This document shows positions 1 through 48,518 of a stretch of 48,518 nt of DNA, one piece after another. Position 1 is the stretch's first letter. Each line of letters begins with the position of its first letter. Made by a program: the position numbers and the translations under genes. The notes below the pieces were generated by a model. It saw only the letters and a list, made by a program, of their open reading frames with translations, had not been told where the DNA came from and made no database searches. The stretch covers positions 1 to 48,518 of the forward strand of contig CAIYVA010000082.1 of assembly GCA_903929455.1 (NCBI GenBank), in the 5' to 3' direction. The stretch is from an uncultured Pseudomonadota bacterium (lineage in GTDB: Bacteria > Pseudomonadota > Gammaproteobacteria > Steroidobacterales > Steroidobacteraceae).

Positions 1-220
1 GAGCATGTAACTCAGCTTTAGTCACCAGACCTTTCTTAAGGGTGACTCGTTCCAACGCATCGAGTCGCTCGGCCACCACCCAAAATTCCTGAGCCATCTT
101 GACCAGTGCGGCCGCAAAGCGATCCATCGCCGGATCCTGAAAGAACTGGGGCTGACCATCTGGGCCGTAGTAGCCGCGCGATGCCTCATCCGGGACAACC
201 GACATCGGATCGATACTCAC
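1..220 (-). CDS. Unknown protein, N-terminal part (cut by window edge)
   Basis: An open frame runs leftward from a GTG at 220-218 to the window edge without a stop, giving at least 73 residues. The GTG overlaps the TGA of the upstream methyltransferase gene by four bases (GTGA), the kind of stop-start coupling used repeatedly in this window, so the start is well placed. The visible peptide is acidic and aromatic at first (GYYGPDGQPQFF) and then becomes a charged helix (AERLDALERVTLKKG) that could form a coiled coil. I do not recognise a family. Its position implies co-translation with the methyltransferase. Confidence 0.6.
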   Translation of the reverse strand, partial: MSIDPMSVVPDEASRGYYGPDGQPQFFQDPAMDRFAAALVKMAQEFWVVAERLDALERVTLKKGLVTKAELHA

Positions 221-1407
221 TGCGCACGCTCCTGCCACGCACCAAAGCCAAACCACTGAATGCCAGCGGCGAGACGACCTGTTGTTTCTTTATTCACCGC
301 ATGACTTTCTGCAGCAATCGCCTCCGATACGGCGGCATCGCCATAGCTACCCACACTGGGCACCACAAACTGAAAATAGTGCTCAGGTTTGAAGCCCGCA
401 CGGGATGCCAGATCCCTTGGTTCTTGATCACGGAACGCTTTATAAAAAGGCTCCACGTTGTAGTAACAATCCCAGTCCAGATAAAAGCCTTCAAAAGGGC
501 CCATCTGTGTATTCGGTGGGAGCTCCATGTGCAACATCAAACCACCTGGGCGCAGGACACGCTTAATTTCTGCAAACACTCGCCCAATGGACTTAAGCGA
601 TAATTCATGCAGAAACATCGAAGAGAACACCAGATCAAAAGACCCATCAGGAAAATCGAGCTTCTCCGCGTTCATCTGCTGGAAAGCCACATCCACACCT
701 TGTAGTTTGGCGCGCGCAGCGCCGTACTTGAGGCCGCCAGCGGCTACGTCGATGCCAATCACTTCGGCATCCGGATAGGCTTGCTTCCAAGGCAAGGTGT
801 TGTGCCCGATGGTGCAACCCAAATCTAAAATGCGTTTTGGCTTAAAAGCCGGAAACTTACGACTGACGTAGGCAGACATGGATAAGCCGATGTCATCAAG
901 GTTTGCACCCATAAGCCCCATCGAAAAGACGGCGAGACCCTGATCATAGGTCGCACCCGGTGATACATCATCACCGCCCGCGCCCACATAAGAGCCAGGC
1001 ATAAAGTGCACATCAATGGCTGAGACATTGCGCGGAATAGGCATGGCAGGATTGGTCGTTAGCTTGCCGGCACTGGCTTGACTGGCGACTTCATTCACAC
1101 GTGCTTGCTCACGCTTAACCACCGGCGCCACCGAATCCCACACCATCTTCTGCGCCGTTACTCGAAGCGCGCTATAGGTCGTGAACGCAGGATCCATACG
1201 CATCAATTGATGAACTTCAGCACCGGTGGCGGGCTCACGACCGTGCGTTTGCTTGAATGATGGCACTAAGCGCGTGTCATACGCTTGGCGCATGTCGGAG
1301 GCCAGATCATTCAGGACAAAAACGCGCAAGCCACTCACAAACCGCTGTCGCGCCATATCCTCCGCATTCAGCGTCGGCTTCATCGCATGTTTAAGCACTA
1401 CGGCCAT
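217..1407 (-). CDS. SAM-dependent class I methyltransferase
   Basis: A 396-residue protein with a Methyltransf_11/25-type Rossmann domain in its second half. Motif I is at residues 193-203 (ILDLGCTIGHN, a variant of the usual LDxGCGxG). An acidic strand-2 end follows (VIGIDVA, about 216-222), then a motif around DLVFSSMFLHEL and the post-motif RVLRPGGLMLHME. The first 180 residues match nothing I recognise and are long for a simple methyltransferase, so they may bind substrate. The ATG at 1407 has a good ribosome site (AGGAGA) about six bases upstream. It follows the flavoprotein gene in the same direction after about 134 bases and is coupled to the truncated gene at 220. Substrate unknown. 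Confidence 0.85.
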   Translation of the reverse strand: MAVVLKHAMKPTLNAEDMARQRFVSGLRVFVLNDLASDMRQAYDTRLVPSFKQTHGREPATGAEVHQLMRMDPAFTTYSALRVTAQKMVWDSVAPVVKREQARVNEVASQASAGKLTTNPAMPIPRNVSAIDVHFMPGSYVGAGGDDVSPGATYDQGLAVFSMGLMGANLDDIGLSMSAYVSRKFPAFKPKRILDLGCTIGHNTLPWKQAYPDAEVIGIDVAAGGLKYGAARAKLQGVDVAFQQMNAEKLDFPDGSFDLVFSSMFLHELSLKSIGRVFAEIKRVLRPGGLMLHMELPPNTQMGPFEGFYLDWDCYYNVEPFYKAFRDQEPRDLASRAGFKPEHYFQFVVPSVGSYGDAAVSEAIAAESHAVNKETTGRLAAGIQWFGFGAWQERAQ

Positions 1408-1541
1408 GAGCGTCTCCTAGTCTTTGATCTTAGCTAATCGAATGATGACGGCACCCTGTGGGCCCACTGGCGACATCGCCACACCGACGGACCCATTCTA
1501 GCGTAGCGCTACCCCGTCTTGGGAAGAGGCCAATCGATGGC

Positions 1542-3530
1542 CTACAGCGACAAGCCAACTCGATGGCCTTCAGAGGTGGCTGACAGGACGGTCCGAGGCT
1601 GGCGACAATCCCCCACCTCATGTACCTCAAAGCCCAATGTTCTCAAGGGCTCCGCCAAGTTGTCTTCTGCGGCGCGCGCTGTCGAGTAGGTCAACACAGA
1701 GACATTGGCAATCTCAGTGAGTTTACCGGTGTAGACATTGGACACGCGCACGATGCCCTCCTCCAACGCCGACTCAGCCGACAGTTCTGAGAAGGGCATG
1801 ATCTCTATCGACTTTTGACTGAGGCGTCTGTAAATCCCTAATGCCGACACCAGTGGCACATCCGCCGCCACCCGCTCACGGGGCGTGACCAACACGGTGC
1901 GATCGAAACATTTCGCCAACAACTCGGCCACCGCGTAGGTGCCTTCTGTGTGATCCATATCAAACAGCACAGCCGTTCCACCCTGCGGCTGCGTCAAACT
2001 CAACAAATCAGATGCCAACATGCGAATGTCTGGAATGATGCCTTCCACTCGCCAAGCATCTGGCAAGCTACGCGGCCAGTTCATGGTGGAACCGGTAGCC
2101 AGCACCACCGCATCGGGTTTAAGGGCGACAATCTCCGCAAGCGTAGCGGTCATACCGAAACGAAAATCAACACCCGCGCGTTTAGCGGCAAGATACTGAT
2201 AGTCGTAAATAGAAGATAAGGACTCACCACCCGGCAGTGAGGCATGTAGGCGCGTCTTACCCCCCGGCTCATCGCTTGCGCCAAACAGCGTCACCTGATG
2301 GCCGCGCGCCGCGGCCACCCACGCCGTTTCTAATCCTGAGATACCCGCGCCGACCACCACGATCCGCCGCGGTGCAGTCACTGGCTGTGGCATCCAGTCC
2401 ACTTCATCCACAGCCGCAACGCGTGGATTGTTGTCGCACACCATCGGCTGACCATCAACAATCGTGCCCCAACAGGTATTGCACGAGACGCAGTAGCGAA
2501 TGTCGGCTTCGCGACCTGCCGCACTTTTGATAGGCCACGCAGGATCCGTGACCAAAGCGCGTCCTATACCAATAAAATCAACAACACCGCGCGCGAGATG
2601 ACCCTCCGCCTCAGCAGGATCGGTGATTAATCCCAATCCCATCAACGGCACGCCATTGACCGCTGGCTGCAGCATCTCGATGAGGTTCATCCAAGTCGAA
2701 CGAGGCCAATGCATATCCGGAACATGCCAGTCGAGTGTGCGTGCATGCGCACCCTGACAAAAAGTCACATAGTCGACCACATCATGGGCAGTCACCGCGC
2801 GCGCGATCTGCGCGGCTAATATCGGATCAATACTGCCCGCAATGCCATCATCCCCAGGCAATTTAAGGCCAATCAAAAAGCCTGGGCCTGTATGAGCGCG
2901 CACTGAGGCAATCGTGTCTTTCAAAAAACGAAGTCGGCCCGTGAAGTCACCGCCAAAACCATCGACGCGTAGATTGCTCCACGGTGATAGGAACTGATGA
3001 AACAGATGCCCATGACCCGAGGAGATTTCAACACCGGCGAAGCCACAGCGCTCTAAGCGCGCGGCAGATGTCCCAAATTCTTCTATCATCCGCTCAATAT
3101 CACTGACCGACATGACGTGCGGTACGGTCCATGACAAATCATCCGGTAGTGCCGACACACCAATCGCTGACGGATTGCGTCCTCGCTCGTGCCGACCACG
3201 GCCGGAGTCTTGGATCTGCCCTAGCAATAAACAATCAAAGGCATTGATCGCACTAGCCCAACGCTTAAGACCCGATACATTTTTAGGATCCCATACTTTG
3301 ACTTTGTGGGCAGCCGTCTGCACGCGAGCCATATTCAATGGTTCGCTGATCACTGCAGCCGCACCACCGGCAGCACGATTGGCATAGTACTGAATCATCG
3401 GATCGGTCACGCGTCCATCGAGTACGCGACGGGTGGTCATCGATGCATGCACGATGCGATTCTTCAAATGCAAACGACCCCGATCAAGCGGCGCGAAGAG
3501 TCTTGGATAAGTGGGTGTGTCTGACGTCAT
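1542..3530 (-). CDS. NADH:flavin oxidoreductase with FMN barrel, 4Fe-4S cluster and FAD/NAD domain
   Basis: About 662 residues from the ATG at 3530; the frame extends upstream to 3605 but homology begins right after this ATG. An Old Yellow Enzyme-type FMN TIM barrel covers residues 8-335 (LKNRIVHASMTTRR; later HGHLFHQFLSPWSNLR). Four cysteines for a 4Fe-4S cluster lie at 347, 350, 353 and 365, then a dinucleotide-binding fold with GAGISG at 394-399. The layout is that of 2,4-dienoyl-CoA reductase, trimethylamine dehydrogenase and related enzymes. The CxxCxxC spacing resembles the trimethylamine dehydrogenase branch. The cysteine that holds FMN covalently in that enzyme is absent near residue 30, so FMN is probably non-covalent. 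The substrate cannot be read from sequence. It probably shares an operon with the VOC gene 38 bases upstream. Confidence 0.87.
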   Translation of the reverse strand: MTSDTPTYPRLFAPLDRGRLHLKNRIVHASMTTRRVLDGRVTDPMIQYYANRAAGGAAAVISEPLNMARVQTAAHKVKVWDPKNVSGLKRWASAINAFDCLLLGQIQDSGRGRHERGRNPSAIGVSALPDDLSWTVPHVMSVSDIERMIEEFGTSAARLERCGFAGVEISSGHGHLFHQFLSPWSNLRVDGFGGDFTGRLRFLKDTIASVRAHTGPGFLIGLKLPGDDGIAGSIDPILAAQIARAVTAHDVVDYVTFCQGAHARTLDWHVPDMHWPRSTWMNLIEMLQPAVNGVPLMGLGLITDPAEAEGHLARGVVDFIGIGRALVTDPAWPIKSAAGREADIRYCVSCNTCWGTIVDGQPMVCDNNPRVAAVDEVDWMPQPVTAPRRIVVVGAGISGLETAWVAAARGHQVTLFGASDEPGGKTRLHASLPGGESLSSIYDYQYLAAKRAGVDFRFGMTATLAEIVALKPDAVVLATGSTMNWPRSLPDAWRVEGIIPDIRMLASDLLSLTQPQGGTAVLFDMDHTEGTYAVAELLAKCFDRTVLVTPRERVAADVPLVSALGIYRRLSQKSIEIMPFSELSAESALEEGIVRVSNVYTGKLTEIANVSVLTYSTARAAEDNLAEPLRTLGFEVHEVGDCRQPRTVLSATSEGHRVGLSL

Positions 3531-3568
3531 GTTATTTTTTTGGTGCAATGAAGTAACAGATGACACCG

Positions 3569-4462
3569 TTATTCCGCTGTCGCGACCGACAAGATTTCGA
3601 TCCACTCACCAAACGGACCAACGACGCGCTCCGCATGACGATTCTTATAAAGAGCACCCGCATCTATGCGGTGTGACTCAGGCCGTGGCCCATCGACCTC
3701 AATACTGAGCATCGCAATACCCAATGGCAGATGGCCCGGATTCACAGGGCGCGCACCAATATGTGGCGGTGCGCCATCGACCTCCAGATAAAATGCTGGC
3801 GCTAACGCCACGGTGCCAATGCGGTAACTATGGTCTGCTGGCAAGCCTTGATAGATGGCCATGAAGTCTACAGAGACATCAAAAGTCGGTGAGCCTGGGT
3901 TACCAAAGCGCTTTGCGTACTCTGCAACGCCCAACTCAGCATCAGATCCATGCAAAATGACAATGAACACCCGATCGATTGCACTGTCCGCTGGCGGCAA
4001 GACAAATCCAGGCACGGGTCGCTTAATCTCAGTGAGGTAGAGCACCTCTCCTAGCGGGCCCACCAGTTGCCCCGCACGCAAAGCACCGTCTGAAAACCCC
4101 AGTTCCTGTACGGGGCCTACCAACTTGAACGGTCCGGCCGCGAGTGCTGCCACCGCAGCGTCACAGTTTTGTACGGTGATCTCTAACGCATTCCATCCCC
4201 ACGATGAATAAGGTACGTAGGGCGCGCACCCTTTCACCTCAATAAAGCGTAACCACGTGTCAGCACGACTGGCAGGCTCTAGCAACGCATAGCGGCTGCC
4301 AGTGACCTGAGACGCTCCCCATAAGGTGGCAAGGGTTGGGGAAATCGTGCCGCGCTCTTTGTCTTGGTAACCCAGATAGTCGCGGTACGCAGCCGTCACC
4401 GCGTCCAGATCGGGGCACACGAGTGTGACCGCACGGATCTTGCCGAGTGCGCCTGACGACAT
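3569..4462 (-). CDS. VOC (glyoxalase/dioxygenase fold) family protein, two tandem domains
   Basis: A 297-residue protein with two vicinal-oxygen-chelate modules. The first spans about residues 7-140 (start KIRAVTLVCPDLDAVTAAYRDYLG, end GPLGEVLYLTE). The second runs from about 158 to the end (RVFIVILHGSDAE, ending VVGPFGEWIEILS). The repeated G-P-[LF]-G-E-x-[LI]-x-[LI] strand with its glutamate ligand shows the internal duplication. Such proteins include lyases, isomerases and ring-cleaving dioxygenases, and I cannot tell which this is. The ATG at 4462 has AGGAA about seven bases upstream. It is probably the first gene of a leftward operon with the flavoprotein and methyltransferase, and it is divergent from the HapK-like gene. 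Confidence 0.82.
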   Translation of the reverse strand: MSSGALGKIRAVTLVCPDLDAVTAAYRDYLGYQDKERGTISPTLATLWGASQVTGSRYALLEPASRADTWLRFIEVKGCAPYVPYSSWGWNALEITVQNCDAAVAALAAGPFKLVGPVQELGFSDGALRAGQLVGPLGEVLYLTEIKRPVPGFVLPPADSAIDRVFIVILHGSDAELGVAEYAKRFGNPGSPTFDVSVDFMAIYQGLPADHSYRIGTVALAPAFYLEVDGAPPHIGARPVNPGHLPLGIAMLSIEVDGPRPESHRIDAGALYKNRHAERVVGPFGEWIEILSVATAE

Positions 4463-4580
4463 AGGGTAGATTCCTGAGTGATGACTGATGGCACCGTAGC
4501 AGTTGGCCTCGGCGGGTGTAAAGAGTCAGCCCGCAGCAACGGTGACCTCATTTCAGTGTAGACCCCTCATCCGAGCTTCA

Positions 4581-4610
4581 TTGACACTTGTTTTCAAAGG
4601 CCTCTACACT
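4581..4610 (+). promoter_or_regulatory. Sigma-70-like promoter for the HapK-like gene
   Basis: A perfect -35 hexamer TTGACA (4581-4586), an 18-base spacer and a -10 hexamer TACACT (4605-4610, four of six consensus) precede the HapK-like gene. Transcription would start near 4617, giving a leader of about 26 bases to the ATG at 4643. Confidence 0.55.
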
Positions 4611-4642
4611 GACCCGCAACCGTCCTCTCATTGGAAAATGCC

Positions 4643-4948
4643 ATGGCCACCATTGTTGTGCTGTTCAATCTTCGTCCGGGTGTCACTGCAAGTGTCTATG
4701 AGCAATGGGCGCGCACCACGGATTTGCCCATCGTCAACGGTTTGGCATCGGTGCAGAGCTTTGAAGTACTGAAGACCACCGGCCTTTTAGGCGGCGGAAA
4801 CGCACCATACCAGTATGTGGAATTACTGCGATTTGGCTCACTAGACGCGCTCTTTACAGATATCGGTAGCGACACCATGCAGCGGGTGTCGGCTGAATTC
4901 CAAGCCTTCGCAGACAATCCGATCTTTATCACTACCGACGCCCTATAA
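4643..4948 (+). CDS. HapK/REDY-like small alpha-beta protein
   Basis: About 101 residues, beginning MATIVVLFNLRPGV, which matches the start of REDY-like HapK proteins as I remember them. These are small dimeric alpha-beta barrel proteins first noted near prodigiosin-type pigment genes; their general function is unclear. The frame can also begin at a TTG (4631), but the family begins at this ATG. It stands alone behind a recognisable promoter and is followed rightward by a transporter gene 124 bases on. No pigment genes are nearby, so a pigment role is unlikely here. Confidence 0.65.
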   Translation: MATIVVLFNLRPGVTASVYEQWARTTDLPIVNGLASVQSFEVLKTTGLLGGGNAPYQYVELLRFGSLDALFTDIGSDTMQRVSAEFQAFADNPIFITTDAL

Positions 4949-5072
4949 AGACTGATGGCAGAGCGGATCGATGCCGCCACATCAACTGCGCGGGTAGTTT
5001 TCGAACACACTATACTTTCATTGAATCAGCGCCCATCGCACCCCTCAGAGCGCACTCCAAAGGATCCTCTCT

Positions 5073-6341
5073 ATGCATTCGACACGTCAGAATTCAGCAG
5101 CTCAAGTGTTGATCGCCAGCATGATCGGCACGACCATTGAATTCTTTGATTTTTATATTTATGCGACGGCAGCCGTGTTGGTGTTCCCGAAACTATTCTT
5201 CCCGTCGGTGAACCCTGCCTCTGCCATCTTGGCATCCTTTGCGACCTTTGCGATCGCCTTCTTCGCACGACCGATTGGTTCAGCCGTCTTCGGTCACTTT
5301 GGTGATCGTGTCGGTAGGCAAGCGACCTTGGTCGCAGCACTGTTGACGATGGGCATCTCAACCGTACTCATCGGTGTACTCCCCACTTATGACCTGATCG
5401 GTGTCGGCGCTCCGTTGCTACTGGCGTTGTGTCGCTTTGGTCAAGGATTGGGCCTGGGTGGTGAATGGGGTGGTGCGGTGTTACTGGCAGTCGAAAATGC
5501 GCCTCCCGGAAAACGGGCGTTGTATGGCTTGTTCCCACAACTCGGTGCGCCCATCGGATTTCTGCTCTCAGGCGGCACGTTCTTACTGCTCTCCACGCAA
5601 CTCAGTGATGCGGATTTCTTCCACTATGGTTGGCGCATTCCGTTTCTGGCCAGCGCGCTACTGGTTGGCGTTGGCCTATATGTACGACTGACCATCGGTG
5701 AGACCGCTGTATTCAGTGCGTCCAAGAATACTCAGTCAATCGTTAATCTACCGATGCGTGACGTGTTCCAAAAACATACCCGAACACTGATTGTTGGCAC
5801 CATGACGTCGCTCGCTACCTTTGTGTTGTTTTATCTGATGACTGTGTTTGCGCTGTCCTGGGGGACCACCCACTTAGGCTTTAGTCGCGATTTTTTCTTA
5901 AAAATGCAGCTCGCTTGCATGCTGTTGTTCGCCTTAGGCATTCCCGTCGGTGGATGGTTAGCTGAACACGGTCGGCGACGTACCATGATTGGTGTCAGTG
6001 TGGCGATCGCGGCCTTCGGTTTGATTTTAGGCCCGCTATTCGAGGCAGGCACGACGGGCACCATGATTGCGATGGGGCTTGGGTTGGCACTGATGGGGCT
6101 GACCTATGGCCCCTTAGGGACCACACTCTCAGAGCTCTTCCCAACCAACGTGCGTTACACCGGCAGTTCACTGACGTTTAACTTGGCCGGTATTTTTGGT
6201 GCCTCATTGGCGCCTTATATCGCCACCTCGCTCGCGAAAGACTATGGCTTAGCCTATGTCGGTTACTACCTGACAGCCGCAGCCTTAGTGACAGTGGTCG
6301 GCGCGCTCGCCTGTCACGAAACCAAAGATCAACCACTGTAA
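5073..6341 (+). CDS. MFS transporter, metabolite:H+ symporter (MHS) family
   Basis: A 422-residue polytopic membrane protein with about twelve hydrophobic segments. Diagnostic MHS/ProP/ShiA features are GTTIEFFDFYIY at residues 19-30, GHFGDRVGR at 74-82 in the loop between helices 2 and 3, RFGQGLGLGGEWGGA in helix 4, and LSELFPTNVRYTGSS in the second half. The family imports small organic acids, osmolytes or related metabolites with protons. The substrate is not evident. The start has AGGATC upstream. The gene converges with the glycosylase-family gene at 6365, leaving only 23 bases between them. Confidence 0.88.
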   Translation: MHSTRQNSAAQVLIASMIGTTIEFFDFYIYATAAVLVFPKLFFPSVNPASAILASFATFAIAFFARPIGSAVFGHFGDRVGRQATLVAALLTMGISTVLIGVLPTYDLIGVGAPLLLALCRFGQGLGLGGEWGGAVLLAVENAPPGKRALYGLFPQLGAPIGFLLSGGTFLLLSTQLSDADFFHYGWRIPFLASALLVGVGLYVRLTIGETAVFSASKNTQSIVNLPMRDVFQKHTRTLIVGTMTSLATFVLFYLMTVFALSWGTTHLGFSRDFFLKMQLACMLLFALGIPVGGWLAEHGRRRTMIGVSVAIAAFGLILGPLFEAGTTGTMIAMGLGLALMGLTYGPLGTTLSELFPTNVRYTGSSLTFNLAGIFGASLAPYIATSLAKDYGLAYVGYYLTAAALVTVVGALACHETKDQPL

Positions 6342-6364
6342 AACAGCACAGAGGTGTTCTTGAT

Positions 6365-7006
6365 CTAAGCTGTCGTTTTTACAAACTCAGTCAGACCTGT
6401 GCGAAAGGCCGTCGCCCCTCCCATGGAGGGGTGACGAAGCGTCACGGTTGGACGACGACCCAACAAGCCCAAAGTCCGCTCAGCCACTTTGCCAACGGCC
6501 ACGATCGCTGCGGGTGCAAAAGCATCAAGTACCGCCTCAAGTACCGATCGACCACACTCCAGTTCACTGCGGGTAGGCGCTCGATTCGAATAAGGCTGAC
6601 CAGGTTTAAAGGGATGCCACGCGAAAGTATTCCAAAGCACCGTCTCAGAGGCGATGCCTAATGCATGCAGCGCACCCCACACAACCGTCGCTGAGGGCTC
6701 ACACCACGGTCGAGGTCTGTGGGTTACACGATCGGTCACGGACACTCTTGGAATACGACCTTCCAGTAATAGTTTTTCATTGGTAAAGGGAATGCCAGAA
6801 AAATGACACCCCTGATAACCCGGTGCTTCACCGAGCAACACAAAGCGCGGACGAATAGAAAAATGTGCCTGCAAACGACCAAGCCTTGCCTTTGGTCCTG
6901 ACACACCACCGGCCTGTAGGCTGTCCAGCGGATCGTCGTCCGCCCATGGATTAAAAACCCCGGGCGCTTTGAAAGAACGTAAGGCGTCATAGGGAATCGT
7001 CGCCAT
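6365..7006 (-). CDS. Uracil-DNA glycosylase superfamily protein
   Basis: A 213-residue protein with the two key motifs of the fold: GEAPGYQGCHFSGIPFTNE at residues 59-77, where the active-site loop lies, and RHPSMGG at 191-197 with the DNA-intercalating loop histidine at 192. It lacks the four cysteines of the iron-sulfur family 4 and 5 enzymes. It therefore belongs to a less studied branch of the superfamily, and uracil excision is inferred rather than shown. It lies directly behind the homocysteine methyltransferase gene (five bases apart) and probably shares its transcript. Function in DNA base repair is likely; the exact lesion is open. Confidence 0.82.
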   Translation of the reverse strand: MATIPYDALRSFKAPGVFNPWADDDPLDSLQAGGVSGPKARLGRLQAHFSIRPRFVLLGEAPGYQGCHFSGIPFTNEKLLLEGRIPRVSVTDRVTHRPRPWCEPSATVVWGALHALGIASETVLWNTFAWHPFKPGQPYSNRAPTRSELECGRSVLEAVLDAFAPAAIVAVGKVAERTLGLLGRRPTVTLRHPSMGGATAFRTGLTEFVKTTA

Positions 7007-7011
7007 TCAAT

Positions 7012-7929
7012 TCACGACGTTAAACGCGCACTCAGCGCTGCAATGTGCTCAGGTCCAATGCCGCAGCAACCCCCAATAATACTGGCGCCCCGCTTAGCCC
7101 ATTGTTGGGCAAAGGCCAGATAACCCTCGGGTGTTAAATCTTTACGAATCTCATGCAAGGTGGAATTAGCCTCCGCCTCAGAGCCTTGCGGTGGAAATGC
7201 GTTCGCATAGACGCCAATGCGTACGCTAGCAGCGTGCGCTTGTGGCGAACTGACCAAAGCAGCCATCGTGGCATCAACGGCATCGGCCATCACTTCGGGC
7301 TGGCTGCAATTAAAAAGAATCGCCGCCGCACCTAATTCAAGCGCGACTGCGACCGCATCAGATACCCGCTCACCTGAACGCAAGCGAGGATCACCTGCTG
7401 CGGCTTGATCATCCAAGGTATAGGAGATCCATAAAGGCAAGCCATCTTGACCAATCACCTCACGCACCAAGCGCGCTTCATTGATCGAACTTAAGGTCTC
7501 GGCCTGCCAGTGATCTACATAGGATCTTAACGCGGTCACCAATGACTGTAAGATCGGTCGTGCAAAGTCGGCATCGAACCACTCTGCACGGTACGAACCA
7601 CAAATGGGGGGTAATGAGCCTGCCACCTGAACCTTACCTGGCGTGCGATCGGCAACCTCACGCGCGAGCCTGCCAGCCAGCGCCGCCAAGGTGGCCCCTT
7701 GTTGCGCAAAGCGCTCCTCACCAATATGAAAAGGAACCACGGCATAGCTATTGGTGGTGATGACCCGCGCGCCAGCCGCGACATAGGATTCATGCACCCG
7801 CGTGACAAAATGAGGCGCTTGCAACAACGCCAAAGCAGACCACTCGGGTTGTTGGAAAGGTGCCCCAATACGCTTGAGCTCACGCCCCGTACCGCCATCT
7901 AGGACCCACATCGCTTGTCGCTCAGCCAC
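7012..7929 (-). CDS. mmuM: Homocysteine S-methyltransferase
   Basis: A 305-residue barrel enzyme that moves a methyl group from a donor such as S-methylmethionine to homocysteine, making methionine. The zinc ligands are visible as Cys208 (FNCSQPE) and Cys288-Cys289 (GGCCGIGPEH). The N terminus has LDGGTGREL. The open frame extends to 8064, but a GTG at 7929 is preceded by a strong ribosome site (AAGGAGAG) at ideal spacing and starts just before the conserved domain, so I place the start there; an ATG at 7911 is the alternative. It is divergent from the sugar permease gene. Betaine as methyl donor is also possible in this wider family. Confidence 0.88.
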   Translation of the reverse strand: MAERQAMWVLDGGTGRELKRIGAPFQQPEWSALALLQAPHFVTRVHESYVAAGARVITTNSYAVVPFHIGEERFAQQGATLAALAGRLAREVADRTPGKVQVAGSLPPICGSYRAEWFDADFARPILQSLVTALRSYVDHWQAETLSSINEARLVREVIGQDGLPLWISYTLDDQAAAGDPRLRSGERVSDAVAVALELGAAAILFNCSQPEVMADAVDATMAALVSSPQAHAASVRIGVYANAFPPQGSEAEANSTLHEIRKDLTPEGYLAFAQQWAKRGASIIGGCCGIGPEHIAALSARLTS

Positions 7930-8078
7930 TCGTCTCTCCTTAAAATAGTGAGGCTTTGCTGCCTCCCACCTTGGGCGAATTGTACAGAAAGAACGCCATC
8001 TGACCTTAAAATACACCCACCGCCAGTTGCCTACGCTATGCTGAGGCACACGCTTCAAATCCAACTAAAGATACCGTT

Positions 8079-9313
8079 ATGACAACACCCACCGGTTCTG
8101 GTCACAGCCCCACGCAGCCTAGGTATCGGCACGAGCTGATCATGCTGACAAGCTTATTTTTCATGTGGGGGCTAATCACGTCCTTAAATGACATTTTAAT
8201 GCCTCACCTGAAAGCCGCTTTCGAACTGACCTATACGCAGACCACCCTGATCCAATTCTGTTTTTTCAGTGCTTACTTCGTGATGTCCTTCCCCTCAGGC
8301 GCCGTCGTCAGGCGCCTTGGCTATCAGCGCGGCATTGTCCTAGGCTTGGTCATTGCAGGACTCGGTGCAGCTCTTTTTTACCCTGCCTCCCAATGGCACT
8401 CCTATGGCTTTTTCCTAGGCGCCCTTTTTGTAATGGCCTCGGGCATCACTTTGCTGCAGGTGGCGGCCAATCCACTGGTCGCCTTGTTGGGCAGTGCATC
8501 AACGGCATCCAGTCGCTTAACACTCACGCAGGCCTTTAACTCACTGGGCACGACCATCGGTCCCTACATCGGCGCCGGTTTGATCCTAGGCGGCACCGCC
8601 GCAATGACCGAAACCAGTCGAGTCAACCTGCCCTATCTGGGCCTAGCAGTTGCCTTCTGGTTATTGGCCGTAGTGATGAGCCGCGCACGTCTACCGGCAC
8701 AAGCGCAAGCCCCGACCACCCCGCAACGATCGGGCGCACCCTCACTACTCAGCCACCGGCCCCTCTTGCTTGGCATCGGCGCAATCTTCTTATATGTCGG
8801 TGGTGAGGTGTCTATTGGTAGCTTTCTCGTGAATTTATTCGGCGAGCCCAACATTGGTGCGTTGTCGCATGAAGATGCCGGTCGACTCATGTCACTGTAC
8901 TGGGGTGGCGCGATGGTCGGCGCTTCATTGGCTCATGGGTCATGCATCGCGTCAAAGCAAGTCGAGTACTTACCTTAAACGCACTCGCAGCCATCGTGCT
9001 CATCGCTGCCGCCATGGCGCTAAAAGGACACATCGCTATGTATGCCTTGTTGGCCGTTGGTCTGTGTAACTCAGTGATGTTCCCAACGATTTTTAGCCTC
9101 TCCATTGATGGCCTTGGGGAGCGCGTCGGCGAAGGCTCTGGCCTATTGTGCATGGCGATTGTGGGTGGCGCATTGGTGCCGGTGCTGATGGGTGAAATGG
9201 CAGATCACATTGGCCTGCTCAGCGCCTTCTTCATACCCCTTCTCTGTTATGTCTACATTATGTATTTTGGCGGCGTCATGAGCCGACTCACGTCGGCGCC
9301 GACGAATCCATAG
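8079..9313 (+). pseudogene. FucP-like sugar:H+ MFS permease, one-base frameshift
   Basis: Two overlapping frames together make a full FucP/GluP-type permease of about 411 residues. The first (8079-8978) carries the N-terminal family signature GLITSLNDILMPHLK and SLGTTIGPYIGAGLI. It then reads into nonsense after YWGGAMVG. The second frame resumes with a normal FucP C-terminal half (NALAAIVLIAAAMAL and VMFPTIFSLSIDGLGE). Adding one C near 8919-8922, turning GGCGCTTC into GGCCGCTTC, restores a continuous protein (MVGRFIGSWVMHRVKA). All helices are present apart from the break, so the lesion is recent or is a sequencing error. The substrate would be a hexose or 6-deoxyhexose. The ATG at 8079 has only a weak ribosome site. 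Confidence 0.82.
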
Positions 9314-9402
9314 GTATCTGATCTAGGCATAGCAATACCCATGCGCGCCCAGCAACCGTTGATAAGACGCACCAGTGACCTTTTAATCGTTGGACTGCAT
9401 AC

Positions 9403-9885
9403 ATGAGCACAGAAAACACGCCTCGCCCACCGGTTCCGCCCTTCACGCAGGAAACCGCCATCATGAAGGTGCGCGCTGCTGAGGATGCATGGAATCGTCG
9501 CGATCCCGATAAAGTGGCACTCGCCTACAGCGAAGACAGTCAGTGGCGTAACCGCGCAGAGTTTCTGCAAGGTCGCGCGGCCATCGCTGCTTTCCTAAAA
9601 CGCAAATGGGACAAGGAACAAGACTATCGCCTGATTAAGGAGCTATGGGCATTTACCGATCATCGAATCGCCGTACGCTTTGCTTATGAGTGGCATGACG
9701 ACAAGGGTCAATGGTTTCGCTCCTACGGCAATGAAAATTGGGAATTCAATGCCCATGGGTACATGCAGCGTCGCATTGCGTCCATCAATGACCTAGCGAT
9801 CGCTGCGACCGATCGCAAGTTCTACTGGGATGCACCGGGCGTGCGTCCCGCGGAACATCCCGGACTCTCTGACTTAGGTTTGTAG
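9403..9885 (+). CDS. NTF2-like protein, DUF1348 family
   Basis: A 160-residue cytosolic protein of the nuclear-transport-factor-2 fold, matching the DUF1348 family along its length: helix [22 protein letters not shown], then [23 protein letters not shown] and GNENWEF. The last part, about ten residues ending GLSDLGL, is a typical acidic tail for this family. NTF2-like folds are often small-molecule enzymes or binding proteins, but no activity is established for DUF1348. It sits ten bases before the pirin gene and is likely co-transcribed with it. Confidence 0.82.
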
Positions 9886-9895
9886 ACGATCCACT

Positions 9896-10594
9896 GTGAT
9901 TCAAATCCGTCCACACGATCAACGCGGCCACAGTGACCTTGGCTGGCTCAACAGCCAGCACACGTTTTCCTTCGGGTCTTACCATGATGCAAAGCACATG
10001 GGGTACAGAGCCCTTCGCGTTATCAATGACGATCAGGTGATTGCCGGGGCGGGCTTCGGCACCCACGGCCACCGGGATATGGAAATACTCTCCTATGTGT
10101 TGTCAGGCTCCCTCGCCCATCGCGACAGCATGGGCACAAGCTCAGTGATTAAACCGGGCGAACTCCAGCGCATGTCCGCAGGTACCGGTGTTGAGCACAG
10201 CGAATTCAATGCAAGCAGTACAGAGCCGGTTCATTTCCTGCAAATTTGGATTTTGCCTGAGTGCACAGGCCTAGTGCCGAGCTATCAACAAAAATCATTC
10301 CCGTTGGCGGATCGCACCAATCGCTTTCAGCGACTGGCGGATCGCACAGGCTCCGATGGCGCAATCACCCTTCATCAAGATGCCAGCCTCTCGCTAGCCA
10401 ACTTAACGGCAGGCACCTCCCTACGGCAGATACTGCCAGCAGGGCGTTACGCCTGGCTGCAGGTGACTCAAGGGGTGGTGCATCTTGGTGTACACACACT
10501 CGTGGCGGGCGATGGTGTGGCGCTCTTTTCTGAGCCTTTGATCGACCTGACAGCCGGCACCGATGCCGAACTGTTGTTATTTGATCTCGCCTGA
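9896..10594 (+). CDS. Pirin family bicupin (YhhW-like)
   Basis: A 232-residue protein of the pirin/quercetinase group. The metal ligands in the N-terminal cupin are visible: His57 and His59 (GTHGHRDMEI), then His101 and Glu103 (GTGVEHSEFN). The family opening LGWLNSQHTFSFGSYHD is present. YhhW-type pirins oxidise quercetin in vitro and may act as redox sensors; the natural substrate is unknown. The start is a GTG at 9896, ten bases after the DUF1348 stop. The gene ends 65 bases before the lpxA-like gene, with no clear terminator between. Confidence 0.87.
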   Translation: MIQIRPHDQRGHSDLGWLNSQHTFSFGSYHDAKHMGYRALRVINDDQVIAGAGFGTHGHRDMEILSYVLSGSLAHRDSMGTSSVIKPGELQRMSAGTGVEHSEFNASSTEPVHFLQIWILPECTGLVPSYQQKSFPLADRTNRFQRLADRTGSDGAITLHQDASLSLANLTAGTSLRQILPAGRYAWLQVTQGVVHLGVHTLVAGDGVALFSEPLIDLTAGTDAELLLFDLA

Positions 10595-10659
10595 GCACTC
10601 GGGTCTGAATAGTGGCTGCGCCGGTCGCACCCAGGCCCTGCAAGCGATAGAATAGGCCT

Positions 10660-11418
10660 ATGAGCATTCACCCAACCGCGGTCATTGAGACAGGCGCCGT
10701 CATTGGTGCCGGTTGCGTCATCCATGCGCATGCCATGATCAAGCGCCACGCCGTATTAGAGGATGGCGTCGTGGTTCATTCCTATGCTGTGATTGGGGAT
10801 GATCCGCAGGATCTTAGTTTTAAGACAGAGTCTGATTCAAGCGTACGCATCGGTGCCCGAACAGTCATTAGAGAATTCGTCACGGTGCACCGCTCAACGC
10901 GTGCAGGTGCGGCCACTGTGGTGGGTGCTGACTGTTATTTAATGACGGCTGTGCACATTGGCCATGACTGTCAAGTAGCAGAGCGGGTCGTTATCGCCAG
11001 TAGCGTCCTCCTCGCCGGCCACATCCAGGTGGGACCGCATGTTTTTATCGGAGGTGGTGCGGCCTTTCACCAGTTCTGTCGTATTGGTGAGGGTGCCATG
11101 ATTGGTGGTCTCGCGCGCATCACCCGCGATGTTCCACCATTCACGATGGCCACAGAGCGCGATGAACTCATTGGGCTTAACAAAGTGGGCTTACGGCGCC
11201 GCGGGGTTAAAGCAGAGGCGATGGCGGAGATCAAAGAGGCGTTCCGTGTGGTGTGCGCGCCCACAGGCAATGCCAAGGCGCTCGCTGCCGACGCACTGGC
11301 GACCAATCAGTTCCACACGGCAGAAGCGCAGCGCTTTCTCCAATTTTTCACTGCAGGTCGTCGCGGCTTCTTACGACGACGCGACCGTCATCACTCATCC
11401 GATGACGCAGCAGAATGA
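10660..11418 (+). CDS. lpxA: LpxA-like UDP-N-acetylglucosamine O-acyltransferase
   Basis: A 252-residue left-handed beta-helix acyltransferase. Hexapeptide repeats fill residues 4-170. The catalytic histidine is His102 in HIGHDC, equivalent to E. coli His125, with His99 next to it. AAFHQFCRIGEGAMIGG and the C-terminal GLNKVGLRRRGV match LpxA. The first step of lipid A synthesis is the expected reaction, acylating UDP-GlcNAc from acyl-ACP. Compared with E. coli LpxA the N-terminal helix looks about one coil shorter. The usual lpxD-fabZ-lpxA-lpxB neighbours are missing, so this may be a second, specialised copy. It ends in a long arginine/histidine-rich tail (RRRDRHHSSDD). Confidence 0.82.
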   Translation: MSIHPTAVIETGAVIGAGCVIHAHAMIKRHAVLEDGVVVHSYAVIGDDPQDLSFKTESDSSVRIGARTVIREFVTVHRSTRAGAATVVGADCYLMTAVHIGHDCQVAERVVIASSVLLAGHIQVGPHVFIGGGAAFHQFCRIGEGAMIGGLARITRDVPPFTMATERDELIGLNKVGLRRRGVKAEAMAEIKEAFRVVCAPTGNAKALAADALATNQFHTAEAQRFLQFFTAGRRGFLRRRDRHHSSDDAAE

Positions 11419-11448
11419 TTCACTCGTATATTCGAATTAGGGCTAAAA

Positions 11449-11664
11449 ATGACTGACGTCCGGGATAGCAATGGAAATCTCCTCGCGTCAGGAGATAGCG
11501 TCATGGTCATTAAGGATCTTAAGGTGAAAGGCAGCTCGGTCACCTTAAAACGCGGCACCGTCATCAAAAACATCCGAGTCACGGAAGACGAAGAAAATAT
11601 CGAGTGCAATGCCGACAAGGTGAAAGGATTGGTCCTTAAAACCTGCTTTCTTAAGAAAATGTAG
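11449..11664 (+). CDS. PhnA/YjdM C-terminal-domain protein
   Basis: A 71-residue protein that is essentially only the C-terminal SH3-like domain of PhnA/YjdM: VRDSNGNLLASGDSV, VIKDLKVKGSS and a cysteine-bearing end LKTCFLKKM. YjdM normally has a zinc ribbon in front, which is absent here. Despite the historical link to alkylphosphonate use, a phosphonate role is not supported and no phn genes are nearby. It follows the lpxA-like gene by 30 bases and precedes the methyltransferase gene by 38, so all three may share a transcript. Confidence 0.8.
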   Translation: MTDVRDSNGNLLASGDSVMVIKDLKVKGSSVTLKRGTVIKNIRVTEDEENIECNADKVKGLVLKTCFLKKM

Positions 11665-11702
11665 CGCTCACGTTTAATCACGTCATGACCTAGGGGCTGG
11701 CT

Positions 11703-12224
11703 GTGCTTATCGCTGAAACACTCTGTTATGTGACACAGAAGACCCGCCAGGGTTGGCTTCTCGTGGCACAGAGTGATGTCGGCATTTGCTTTGCGGAGTT
11801 TGCATCCAGCAAGGCGGCTCTAGAAAAGAAACTCTGCGAGAGCTTTCCACGCGCATCTATTCAAGTGGCAGCCTCCGTGCGCCATCCGTTGAATCACGCC
11901 TGTAAAGACTTAGTTCGTTACCTTGACGGTGATGGGCCCTGCCCTACGCCGCCGCTTGATCTACGGGGAACCCCTTTCCAGCGGCAGGTCTGGCGCCAGC
12001 TACAAAAAACAACCCCTTGTGAGACCTTAAGCTATGGCGCGCTGGCCAAGCGGATCGGCGCGCCCAAGGCAATTCGGGCGGTGGCCAGCGCCTGTGCGGC
12101 CAATCGCGTTGCGCTTTTGGTTCCCTGTCATCGGGTGCTGCGCGCAGACGGTGGCTTAGGTGGCTATCGGTGGGGTGTGCAACTTAAACAATATCTTCTT
12201 GATCTAGAGAAAAGGCATCACTAA
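11703..12224 (+). CDS. ogt: Methylated-DNA--protein-cysteine S-methyltransferase
   Basis: A 173-residue suicide repair protein that takes the alkyl group from O6-alkylguanine in DNA. The acceptor is Cys142 within PCHRV (residues 141-145). The helix-turn-helix region reads TLSYGALAKRIGAPKAIRAVASACAAN (split across about 107-133), and the arginine finger is within it. The N-terminal ribonuclease-like domain resembles that of Ada, but the Ada regulatory zinc domain and AraC domain are missing, so this is the stand-alone repair form. The start is a GTG at 11703 behind AGGGG. Confidence 0.9.
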   Translation: MLIAETLCYVTQKTRQGWLLVAQSDVGICFAEFASSKAALEKKLCESFPRASIQVAASVRHPLNHACKDLVRYLDGDGPCPTPPLDLRGTPFQRQVWRQLQKTTPCETLSYGALAKRIGAPKAIRAVASACAANRVALLVPCHRVLRADGGLGGYRWGVQLKQYLLDLEKRHH

Positions 12225-12228
12225 GACT

Positions 12229-12246
12229 GCGCACTGCGCGTCTTTT
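12229..12246 (+). terminator. Weak possible terminator after the DNA methyltransferase gene
   Basis: Just after the stop, GCGC-ACT-GCGC (12229-12239) is followed within two bases by TTTT (12243-12246). The stem is only four to five pairs, so this is a weak candidate. Confidence 0.3.
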
Positions 12247-12279
12247 GCGGCAAGATAGACACACGTTCTTGAGACAATT

Positions 12280-14421
12280 ATGACCAGCCACCTTCCTGCC
12301 ACCTTGGGTCGACGACAGTTCTTACAGGTGTCGCTATTAGCGGGCAGTGGACTGCTGTTGACCGTCGAGTTAAATGCAGCCACCAACAGTAGCGCTGCCA
12401 ACGGACGCGATTCGACCCTCAATGCCTACATCCGTATGGATGCCAGTGGCGCCATCACACTCGTCATGCCTAAGGCAGAGATGGGCCAAGGGATCTACAC
12501 GGCGCTGGCGATGTTGATTGCTGAAGAGCTCGAGGTCAGTTTAGATCAAGTGACAGTGGAAGCCGCTCCCCCAAACCCAGCTGTCTATGGCGTCGCCGGC
12601 GATCAGTCGACGGGCGGCTCAACGTCGGTTAGAGACTGCTGGCTACCATTGCGCACGGCGGGTGCTACCGCCCGCATGCTACTGACCCGCGCTGGCGCAC
12701 AAACATGGCGCGTTCCCGTGAGTGAGTGCGTTGCAGACGCGGGTTATGTTATTCACCCAATCTCAGCGCGTCGCCTCAGTTACGGCGCGCTCGTCGCAAA
12801 AGCCGCCACGCTCCCGGCGCCACGTCATGTCCCCTTAAAGGACGCTAAGGACTTCAAACTGATCGGCCACTCCACGCGCCGCTTAGAAAGCCCATCCAAG
12901 ACCGATGGGACAGCGCGCTTTGGCATCGATGTGCGCTTACCGCAGATGCGCTACGCGATGGTGGCGCTCTCACCGGTGGAGGGCGGATCCGTCGCTTTGC
13001 TAGACACCAAGGCTGCGCTCTCGATCACAGGCGTCCGCCAGGTCATTAATGAGCGTGATGTGGTGGCCGTCGTGGCCGATCACACCTATGCCGCGATGCA
13101 AGGCCTAGCCGCTCTTAAGATTCAGTGGAACAGCGGCCCACATGGCCATGTTCAGCAAGCCACTTTAGTGGCCGAACTGGAGGTGGCGGTCCATCAAAAA
13201 GGTGGGCTCGCGCGCAGCGTGGGTAATCCCCAAGCTGCGCTCAAAGGCGCTACCCACATCGTCGAGGCGCTCTACCATCAGCCTTTCTTAGCGCATGCGA
13301 CCATGGAGCCGATGAACTGCACCGTCCATTGGCGATCTGGTCAGTGTGAGATCTGGGTGGGTACTCAAGCACCGAGCCGCGTCGTTGAGAAATTAGCGTC
13401 CTTAGGACTGACCCCTGAGAACATCATCCTACACAACCACTTAATCGGTGGTGGCTTTGGTCGTCGCTTGGATGTGGATACGGTGGTCATTGCAGCGCGT
13501 ATTGCAAAGCACGTGTCTACACCCTTACAGGTGATTTGGTCGCGAAGCGAAGACATCCAGCATGATCGCTACCGTCCCTATTACGTGGATCATCTGAAGG
13601 CAGGCCTAGACGCCCAAGGAAGTCCCGTCAGTTGGATGCACACCATCGCGGGAGGATCCGCCACCGCGGCGTGGGATGGTAAGCCGCTCAAAAATGGGGT
13701 TGATGATGATGCGGTGGATTCCGCTGCCAATCCCGCTTATCAATTGCCGGCCCTGTCTGTGCGCTATGTGCGCCATGACCCCACGGGCATTCCGATTTCA
13801 TGGTGGCGTGGCGTGGGCCCTACGCGCAGTGTTTTTGTCGTAGAAAGCTTCATTGACGAGTTGGCTTTTGCAGCTAGCCAAGACCCCATTGACTATCGAC
13901 GACCGCTTTGCAAAGACGAGCGGCTTCGGGCGGTGCTTAATCTCGTCGCCAATAAATCAAACTGGGGCGCACCCCTACCCGCTGGTCATGGTCGAGGGGT
14001 ATCGATTCAAGCGGCCTTCGGCAGCTACCTGGCGCAAGTGGTTGAAGTCAGTGCGCAGGCCGATGGATCTATTCGTGTCATCCGTGTGGTTTGTGCCATG
14101 GACTGCGGCCAGCAGATCAATCCAGAAGGCATTCACGCGCAACTCGAAAGCGGCGTCATCTTTGGACTAACGGCTGCGCTCATGGGCGAAGTGACCGTCA
14201 CCAATGGTCGCATTGAGCAAAGCAACTTTGATAATTACCCGGTGCTTCGCTTGGCAGAAACGCCGCTGATTGAAACCCATCTGATTACTAACTCCGAGGC
14301 GCCAGGTGGTGTCGGTGAGACGGGTACGTCTTGTATCGCGGCAGCCGTTTGCAACGCCGTGTTTTCAGCCACCGGCAGACGAGTGCGCACGCTCCCCATC
14401 AACAAACACCTTGCAAGCTAA
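12280..14421 (+). CDS. Molybdopterin-binding large subunit of xanthine dehydrogenase family, IorB-like, Tat-exported
   Basis: A 713-residue protein. Residues 1-33 form a twin-arginine signal (RR at 11-12 in GRRQFLQVSLLAGSG), so it acts in the periplasm. The rest is the IorB/aldehyde-dehydrogenase molybdopterin layout: MPKAEMGQGIYTALAMLIAEEL near 63-85, QPFLAHATMEPMNC near 339, GGGFGRRLDVD near 390, GRGVSIQAAFGSYLAQVVE near 570 and the catalytic glutamate at 680 in VGETGT. Members hydroxylate N-heterocycles or oxidise aldehydes and hand electrons to a 2Fe-2S subunit and cytochrome c. No such partner gene is adjacent, which is unusual. It is slightly shorter than typical IorB, with a small contraction near DPIDYRRPLCKDERL. 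Neighbouring amidohydrolase and permease genes suggest scavenging of a nitrogen-containing compound. Confidence 0.87.
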   Translation: MTSHLPATLGRRQFLQVSLLAGSGLLLTVELNAATNSSAANGRDSTLNAYIRMDASGAITLVMPKAEMGQGIYTALAMLIAEELEVSLDQVTVEAAPPNPAVYGVAGDQSTGGSTSVRDCWLPLRTAGATARMLLTRAGAQTWRVPVSECVADAGYVIHPISARRLSYGALVAKAATLPAPRHVPLKDAKDFKLIGHSTRRLESPSKTDGTARFGIDVRLPQMRYAMVALSPVEGGSVALLDTKAALSITGVRQVINERDVVAVVADHTYAAMQGLAALKIQWNSGPHGHVQQATLVAELEVAVHQKGGLARSVGNPQAALKGATHIVEALYHQPFLAHATMEPMNCTVHWRSGQCEIWVGTQAPSRVVEKLASLGLTPENIILHNHLIGGGFGRRLDVDTVVIAARIAKHVSTPLQVIWSRSEDIQHDRYRPYYVDHLKAGLDAQGSPVSWMHTIAGGSATAAWDGKPLKNGVDDDAVDSAANPAYQLPALSVRYVRHDPTGIPISWWRGVGPTRSVFVVESFIDELAFAASQDPIDYRRPLCKDERLRAVLNLVANKSNWGAPLPAGHGRGVSIQAAFGSYLAQVVEVSAQADGSIRVIRVVCAMDCGQQINPEGIHAQLESGVIFGLTAALMGEVTVTNGRIEQSNFDNYPVLRLAETPLIETHLITNSEAPGGVGETGTSCIAAAVCNAVFSATGRRVRTLPINKHLAS

Positions 14422-14481
14422 CGATCGGGCGCCTGTCGTCGTCAGTCACTGTCTAGGTCTACGGCTTTTAGTGAGGACATC

Positions 14482-16275
14482 ATGCGCATACCCCTGACCC
14501 AACTGACGACACTGACTGCAACGCTATCACTGCAACTGCTGACCCTCACCTGTCAAGCAGGCACACCAACCGCGGATGTGATCTACCAACATGGAAAGAT
14601 CTACACGGCCGATGCTCACGATTCTCTCCAACAAGCGTTGGCGATCAAAGACGGACGCCTGCTATATGTGGGCAGTGATGCCGGCGTTGTCCGCTTGGCT
14701 GGAGAGCACACAAAGATCATCGATTTAAATGGCCGTCTGGCCATGCCCGGATTGGTCGATGGACACATGCATCCTCTGGAAGCTGGCAGTAAACTTTTAA
14801 AATGCACGCTCAACTACGAACCGCTATCCACGAGTGAGTTTCAAGCGCGCATCCAAGCCTGCTTGGATGCAAGTCAAGCCAAGGAGCCAGCCGCTTGGCT
14901 TGAGGTTGTCGCTTGGTTTCAACAATCGATGCCTAAGGCATCGCGCTCGGTATTAGATGCGCTTAAAACACAACGTCCGATTGTCGTGCGTGATTCGTTT
15001 GGTCACACCGTCCTTGCCAATTCCAAGGCGCTTGCCTTAGTGCACATCACACGCGATACCAAAGATCCCGTTGGCGGCATCATTGAGCATGACAGCCAAG
15101 GTGAGCCCAGCGGTCTCCTGCAAGACGCGGCTTATGATGGTTTTGACGCGCTACTCCCCACCATGACCCCGCAACAGGCAAAGCAAGCAGCGCGCGTCGC
15201 CTTAGATGCAATGGCGCAGCAAGGCGTCACCAGCTTTTTGGATGCCATGAGCACAGAGGAGGCACTCACCGCATTCACCGCCGTGAGCCGCGACCACGAA
15301 CTCACCGCGCGAGCCCACTTTGCACCCGTCATTGATCCCGCCGATACTGCGGCGGCACCTGCCGTCGTCGCTAAAGTCGTGGCACTGCAAAAGCGCTTCG
15401 ACCAAGGGGCCCTGACAGCGAAACCCAGCATCACCCTACGCAATGCAAAGATTTTCATCGACGGTGTGATCGCAGGCCCCGCCTTCACTGGCGCCATGCT
15501 AGAGCCCTACTTAACCAATGTAGGGTCGGAGCAAGCACCGCACTGGCAACCCAGTACGCTACGCGGGCCGGAGCCCTATTTCCCGGCACCCCGCCTTAAA
15601 GCCATTGTCTTGGCACTTGCGAAAGCAGGTATTGACCCGCACATGCATGTGGATGGAGATCGCGCTGTACAGGAGGCGTTAAACTCAATTGAGTCCATGC
15701 GTCAGGTGTATCCGAACGCCGACATTCGACCGGCTCTGGCTCACTGCGAGATCGTAGATCCCGCTGATTACACGCGCTTTAAGACGCTTGGCGTGTACCC
15801 CGTTTTATCCATGCAGTGGCAGAAACGCGCTCCAGACACCGTAGATCAGCTCAGCGACTACCTGGGCCCCACCCGAGCGGCTTTACTGGAGCCGGCGGGC
15901 TTGCTCGCAGAAGCAGGCGCACCTATTGCTTTTGGCAGTGATTGGCCGGTCGACGCACTGGATGAGTGGTTCGCTTTTAAAGTCGGAGTCACGCGCGAAA
16001 ACAGCTCTGCAGCAGGGCCGCACTACGCGGGGCGTTTAGGCGCAGATCCGGGCTTGACTGTGCGCCAAGTATTAAGAGCAGCCACCATAGAGGCAGCCAG
16101 AGAACTGCACGAAGATGAAGTGACAGGATCACTGGAGGTCGGTAAGTTTGCGGATCTGATCGTTCTAGATCGTAATCCCCTAGAGATTCAGCCGGCGGAC
16201 ATTGCCAACGTGCGTGTCGTGCAGACCCTAGTCGGCGGCCTAGCCGTCTACGAAAACACATCTCTATGGCATTGA
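14482..16275 (+). CDS. Secreted amidohydrolase, YtcJ-like (Amidohydro_3)
   Basis: A 597-residue metal-dependent hydrolase. Residues 1-26 look like a Sec signal peptide cleaved after CQA, so it is likely periplasmic. Metal and catalytic residues are visible: HxH at 95 and 97 (DGHMHP), DPHMHVDGD and ALAHCEIVD in the barrel, and the late aspartate in AFGSDWPVD. The C-terminal strand domain contains the family closing motif GKFADLIVLDRNPL. YtcJ-type proteins cleave amides or ring C-N bonds of unknown natural substrates. It lies 60 bases after the molybdenum enzyme gene and may act on its product, which is inference from location. Confidence 0.88.
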   Translation: MRIPLTQLTTLTATLSLQLLTLTCQAGTPTADVIYQHGKIYTADAHDSLQQALAIKDGRLLYVGSDAGVVRLAGEHTKIIDLNGRLAMPGLVDGHMHPLEAGSKLLKCTLNYEPLSTSEFQARIQACLDASQAKEPAAWLEVVAWFQQSMPKASRSVLDALKTQRPIVVRDSFGHTVLANSKALALVHITRDTKDPVGGIIEHDSQGEPSGLLQDAAYDGFDALLPTMTPQQAKQAARVALDAMAQQGVTSFLDAMSTEEALTAFTAVSRDHELTARAHFAPVIDPADTAAAPAVVAKVVALQKRFDQGALTAKPSITLRNAKIFIDGVIAGPAFTGAMLEPYLTNVGSEQAPHWQPSTLRGPEPYFPAPRLKAIVLALAKAGIDPHMHVDGDRAVQEALNSIESMRQVYPNADIRPALAHCEIVDPADYTRFKTLGVYPVLSMQWQKRAPDTVDQLSDYLGPTRAALLEPAGLLAEAGAPIAFGSDWPVDALDEWFAFKVGVTRENSSAAGPHYAGRLGADPGLTVRQVLRAATIEAARELHEDEVTGSLEVGKFADLIVLDRNPLEIQPADIANVRVVQTLVGGLAVYENTSLWH

Positions 16276-16418
16276 TCTGGCACTATCTATGCCTGAGCCA
16301 GGGACACCCGCAGGCAAGCGCCATTGCAAAAAGCGCCCGTCTCTAAAGTTTGCTATCCTCACTCGGTCAAAATTATCGCCAGTGCCTAACACTGCCGTCC
16401 AGCACACAGAGGTAAGAC

Positions 16419-18203
16419 GTGGCTATATTCCAGTGGATTGCTAAGTATCTGCCCGCATCCGGTCGCCGCCGTAGACCCTTTGACACCATCTTCGCATCAG
16501 ATGAACGGCCGCCCAATAACCTCTTGGCTATGCTGGCGTTACAGCACGTCGCCATCGCGTTGCCCTCGCTGGTTTTTCTGACAGCATTTGTAAGCGTCGA
16601 TGGCATCTCCACAACAACCGTCCAAGGCATGATGTCCGCAAGCTTAATCGGTATGGCCCTTGGGACCGCGTTTCAAGCATGGGGCGGTCGCTTAGGCAGT
16701 GGCGTATTTTTGGTGCATAGCGTCGATCCCATTATGATCGCGTTAGCCACCGCTGCTGTGGCCAGTAGCGGCCCAGGCGCGCTTGCCAGTGTGTCTATTA
16801 TTGCAAGCATCACCGCACTGTGTATCGGCCCACTGATCCCAAAGCTTCGTCCTATGTTTCCTACGGCGGTCGTGGGCACGGTCATCTGCATGGTTGGTAT
16901 ATCACTGGTCCACGAAGCGTTTACTGACGCGTGGATGATCAATGAACACATGCAGGTCGAATGGAACAGCGTCATTATTTCAAGTGCCGCACTCGTCACG
17001 ATGGTCGGCCTTTCCGTGTGGGGCGGTCGTAAAATTCAACTGATCGCCGTCGTCGGTGGCCTGATCGTTGGCTTGGTAGTCGCGATCTCACTCGGTGAGA
17101 TCCACGGACTCAATCGCGTGACAGAGGCCTCTTGGCTAGCAGCACCGACGGTGATCGTGCCGAGTTTTCATGTCCCGGTTGGGATTGTGGTTGCGGTCAT
17201 GCTCACGGCGCTCATGAATCAGCTAGAGAATATGGGTGGCGCCGTGGTTATGGATAAGATGACCAATGCTGACTGGCGGCGTCCCGACATGACCGTCATG
17301 ACGGGGTCTGTCAAGGCAACGGCTTTGGCAGATCTCGCCTCCGGATTGCTCGGTGGCGCACCGACTGGCTACAACCCAGATAACGTGGCACTTGCTAGTG
17401 CGAGCAAGGCGACGTCTCGCTACATTGGTTTGGCAACGGCGGCGTTGCTTCTGCTCCTCGCTTTTTTGCCCAAGTGCACCGCCATGGTCACTTTGATCCC
17501 TACCGCGTTACGTGGCGGTCTTGCTATTTATACAGCCCTCTTTTTGATTGTTGCGGGCATCGAAATGGCGACATCACGATCCTTAGACAGTCGCGGCACT
17601 TTTACTATCGGTATCGCGCTGTGTTCTGGTCTAGCGGTCATGTTGCTGCCTGGCTTAAGTAAGGATCTTCCCGAGTCACTGAAATTCATCACCGAGAGCG
17701 GCTTTGTGGTGACTGGCATCATGGTGATTGGGCTCAATGCGTTATTCCGCTTAGGAACCAAACAGCGAGCGGCAGCAACGCTTGATGCGCCAGATCGACC
17801 GCTTAATCAACAAATCACCGAGTTCATCGAGGCCCATGGCGCAACCTGGGGAGCGCGACGTGAAGTGCTCCATCGCGCGATCGCTGCTGCGATTGAGGCA
17901 GCCGAAGCCATCATGAGCAGTGGTGGCCGTCATATTGTGTCTATTCGTGGATTTTTTGACGAGTTCAACTTAAATCTCGAATTGGTGCACACGGGCCACG
18001 CAATCGCGTTAGATCGCGGTCCTGGTCTAACACAGGACCAAGCGGATCGCCTCCTGCATGCGCATGTAGAGGAGCTCGATATCGATCTGGCCTTGCAACA
18101 GATAGGCTCGGCCATGCTGCACCATTTAGCCGATCAAGTGACGAGCGAGGGAGCAGGGACCGTCGAAGACCCTGCTTTTTTGAAACTTCACTTTGAACAC
18201 TAA
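16419..18203 (+). CDS. NCS2 xanthine/uracil-type permease with C-terminal regulatory-like domain
   Basis: A 594-residue membrane protein. Residues 30-440 are a nucleobase-ascorbate (NCS2) transporter with about fourteen hydrophobic segments; LQHVAIALPSLVFL marks helix 1 and GGAPTGYNPDNVALASA is the conserved helix 10 substrate region. Residues 445-594 are an added soluble domain (AAAIEAAEAI, then FDEFNLNLELVHTGHAI) whose pattern of helix followed by strands recalls a GHKL/HATPase fold without its ATP-binding residues; this is inference. The GTG at 16419 follows AGAGG. The substrate is probably a purine, pyrimidine or similar ring. It converges with the leftward GcvT-like operon. Confidence 0.87.
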   Translation: MAIFQWIAKYLPASGRRRRPFDTIFASDERPPNNLLAMLALQHVAIALPSLVFLTAFVSVDGISTTTVQGMMSASLIGMALGTAFQAWGGRLGSGVFLVHSVDPIMIALATAAVASSGPGALASVSIIASITALCIGPLIPKLRPMFPTAVVGTVICMVGISLVHEAFTDAWMINEHMQVEWNSVIISSAALVTMVGLSVWGGRKIQLIAVVGGLIVGLVVAISLGEIHGLNRVTEASWLAAPTVIVPSFHVPVGIVVAVMLTALMNQLENMGGAVVMDKMTNADWRRPDMTVMTGSVKATALADLASGLLGGAPTGYNPDNVALASASKATSRYIGLATAALLLLLAFLPKCTAMVTLIPTALRGGLAIYTALFLIVAGIEMATSRSLDSRGTFTIGIALCSGLAVMLLPGLSKDLPESLKFITESGFVVTGIMVIGLNALFRLGTKQRAAATLDAPDRPLNQQITEFIEAHGATWGARREVLHRAIAAAIEAAEAIMSSGGRHIVSIRGFFDEFNLNLELVHTGHAIALDRGPGLTQDQADRLLHAHVEELDIDLALQQIGSAMLHHLADQVTSEGAGTVEDPAFLKLHFEH

Positions 18204-18241
18204 ACTGACTAAGCGACGGTCAGGCCGTCGCTGTTTCAGCC

Positions 18242-19435
18242 CTAAATATTAGGCGGTGGCGTGAGCTTTCGTCGCGCTGGCGTGTAAAAGGCCTCGCTCA
18301 CCACACGACAGCGGGCGTTAGCACGACTCCACTTCAGTTCTTTCTGATAATAGATCTCCGCCCATAACGTGTCGCTCGGTGATCCTCGCGTCACCTCAAC
18401 ACTGGCGAGCGCGATACTCGCTTTGCACATCGGGGACCATAAAGACGAGGTCACCGCACCGACCACACGTCGCTTATCATCATAGATGTAGGCATCTTTA
18501 GCGGGCTTATTGCCCTCGACATCTAAGCGCACCAAGCGATATCTTGGTCCTCGTGTACGTTCAAAGAGCAAGGCGGCCCGCCCCGTAAAATGGTCTTTAT
18601 TGAAATCAACCAGCCAAGTCAAATCGAGCTCGAAGGGGGAGCGGGTCCGATCCGTTCGTATGGCACGATCAGCAGGTAGAAAGTCGACACCTGCCTGAAT
18701 AAATCCGGCTTCAATGCGCGCCATTTCAAGCGCATGAGTACCCATGGGTTTAATGCCATAGAGTGCCCCCGCCTCAAACAAAGCATCCCACAGCTGCTCA
18801 GCATGGGTTGGCGCTACCCAGAGCTCATAGCCAAGATCTCCAGTGAACCCGGTTCGGGAGATCATCAGTGGAGCGCCTGCTAGGTCGACGACACTGATTG
18901 AGAAAGGCGTCAGCGATTCAATACAAGAGATCCCCATCGCTCTTAGAACGGCGGCGCTGGTCGGTCCTTGTAGGGCAATCGCGGCGATCTCCGCGGTCTC
19001 TTCACGGATCTGCACATCAAATCCAAGTGCGGATCGCACTAGCCAATCAAGCTGCCGCTCCTGAGAACACAGTCGATAGTCGTTTTGGCCAAGGTGAAAA
19101 ATAGTGCCATCATCGATGACCTGACCTCGATCGTCGCACCAAACACAGTACCCCACACGACCCTCGCTAATTTTGCTCACATCGCGGGTCACTAGCCGAT
19201 TGAGGAATGGCAAGGCATCTGGTCCGCTGATGCGATGCTTGGTCATCGGCGAAATATCAAATACCGCACACGCGTTACGCAGCGCCGTGTACTCAAGCGC
19301 CACATCAAAGTAGGCGTCAGAAACGGTGTAATCACGCCACCGATGCCACAGATTTAATTGGTTCGCAGCGTGTGTCCGCGTATGGAAAGGCGTGTGCTTC
19401 ACCACCTGCAAATAATGCGCTCGCGGGGATCTCAC
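18242..19435 (-). CDS. GcvT/DmdA-like folate-dependent aminomethyltransferase family protein
   Basis: A 397-residue protein of the T-protein fold. The N-terminal folate-binding domain covers about residues 40-270, with VFDISPMTKHRISGPDALPFLNRLVTRDV split across 58-86, GRVGYCVWCDDRGQVIDDGTI, ALQGPTSAAVLR and RTGFTGDLGYELW. The C-terminal barrel begins near 290 with FTGRAAL. Relatives include glycine cleavage T-protein, DMSP demethylase DmdA and the folate domains of dimethylglycine dehydrogenase. It would move a one-carbon unit from a small amine or sulfonium to tetrahydrofolate. It starts with a GTG that overlaps the upstream flavoenzyme stop by four bases (GTGA). There are no gcvH or gcvP genes nearby, so a role in glycine cleavage proper is unlikely. 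Confidence 0.85.
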   Translation of the reverse strand: MRSPRAHYLQVVKHTPFHTRTHAANQLNLWHRWRDYTVSDAYFDVALEYTALRNACAVFDISPMTKHRISGPDALPFLNRLVTRDVSKISEGRVGYCVWCDDRGQVIDDGTIFHLGQNDYRLCSQERQLDWLVRSALGFDVQIREETAEIAAIALQGPTSAAVLRAMGISCIESLTPFSISVVDLAGAPLMISRTGFTGDLGYELWVAPTHAEQLWDALFEAGALYGIKPMGTHALEMARIEAGFIQAGVDFLPADRAIRTDRTRSPFELDLTWLVDFNKDHFTGRAALLFERTRGPRYRLVRLDVEGNKPAKDAYIYDDKRRVVGAVTSSLWSPMCKASIALASVEVTRGSPSDTLWAEIYYQKELKWSRANARCRVVSEAFYTPARRKLTPPPNI

Positions 19436-20985
19436 GATGGCCTCTTCAACACAACAGCAGCCGCGTTTCGACCCGCACTACCCATCACCCCACCGCCCGG
19501 ATGAGCTCCCGCACCACACAAGAAGAGCCCCTGCACCGGCATCTGGTACTGCGCAATGCCATGGACTGGTCTTAACATGAGCGCTTGATCCATCGATAGT
19601 TCACCATGATGCCAATGACCGCCCGTCATCCCAAACTGACGTTCGAGATCAACCGGCGTCAAGAGCTCAGTTGCCAACACCAGCTTGCCGATACCAGGCG
19701 CATAGCGCTCAAGCACCTGCATGACCAGCGCCTCAAAGGGCGCTCGCGCCTGCTCCCAACCGCCCTTTAGATCATAAGGCGCATACTGCACGATGGCGGA
19801 TAAGACATGCTGGCCCGGTGGCGCTAAGGTAGCGTCATACACCGTCGGTACGCTCAACTCCATTAGCGGTTGCTCGGAGTAGCGCTGATATTTGGCGGCA
19901 TTGAAGGCTTCATCCGCGTACTCAGCGCTGGGACAAATCAACAGGCGCTCACCGACATGCTCTGGCTGCACACCCCTAAACTGCGGAAGTCCCGACAGCG
20001 CGATATGAACTTTAGCTGCCGTTCCGATACTTCTAAAGTGATGAACCCGCTGAGCGAGCTCCGTATCCAGATGCCTCGCACCGAGCAAGGCCAACAGCGT
20101 CGTTTTCGGATCTAGACTCGACAGCACCGTGGAGGCCTCCACACGCTCACCACTCTCTAATAGCACTGCAGCGACTGCACCGGCGCTCACTTCCAACGAA
20201 GTGACCTTCGAATTTAAACGGATCTCTGCACCCGCGTCGCGCGCGGCGGCGGCCAGCGACTGCGAAACAGCACCCATACCTCCCTGCGGGAGCGCCACTC
20301 CCAAATGGCCTTGTCCGCTATGACGGTGCAGATAACTGAACACCGTATTGCCAGAGCGAGGTCCCAATTTAGTGCCGAGAACCGCATCCATCGCCAGAGC
20401 GCCTTTGAGGTGATCGCTCGAGAACTCTTCATCCAGCACATCTTGAATAGCCATCGTGATGACGCGTAGGAACTCCCGCATATCCTCACGGCCGAGTCGT
20501 CGCACATCAAGGCCAAAGCGTGCGGCTGGCCAAGCGTCAATCAAGCGATCCCATTGCAGTCTAGGAGGCACACGCCCGTGCTGGCGACCCAACACCGATG
20601 CAAAGCGCTGCATGCGCTTCACAAATGGCGCAAATGCCGCGCGGTCAAGCTCAGACAGGGTTCCCGCTAACAACTGAGCACCCTCAAACACCAAAGCCTC
20701 TTGATCGACCGCAAGGGCAACCGACTTTACGTGGGTCTTAGCGAACACCAATCCGTGTCTCGCTAAGCTTAGATCGTTGTGTACCACTGGATCCAGTAAT
20801 GAGGTCAGATGGGAAACGCTCGATACCCGAAATCCTTTAAAGAACTCATGCGTCGCAGCCGCACCGCCCACGTGAGCGCCAGCCTCTAATACCAACACCG
20901 CCTGCCCTGCACGCGCGAGATAGGCCGCCGCCACTAAGCCGTTATGACCGGCACCAATGACGACGGTTGGTTTTTGCTTAATCAT
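19432..20985 (-). CDS. CrtI-like FAD-dependent oxidoreductase, copy 1
   Basis: A 517-residue flavoprotein of the phytoene-dehydrogenase-like group. The FAD-binding signature VVIGAGHNGLVAAAYLARAG begins at residue 8, with GAGHNG at 11-16. The C-terminal FAD contact LFLCGAGAHPGGGVMGSAGRNA is present. Despite the family name, these proteins are not carotenoid enzymes when carotenoid genes are missing, as here. Mammalian PYROXD2 is in the same group. The ATG at 20985 overlaps the upstream paralogue's stop by eight bases; upstream in-frame codons up to 21054 belong to that paralogue's region. Substrate unknown; an amine or amino-acid derivative is suggested by the PLP and GcvT-like neighbours. Confidence 0.85.
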   Translation of the reverse strand: MIKQKPTVVIGAGHNGLVAAAYLARAGQAVLVLEAGAHVGGAAATHEFFKGFRVSSVSHLTSLLDPVVHNDLSLARHGLVFAKTHVKSVALAVDQEALVFEGAQLLAGTLSELDRAAFAPFVKRMQRFASVLGRQHGRVPPRLQWDRLIDAWPAARFGLDVRRLGREDMREFLRVITMAIQDVLDEEFSSDHLKGALAMDAVLGTKLGPRSGNTVFSYLHRHSGQGHLGVALPQGGMGAVSQSLAAAARDAGAEIRLNSKVTSLEVSAGAVAAVLLESGERVEASTVLSSLDPKTTLLALLGARHLDTELAQRVHHFRSIGTAAKVHIALSGLPQFRGVQPEHVGERLLICPSAEYADEAFNAAKYQRYSEQPLMELSVPTVYDATLAPPGQHVLSAIVQYAPYDLKGGWEQARAPFEALVMQVLERYAPGIGKLVLATELLTPVDLERQFGMTGGHWHHGELSMDQALMLRPVHGIAQYQMPVQGLFLCGAGAHPGGGVMGSAGRNAAAVVLKRPS

Positions 20986-22597
20986 CTGACCAACTCCCCG
21001 GCACCGTCGTGGGTCTTCGAAGATCGAGCAACACCTCACGCGCCGCATTGGCACCGGGGGCTGCCATCACGCCACCGCCGGGATGTGACCCTGACCCACA
21101 CAAGTACAGTCCTTTCGCAGGCCCCCGATACTGCGCAAAACCAGGGAACGGTCGGTTGAATAGCAGTTGGTCGAAGGTGAGCTCGCCCTGAAAAATATTA
21201 CCCTCGGTGAGTCCCACCTCCGACTCGAGTTCTTGCGGCGTGCGCACCTCGGCATGCAGCACCAGTTTTTCGAAATCTGGGCTATAGCGAGAAATCTGTG
21301 CAAACACCGTCTTCTTAAATGCCTCACGGTCATCAGCAGTCCACGCCCTACCCTCGATCAACGCCGGTACATACTGCACAAACACGGACATAAAGTGCTT
21401 GCCCGGTGGCGCCATCGTGGGGTCAGTCATCGTCGGCATTAAGAGATCAAGATACGGATCCTTAGACCACGTGCCTCGCTTAAAGTCGTCATAGGCTTTT
21501 TCAAAGCGCTCCAAGGAGTCTAGAAAGTGCATATCCCCAGCCAGTAGCGGGTGATTAGGGCCTAATGCAGGGAACGAGGGTAAGCCATCTAATGCAATAT
21601 TAATCTTGCCGGAGGAACCACGAATTTTGAAGTTACGGGCGCGCTTCACCAAGCTGGCATCGAGTGACTGTTCACTCAACAGTCCCAAGAAGGTTCGTTT
21701 GGGATCAAGTGCAGATAAGACGACCGGCGCCTCGAACTCATCACCATTATCGAGTGCCACCCCCGTCACCTTGCCACCACGCGTGACAATCTGGGCAACG
21801 GGAGAATTCACACGGATTTCTCCACCCATGGATTGTAGCGAGCGTGCGATGGCCTGGGAGACAGCACCCATCCCACCGCGTGCAAAACCCCACGCCCCCA
21901 TCTGCCCATCCACATCACCCATATAGTGGTGGAGCAATACGTAGGCAGTCCCCGGCGAATACACACCCAGTGCGGTACCAATAATGCCGCTGCCAGCAAA
22001 ATTAGCCTTCACCATGTCGTTCTCAAAATACTCGCTCAGGTAGTCAGCAATACTCATCGTATAAAAACGCAAGGTATCGTAAATCGCTGCCTCGCCAAGC
22101 TTTCCAAACTCGCCGCCGATATACAGCATCTCTTTTAGATCGCGCGGTTTAAGTGACGTGGGATCAGGAGGAGTGCGCATCAGCAAGGAACGCACCAAAC
22201 GGCACTGGCGCATCACATCGCGGCCATAGCGCAGATAGGCATCGCTGTCTTTACTGCTATATCTAGCGATCTCCCGACGCTTTACCTCCTTATCGACATA
22301 GCCGCCCAACACATCGCCGTCACGGGTAAAGCCGACCCCGCCCCCATAAGGCACTACCTGCAAACCATGCCGCCCCAAGTCCAGACTGCGGTAGATTTCG
22401 GGTCGCAGCAAACCGCACACATACGAGCAATTCGAGTAAATCCAACCCGCATGCAGCTCGCGGCTGACCGTCGCCCCACCAAAGTACGGATTCTTTTCCA
22501 GCACCAGAACCTTAAGCCCAGCCTTCGCCAAGAAAGCCGCGCTGGTTAGGCCATTGTGCCCCGCACCGACGACAATGGCGTCATAGCGAGTCGTCAC
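20978..22597 (-). CDS. CrtI-like FAD-dependent oxidoreductase, copy 2
   Basis: About 539 residues, a paralogue of the next gene. Starting at the GTG at 22597 (VTTRYDAIVVGAGHNG) puts GAGHNG at residues 11-16, exactly as in copy 1, which is why I prefer it. A GTG at 22675 would add 26 poorly conserved arginine-rich residues and overlap the upstream gene. The closing motif LYLCGSGSHPGGGVMAAPGANA is conserved. It also has ARGGMGAVSQAIARSLQSMGG, shared in form with copy 1. Two adjacent diverged copies suggest a heteromer or two steps on related substrates. Substrate unknown. Confidence 0.83.
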   Translation of the reverse strand: MTTRYDAIVVGAGHNGLTSAAFLAKAGLKVLVLEKNPYFGGATVSRELHAGWIYSNCSYVCGLLRPEIYRSLDLGRHGLQVVPYGGGVGFTRDGDVLGGYVDKEVKRREIARYSSKDSDAYLRYGRDVMRQCRLVRSLLMRTPPDPTSLKPRDLKEMLYIGGEFGKLGEAAIYDTLRFYTMSIADYLSEYFENDMVKANFAGSGIIGTALGVYSPGTAYVLLHHYMGDVDGQMGAWGFARGGMGAVSQAIARSLQSMGGEIRVNSPVAQIVTRGGKVTGVALDNGDEFEAPVVLSALDPKRTFLGLLSEQSLDASLVKRARNFKIRGSSGKINIALDGLPSFPALGPNHPLLAGDMHFLDSLERFEKAYDDFKRGTWSKDPYLDLLMPTMTDPTMAPPGKHFMSVFVQYVPALIEGRAWTADDREAFKKTVFAQISRYSPDFEKLVLHAEVRTPQELESEVGLTEGNIFQGELTFDQLLFNRPFPGFAQYRGPAKGLYLCGSGSHPGGGVMAAPGANAAREVLLDLRRPTTVPGSWSDD

Positions 22598-22661
22598 TCG
22601 TGAGCCCACTGCCTGGCCAGTTGCCAGGCTCGTTTGACGCCTACTGAACGCACACCGTGCC

Positions 22662-23930
22662 TCACGCTCGTACACTCATATCAGCAAGCAGTGCAACGAT
22701 GCGATCCACTTCCGCTAAGGTGTTGTAGTGAGCGAATCCGATACGCACCACGCCACCCGTCTCACGTACGCCCAATACACCGGCAATCTCATAGGCATAG
22801 AAGCTGCCATCCCAGACGTAAATATTGTGCTCCGCGAATTCTGTGGCTACCGCGCGTGGCTCTAAGTGCCCAATGCGAAGACTAAACGTCGGCACACGCG
22901 CACTTGCTTGGCTAACATCCGCTATGCCGTACAAGGTGATGTTCCTCAAAGGAGCAATACCCGCGAGAAATCGTTCGGTCAACGCGAGCTCATGCGCTTG
23001 AGCGGCCGCGTAGCCTGCGACTATTTGCTCCCTGAGAGACGCTGGCGCTTGAGCGCCAAAGCGCTCACCTAGCCAAGCCATGTGCTCAATAGCGCCTTGC
23101 GTAGCACACTGGGCCTCAAAAGAAGGTGTACCCGGTGAGTGTTTAGTTGGCATTGAATCAGAGGCGGGTCTGACCTTTAAGGGCACTAGGCGATTGGCTA
23201 ACTCGCGCTTGACGTACAAAAGACCCGCGTGAGGACCAAAAAACTTGTACGGCGATGTCGACAGTAGGTCACATCCCAACGCTTTCACATCGATCGCAAG
23301 ATGGGCAACCGACTGCACGGCATCCACCATGGTAAGCGCACCAACGGCTTTCGCAGCATCGATAATGCGCTTCACATCATTGATCGTGCCCAAGAAATTG
23401 CTCGCGTGATTACACGCAACCAAACGTGTTTTTGAATTGATTAAAGAACTTAACGTGTCATACCGATACTGAAAGCTCTGTACGTCAAACTCGAGCCAGC
23501 GTACGGTCACGCCACGCTCCTGCGCAGCAATGAGCCACGGCGCGATGTTGGCGTCGTGGTCCATGCGGGACAACACGATCTCATCACCGCTCTGCCACGC
23601 TCGGGAGATCATGCGCGAGAAATTAAACAACTGCGAGGTGGTATTTAATCCGAAGACGACTTCGTCTGGATCAGCGCCCAAAAAAGTAGCCGCCACCGCA
23701 TGCGCCTGTATGAGGCCTGCGTCTGTCAACTGAGACGTTCGAAAAGCGCCCCCATCATTGGCACAGTGGTTAACCATCGAGGCATGTAGTCGAGTCAGGG
23801 CACGCGCAGCCACCTGAGTACCACCGGGCGCATCCGCATACAGACGCGGTTTGTCATGATCGGTGAGGCCAAGCGCCGGGAAAGCAGCGCGAACCTCCAC
23901 GTCATCCCAAGGGAGCGTATGTTTTGACAT
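22662..23930 (-). CDS. Class V PLP enzyme, cysteine desulfurase-like (VC1184 subfamily type)
   Basis: About 422 residues from the ATG at 23930, which has AGGAA nine bases upstream; the frame extends to 23987 without support. The PLP lysine is Lys229 in STSPYKFFGPH, and the pyridine-nitrogen aspartate is Asp203 in MVDAVQSVAH. The early motif ADAPGGTQV is typical of the VC1184-type branch. I do not see the mobile-loop active-site cysteine used by true cysteine desulfurases, and no suf/isc genes are nearby. Another reaction on an amino acid, such as lyase or transaminase chemistry, is likely. It is the first gene of a four-gene leftward operon with two flavoenzymes and a GcvT-like protein. Confidence 0.82.
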   Translation of the reverse strand: MSKHTLPWDDVEVRAAFPALGLTDHDKPRLYADAPGGTQVAARALTRLHASMVNHCANDGGAFRTSQLTDAGLIQAHAVAATFLGADPDEVVFGLNTTSQLFNFSRMISRAWQSGDEIVLSRMDHDANIAPWLIAAQERGVTVRWLEFDVQSFQYRYDTLSSLINSKTRLVACNHASNFLGTINDVKRIIDAAKAVGALTMVDAVQSVAHLAIDVKALGCDLLSTSPYKFFGPHAGLLYVKRELANRLVPLKVRPASDSMPTKHSPGTPSFEAQCATQGAIEHMAWLGERFGAQAPASLREQIVAGYAAAQAHELALTERFLAGIAPLRNITLYGIADVSQASARVPTFSLRIGHLEPRAVATEFAEHNIYVWDGSFYAYEIAGVLGVRETGGVVRIGFAHYNTLAEVDRIVALLADMSVRA

Positions 23931-23962
23931 GAACGTGGTTCCTGAAGCAAAAGTGATTGATG

Positions 23963-23980
23963 ACCCTCGCCCAAGAGGGT
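23963..23980. repeat. Short inverted repeat between GH3 and PLP-enzyme genes
   Basis: ACCCTC and GAGGGT form a perfect six-base stem with a six-base loop. It lies downstream of the leftward GH3 gene and upstream of the PLP-enzyme gene. A T-run does not directly follow on either strand, so a terminator role is uncertain. Confidence 0.35.
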
Positions 23981-24055
23981 TCCGCACCCTTCGATTTTAG
24001 ATCACTCCGCGTTTTCATGCGCTTATTTACACGTGAAGGCGGGTTTGCTGACCTA

Positions 24056-26299
24056 TCAGGGAGACAGGTGCATCGCGGGCAGCGTGAGCGACACGGAAGG
24101 CCCGGGCTCAGTGGCCGAATTCGCCAACACAAAGTCATAGTGGCCTGCCGGCATGTGCCATTGGTGTGTCCGGGGGCTCCACTGAGCCAGCAGTCGCGGG
24201 TCGATCTCAAGTGTCGCGACACGTGTTTCAGACGCTGTGAGCGTTAGGCGCACATAGCCCACTAAGCGCCGCGTGCCACGGGTAAGCGCTGAGGCAACAT
24301 ACACTTGCGCAGTCACATCGCCTGTCCGCTTACCGCGATTACTGACTGTCACCTCGGCGCTGAGCGTAGGTCGGCGGTGAGCATCCGTCGACTGTTGAAC
24401 GCGCAACTGGTCCATCGCAAACTGAGTGTAACTTAACCCATAGCCAAACGGAAACAGCGGTTTTCTGTCCTCACGGGCATACCAGCGATAGCCCACAAAG
24501 GCACCTTCGGAATAATCAATCGACACGGCACTCTTATACGGTAGGCCGAAACCCGGAATGGAAGGGCGAGGCAATTGCCCTACATCCAATGGAAAAGTGA
24601 TTGGCAGACGCCCCGACGGATTAAACACACCCGTGAGAATATCTGCGATGGCCAATCCCCCCTCTTGGCCCGGGTACCACGCCTCTACGACCGCTTGGAC
24701 ATTGGCTAGCCATGGCATAGAGACTGGATTACCTGTTTCTAGTACCACCAAGGTACGAGGGTTGGCCTGCGATAAAGCGTGTATCAGCTCGTCCTGGCCC
24801 TCTGGCAGACTGAGTGAGCCGGTATCCCTACTCTCGACTTGCCACTTAGTGGCAAATACGATGACTAAGTCGACCCGCTCAGCATGTGCAACGGCCGTCG
24901 CGACGTCATAACCTGACACATAGGCGAAGTGTGTTTCAGGCATAGCGGTTTGCAGTGCGCGCAGAGGCGAGGATGGCATATAGAGTTGCCGGCCCATGTA
25001 TTTCATGCCACCGGTGACTTCCACTGGAATGATGGTGGGCGCCGCACCCATCGGGGTGACTTGACTGGATCCGCCACCAGACAACACGCCAAGATCTGCA
25101 TGGCCACCGACAATCAGCACCGACTTCAGGGCAGAATCGAGCGGCAGTACTCCATTGTTCTTTAGCAGTACGATGCCTTCAGTCGCTGCGCGGCGCGTCA
25201 GGCCTGCGTGCGCCTGATAATCCACGGGCACAGCCTCGTGATGCTGATCTAACTCGAGCGTGTACATAGACCGCAGTATGCGTCGAACGGCATCCGAGAT
25301 CCGCCCGTGGCTCACCGTTCCTTGACCGATCGCCTGTCGTAGCGGCGCGTCAAACCAGACCGTCGCGTCTAATTGCTCACCAGACTCTTGATCAAGTCCT
25401 GCATTGATCGCATAAACGTCATCAACCGCGCCCCAATCCGACATCACGAAACCAGGATATCGCCAGTCTTTTTTGAGCACCTCAGTCAAAAGTGCCGGGT
25501 GATTACACGCGGGGTGCCCATTCACTAGGTTATACGCACACATCACTGCACCGGGCGCACCTTTTTCAATAGCGATTTCAAAAGCCAGTAAATCGGACTC
25601 ACGTAACGCCGCTTCATCGATATGGACGTCAAGCGTGTCACGCTGCGTTTCCTGATCATTCACCGCAAAGTGCTTAACAGTCGACATGACATGCTGTGAC
25701 TGGGTACCGGCAATAGCAGCGCCCGCAAGCGTGCCCGCAAGCCACGGATCCTCACCGAGATACTCGAAGTTTCGGCCATTACGTGGATCACGTGCGAGAT
25801 TCACTCCGCCACCGAGGAGCACGTTAAAACCTTTGGCCGACGCTTCTGAACCGATCACCACGCCGGCTTCATATAAAAGAGCAGGATTAAAACTGGCCGC
25901 CAATGCTTGGCCCGACGGCAGTGCAGTGGCGGTGTCTCCTACACGTATTTGCATCGGGTTGGCAACGCCAAGACTGGCATCCGTCTCTACTAAATTAGGC
26001 ACACCGAGTCGCGCAATGCCGCGCACAAAACCCGCGGTCACTGGAATGTCACTCGGGATCCCAGCGCCATCTGGGAAAAACTGTGGGATGGGCATAACGC
26101 CGTGCAGTAACTGCAACCGCTCGGCGTCGGTCATTTGGCGTTCAACCGCCTCGGCGCGCACATCGGCTGCGCTGCGAGTCTGCGCCTGCAGGCCTGTTGG
26201 CAGGAGAAACACGCCTAAAACCAGCAATACACCAAGAGACAACGCGCGTGCCCGCAACGTTTCTTCCGCTCGTCCTAGCCACATACCCCTACTGCTCAT
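24056..26299 (-). CDS. Glycoside hydrolase family 3 beta-glucosidase-type enzyme
   Basis: About 747 residues. After a Sec-type signal (hydrophobic LSLGVLLVLGVFLLPTG, cleavage after LQA) comes the GH3 N-terminal barrel, with KHFAVNDQETQRDTLDVHID and the nucleophile at Asp288 in GFVMSDWGAVDD. Next are the GH3 C-terminal sandwich (ATEGIVLLKNNGVLPLD; VVLETGNPVSMPW) and a fibronectin-III-like end (YGLSYTQF onward). It should hydrolyse beta-linked glucosides or similar glycans in the periplasm. Three in-frame ATGs exist; I chose 26299 because it has AGG at sensible spacing, while those at 26308 and 26284 have it too close. A frameshifted sugar permease is the only other sugar gene here. Confidence 0.85.
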   Translation of the reverse strand: MSSRGMWLGRAEETLRARALSLGVLLVLGVFLLPTGLQAQTRSAADVRAEAVERQMTDAERLQLLHGVMPIPQFFPDGAGIPSDIPVTAGFVRGIARLGVPNLVETDASLGVANPMQIRVGDTATALPSGQALAASFNPALLYEAGVVIGSEASAKGFNVLLGGGVNLARDPRNGRNFEYLGEDPWLAGTLAGAAIAGTQSQHVMSTVKHFAVNDQETQRDTLDVHIDEAALRESDLLAFEIAIEKGAPGAVMCAYNLVNGHPACNHPALLTEVLKKDWRYPGFVMSDWGAVDDVYAINAGLDQESGEQLDATVWFDAPLRQAIGQGTVSHGRISDAVRRILRSMYTLELDQHHEAVPVDYQAHAGLTRRAATEGIVLLKNNGVLPLDSALKSVLIVGGHADLGVLSGGGSSQVTPMGAAPTIIPVEVTGGMKYMGRQLYMPSSPLRALQTAMPETHFAYVSGYDVATAVAHAERVDLVIVFATKWQVESRDTGSLSLPEGQDELIHALSQANPRTLVVLETGNPVSMPWLANVQAVVEAWYPGQEGGLAIADILTGVFNPSGRLPITFPLDVGQLPRPSIPGFGLPYKSAVSIDYSEGAFVGYRWYAREDRKPLFPFGYGLSYTQFAMDQLRVQQSTDAHRRPTLSAEVTVSNRGKRTGDVTAQVYVASALTRGTRRLVGYVRLTLTASETRVATLEIDPRLLAQWSPRTHQWHMPAGHYDFVLANSATEPGPSVSLTLPAMHLSP

Positions 26300-26353
26300 G
26301 CGTCGCATACCTAAGTGATTGTTAAAGCAGATTAAAGTGACCATCCACAGAGA

Positions 26354-26382
26354 TCAATAGAAAAATCGAGTACCCTTGTCAG
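26354..26382 (-). promoter_or_regulatory. Candidate promoter for the GH3 gene
   Basis: On the minus strand CTGACA (26382-26377, five of six -35 consensus) is followed after 17 bases by TATTGA (26359-26354). The leader to the ATG at 26299 would be about 48 bases. The -10 match is modest. Confidence 0.4.
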
Positions 26383-26455
26383 CCCTGACCGTGAGCCGTT
26401 GGCGACTAAGCGCCTAGGCCGTCACGATCAGCACCACTTTACGGAGAAACCCGAC

Positions 26456-26965
26456 ATGACCACATCCATCTATCAGAGCTCAATCCCTATCCTGACACTG
26501 GGACTGAACAATTTATCCGCCATCCTAGATAAGGCCGCTGTACAGACCACTGCAAAATCGGTCGACTCAAAAACCCTGGCGAGTGCCCGCCTGATCATCG
26601 ATATGTTGCCCTTAAGCAAACAGGTACAGATTGCCTGTGACAGCGCGAAAGGCGCTGCGGCACGCTTGGCAGGGATCGACAATCCAACGCACGAAGACAA
26701 TGAAGAGACCATCGAGCAACTCAAAGCGCGCATCGAAAAAACGCTGAAGTTCATCAGCCAAGTGACTGAGCGTCAATTGGCTGGCAGCGAATCCAAGGAA
26801 ATCGTCATTGCTTATCCCAATGTCACCTTGAAGTTCAGCGGATTGGATTTCTTAACTAAGTTCGCGCTGCCTAATTTCTATTTCCACATCACCATGGCGT
26901 ACGCGATCATTCGCGCCAATGGCGTTGATGTCGGTAAAATGGACTATCTCGGAAAGATCCAGTAA
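26456..26965 (+). CDS. DUF1993 domain-containing protein
   Basis: A 169-residue soluble protein matching DUF1993 over its full length: MTTSIYQSSIPILTLGLNNL at the start, DMLPLSKQVQIACDSAKGAAARLAG (split about 47-72) and the closing LPNFYFHITMAYAIIRANGV. The fold is related to DinB-like helical bundles, but no activity is known for the family. The ATG at 26456 has GGAGA at good spacing; the frame reaches back to 26399 without support. It appears to be a single-gene unit because a strong hairpin follows. Confidence 0.83.
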   Translation: MTTSIYQSSIPILTLGLNNLSAILDKAAVQTTAKSVDSKTLASARLIIDMLPLSKQVQIACDSAKGAAARLAGIDNPTHEDNEETIEQLKARIEKTLKFISQVTERQLAGSESKEIVIAYPNVTLKFSGLDFLTKFALPNFYFHITMAYAIIRANGVDVGKMDYLGKIQ

Positions 26966-26976
26966 AAAAACACACA

Positions 26977-27039
26977 CCGGCGAGTGTCGAAGCAGTAGAA
27001 AAAGCGTCGGATGCGCTTTTTTCTACGGGTACTCGCCGG
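26977..27039 (+). terminator. Nested two-level hairpin, probable terminator
   Basis: An inner stem TAGAAAAAGCG (26996-27006) pairs with CGCTTTTTTCTA (27014-27025, one bulged T) around a seven-base loop. It is enclosed by an outer nine-base stem CCGGCGAGT (26977-26985) and ACTCGCCGG (27031-27039). The inner stem alone, with its A-run and T-run, looks like a rho-independent terminator behind the DUF1993 gene. Because both arms carry homopolymers it could work in both directions. The region 27040-27160 holds nothing else I recognise. Confidence 0.65.
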
Positions 27040-27160
27040 CGTTGATCACCGAATTTGGCTTAGGCAAAAAACGATTGATTCACTGACGATTGGGTTTCGA
27101 TGTATGCATCAAACGACAAGATGCGCACAATATATGCGCAATGCGATGGGCCGACGCTTT

Positions 27161-27571
27161 TTAAGCGACCAGAGCCTCATCCTGCTGGCTGAAGGCAAAG
27201 CCAATCACTATTTGCTCAAGCTCTGCGCGCGAGCGCGCCACCATAAGCTCAAGGTCACGGGCCACGCGGGCGATGGCGGCCTGTCGCTCACCACCTAGCC
27301 CAAGATCATTGACACTAATCAGCGTCTCAACCGCTGACCGTAAGTGCTCAGCCGCTATCGTCGCACCCATGGCGTCAAGGCCAGTGGCCACCGCCAGTAA
27401 CTCACTTAACGGCGCATCGGCTAAGGTGCGTGTCATGGAATAATCAACGCACGCAGACACCCACTGACTCACCCGCAGCAAATGCCATTCAGCATCCGTC
27501 AGCGACGCTGAGCCGTCTCGCTGCAACTTGGTGCGAAGCGCTTGAGAGATGAGGTCAAACGTAGGTGACAT
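27161..27571 (-). CDS. Small helical protein of unknown function
   Basis: A 136-residue frame from the ATG at 27571, which has GGAAG eight bases upstream; a TTG at 27586 is an alternative. Composition is alanine- and leucine-rich with an expected all-helical structure (for example TDAEWHLLRVSQWVSACV and RVARDLELMVARSRAELEQIV). No signal peptide, membrane segment or metal motif is visible. I do not recognise a family. The antisense strand has no better frame. It is separated from the upstream LysR gene by a gap holding an inverted repeat. Confidence 0.55.
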   Translation of the reverse strand: MSPTFDLISQALRTKLQRDGSASLTDAEWHLLRVSQWVSACVDYSMTRTLADAPLSELLAVATGLDAMGATIAAEHLRSAVETLISVNDLGLGGERQAAIARVARDLELMVARSRAELEQIVIGFAFSQQDEALVA

Positions 27572-27641
27572 ACACGCTGCTTCCAAAATGTGACGCAGTT
27601 CAAGGTGTGCCTGAGTACAGTCTGCTAGGCACGCCCCTGCA

Positions 27642-27672
27642 GTTTAACATATGTCGGCGCGTTATGTTAAGC
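27642..27672. repeat. Inverted repeat upstream of the small unknown gene
   Basis: GTTTAACATA (27642-27651) and TATGTTAAGC (27663-27672) are inverted copies with one mismatch across an 11-base spacer. The 27572-27793 gap also contains a weaker ATCAAT/ATTGAT pair near 27728. This is a possible operator for the small leftward gene; no gene was seen in the gap. Confidence 0.35.
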
Positions 27673-27793
27673 CGGGCGGCGACCCCGGCTCGCAGAATGG
27701 TCTTGGCGCAAACAAAAATGTTATTAATCAATGCTTTAATTGATAAGTGACAGGCGCTGCGTGCGATCCAACTGGGCAAATCGCGTGACGTGC

Positions 27794-28681
27794 CTAGCGG
27801 CGTAGTTCCGTCAACGCCCAACTCAGAAACGAACGCACTTCGGGCCGAGCGCGGTCGTCCGAGCGGTACACCACGTAGTACAGCTCATCCGACTCAATTT
27901 CGGTGTCATTGATGCGAAGAAAGCGCCCAGGTCGCAAGGCTCTTTCACACACGAAGGTAGGCACCAGCGCGATACCCAACCCCCGTTCAGCGGCGCTGAC
28001 CGCCGCCGGTAGCGTATCTACCTGAATCAGCATGTGACTCGACGCCAGCGCAATTCCTGAGCGCTTTGACCACTCGGTCCACAGGTTCGCCCGTGGCCGA
28101 TACACCACGCGCCGATGCTTCTCAAATAATCGCTCCCCCGCTTCCTTAGCAACGATCGCAACGGAACGCGCAGTCGCCGCCACAAAGCGAGGCCGAAATA
28201 ATTCGGTCGCCACGTGCTCACCGGGTGGCTGTGATGCCATCACGATCGATACATCTGCTCGCGCATGATGTTCATCGAGCACCGCCTCGTTTGCCTGAAT
28301 CTCTACGTCGATTCTAGGCTGCAATGCAAAAAAACTAGACAGCCGGGGAATCAACAATTCCGTCGCTAAAAAAGGCGGCGCCGCAATCCGCAATATTTTA
28401 CGTCGCGAGCGCTTGGCTGCTCGATCGAGTGCTGTGTCTAAGCCTGCGAGCAGCGGATCCACTTCGCTTTGTAGTGCGCGTCCTGCATCGGTCAGCTCGA
28501 TCGCGCGTGTCTTTCGTACAAACACCCGCTGCCCTAGGTGTTTTTCCAAATCACGAATGCGATGACTAATGGCGGATGGGGTTACACACAAGATATCAGC
28601 AGCCGCCTTAAAGCTGAGCTCGCGAGCGGCGACAGAAAATGCCCGCAAACCGTCGATCAATGCCTGCCTTGGAATTCTCAT
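27794..28681 (-). CDS. LysR-family transcriptional regulator (GcvA-like)
   Basis: A 295-residue regulator. The winged helix-turn-helix is at residues 14-60 (LSFKAAADILCVTPSAISHRIRDLEKHLG, split). The effector domain runs from about 92 to 290 and starts RKILRIAAPPFLA. The DNA-binding part resembles the GcvA group, whose E. coli member controls glycine cleavage. That fits its place as the last gene of the sarcosine oxidase operon, ten bases after soxG. It probably senses an intermediate such as glycine or sarcosine, but ligand and target are inferred. Confidence 0.88.
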   Translation of the reverse strand: MRIPRQALIDGLRAFSVAARELSFKAAADILCVTPSAISHRIRDLEKHLGQRVFVRKTRAIELTDAGRALQSEVDPLLAGLDTALDRAAKRSRRKILRIAAPPFLATELLIPRLSSFFALQPRIDVEIQANEAVLDEHHARADVSIVMASQPPGEHVATELFRPRFVAATARSVAIVAKEAGERLFEKHRRVVYRPRANLWTEWSKRSGIALASSHMLIQVDTLPAAVSAAERGLGIALVPTFVCERALRPGRFLRINDTEIESDELYYVVYRSDDRARPEVRSFLSWALTELRR

Positions 28682-28691
28682 ACGAATCCGT

Positions 28692-29195
28692 TTACCCAGT
28701 CGTCACGGTCAGAGCGGCGCCAAGCCGCTCAACCGCGGCTACCCAGTCAGACGCCACGCTGGCATGCACCCACACAGTGAAACCCAGCTCATCGCGCACT
28801 AAGATCGATGGGCAATCAAACAGTGTTACTGCCGCACACTCTCGACCCTGCAACGTGGCCTCCACATCGATGGTTGACGCCAATACGCGCTGGGCACCCG
28901 GGCCTTGCAATGTCATCGCCACCCACTTACCCGTGACCTCAACCCAACTGCCCCACTGCGCAGCTGCCCGTATGCGCGCCTCAAACGCTGCACTCGGTCC
29001 GACTAACAACCAGCGGCCAGGTGCAAAATAAAGACTGCTGCCACCATCATCGGTACCTGTAACGGTACCGGGCCGACGTGGCAATCCTAGGCCATCACCT
29101 GCTGTACTCGACGCATCAAACGCGGCGATCTCCACTACCCGTACCGCGACGGACCTCACCAGCCAGCACGACTCTGTTTGCACGTGTGTGCTCAT
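28692..29195 (-). CDS. soxG: Sarcosine oxidase gamma subunit
   Basis: A 167-residue protein. Sequence alone gives weak similarity (FAPGRWLLVGP, ALQGP-like MTLQGPGAQRVLAS, and FTVWVHASVASDWV), which are T-protein-fold signatures found in SoxG. Position is decisive: its ATG overlaps the soxA stop by four bases (ATGA), the canonical soxBDAG order. SoxG is part of the heterotetramer that oxidises sarcosine to glycine. It is shorter than many SoxG proteins. Confidence 0.83.
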   Translation of the reverse strand: MSTHVQTESCWLVRSVAVRVVEIAAFDASSTAGDGLGLPRRPGTVTGTDDGGSSLYFAPGRWLLVGPSAAFEARIRAAAQWGSWVEVTGKWVAMTLQGPGAQRVLASTIDVEATLQGRECAAVTLFDCPSILVRDELGFTVWVHASVASDWVAAVERLGAALTVTTG

Positions 29196-32134
29196 GATTT
29201 GATCCGCTCACCTGTTGGATCCACATGCACAGTCGATGTGACCCGCACCGGTGTCTCCTGACCACGCAGCGGATCGCGTGCGATCAGCGTGGCGCCCTCT
29301 ATCGCCTGTGCTCGGGCAAGCAGCGCAAGTCCAATCCACTCATTCAAAGTGGGACTAAACACGCTCGAGGTAATGTAGCCCAAAGGTTGCGTTGACGACA
29401 GGGTGGTGAGCTGAGCACCCGCTAAAAATCCACTACAGCCATCGACAGCGCGTACCCCAACGAGTCGGCCTCGTGTTGGCTCATGAAAGGCTGGCCGATC
29501 AAGCAACGCGCGACCGACGCACGGGTTGCCTAAACGCACTAGGCTGTCCATATTCAGATCACCCGGTGTCGTCTGTCCATTTAATTCGGAGCTCACCAGA
29601 TAGCCTTTTTCAACACGTAAGATATCGAGCGCATCGATGCCGTAAGGCTCAAGACCGCTAGTAACCAACGCTTCCCACAAAGCCACCGCAGCGGCAGGGC
29701 CTACATGCAGCTCATAGGCCAGCTCACCCGAGAAGCTCGCACGCAGCACCGTCAGTGCCACCCCTGCATAATGTCCCTGAGCAAAATCCATATGCGTCAG
29801 AGTCTCGATGCGAGACTGCCACTCGCTGCCTAAGACATGTTGAATGGCAGCCCGACTGCGCGGACCGGCCACTGCTATCACGCTCCACGCATCAGTAATA
29901 TCGGTCAGCGTCACTGCGCGCCCCGGCCAATCCACCTCACGATAGTGTTCGAAGTGCGACAGCATGTGTTCCGCATGCCCAGAGCTGGTCGTCGCAATAA
30001 AGCGATCCGCAGCCAGACGCAGCACAATGCCATCATCTAACACCATGCCATCTTCGCGTAGATTGACCATGTACTTCGATCGACCAATCTTAATGGTGCT
30101 CGCCTTAGTCAGATACATCGAATCCAAGAACGCAGCGACATCTGCTCCCACCACTTCAATTTTACCTAAGGTAGACCCATCAACGATCCCACCCGTGGTG
30201 CGCACTCGACGCGCTTCAGTCACCGCCGCGATCGCGGCGTCCGCGCCGTTTGATCGATAAAAACGAGGACGCATCCAAAGACCCATCGGATCAAGCACAC
30301 CACCGTGTGAGACGTGCCAGTCATGCAAGGGAGTTCGCTTCGCAACGCGCAGAGCGGATCCCACCCGTAACCCTGCCATCGCACGCATGGTCATCGGATG
30401 ATAGGGTGGTCTGGGTCGACTGAGACCCACAGACTCGATGGACTCGCCTTTAAGCTCAGCTAATATCGCGGCGCCTAGCACGGTACTGGTGCGGCCTTGT
30501 TCAGTGCCAATACCCAAGGTGGCGTAGCGTTTCACGTGCTCGATGTCTCTAAAACCCTCCGCTAATGACGCGCGCAGATCAGCCACCGTGACATCATTCT
30601 GAAAATCAATAAACTGTCGCTTCTCTTGCGACGGTGTGCAAGGCGCGCGCCAATAGGGTGCTAACCGAGGTGCTGGATCGCCTAAGCCCATTGGGATGCC
30701 AGCACCATCACTGACCAAGCCTAACTCGCTCATAACGCGCGCCGTCACGCTGGCAGCTTCTGATAACACAGCAGCCAACTCAAAGTGACCTGAGGAGGCA
30801 CCGACCGTCACGCGACCGATAGGCTGATCAGTGACCGTGAAGGTCGCTTTATCAGCGGCATAGCGCGTCGTACCGCCTCCCTGCAAGCCCGCGTGCATTG
30901 CAGGCGACCAACCTCCACTGGTCAACAATAGATCGCAGGCGATGCGCTTGGCTTTACCGCTTCGCAAGTGCTGGATGTCAACACCCGTTACCGTACGCCA
31001 ACCCTTGGCAGAGACCACTGCAGACTCTGACAAACACAACACACCAGCGACCTGCAAACTGGCGCAGTGACGAGCCGTCACAGCATCTTGCTCCAGTACC
31101 GCGGCAGAGCGCGTGTCAATCACTGCTCGCACCGACACACCCGCCTTCACTAAACGAGCGGCGGCTGCATAGGCACGCTGATGATTGGCAAAGATCACCG
31201 CACGCCGACCCGTGAGTGCGCCATAACGACGACTCAGACGTTCCGCAGCCCCAAGCAACATCACACCCGGCAGATCGTTGTTGATCAGAGCAATCGGTCG
31301 CTCGATCGCACCCATCGCAATCACAAGTACACGCGATCGGATGTGAAATACCTTATTGTGACCCGCAAGACCACCGGGCTCGTGATGCGCGATATGTACG
31401 CCACCGGTGCCACCCACTAAGGTGGTATCAGTCAGGATGCGCACACCCAGCGTCTGTAGCATCTGCTCCGTGGCCGTTACCCAACTGGTCGCCGGTTGTC
31501 CATCAACAAGCGCACTCTCAAACTCAAGTTCGCCACCCAGTACCGGCTCTCGCTCAACCAACACCACGCGCGCACCGGTATGGGCAGCGACTAAGGCAGC
31601 TGATAGACCGGCTGCACCGGCACCAGCCACCAACACGTCACAGCTGAGGTATTCCACAGCGGCGACCGGCAGATCACTGGCGCCTGGCGCCTCCCCGAGG
31701 CCCGCGAGGCGCCGAATCAGTGATTCATAGGTGCGCCAAGAAGGCCACATGAACGTCTTATAGTAGAAGCCGGCACCAAAAAAGCCGCTACCCAGTTGTA
31801 ATAGTGACGCCACATCGAAGCGCAGTGACGGCCAACGGTTTTGACTTTTTAAAACCAAGCCCTCTCTCAGTTGCAGCTGCGGGGCCGACACGTTGGGAAT
31901 CACCATCGGTGTCACTCCCACGGTCAAAAGCGCATTTGGCTCTTCCGGACCGACCGCCAGTAACCCGCGCAAGCGTCTGTATTTAACACTGCGCCCTAAG
32001 GCGAATATGCCGTGGGCCATTAACACCGACGCCGCCGTATCACCCACCTGCGCCTCATACTCCCGTCCATCAAAGATAAAACGAAGCGTTTTATCTGACA
32101 GTCGCGTGCCGACTCTTTTAATCGCAGCCTTCAT
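29192..32134 (-). CDS. soxA: Sarcosine oxidase alpha subunit
   Basis: A 980-residue subunit. The N-terminal ferredoxin-like domain (residues 18-75, RFIFDGREYEAQVGD and SVKYRRLRG) precedes the NAD-binding domain with GAGAAG at 171-176. From about residue 590 to the end comes the GcvT-like tetrahydrofolate domain (AVAGPRSRAAIQHVLG and SGELAYELHVGP). The enzyme oxidises sarcosine at SoxB and passes the methylene group to tetrahydrofolate here. The start overlaps soxD and the end overlaps soxG, each by four bases, suggesting equal production. The length agrees with known SoxA. Confidence 0.93.
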   Translation of the reverse strand: MKAAIKRVGTRLSDKTLRFIFDGREYEAQVGDTAASVLMAHGIFALGRSVKYRRLRGLLAVGPEEPNALLTVGVTPMVIPNVSAPQLQLREGLVLKSQNRWPSLRFDVASLLQLGSGFFGAGFYYKTFMWPSWRTYESLIRRLAGLGEAPGASDLPVAAVEYLSCDVLVAGAGAAGLSAALVAAHTGARVVLVEREPVLGGELEFESALVDGQPATSWVTATEQMLQTLGVRILTDTTLVGGTGGVHIAHHEPGGLAGHNKVFHIRSRVLVIAMGAIERPIALINNDLPGVMLLGAAERLSRRYGALTGRRAVIFANHQRAYAAAARLVKAGVSVRAVIDTRSAAVLEQDAVTARHCASLQVAGVLCLSESAVVSAKGWRTVTGVDIQHLRSGKAKRIACDLLLTSGGWSPAMHAGLQGGGTTRYAADKATFTVTDQPIGRVTVGASSGHFELAAVLSEAASVTARVMSELGLVSDGAGIPMGLGDPAPRLAPYWRAPCTPSQEKRQFIDFQNDVTVADLRASLAEGFRDIEHVKRYATLGIGTEQGRTSTVLGAAILAELKGESIESVGLSRPRPPYHPMTMRAMAGLRVGSALRVAKRTPLHDWHVSHGGVLDPMGLWMRPRFYRSNGADAAIAAVTEARRVRTTGGIVDGSTLGKIEVVGADVAAFLDSMYLTKASTIKIGRSKYMVNLREDGMVLDDGIVLRLAADRFIATTSSGHAEHMLSHFEHYREVDWPGRAVTLTDITDAWSVIAVAGPRSRAAIQHVLGSEWQSRIETLTHMDFAQGHYAGVALTVLRASFSGELAYELHVGPAAAVALWEALVTSGLEPYGIDALDILRVEKGYLVSSELNGQTTPGDLNMDSLVRLGNPCVGRALLDRPAFHEPTRGRLVGVRAVDGCSGFLAGAQLTTLSSTQPLGYITSSVFSPTLNEWIGLALLARAQAIEGATLIARDPLRGQETPVRVTSTVHVDPTGERIKS

Positions 32135-32373
32135 GAGGTCACAGCACCCAGCAGGTTCATCTCAAGCACCTCACCGGTAGACGGATTGCGGCGCGCCTTT
32201 AGCCACGCCCGACAACCACGCACGTGTTGCCAATACTCGTGACTGTCGTCTACTTGGTTAATTCTGAGATACACGGCGGAGAGTGGATCATCACCCGCAT
32301 TAGGAAGTGTTTTATGAAACGCGAACTCCGCAAGTTCCCGTACGCCGCAAAAAGGGCAGCTCAGTGAAGTCAT
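32131..32373 (-). CDS. soxD: Sarcosine oxidase delta subunit
   Basis: An 80-residue zinc protein. Cys6 and Cys9 (CPFCG) with His50 and Cys54 (HVRGC) form the expected zinc site, keeping the His-x3-Cys spacing of known SoxD. The early RELAEF and the LRINQVDDSHEYWQHVRGC region match the family. It overlaps soxB at its start and soxA at its end by four bases each. It is a structural subunit of heterotetrameric sarcosine oxidase. Confidence 0.92.
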   Translation of the reverse strand: MTSLSCPFCGVRELAEFAFHKTLPNAGDDPLSAVYLRINQVDDSHEYWQHVRGCRAWLKARRNPSTGEVLEMNLLGAVTS

Positions 32374-33647
32374 AAGCGCACCGGAAAAGGGCCATAGCCT
32401 GGCTCATCGAGCAGGTGTCCGGTCGCAAACCGCGACAATGCATAGCCTTTGATCAGATCCGGTGCCGTACCCGTCGCAACCAACGTGGCACAAGCGGCAC
32501 CGGATGCGGGGATGGTCTTAAAGCCACCGTAGCACCAGCCTGCATTTAGAAAAACGTTGTCGTAGCGGCAGCGATCAATGATCGGACTGCCATCCATCGT
32601 CATGTCATTGGTGCCTGCCCACTGCCTGACAATTTTCACACCGGCCAATTGCGGAAACAAATCAACGGCACCCGCCACCACGTCTTGCATGCGATCCCAT
32701 GTGCCTTCGCGCGTGTAGGATGGAAAGCCATCTAAATGACCTCCCATCACTAAGCCACCGCGATCAGACTGAGAGAGGTAGGTCTCGCCATGACCTGGGA
32801 ACACTGACACCATCACGGTATCTAGAAAAGGTTTGATGGGCTCAGACACCATGGCCTGTAACAAATGGGTCTCGATGGGTAGTGGCACACCGAGCATCGT
32901 GCCAATCATGCCGGTGTGACCGGCTGTTGCGAATAAGATGCGCTCTGCGCGCACATAGCCACGCGTTGTCTCTACCCCTTCCGCAACATCGGCATGCGAT
33001 CGCACGCCGGTGACCTCACAGTCCTCAATGATATCAACCCCAAGCGCACTGGCAGCACGGGCATACCCCCACGCCACAGCGTCATGTCGGACCGTACCAC
33101 CGCGTGCTTGCACCAAAGCGCCCGCCAAGGGAAAGCGTCGTACCCGCCGCGGTGCCAGTTGCGGGTAGGCACGCTCGAGCGCCGCTACGTCCAACAGCTC
33201 CGCATCAATACCTGCCAAACGCAGCGCATTGCCCCGTCTCGCCATGGCGGGTATCTCATCCTCAGACACCGCCAAATCAACTACACCCCGCGGGCTATAC
33301 ATCACGTTGTAGTTCAGATCACGCGATAAGGTGCCCCAACGACGCAATGCATCCTCGTAAAAATAGTGATTTTCTGGCAACAAATAATTGGAGCGAACAA
33401 TGGTGGTATTGCGCCCCACATTGCCGTAACCCACCAATCGCTTCTCAAGGATCGCGATGCGCTTAATGCCATGATCGCGCGCTAAGTGGTACGCGGTCGC
33501 TAAGCCGTGACCGCCAGCACCGACGATCACCACATCGTAGTGATCTTTTAAAGTGCGTCCCGTCCACAGTGGCCGCCAATACCGGCTACCTGCCCATCTT
33601 GCGCGCAGCAACGCTAAGGCAGAGTAGTGACGGCGCGCTAATGGCAT
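32370..33647 (-). CDS. soxB: Sarcosine oxidase beta subunit
   Basis: A 425-residue flavoprotein holding the sarcosine-oxidising site. The dinucleotide fold is at 38-56 (VVIVGAGGHGLATAYHLA), with the family pieces GRNTTIVRSNYL at 78-89 and AGWCYGGFKTIPASG near the end. His188, in VRHDAVAWGYA, corresponds by context to the histidine that holds FMN covalently in known SoxB. The ATG at 33647 lies 13 bases after the TetR stop, so the regulator and enzyme genes share a transcript. A roughly 35-residue basic, aromatic N-terminal stretch before the flavin fold is normal for the family. Confidence 0.92.
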   Translation of the reverse strand: MPLARRHYSALALLRARWAGSRYWRPLWTGRTLKDHYDVVIVGAGGHGLATAYHLARDHGIKRIAILEKRLVGYGNVGRNTTIVRSNYLLPENHYFYEDALRRWGTLSRDLNYNVMYSPRGVVDLAVSEDEIPAMARRGNALRLAGIDAELLDVAALERAYPQLAPRRVRRFPLAGALVQARGGTVRHDAVAWGYARAASALGVDIIEDCEVTGVRSHADVAEGVETTRGYVRAERILFATAGHTGMIGTMLGVPLPIETHLLQAMVSEPIKPFLDTVMVSVFPGHGETYLSQSDRGGLVMGGHLDGFPSYTREGTWDRMQDVVAGAVDLFPQLAGVKIVRQWAGTNDMTMDGSPIIDRCRYDNVFLNAGWCYGGFKTIPASGAACATLVATGTAPDLIKGYALSRFATGHLLDEPGYGPFPVRL

Positions 33648-33660
33648 AGCACCTGATTCC

Positions 33661-34251
33661 TCATGGCAGCACCAGCTTCAAAATCTGTCCGACCAACTGC
33701 TTCCGTCGCTTCGCAGGGAAGCGTGCCGGCTCGAAATTGGCGCCAATCCATAGACCGTCGATCGCCGCACAAAGCAAGGCGACCGCATCCTCCATTGAAA
33801 CAGGCGCTTTGATGTGCCGACGGCGTACCGCCTCAGTCACCTGCTGCGTGAGGTAGCGACGCCAACGAGCATAATAGTTGCGGTGTATTTTAGCGAGCAC
33901 TGGGTTATGCACCGCGCCGCCCCACAAACTAAGCCAAACCGCCATAAAACTTTGCACCCCGGGGCCTGGCACCATAAATTCAAGCGCCGCCCGTACCCGA
34001 GCAAGCCCAGGCGCCGTGTCCCGTAAAATCACCTCTAGGTCTTTAAACGACTCGGCCGCTACCCACTGAAAAGTGAAAGCAACCAGAGCATCCTTGTCTG
34101 CGAAGTAGTGGGTCAGCACACCGATGCTGAATCCACCTTCTTTGGCGATTTTACGGATGGTCGCGTGCTCTGGACCATCCCGCTGGATAACCCTCACCGC
34201 CAATTCGGCCAATTCTTGACGACGCTGGTTATGGTCAACGATTTTTGGCAT
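33661..34251 (-). CDS. TetR-family regulator, BetI-like
   Basis: A 196-residue repressor. The helix-turn-helix covers residues 29-50 (ATIRKIAKEGGFSIGVLTHYF), with ADKDALV after it. The ATG at 34251 gives the BetI-like opening MPKIVDHNQRRQEL; the frame extends to 34311 but the extra residues do not fit. BetI controls choline-to-betaine genes, so a quaternary amine ligand is plausible here. It is the first gene of the sox operon and divergent from mttB, so it is well placed to control both directions. Confidence 0.87.
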   Translation of the reverse strand: MPKIVDHNQRRQELAELAVRVIQRDGPEHATIRKIAKEGGFSIGVLTHYFADKDALVAFTFQWVAAESFKDLEVILRDTAPGLARVRAALEFMVPGPGVQSFMAVWLSLWGGAVHNPVLAKIHRNYYARWRRYLTQQVTEAVRRRHIKAPVSMEDAVALLCAAIDGLWIGANFEPARFPAKRRKQLVGQILKLVLP

Positions 34252-34335
34252 GGCGGCTCTCGTCGGCGGCGCGTACGTCCGCCCTAATAAAGACAGAGCA
34301 TAGCGCAGCAAAGGAGCGCCTGCTTAATAATTACA

Positions 34336-34371
34336 CTTGTTATAAAATAGGCCGCCCTGTGCTATAACAGG
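34336..34371. promoter_or_regulatory. Paired 16-bp dyad elements, candidate TetR operator
   Basis: CTTGTTATAAAATAGG (34336-34351) and CCTGTGCTATAACAGG (34356-34371) are inverted relatives: reversing the second gives a sequence matching the first at 12 of 16 positions. The second alone has CCTGT/ACAGG arms. Their starts are 20 bases apart, about two DNA turns. They sit in the divergent control region (34252-34428) and overlap AT-rich promoter-like hexamers for both operons. Binding by the BetI-like regulator is inferred. Confidence 0.5.
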
Positions 34372-34428
34372 ACGAATACTGGCAGCACCTAACACCGACT
34401 GACCGATCTGGCTTGATAGGAGAACGGC

Positions 34429-35982
34429 TTGACTGATCCAAATCTCAGCGCTCGTACCCCGCGTGGCTTATCGCGCGAAACCCGTCGGGTCGCGCGTGAG
34501 CAAGCCCAAGCAATCAAGCTGCCCTATATCCGCCGCAAGCTACCGACCATTGATTTGCTGAGCTCAGAGGCGGTAGAGATTATTGAAGCCAATGCCGAGA
34601 CTATCCTTGAGGAAATCGGCGTGGAATTTCGTCGTGACCCAGAATCGCTTCGTCTATGGCGCGAGGCCGGCGCCGATGTGATCGGTGAGCGCGTGCGCAT
34701 CCCACGTGGCTTAGCACGCCAACTCCTGAAGACAGCACCGCGTGAATTCACGGTGCACGCACGGAACCCGTTGCGGGATGTGCGTTTTGGTGGCGATGCC
34801 ACGGTGTTCTCACCCGTCGGCGGGCCACCCTTTGTCACAGACCTCGATCGTGGCCGGCGATATGGGACACTCGAGGATCTGCATAATTTCATTAAGCTCG
34901 CGCACATGGCGCCTGCCATTCACTTCTCAGGTGGTAGCACCGTTGAACCCATGGATATCCCGGCGGGCAAGCGCCACCTAGATGTGCAATATGCTTTTTT
35001 CCGCTACAGCGATCAAGGCTGTGAGGCGACACCTGAAACACCCGGTCACGCCGCCGACGCCATCAAAATGGCGCAGCTGGTATTTGGCGAAGACTATGTT
35101 GATCAACACCCGGTTGTCCTCGGAAACATTAATTCCAACTCACCGCTGACCTTTGATGGACGGATGCTCGGTGCCTTGCGGGTATTCGCAGCGCACAACC
35201 AAGGCACCATTGTTGTTCCTGCTGTCTTGGCCGGGGCAATGGGACCGGTGACTGCCGCAGGTTGCATGTCAGAGATACTGGCAGAGACCCTTGCCGGCAT
35301 GGCACTCACCCAATTGGTACGCAAAGGCGCGCCCGTGATCATGGGATCGTTCGTTGGCGCCATTTCGATGCGTACCGGGGCGCCAACGTTTGGCACACCG
35401 GAAGCCACGCAGATGATTTTTGCGACAGCGCAATTAGCACGCCGACTGGGCGTCCCCTGCCGCAGTGGTGGCTCTTTGTGTTCAGCCAAAACGGCCGATG
35501 CGCAAGCTGCCTACGAGAGCGCGCACACGCTGTTGCCTACCTTGCTTGCTGGCGTCAACCTGGTCACCCATGCGGCAGGCTGGCTAGAGGGCGGCTTAGT
35601 CTCAGGTTATGAGAAATTTGTGATGGATGCAGATCAACTGGCCATGATGCAATCCCTCGCCTCGGGTATGGATCTCACGGCGCGCGGTCAAGCACTGGAT
35701 GCGATTCGAGAGGTAGGGCCTGGGGGGCACTTTTTAGGATGCGCCCACACACAGGCAAACTTTGAGACCGCCTTCTATCAATCCACCATCGCTGATTATT
35801 CATCGTACGAACAGTGGTCTAGTGAGGGTAGCTTGTCTGCCGAGCAGCGCGCCAATAAGGTATGGAAGAAGATGCTGGCGGAGTATCAAGACCCTGGCAT
35901 TGATCCAGCACAGGATGAGGCGATGCTGCACTTCATGCAGAAACGACGCGCTGAACTGACCGACAATATTGAAGAGGAATAA
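34429..35982 (+). CDS. mttB: MttB-family (COG5598) methyltransferase, non-pyrrolysine
   Basis: A 517-residue protein of the trimethylamine methyltransferase family. Landmarks are ILEEIGVEF near 60, FTVHARNPLRDVRFGG, CEATPETPGHAAD, and PVIMGSFVGAISMRTGAPTFG. No in-frame amber codon occurs, so it is not a pyrrolysine enzyme. Non-pyrrolysine relatives include MtgB, which demethylates glycine betaine in anaerobes using a corrinoid protein. The start is a TTG at 34429 with AGGAGA seven bases upstream. The dehydrogenase gene follows after five bases. The likely reaction is demethylation of a quaternary amine, perhaps betaine to dimethylglycine, but the acceptor is unclear because no corrinoid protein gene is present. 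Confidence 0.87.
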   Translation: MTDPNLSARTPRGLSRETRRVAREQAQAIKLPYIRRKLPTIDLLSSEAVEIIEANAETILEEIGVEFRRDPESLRLWREAGADVIGERVRIPRGLARQLLKTAPREFTVHARNPLRDVRFGGDATVFSPVGGPPFVTDLDRGRRYGTLEDLHNFIKLAHMAPAIHFSGGSTVEPMDIPAGKRHLDVQYAFFRYSDQGCEATPETPGHAADAIKMAQLVFGEDYVDQHPVVLGNINSNSPLTFDGRMLGALRVFAAHNQGTIVVPAVLAGAMGPVTAAGCMSEILAETLAGMALTQLVRKGAPVIMGSFVGAISMRTGAPTFGTPEATQMIFATAQLARRLGVPCRSGGSLCSAKTADAQAAYESAHTLLPTLLAGVNLVTHAAGWLEGGLVSGYEKFVMDADQLAMMQSLASGMDLTARGQALDAIREVGPGGHFLGCAHTQANFETAFYQSTIADYSSYEQWSSEGSLSAEQRANKVWKKMLAEYQDPGIDPAQDEAMLHFMQKRRAELTDNIEEE

Positions 35983-35987
35983 AGAGA

Positions 35988-38405
35988 ATGAAGAGTCACT
36001 ATCGCGTCGTGGTCATCGGTGGCGGCATCGTCGGTACCAGCGTGCTCTATCATCTCGCACGCCACGGATGGTCGGATATTGCTTTAATAGAACGTGCGGA
36101 ACTCACCGCGGGATCCACCTGGCATGCAGCCGCCGGTTTTCATGCGATCAATGACGATCCCAATATCGCAGCGCTGCAGGCGTACACGATCAAGCTCTAT
36201 AAGGAAGTGGAGGCTGAGAGCGGACAAAACGTTGGCATGCATATGCCAGGCGGCTATAGCATCGCCACCACCCCCGCGCGATGGGAATGGCTCAAGTCAG
36301 AGTACGCCGTGTACCAAACATTAGGGATTGACGCACGATTGGCGACGCCCGAACAAATCGTCGCAGACTGTCCGATTGTTGATCCGAAAGGTTTACTCGG
36401 TGGGTTATTCGATCCGCATGAGGGTGCTGTGGATCCACACGGTGCTACCCACGCCTTTGCCATCGCGGCGCGAAAAAGAGGCGCTGAGGTCATTTTGCAC
36501 AATCGCGTCGTTGCACTATCGCCACTGCCCAACGGACACTGGCGCGTGGAGACTGAGCAGGGTGTGGTGATCGCTGAACATGTGGTGAATGCGGGTGGTC
36601 TGTGGGCGCGTCGTGTTGGCCGCATGGCCGGTATTGATCTTCCCCTGACCCCCATGCAGCACCATTATTTGATAACCGAAGACCTGCCAGAACTGGTGAC
36701 TCGCGCGGATGAGATGCCGTGCGTAACTGACCTTGAGGGCTTCACCTACTTACAACAAGAGCGCAAAGGTGTGCTGCTCGGTGTCTACGAGCGTGACCCA
36801 CGCCATTGGAAAACAGAGGGTGCCGAGTGGGATTACGGCATGGAACTGATTCCTGAAGAAATTGACCGCATCAGCCCAGAGTTGCTGATTGGATTTAAGC
36901 GATTCCCTAGTCTCGAGCGCGCCGGTATTCGCAAGTGGGTCAATGGCGCTTTCACCTTCACACCCGATGGCAATCCTTTAGTCGGCCCAGTACCCGGTCT
37001 TAAGAACTTTTGGACGGCGTGCGGCTGTATGGGTGGCTTTTCACAAGGCGGTGCCATCGGCAAAGTGCTCTCCAATTGGATTGTGGAGGGTGACCCGGGT
37101 TCTGACATATTTGGCATGGATGTGGCGCGCTATGGCGCCTTTGCCAGTCATGATCGCTACCTCAGAGACATGACGGCGCAGTTCTATGCACGCCGCTTTA
37201 TTATTGCTTACCCGAATGAAGAGTTGCCAGCCGGGCGTCCGCTTAAAATGAACCCCAGCTACGATGCGCAACGCCAATTAGGCGCGCGCTTCGGTGTGGT
37301 GTGGGGAATGGAAACACCGCAGTACTACGCCAGTGATGCACCGGATTTCGTTGAGCGCCCGAGTCTTAAGCGCTCCGATGCCGATCGCTTCGTGGCCAGC
37401 GAAGTAGCTGCCACGCGCGCCGCTGCGGGTCTGTTAGATACCAGTGTGTATGGCCGCTATGAGGTCTCAGGCCCGCATGCCGAGCGTTGGCTCAATCATC
37501 TGCTAGCCAATCGATTACCCGAGGTCGGTCGTGTCCGACTGGCCCCCATGCTGAGCCCGTCCGGCCGACTGATGGGTGATCTCACCGTCACCCGCTTCAG
37601 TCCGACGCGCTTCTGGCTCATCGGCTCCTACTACTTACAAGAATGGCATCTACGTTGGTTCAATGATCATTTACCAAAGAGCGGTGTGACCATTGAGAAT
37701 CTCTCCGAAAGCTGGCTTGGCTTCTCTCTATCGGGACCTCAGTCACGCGCGATCTTGGCAAGCCTGACCAAGGCCGATGTATCTAACAAGGCCCTGCCCT
37801 TCATGAGCTGCCAAGTACTCGATATCGGTCTCACTCAAGCCGTGGTCGCTCGTTTATCACTCACGGGCGAACTGGGCTATGAGATCACGGTACCCGCAAG
37901 TCAACAGCGGGCGTTGTGGCACGTGCTCATGGAGGCAGGTACGCCACTTGGCATGAAACCCATTGGCATGCGTGCGCAAGACAGCCTGCGGCTAGAGAAA
38001 GGCTATGGTGTGTGGTCCCTTGAGTTCTCGGCCTCCTACACACCAGGGATGTGCGGCTTGGAGCGTTTTATCGATTTCAATAAAGGCGACTTTATCGGTC
38101 GTGACGCGGCGCTACTGGCATCTAAAACCACACCGGATGAAACACTGGTGTTAATGAGCATTGATGCCGTCGATGCGGATGTCACAGGCTATGAGCCCAT
38201 CTATCATCAAGGTGAACGCATCGGCTTCATCACCTCCGGCTGCTACGGTCACCACGTGCAAAAAAGTCTGGCGCTTGCGTATGTGAAGAGCGCTCTGGCC
38301 AACTCCACCGCTGAGCTATCCGTGACGGTGGTTGGTGAGCCGCGGCGTGCGCGGATTCTAAAAGAACCACCCTATGATCCCAAGGCACTTAAACTGCGTT
38401 CTTAG
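35988..38405 (+). CDS. FAD/GcvT dimethylglycine or sarcosine dehydrogenase
   Basis: An 805-residue two-part enzyme. Residues 5-370 are a DAO-type FAD domain (GGGIVG at 11-16; His46 in STWHAAAG, the position of covalent FAD in rat dimethylglycine dehydrogenase). A linker domain at about 375-430 is followed by a GcvT tetrahydrofolate domain (LLDTSVYGRYEVSGP; FSLSGPQSRAI; LTGELGYEI) and its C-terminal barrel. It should oxidise an N-methyl amine such as dimethylglycine and capture the methylene group on tetrahydrofolate. The ATG at 35988 lies five bases after mttB and has an AAAGAGA ribosome site. Confidence 0.92.
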   Translation: MKSHYRVVVIGGGIVGTSVLYHLARHGWSDIALIERAELTAGSTWHAAAGFHAINDDPNIAALQAYTIKLYKEVEAESGQNVGMHMPGGYSIATTPARWEWLKSEYAVYQTLGIDARLATPEQIVADCPIVDPKGLLGGLFDPHEGAVDPHGATHAFAIAARKRGAEVILHNRVVALSPLPNGHWRVETEQGVVIAEHVVNAGGLWARRVGRMAGIDLPLTPMQHHYLITEDLPELVTRADEMPCVTDLEGFTYLQQERKGVLLGVYERDPRHWKTEGAEWDYGMELIPEEIDRISPELLIGFKRFPSLERAGIRKWVNGAFTFTPDGNPLVGPVPGLKNFWTACGCMGGFSQGGAIGKVLSNWIVEGDPGSDIFGMDVARYGAFASHDRYLRDMTAQFYARRFIIAYPNEELPAGRPLKMNPSYDAQRQLGARFGVVWGMETPQYYASDAPDFVERPSLKRSDADRFVASEVAATRAAAGLLDTSVYGRYEVSGPHAERWLNHLLANRLPEVGRVRLAPMLSPSGRLMGDLTVTRFSPTRFWLIGSYYLQEWHLRWFNDHLPKSGVTIENLSESWLGFSLSGPQSRAILASLTKADVSNKALPFMSCQVLDIGLTQAVVARLSLTGELGYEITVPASQQRALWHVLMEAGTPLGMKPIGMRAQDSLRLEKGYGVWSLEFSASYTPGMCGLERFIDFNKGDFIGRDAALLASKTTPDETLVLMSIDAVDADVTGYEPIYHQGERIGFITSGCYGHHVQKSLALAYVKSALANSTAELSVTVVGEPRRARILKEPPYDPKALKLRS

Positions 38406-38441
38406 CATCCTCGCTTAGCGGATTTTAAAGAGAGAGCCTCC

Positions 38442-39739
38442 ATGACGCGCGCCGCTCAACCGATTCGCATTCGCTGGTGGATCTTTCTCTTTATGAGTGC
38501 GTTTGCGATGCTCTCCTATATTCAAAGAACGAGCATCGCCGTCGCCGCTGAACAGATGATGCCTGATCTACATCTGACCCAAATGCAAATTGGCTGGCTG
38601 AACGCCGCTTTTACCACCGCCTATGCCATCGCCCAACTACCGGGCGGTCTGATTGGTCAGCGCTTCGGCGCCAGACTGACGTATACGGGCGTCGGTCTGA
38701 TTGGATTGGTTGCCACCGTAGCGACCCCGTTAGCACCTGTGTTACTCGCAGGCACCGCCTTGTTCATTGCGCTGCTATTAGCACGGGGCTCCTCGGTGCA
38801 TCTCAGGGTCCGGTCTTTCCGCTGTTCGCCGGTGTCTCACAAGTGTGGTTCCCGCAACGTCAGTGGGCTTTTGTGAACGGACTTGTGTCCTCTGGCATGA
38901 ACTTAGGCGGTGCCCTGACACCGCTACTGATCGTCCTTCTCACCGCACACTTTGGTTGGCAAGGCGCCTTGCTGTGGGTCGCACTACCGGCCGTGGTTCT
39001 GACCGCACTCTGGGCTTGGTACGGTCGCGATACACCACAGCAGCACACGGCGGTCACCCCAGCGGAACTGGCCGAGCTGCCATTACCTCCGGTGGGCAGT
39101 CGAGAGCCAATGACCATCGCTCGGCTGGTTCGTATCCTAGGCAATCGCAACGTGCTGTTATTGGCTTTTTCTTATCTTTGTCTTAACTATGCCTTTTACT
39201 TACTGAGCTCCTGGTCTTTTCTGTATCTCGTGCAGGTCAGACACTTCAGCGGATTAGAGAGCGGCATCGCGGGCATGCTGCCTTGGATCGGCGCTGGCAT
39301 TGGGGCGGGCGTCGGTGGTTATGTGTCTGACTGGCTGGTGATGCGCATAGGATTTCGCTTTGGCTACCACCTGATACCAATGTGCTCACTCCCCTTAGCG
39401 GGTCTACTCTTATTGGTTTGTATTGGTGTGCCCACTCCCTACGCCGCGGTCTGCTCGCTGGTGCTCGCTTTTCTATCGATCGAACTTAATGAGGGTGCCT
39501 ACTGGGCCGCCACCATGCGAGTGGCTGGCGCTGACACCGCTGCTGCCACGGGTGTCCTCAACACCGGGGGCAATATCGGTGGGATTATTGTGCAGCCGGT
39601 GGTCGGCGCCCTCTCCGGCAGTGGTCACTGGCAGGCGGCCTTTGTATCGGGCGCTGTCTTCGCCTTATTGGCGGCGCTGTGCTGGTTACGAGTCAACTGT
39701 GAAAAGCCCGCTTCCAGTGCCCTGGCGAGCGTGATCTAA
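38442..39739 (+). pseudogene. MFS transporter of the methylamine operon, one-base frameshift
   Basis: Two overlapping frames make one MFS permease of about 432 residues. Frame one (38442-38876) has helices 1-4, starting IRWWIFLFMSAFAMLSYIQRT, then goes wrong after LLLARG. Frame two resumes with VWFPQRQWAFVNGLVSSGMNLGG (split) and holds the rest. Adding one G to the run at 38785-38788 restores LLLARGLLGASQGPVFPLF, a normal helix 4-5 motif. A dropped base in a G-run is a common sequencing fault, but real inactivation is possible. The gene lies 36 bases after the dehydrogenase and is probably the importer for its substrate or a methylated amine. It overlaps the convergent cfa stop by four bases. 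Confidence 0.82.
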
Positions 39740-40905
39740 CGCACTTCCTGATAGCCACCGACGATGCCCTCAGGGGACATCACCACCTGCCACAACTGAT
39801 TATTCCGTGAGCGGAAGCTGGCTGCCGAGGCCATTAAATAGAAGTGCCACATACGATGAAAGCGTTCGCCGTAGCGGTCTTTAAGCGTCGGCCAGGCACG
39901 CTCAAAGTTATCAGACCACGCCATCAAGGTACGATCATAGTCAACACCAAACTCATGCCAATCCTCAATAGTCCATATCCCCTCGGAAGCGCTATCAATC
40001 TGCCGTCGCGACGGGATTTTTGAGTGTGGAAAGATGTATTTCTCAATCCATGGATCATTGGCTTTCTGTGTTTGACGATTACCAATGGTATGTAACAACA
40101 TCAAGCCATCGGATGCCAGCAAGCGCCGCGTCGTTTCAAAAAAAACGCCATGGTTACGTTCACCAACATGCTCGAACATGCCGATCGAGTAAATTCGATC
40201 ATAGGTTCCCTGCACGCTTCGGTAATCATCAAAGATAATATTGACCGGCAAGTGTTGACAGCGTTCACGGGCGCTGGCCGCTTGATTCTTCGAGATCGTG
40301 ACACCGGTTACCTCAACGCCATAGCGTTCTGCTGCGAACTGCGCAGCACCGCCCCAACCACAGCCAATATCCAACACCCGCATGCCCGGTTTTAATCCGA
40401 GCTTGCGACAAATCAAATCAAGCTTCGCTTCTTGAGCCATCGCCAAATTAGGGGCGTTCTTCCAATAACCGCAGCTATAAATTAACCGCGGGTCTAGCAT
40501 CAAGGTGTAGAGGTCATCGCCGACATCATAGTGTTGCTCACCCACCTTAAAGGAGCGACTGGGTGTCTGCAGATTGATCAATCGACTCTTCAGTGCCAAC
40601 AGCACTTCGCGCATAGAGGGGAGACGGGTATCAATAGAGGCTCTAATGGCATGAAACAGCAACTCATCTAAGCGCTCGGCATCAAACCAACCGTTCATGT
40701 AGGCTTCACCAACGCCTAAGGAGCCTTCGCCTAAAATGGCATTCCAAAGCCTTTCATCACGGACCTGAATGTCCCAAGGCCTGGATCCATTGATCTGAAT
40801 ATCGGCGTGTCGCAGCCACGCGGCCACCACTTCTTTAGCGCCACTCACGGGGCGCTTGAGTCTGGCACGCAAGACGTGCTCGGCGGACGCAACTCGTGGG
40901 CTCAT
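39736..40905 (-). CDS. cfa: Cyclopropane-fatty-acyl-phospholipid synthase
   Basis: A 389-residue SAM-dependent enzyme that converts cis-unsaturated chains in membrane phospholipids to cyclopropane rings. The SAM motif VLDIGCGWGG is at 177-186. HYDVGDDLY at 125-133 and SCGYW at 144-148 are family landmarks, and FEHVGERNH and the C-terminal NFE-x-A-W motif are also present. The ATG at 40905 has GGAG about seven bases before it and matches the 382-residue E. coli length; an ATG at 40929 is possible. The gene ends overlapping the convergent transporter and is divergent from the HisC-like gene. Confidence 0.92.
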   Translation of the reverse strand: MSPRVASAEHVLRARLKRPVSGAKEVVAAWLRHADIQINGSRPWDIQVRDERLWNAILGEGSLGVGEAYMNGWFDAERLDELLFHAIRASIDTRLPSMREVLLALKSRLINLQTPSRSFKVGEQHYDVGDDLYTLMLDPRLIYSCGYWKNAPNLAMAQEAKLDLICRKLGLKPGMRVLDIGCGWGGAAQFAAERYGVEVTGVTISKNQAASARERCQHLPVNIIFDDYRSVQGTYDRIYSIGMFEHVGERNHGVFFETTRRLLASDGLMLLHTIGNRQTQKANDPWIEKYIFPHSKIPSRRQIDSASEGIWTIEDWHEFGVDYDRTLMAWSDNFERAWPTLKDRYGERFHRMWHFYLMASAASFRSRNNQLWQVVMSPEGIVGGYQEVR

Positions 40906-41099
40906 GCGCTCACTCCACTGGGATACCATGATGGGCAAAATCCTAGCATCATCGTAACGCGCCGGGAAAGATCCACCCTCGTGGCTTCTACGCACCTAGG
41001 CAGCATGACCGTGGGTTCCGATCCAGCTTGCGCCATGGTAGGGTGAGAGCTGACCGTGCTATTTAGATATTTTCCCCAGTGATCCTAGGAGACAAGGCC

Positions 41100-42266
41100 A
41101 TGACGGAATCCGCCAAAACACTCACGACCTCCCCTGCCTCCCCCCTGGAATCGCTGCAGAAAACGACCTTCTCGCGACGGAGCGCGTTGTTCGGTGCGGC
41201 AGCACTCTTGTCCACCGTAGCCCCCCGTCAGCTGCTCGCGGCCGTACCCGCCAGCACCGCCCCAATCAGCGGCCCTATCCTGCTCAACAGCAATGAAAAT
41301 CCCTACGGCCCATCACCCGCTGCCCGCCAAGCCATCCTGCAGAGTGTGTCCGAGTCCTGTCGCTATGGCGATAAGGCCATCGGCACCCTGATGGAAGCGA
41401 TCGCCGCACACGACCAACTCCCCGTCGATCACCTCATCCTAGGCTCAGGCTCCGGTGAACTACTGCGGATGGCGGCTCTACTCGCAGCCGATGGCAATAG
41501 AGATGGGGAGGTGATCGCTGCCACACCCACCTACGAGGAGTTGCCTGTGTTCGCCACCGTACTCGGCCTTCGCGTGGTCACGGTACCGCTGAATGCAAAA
41601 CACCAGCATGATTTACCCGCGATGCAAGCAGCGATCACGGACAAAACTCGGTTGGTGTATATCTGTAACCCCAACAACCCAACCGCGACGGTGGTGGGCT
41701 TCGCGGCACTTGAACAGTTCATGCGAGCGGTGCCCAGCAAAATATTGGTACTGATCGATGAGGCCTACTTTGATTTCATCACAGATGCAGCGGCCGGCTC
41801 TGTGATCTCTTGGGTCAAGACCTATCCGAATCTCATCGTCACGCGCACGTTTTCTAAAATTCATGGCCTTGCGGGCCTGCGTATGGGCTACGCCTATGCG
41901 CACCCGACCTTGGCCACGCGCTTAACCGAAAAGCAACTGGTGTTCCCTAATATCGCAGGGCTTCGCGCTGCCATCGCAAGTCTCAATGATGCGCGCTTTC
42001 TTAAAAACACCCGAGCGACACTGATCGCCGATCGTACCCGCATAGAGAACGCCATCGATCAACTGGGACTCACCAGAACCGCATCGCAAAGCAACTTCGT
42101 TTTTTTTGATGTGAAGCAACCGCATGCGGATTTTCACAAGAAAATGTTAGCGCACAACCTGATGGTTGGCCGTCACTTCGCAGGCTATGATCAATGGGCT
42201 CGCATCACCGTGGGCCTAAGCTCAGAGGTTGATCGTCTACTCGCGGCCTTACCACACGCTATATAG
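41100..42266 (+). CDS. Tat-exported HisC-like class I/II aminotransferase
   Basis: A 388-residue PLP enzyme. A twin-arginine signal (RR at 26-27 in SRRSALFGAAALLST) precedes the aminotransferase fold at about 58. The PLP lysine is Lys253 in RTFSKIHGLAGLRMG; the supporting NPNNPT (190s) and DEAYFDF are present. The fold resembles histidinol-phosphate aminotransferase, but export out of the cytosol argues against histidine synthesis. The ATG at 41100 has AGGAGA upstream, and a GTG at 41079 lies before that site. PLP enzymes carried through Tat are uncommon; the substrate is unknown. Confidence 0.85.
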   Translation: MTESAKTLTTSPASPLESLQKTTFSRRSALFGAAALLSTVAPRQLLAAVPASTAPISGPILLNSNENPYGPSPAARQAILQSVSESCRYGDKAIGTLMEAIAAHDQLPVDHLILGSGSGELLRMAALLAADGNRDGEVIAATPTYEELPVFATVLGLRVVTVPLNAKHQHDLPAMQAAITDKTRLVYICNPNNPTATVVGFAALEQFMRAVPSKILVLIDEAYFDFITDAAAGSVISWVKTYPNLIVTRTFSKIHGLAGLRMGYAYAHPTLATRLTEKQLVFPNIAGLRAAIASLNDARFLKNTRATLIADRTRIENAIDQLGLTRTASQSNFVFFDVKQPHADFHKKMLAHNLMVGRHFAGYDQWARITVGLSSEVDRLLAALPHAI

Positions 42267-42271
42267 CCGCC

Positions 42272-42853
42272 TCACGCTAGGCGTATCAGATCAACCCGCA
42301 TGACCGCAGTGGCAATGGCTGCGGTCAGGGTTAACAGCGCATCCGATCGATCACACAGCAAGGCGTCATACTGACCGAGGATCAGGCGGGTTTGATCCAC
42401 ATCAACCGTGACCTCAGGGCCGATGCAGAACAGTAAGGTTGTATTGCCAGCGACACGCTGAGTCAGTTGTCCCTGTAGCGCTAAGCGAGACACGTGTTGT
42501 GTGATTCGGCCTCGACGGGTCATCACATTAAAGTCAATTAAGTCACCACCGGTCAGTGTGGCATCCGTGTGTGCATCCCCCGCAAAAGAAAACGGAGGGG
42601 ATGACGGATCGAGTCGCATCGGTGCATGCCCATCCACCGCCAACGACAGCGTGCCACCCGTCAACACGGTCAGGTTACGATCAATTCCGGGAAATACCGA
42701 GAAGGGACCCGACGCCGATACCCGCGCCATGCTGATACGCCAGTCGAATGACTCAAGTGCCGCATCCATAGGAAACACCGCAATCTCAGTGGTCTCACCT
42801 AGCCCATTTTTCCATGGCATACGCCGATACTGAGCCGCCTTAAGATGAATCAT
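42272..42853 (-). CDS. hutD: HutD/Ves family cupin-like protein
   Basis: A 193-residue protein matching HutD/Ves: MPWKNGLGETTEIAVFP, FDWRISMARVSASGPFS and FPGIDRNLTVL. HutD is linked genetically to histidine use and may act as a brake on flux, whereas Ves in E. coli is a cold-related protein; neither has an established reaction. No hutU, hutH or other histidine genes are here. It overlaps the upstream exported protein gene by four bases (ATGA) and nearly touches the HisC-like gene's stop in convergent orientation. Confidence 0.86.
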   Translation of the reverse strand: MIHLKAAQYRRMPWKNGLGETTEIAVFPMDAALESFDWRISMARVSASGPFSVFPGIDRNLTVLTGGTLSLAVDGHAPMRLDPSSPPFSFAGDAHTDATLTGGDLIDFNVMTRRGRITQHVSRLALQGQLTQRVAGNTTLLFCIGPEVTVDVDQTRLILGQYDALLCDRSDALLTLTAAIATAVMRVDLIRLA

Positions 42854-43224
42854 GGGGGCGCCTGTAAAGTGACTGTCAGTGATACGCGTTGATGATCAAA
42901 CTGGGTCTCTGGCGTATCTGCGGGTACATCAGCGGCAAGCTCCGCCTTAAAATCAGCCGCCGTCAACAAACAATCATGAATGCGCTCTGCGAGCGCTCGC
43001 TGCTCATCAAAATGTATGACCACCCGCGCTACCTGCCCCGCGTGAATCTGGCCGATCAACACATCTAAGGGCGCTTGCGAGAACTCGGAGAAAAATAAAG
43101 GGTACCAGCCGCCGATCCGTTGGGGCGTGGTTGGCAGCGGCTCGGTTTGGCTGAGACTGATCGATAGCGGTGTCACCAGCAACAAAGCCGTACCGCAGAG
43201 CACTGACAGGGTTTTCTTTGCCAT
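42850..43224 (-). CDS. Exported protein of unknown function
   Basis: A 124-residue protein with a clear Sec signal (MAKKTLSVLCGTALLLVTPLS, cleavage after about residue 25). The mature part, about 99 residues, has FFSEFSQAPLDVLIGQIHAGQ and a hydrophilic end. It contains no metal motif I recognise. Its stop overlaps the hutD start by four bases (ATGA), so the two are co-translated even though one is exported and the other is probably cytosolic. Confidence 0.65.
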   Translation of the reverse strand: MAKKTLSVLCGTALLLVTPLSISLSQTEPLPTTPQRIGGWYPLFFSEFSQAPLDVLIGQIHAGQVARVVIHFDEQRALAERIHDCLLTAADFKAELAADVPADTPETQFDHQRVSLTVTLQAPP

Positions 43225-43311
43225 CGGCCAGACAGCTCCTCATTCATTTTATCAACTGATGCTCTAGTGCGAGCAAGCATCGCTGTAGTGTGTGGTGACA
43301 GCAATTCGGCG

Positions 43312-44196
43312 TCAACTCATCTGGCGCGTGCGCCTCGCACTCAGCAAGAGAATAAGGCCTGCAAAAATAACCGCCACCGCACGCCACTCAGACGCTGTGA
43401 TGCTCTCCTGGCCGAGCGTCACGCCTAAACCTAAGGCGATCAGCGGGTTCACAAAGGTATAACTGCTGGCGATGCCGCTCGAGACCTTACCGATCAGATA
43501 CATATAGGCGTTAAAAGCAATTAAGGAGCCAAAGACGACTAAATAGACCCAAGCGGCCCACGCACCAATCGGCACTTTCAAACTCCAATGCTCACCGGAG
43601 AACGCTGAAATACACAACAGCACGACGCCGCCACAGATCATTTCTGAGGCGAAACCCATGGTTCCGGGTGCTAATCGCAGTGAGCGCTGACTGAGTACCG
43701 TACCCAAGGTCCAACCCACACAACCAATACAAATTGCCAATAGGCCTGGCAGGGATGCTCGATAACTCGTGCCCTGCGTCAAAAGAAGAACGCCAATCAC
43801 GCCTAAACCGATGCCGACCAACTCCAAAGGCTTTGGCTTAATTCCAAAAGGTAAGTTAGCCAGTGTGATCAGCAAAGGCGAAATCGCTATAAAAGCAACC
43901 ACTAGTCCTGATCCGATCGTCAATTCTGCATATGCGGTGGCGCCCATCCCACCACCCAGCATCAGCGCACCGATCACCGTGGCGCTGACCCACTCACTAA
44001 CGCTTGGCAACCGGGTACCGTGCCATAAGGAAAAGCCGAACAATAGAATCCCAGCCAGCACAAAGCGTGTGCCCATCAAGAAAAATGGCGGAAATCCTAC
44101 TAGCGCGAACTTAATAACCAGGTACGTCGATCCCCATACGAACCACGTGGCGGCAATACACGCAATCACGCGAGGAGAGAGTGAGGAACTGTGCAT
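43312..44196 (-). CDS. EamA/DMT family exporter, YedA-like
   Basis: A 294-residue membrane protein with about ten helices in two EamA repeats. WFVWGSTYLVIKFAL starts the first repeat, and IGCVGWTLGTVLSQR the second. FVNPLIALGLGVTLGQE near 260 is the family's helix 9 signature. Relatives export amino acids or drugs; the substrate is unknown. It is the last gene before the toxin-antitoxin region, read in the same direction but separated by 210 bases. Confidence 0.88.
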   Translation of the reverse strand: MHSSSLSPRVIACIAATWFVWGSTYLVIKFALVGFPPFFLMGTRFVLAGILLFGFSLWHGTRLPSVSEWVSATVIGALMLGGGMGATAYAELTIGSGLVVAFIAISPLLITLANLPFGIKPKPLELVGIGLGVIGVLLLTQGTSYRASLPGLLAICIGCVGWTLGTVLSQRSLRLAPGTMGFASEMICGGVVLLCISAFSGEHWSLKVPIGAWAAWVYLVVFGSLIAFNAYMYLIGKVSSGIASSYTFVNPLIALGLGVTLGQESITASEWRAVAVIFAGLILLLSARRTRQMS

Positions 44197-44406
44197 CAGA
44201 TAAACCTAGTATCGGTTGCTACGCCACAACCGCGCAAGCAGTGATATGAGATAGCGGTTCAGTCTATTGACCGCAGCCTGATTACACAATGAAAGAGAGG
44301 ATCTTCTCTCGACTGAATGCGCATATCCACTAAAGGCTAGTCGGTCCTCTCTCCTTGCCACGGCTCCCCCGCAATATTGGAAGACGATATATTGTCGTAG
44401 ACAAGA

Positions 44407-44931
44407 CTAAACAGCCCACTCGGACGCGATTTCAATCTGCCTTAAGTGCAGTGCCCTTGCAATCTTATTCAGCGTCGTGCGGCGCGGCATCGCGGCCGTA
44501 TTAAAAAAGCGAGACAACGAAGGTTGAGGTATAGATGTTAACTCGGCGAGCTTACTGATACCACCGCGCTCATCAACCAGTAGTCGTAAATTATCCTTAA
44601 ATTTGCGAACGTCAGCAGCAATACGATCAAGGTCGTCAAAACGGACACAGTCGGTGCTTGCAATGTCTGCCTGTCCACAATCGTCAATTAATTCTTGGAG
44701 ATCGGCAATAATCGCATCCTTCTCTGTATGATCAGCCGTATCTCTCCATAATGTTAAAAGATTAAAAACCCCTTCGAAGTCATTGCCAGCGGAGACTGCG
44801 GCGACAATAAACTGATCAGGAAGCCCAGCCTGTCTCATCGCTGCACCAATCGCATAGGACTCCACGCGACAGGCGTTCGACAGTGCCGACGCATTTTCTA
44901 AGTCGCGTTGAGACGCCACTTTCGCGATCAT
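44407..44931 (-). CDS. HigA-like antitoxin/regulator with long N-terminal extension
   Basis: A 174-residue protein. Residues 123-162 form an XRE-type helix-turn-helix (GGISKLAELTSIPQPSLSRF, then NKIARAL). The first 100 residues are helical, acidic and unlike the usual antitoxin length of about 100. The ATG overlaps the upstream toxin-like gene by four bases. This pairing and the toxin-first order resemble higBA modules, so an antitoxin that also represses its own promoter is likely. The extra domain could bind the toxin or sense something else; no family was recognised for it. Confidence 0.72.
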   Translation of the reverse strand: MIAKVASQRDLENASALSNACRVESYAIGAAMRQAGLPDQFIVAAVSAGNDFEGVFNLLTLWRDTADHTEKDAIIADLQELIDDCGQADIASTDCVRFDDLDRIAADVRKFKDNLRLLVDERGGISKLAELTSIPQPSLSRFFNTAAMPRRTTLNKIARALHLRQIEIASEWAV

Positions 44932-45353
44932 GTCAGTCTTCCTTTTACAATGTACTTGCGCATAACCAGGAGCTCTAATCGGGTACGCATCTTTGCTAAT
45001 TGACGAGCCTCGGAATTTCGATCTGTCTTAATATAAGCATGTAGCAGCACCGCCGTCATCGCCAACTCACCCGTGAACCCTAACCCGACCGGTAGCCGCA
45101 ACTGAACACGACGATCACCCAAATTGTGCCACTTCATCTTGAAACCGCTCGGCAACGCGTGACCGTTAACAGTGGCTGGAGACCAGAATTTGTTACTGGC
45201 AAATTTTGGTGGCTTCGGAAACTCCCGAAGTAGTCGCACGTCCGGCCGGATCGTTCGCTCATAGTCTGCAGACGAAAACTGTTTGGTGTGCTTCAACTCC
45301 AAGTAAGAGTCGAGCGCCCATTGCGTAATTAGGATGTCCACGTGACGCTTCAT
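44928..45353 (-). CDS. HigB/RelE-like toxin candidate
   Basis: A 141-residue protein, longer than usual for this class. The C-terminal motif AVLLHAYIKTDRNSEARQL (101-119), then AKMRTRLE, follows the pattern seen in HigB/RelE ribosome-dependent mRNA interferases (LLHAFxKK...A..R). The N-terminal part (ITQWALDSYLELKHTKQFS) and GFKMKWHNLGDRRVQLRL are compatible with an extra front half. It is basic, which fits RNA binding. The ATG at 45353 has GGAAG three bases away. Assignment rests on the motif and on gene order with the HTH protein. Confidence 0.62.
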   Translation of the reverse strand: MKRHVDILITQWALDSYLELKHTKQFSSADYERTIRPDVRLLREFPKPPKFASNKFWSPATVNGHALPSGFKMKWHNLGDRRVQLRLPVGLGFTGELAMTAVLLHAYIKTDRNSEARQLAKMRTRLELLVMRKYIVKGRLT

Positions 45354-45370
45354 AAGCTTCCATAGTCAAT

Positions 45371-45400
45371 AATATAACATATATAGCATATATAACTCAA
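45371..45400 (-). promoter_or_regulatory. AT-rich promoter with 9-bp direct repeats for the toxin-antitoxin pair
   Basis: On the minus strand TTGAGT (45400-45395) and TATATT (45376-45371) are 18 bases apart. The spacer contains two copies of TATATATG nine bases apart (plus-strand CATATATA at 45378-45385 and 45387-45394). Repeats between -35 and -10 suit an autoregulating antitoxin. The gap 45401-45522 holds nothing else I recognise. Confidence 0.5.
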
Positions 45401-45522
45401 ATATCATTGATTTCGTACTGACTTCTTCACGGACCATGCCGCCGCAACGGCGCCAAGGCGCGCTGCCCCTCGGCTTGGTGGCTGCGCAACCGCTATTCAG
45501 CCAAACACCGACCTGCGTCTAC

Positions 45523-46548
45523 TCATTTTGAGCCATTAACCTCAGATGCACGCCAGTACACATCGCTCACGCCACGAGCAGTACCGCATCGCACACAATG
45601 CACCACGACATCGACGATGCTGTGCGATAGGCTCAAGATATCGGAGAAAGCCAACTCCCGTCCTGGGACACTTTCTTTCACCAGTAGTGCCAACTGCTCA
45701 AAAGCAAGCGCGGTACTGCCGGCATGAATACTGGTGATCGACCCCGGATGACCTGAGCTCACATTGCGAAGAAAGTAGTAGGCCTCTTCGCCACGCAGCT
45801 CAGCCAATAAAATCCGATCCGGGCGCAAACGCAAGCAGGCTTCTAGCAGTTGCTTAGCACTCACTCGAGCTCGGCCTTGATCATCTTTAGAATAAAAAAG
45901 ACGGACCGAGTTAGGTTGCCCACTCAAATCCAGTTCAGCTGCATCTTCAATACTGATCAAACGCTCATCGGGTGATATTTCCTGAATCAACGCCTTGGTT
46001 AGCGTGGTTTTGCCAGAGCCAGTCGCGCCTGCCACCACAATCGTGAGCTTGGCTTTAACCGCCAAAGACAAAAATTTGGCCCAATCCTTGGCTGCAAACG
46101 CGCCGCTCAGATCATCACCTGATCGCGTCACTTGCGGCAGTGGCGAAGTCAGCGGCTTAAAGAAGTGGCGCTCTGCTAACGCTCCCACACTCCACACGGT
46201 TTGGTTTGGGCGACGGACAGCCATCACCACCTGATCCTTCACAGTGGCAGGCGGAAGCACGACCTGCACTCTCTCCCCTTCCGGCAGAGTGGCAGACAAT
46301 AGCGGCGTTTCATCATTAACGCGCTGATCAGTAAAAGTGGCTAATAGCCGTGAAAAATGTCTGGCCCAAGCCACCGTTGCAAACGGAGCAGGCACGCAAC
46401 GCCACCCACCGCTATCTTCCAAGTAAAACTCACCAGGCTTTTGTAGGCACAGCTCGGTAACACCGGGATCTGCCAGATAAGGCCTCAATAGGCGAGTGTA
46501 GTGATGCAGTGAGTTCGCCTCGAGCGATGATCGGGACTCACTCAGCAT
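45523..46548 (-). CDS. virB11: Type IV secretion ATPase VirB11
   Basis: A 341-residue hexameric ATPase at the inner face of the secretion channel. Walker A is at 174-181 (GATGSGKT), the Asp-box is ISIEDAAEL near 199, Walker B RILLAELRG is at 245-253, and the His-box GHPGSITSIHA is at 266-276. Starting at the ATG at 46548 overlaps the virB10 stop by 11 bases and gives the normal length; a longer frame reaches 46725 inside virB10. It is the last gene of the leftward virB set, with no virD4 behind it in this window. Confidence 0.9.
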   Translation of the reverse strand: MLSESRSSLEANSLHHYTRLLRPYLADPGVTELCLQKPGEFYLEDSGGWRCVPAPFATVAWARHFSRLLATFTDQRVNDETPLLSATLPEGERVQVVLPPATVKDQVVMAVRRPNQTVWSVGALAERHFFKPLTSPLPQVTRSGDDLSGAFAAKDWAKFLSLAVKAKLTIVVAGATGSGKTTLTKALIQEISPDERLISIEDAAELDLSGQPNSVRLFYSKDDQGRARVSAKQLLEACLRLRPDRILLAELRGEEAYYFLRNVSSGHPGSITSIHAGSTALAFEQLALLVKESVPGRELAFSDILSLSHSIVDVVVHCVRCGTARGVSDVYWRASEVNGSK

Positions 46549-47644
46549 GATCAACGAGCCCATAAACGCTTCTAAAGTCCAAATCACGTACAACCGTGAC
46601 AGATAAGCGCGCGCCCGCAGACACCCGGATCGTTGGCGCGATGCCGATGGAGTATTTAAGAGCCTCGCTGGCGACATCGCGGGACGCTTGTGCGTTATAC
46701 ACAATGCCCCCCGACCCTTGCGCATGCGTGGTGACCGCGGTCACCCCTGCATCAAACATCGACAACATCATCGCTGCACCAAAACGCTCCGCCGTGTGGC
46801 GATCCACTTCCCCAGGTACGCCTGACCGGCCAAGTGCATCTGTGCCAGGGGATTGCAGGTTAACCACGACGCCCGTTGGTGTGCGCGCCTCATTCCAAAT
46901 CACCATGACCCGCGCCTGACCAGCCCGGACCTCACTTTTGACCTCTCCGATCAATCGACTGCCGCGCTCGAGCAACACGACGCGCCCATCGGCTCCATAG
47001 ACATCCGTACCAATGACGCAGGTGGAGAACCCAGCTAAGGTCGAATCGATCGCAGTCTCTAAGGTACAGTTCAAGAAAGAGCCCTTCGGCAATAACCAGC
47101 GTCGAGTGGGTAAGACGGTGGCCGGCACCACCGGTATGGGCCTGACTTCCTGAGCACCTTCACCGATCGATGGCCCACTCGTTCGAGCAGCCGACGCCGG
47201 TACGGCATCGGAGGCGATAGGATGCATGCTGCGCAAAGAACCATGAATAACCACCGGGGATACGCGCGGAATGTCCCGCATCACCGCAGGCGCACTGACT
47301 CGGTTATTCCCTATACTCATCGCCCCAGCGTCATCACTCGATAGTTGCAAGCCACTGTGCTCAAGGCCTGTTACCAAAGACCGAGTATCCGCTGGTGTCG
47401 CCACCGTACCCAAGCTTGGCAGCCTCATCTCGGATTGACTGAGATGCCTAGCTGCCTTCATGTCGGGTTTCGCGGTCTCTTTCGCATGACGACTCACCTG
47501 AACGTAGTAGGCCACCAGAAGACCCAGCCCCACTGCTACGATCAGGCCAGTCGCGAGGTAATGCGGCAGTTTTTGCGCAAGCCCCCTAGGCAGGCGCATC
47601 TGCGCGATGCCACGATCACCGCTAATCCCGCTATCGTCACTCAT
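46538..47644 (-). CDS. virB10: Type IV secretion protein VirB10
   Basis: A 368-residue protein spanning both membranes. A short cytosolic N terminus (1-28) leads to one membrane helix at 29-50, then a low-complexity linker to about 165. The C-terminal TrbI/VirB10 beta-barrel begins near LLPKGSFLNCTLETAI and includes GSRLIGEV and RFGAAMMLSMFD, with the outer-membrane pore helices. It links VirB11/VirB4 energy to the outer complex. It overlaps virB9 by four bases. The linker is proline-poor compared with well-studied VirB10. Confidence 0.89.
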   Translation of the reverse strand: MSDDSGISGDRGIAQMRLPRGLAQKLPHYLATGLIVAVGLGLLVAYYVQVSRHAKETAKPDMKAARHLSQSEMRLPSLGTVATPADTRSLVTGLEHSGLQLSSDDAGAMSIGNNRVSAPAVMRDIPRVSPVVIHGSLRSMHPIASDAVPASAARTSGPSIGEGAQEVRPIPVVPATVLPTRRWLLPKGSFLNCTLETAIDSTLAGFSTCVIGTDVYGADGRVVLLERGSRLIGEVKSEVRAGQARVMVIWNEARTPTGVVVNLQSPGTDALGRSGVPGEVDRHTAERFGAAMMLSMFDAGVTAVTTHAQGSGGIVYNAQASRDVASEALKYSIGIAPTIRVSAGARLSVTVVRDLDFRSVYGLVDHAE

Positions 47645-48453
47645 GGCTGCACCGCTTGCGTAGTGCGCTCCACTGATTCAACGACAGTTCCACTGCTGGC
47701 GCGTTGTGCGCCACTTTGCGTATGGCGGTTAATCACACACCCCACCTCACTACCTCGGCGCAACACAAATCGCTCTGCCAAATGATGAATCACCAGCATG
47801 TCGTTCTCCGTATGTGAATTAACCAATGCTTCGGTACCATCCGGGTTAGCCACATAAACCGTCGGCCACTCCATCTGCGCTGGAAAAGACAAGCGCAACT
47901 GCATGCCATCATCAAAGGCGGCACTCGGACGCAGTGACGCTGGCCCACAAAACCAGTAGTCGCTATTTTTAACGAGCGGCGGCACGCCAAGTCGCAGTTC
48001 GGCCGCACTGGTTGTATTGAGGTTCGGCACGTGTATCACCGGGTAGCGAAACTGCAATGAGTACACGGGATGATCTGTAGTCCCTACCTTGGCCAGCGCC
48101 CGATAATCGATCACATACACCCGACGATTGGTCAAAATAGTCAGATTGGAATGTGCGACTGCCTCCCTGGCTTTCAGAAACAGATGGTTACCCTCAGCAG
48201 CCACATCGAGACTGGCCGTGTCGCCAGCACCCAAACTCACAAATTGCTCATCACCTGCAAACTCGATATGCAAGTGATAACCCACCCACAACGTCACGTT
48301 CAAAACCTGATCAGACGCGTAGTCCACGACTTTTAGGCGCTGATCCACGTGACCCTCAGCACGAACACCCACCGACAACACCGCACAGAACAGAGTCAGC
48401 CACACGCGACGCACGAAGCCTAGATGCGGTAAGCCTGCCAATACAGCACTCAT
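47641..48453 (-). CDS. virB9: Type IV secretion protein VirB9
   Basis: A 270-residue exported protein. A Sec signal covers about residues 1-32 (LTLFCAVLSVGVRA). The N-terminal domain includes LNVTLWVGYHLHIEFAGDE and GNHLFLKARE, which match the VirB9/CagX pattern. The C-terminal domain ends near VYVANPDGTEALVNSHTENDMLVIHHLAERFVLRRG (split), where VirB7 and VirB10 bind. It has an extra tail of about 35 residues. The stop overlaps virB10 by four bases and the start overlaps an upstream frame's TGA. Confidence 0.87.
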   Translation of the reverse strand: MSAVLAGLPHLGFVRRVWLTLFCAVLSVGVRAEGHVDQRLKVVDYASDQVLNVTLWVGYHLHIEFAGDEQFVSLGAGDTASLDVAAEGNHLFLKAREAVAHSNLTILTNRRVYVIDYRALAKVGTTDHPVYSLQFRYPVIHVPNLNTTSAAELRLGVPPLVKNSDYWFCGPASLRPSAAFDDGMQLRLSFPAQMEWPTVYVANPDGTEALVNSHTENDMLVIHHLAERFVLRRGSEVGCVINRHTQSGAQRASSGTVVESVERTTQAVQP

Positions 48454-48518
48454 GAGCGCACCCGAGGGGGTTCTATGAACGAGCCGCCTGGCAGCCCGAG
48501 TCCACCAGTGGATGCTAA
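48450..48518 (-). CDS. C-terminal end of an upstream gene, probably virB (window edge)
   Basis: A frame enters from the right edge and ends at a TGA whose bases overlap the virB9 ATG (ATGA), giving 22 residues ending GGSFIEPPRVRS. The coupling suggests the next virB gene, such as virB8, but the short peptide is not diagnostic. Confidence 0.4.
   Translation of the reverse strand, partial: LASTGGLGLPGGSFIEPPRVRS

Follow-up and report, generated by a model that had tools for sequence, protein, structure and literature searches.

A conserved FlavB-FlavA-GcvT gene trio as a predicted split N-demethylase with folate as carbon acceptor

Two CrtO-like FAD enzymes (called here FlavB and FlavA) and a GcvT-like folate protein are encoded side by side in the window, a stretch of 48,518 nucleotides from an uncultured bacterium of the Steroidobacteraceae. 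These three genes, and not four, form the conserved unit, which is old and tightly conserved. Judged from the protein families and their gene context, the trio is predicted, with a probability of roughly two in three, to be a split N-demethylase similar to dimethylglycine oxidase (DMGO) and dimethylglycine dehydrogenase (DMGDH), with folate as the carbon acceptor. If this is true, part of a flavoprotein branch that is now labelled as carotenoid enzymes would be an amine N-demethylase branch, and free-living bacteria would have a so far undescribed way of passing carbon from methylated amines into the one-carbon units of folate. No published account of the trio was found in the open-access literature (subscription papers and bioRxiv preprints were outside the scope of the search).

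Gene layout

Four open reading frames, all of them real, run leftward on the minus strand between 23930 and 18242, as an earlier note on this DNA had claimed. The outermost encodes a PLP enzyme of the TIGR01976 group (422 aa, 22662-23930), which lies outside the conserved trio and is separated from FlavB by a gap of 64 bases without overlap (22598-22661). FlavB (539 aa, 20978-22597) is the first gene of the trio and begins with a GTG at 22597, a position set by the start of its relatives; it is followed by FlavA (517 aa, 19432-20985, ATG start) and by the GcvT-like gene (397 aa, 18242-19435), whose product comprises GCV_T and GCV_T_C domains and carries the aspartate D109. The two junction overlaps of 8 and 4 bases given in the earlier note are correct and correspond to FlavB/FlavA (20978-20985) and FlavA/GcvT (19432-19435). 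Its protein families (an Aminotran_5/TIGR01976-type PLP enzyme, two CrtO/CrtI-like FAD proteins and a GCV_T + GCV_T_C protein) were also recovered, with the refinements that the flavoenzymes match CrtO best and that the PLP enzyme falls in TIGR01976. Likewise, neither carotenoid nor sulfur-assembly genes, which it had described as absent nearby, were found among the 18 window proteins scanned. Two features were missed at that stage: a separate sarcosine/dimethylglycine-type methylamine island in the same window (29192..38405, mixed strands) and a second trio in the same genome, located on contig C102 (locus L085).

Conservation of the trio

The gene order, conservation, protein families, aspartate position and neighbours of the trio are all observed features. 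Searching species genomes with the GcvT-like protein led to 76 loci, and both flavoenzyme genes adjoin the GcvT gene (within 5 kb, same strand) in 60/60 of those with at least 3.3 kb of upstream sequence and in 67/76 overall. One or both flavoenzymes are missing from 8 of the 76, and each of these has less than 1.2 kb of sequence upstream of its GcvT ORF; another locus (L084) has no usable GcvT ORF. The 60 loci contain 72 complete modules, 55 of them in the order FlavB-FlavA-GcvT and 17 in the order FlavA-FlavB-GcvT.

The same linkage is seen starting from FlavB. The 80 genomes of the window's family hold 82 FlavB places. Excluding 43 that are FlavA copies or stand-alone paralogues, at 40% identity or less, leaves 39 at 46% identity or more, and 36 of these have an adjacent GcvT gene. 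It lies on the opposite side of FlavB in 6 of these 36, and a second flavoenzyme is also found beside FlavB in the three of the six whose loci were retrieved (L105-L107) as well as in G042 (L108). The three places with no GcvT match near FlavB belong to G048 and G076, where the match is on another contig, and to G042, where a 38% GcvT-like ORF at the contig end falls below the search threshold. The named loci partly coincide with the G genomes (the contigs of L009 and G041:C28 are equal in length, as are those of L015 and G023:C9), so that these counts are not independent.

Across the phylum, the GcvT subfamily was found in 11 of 398 sampled genomes, the window's own included, which is a lower bound given the threshold of 1e-60 and the scoring of only some first-look candidates. 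In all 10 of the other genomes a FlavB that is 58-63% identical lies beside GcvT on the same contig, with the second flavoenzyme between the two (two of the ten are loci L097 and L098). In a tree of 73 rows (26 of the 76 loci plus the window), FlavA and FlavB fall into separate clades, both supported at 100/100. Additionally, between-module distances agree across the three trio proteins (Spearman 0.68-0.79; for the two pairs tested, 0/300 permutations reached such a value), an agreement also expected from shared ancestry alone. The four-gene unit proposed in the earlier note is thus retained for FlavB, FlavA and GcvT, and the co-occurrence across genomes that it had suggested surveying extends far beyond close relatives for these three genes; the PLP gene, discussed below, is only a local neighbour and does not share this distribution.

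Genomic neighbourhood and possible substrates

Representatives of the recurring neighbours resemble GbcA, PuuC, PuuA, AmaA/PuuB, PotF and agmatinase. Only the agmatinase, of ten representatives, passes its curated cut-off, and the PuuA-like neighbour scores slightly better as a type III glutamine synthetase; one neighbour is a spermidine dehydrogenase (1e-144 to the solved SpdH). Polyamine-type neighbours (at least one of PuuA, PuuB/AmaA, SpdH, agmatinase and PotF per locus) are present in 27/62 module loci versus 0/20 control stretches, a difference that is overstated because the families were picked after viewing the loci, and the controls (20 stretches elsewhere on 18 module-bearing contigs) have a different taxon mix. 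Of 96 loci considered, the 62 with a length of 13 kb or more were used; locus L085 was too short and was excluded. BetI-like regulators are weakly enriched (19/62 module loci versus 2/20 controls, p 0.055), and the four TetR regulators that were scanned all resemble BetI, with three exceeding the PRK00767 cut-off. No enrichment was seen for the PuuC-like dehydrogenase (9/62 module loci versus 4/20 controls) or the class III aminotransferase (6/62 versus 1/20), and polyamine, Rieske and BetI markers are all absent from 16/62 module loci, that of the window's nearest relative included. The second trio of the window genome adjoins a PotA/PotG-like ATPase, a class III aminotransferase and a Rieske gene.

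Within the window itself, the amine genes nearest to FlavB among the 18 proteins scanned are those of the methylamine island, about 6-16 kb away. It encodes SoxA-like and SoxB-like proteins and a BetI-like regulator on the minus strand, and an MttB-like protein and a DMGDH-like protein with a GcvT domain on the plus strand; soxB scores above its own cut-off and the other members below theirs.

The earlier note had put forward N-methyl amino acids as candidate substrates, and N-methyl amines indeed appear to be the right kind of compound. As a tentative and reasoned guess, the substrate of the trio would be a diamine, polyamine or lysine that carries N-methyl groups, since enzymes of the PuuA, PuuB, AmaA and SpdH types would then receive the released amine. 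A SAM methyltransferase gene adjoins FlavB in one locus (L103), a hint that certain hosts may produce the methylated compound as well. The N-methylated polyamines of silica-forming algae might, as a speculation, be a source of substrate; no link to bacterial degradation was found for them in the excerpted text of PMC12206195.

The GcvT-like protein and the proposed mechanism

The last protein of the trio matches GCV_T (1e-59) and GCV_T_C (1e-7). An ordinary glycine-cleavage GcvT is ruled out by its scores under the curated cut-offs (NF001567, 225 against 300 bits; TIGR00528, 162.3 against 235.85 bits). Two other GcvT-sized open frames (381 and 369 aa) are located on other contigs of the genome. 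D109 aligns with residue 96 of the T-protein 1woo, at the position of the T-protein aspartate that we take to be catalytic, and this position is invariant in 47/47 rows. A search for the catalytic residue in PMC7487153 brought up no mention of it. The closest solved relative is the C-terminal part of TMAO demethylase (5e-53), followed by T-proteins and the GcvT-like 3tfh, and then by sarcosine and dimethylglycine enzymes.

From these features we infer the chemistry, the step order, the use of folate and the substrate. Oxidation of an amine's N-methyl group by a flavoenzyme would give an N-methylene iminium, whose carbon would be taken by the GcvT-like protein, with tetrahydrofolate bound and by means of its conserved aspartate, as 5,10-methylene-tetrahydrofolate; the amine would then be released with one methyl group fewer. 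The presence of two flavoenzymes per module suggests either two successive demethylations (of a tertiary and then of a secondary amine) or one heteromeric oxidase, and a single folate protein would be common to FlavA and FlavB. Where a GbcA-like Rieske oxygenase is encoded nearby, it may remove the first methyl from the quaternary form. The oxidations and the one-carbon transfer to folate suggested in the earlier note are therefore compatible with the trio; the PLP activation of an amino compound that it had placed in the same pathway is dropped because the PLP gene does not co-occur with the trio beyond close relatives.

A less likely possibility, yet the best surviving of the alternatives, is that the GcvT-like protein transfers methyl groups directly, as an S-, O- or N-oxide demethylase in the manner of DmdA, LigM or TMAO demethylase, and that the demethylated product then has its carbon chain oxidised or desaturated by the flavoenzymes, a reaction typical of the CrtI type. 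The proximity of TMAO demethylase among solved structures would suit such a transferase, as would the profiles of DMSP demethylase and of LigM-type and DesA-type enzymes, which also match the protein below their cut-offs, and CrtO and CrtI as the best named flavoenzyme profiles would suit a chain oxidation. However, the T-protein aspartate is retained, the neighbours point to amines and, to our knowledge, DmdA and LigM need no fixed flavoprotein partner, all of which speaks against this alternative.

The PLP gene

The PLP protein scores 418.6 bits against TIGR01976 (cysteine desulfurase-like, VC1184 group), above the cut-off of 352.35, and has a tyrosine at the aligned place of the desulfurase cysteine (compared with 8d8s and 6wci). 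A function as cysteine desulfurase or in sulfur assembly is ruled out by this missing catalytic cysteine. Its best solved relative is Fgm3 (3.6e-54), for which the excerpted texts report the cleavage of 4-hydroxy-L-arginine (PMC10967133; PMC10367076) and which, like the PLP enzyme, is devoid of a cysteine at the aligned desulfurase place. Unlike Fgm3, the relatives of the PLP gene lie near DauA-like and agmatinase-like genes and not in a peptide cluster. A DauA-like gene is found near the PLP gene in 7/11 PLP loci (window, L009, L010-L014, L089-L092), the copy in L092 matching D-arginine dehydrogenase at 2e-94, and an agmatinase-like gene in L092 and L013. Because of these neighbours and of the chemistry of Fgm3, the PLP gene more likely belongs to a guanidino-amino-acid set.

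It is rather improbable that all four genes serve one pathway in which, for this lineage, the PLP enzyme makes or cleaves the compound on which the trio acts. Such a pathway would agree with the common strand and the 64-base gap in the window, and with the presence of the PLP gene within the sequence stretch of 6/76 GcvT loci (L009-L014; some stretches are short). Among these six, however, it directly adjoins the trio only in L009 (whose contig is as long as G041:C28, the nearest relative), and in L010-L014 an opposite-strand flavoenzyme gene stands between the PLP gene and the trio. Moreover, PLP relatives at 59% identity or more occur in 6/80 family genomes, beside the trio in G000 and G041 but on another contig in G023, G057 and G072, and G024 has such a relative with no GcvT match at 1e-70 and a FlavB match of only 39%. 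The association with DauA-like genes also speaks against this pathway, which was set aside since only near relatives show a linkage of PLP gene and trio.

The flavoenzymes and PYROXD2

FlavA and FlavB match CrtO and Amino_oxidase best, with DAO matching mainly over the N-terminal FAD part. Against the CrtO profile (cut-off 1000) FlavB reaches 253.6 bits and FlavA 216 bits, and against the CrtI family profile (cut-off 238.1) 120.1 and 131.7 bits, respectively. Their structure models are confident (mean pLDDT 88.7 for FlavB and 89.1 for FlavA; pTM 0.90) and have as top fold match 4rep, a gamma-carotenoid desaturase, with further matches to renalase, putrescine oxidase, nicotine oxidoreductase, monoamine oxidases, protoporphyrinogen oxidase and Rab GDI, so that fold comparison of these models does not discriminate a desaturase from an amine oxidase. 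In keeping with the CrtO and CrtI profiles and the first fold match, the substrates of the flavoenzymes might be carotenoids or other isoprenoids, with GcvT as an incidental neighbour. This is very improbable, since that neighbour is not incidental with a linkage of 60/60, the CrtO scores amount to between a fifth and a quarter of the cut-off, no carotenoid gene was found among the 18 window proteins and the annotated neighbour representatives, and finch PYROXD2, which is CrtO-like as FlavA and FlavB are (it resembles CrtO most, with about 35% to that of Synechocystis), is without carotenoid activity according to the excerpted report (PMC12010460).

PYROXD2 has also been connected with methylated amines. 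A PYROXD2 missense variant accounts for 50% of the variance of human plasma N6-methyllysine (p about 1e-146) and 48% of that of N6,N6-dimethyllysine, and is also associated with N-methylpipecolate and N6,N6,N6-trimethyllysine (PMC8109053, excerpt). The methyl-lysine link replicates (PMC9730628, excerpt). Additionally, urine trimethylamine and plasma dimethylamine map to the PYROXD2 locus, and the lower-expression allele is accompanied by higher levels of both (PMC3169529, excerpt). For rs11189559, the excerpted text of one study reports no significant mediation through PYROXD2 expression (PMC13352909), and an excerpted clinical paper calls the precise function of the protein little known (PMC8777681). 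An association between this locus and a metabolite is not an enzyme activity, and no stated reaction of PYROXD2 was found in a search of the open-access literature. A provisional, unverified PYROXD2 sequence gave 38% with both FlavB and FlavA, and with a stand-alone paralogue up to 41%, a comparison that is a lead only and does not make FlavB an orthologue.

Should the trio prove to be an N-demethylase, PYROXD2 would be a candidate for the same reaction, and the three-gene bacterial system would give a definite biochemical prediction for the human protein. In its most specific and doubtful form, the prediction is that the trio demethylates free N-methyl-lysines and N-methyl-polyamines and that PYROXD2 is a mitochondrial N-methyl-lysine demethylase or oxidase of the same type. 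If true, this would explain why variation at the locus accounts for half of the plasma N6-methyllysine variance, and methylene-THF or formaldehyde would be the missing PYROXD2 product. We know of no GcvT partner of PYROXD2.

Comparison with known systems

FlavA and FlavB share with CrtO and CrtI their best named profiles and their top fold match, and differ from them by scores far under the curated cut-offs, a fixed GcvT partner and amine-type neighbours. Tdm, the TMAO demethylase, is similar in that its C-terminal GcvT part is the closest solved relative of the GcvT-like protein; on the other hand, the latter covers only positions 382-732 of the 763 in the family profile and misses its cut-off (269.1 against 1100 bits), and we know of no flavoprotein in the Tdm system. 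Dimethylglycine oxidase forms an iminium by means of its flavin and passes the methylene on to folate. The trio resembles DMGO, DMGDH and heterotetrameric sarcosine oxidase in pairing flavoprotein with a GcvT-fold folate part, and this part keeps the T-protein aspartate as in the DMGO, DMGDH and SoxA types. Unlike these, the trio consists of three separate genes with two flavoproteins together, and these flavoproteins are CrtO-like, the DAO-type part of the known flavin-folate demethylases being absent. By analogy with these enzymes, the trio is probably a variant of flavin-folate N-demethylation built from other flavoproteins.

Putative folate-linked demethylation genes in the genome of the window

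Judged from matches to the GcvT family, putative folate-linked demethylases are unusually abundant in the genome that harbors the window: 13 matches were found in 2.44 Mb, many of them in open frames of 780–1030 aa, the size of sarcosine/dimethylglycine enzymes. The window itself carries a sarcosine/dimethylglycine-type island (29192–38405) encoding SoxA-like, SoxB-like, MttB-like and DMGDH-like proteins and a BetI-like regulator. The DMGDH-like protein contains a GcvT domain; the MttB-like protein, whose reading frame is open under table 11, scores far under the TMA methyltransferase cut-off. On contig C102 of this genome (2804–9833), a second trio of FlavB, FlavA and GcvT-like genes sits beside genes for a PotA/PotG-like ATPase and for a class III aminotransferase; the end of that contig carries a Rieske gene on the opposite strand.

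Gene neighborhoods in related loci

The PLP gene has a DauA-like gene close by in L092 (4595–7984), L090 (6270–9605) and L010–L014, accompanied in L092 by an agmatinase-like gene, and these genes possibly form a guanidino-amino-acid catabolic set. SAM methyltransferases alike in type adjoin FlavB in L103 (4285–5067) and lie near the PLP gene in L090 (4833–5633); their product is perhaps a methylated amine. The CrtO-like paralogues of L036, L042, L047, L058, L066, L070 and L072 form one clade (100/99), and none is directly followed by a FlavA or GcvT gene; at several loci, cupin, aminotransferase or SSS-type transporter genes lie near these stand-alone paralogues. Of the groups compared, this clade comes nearest to an approximate sequence of the animal protein PYROXD2.
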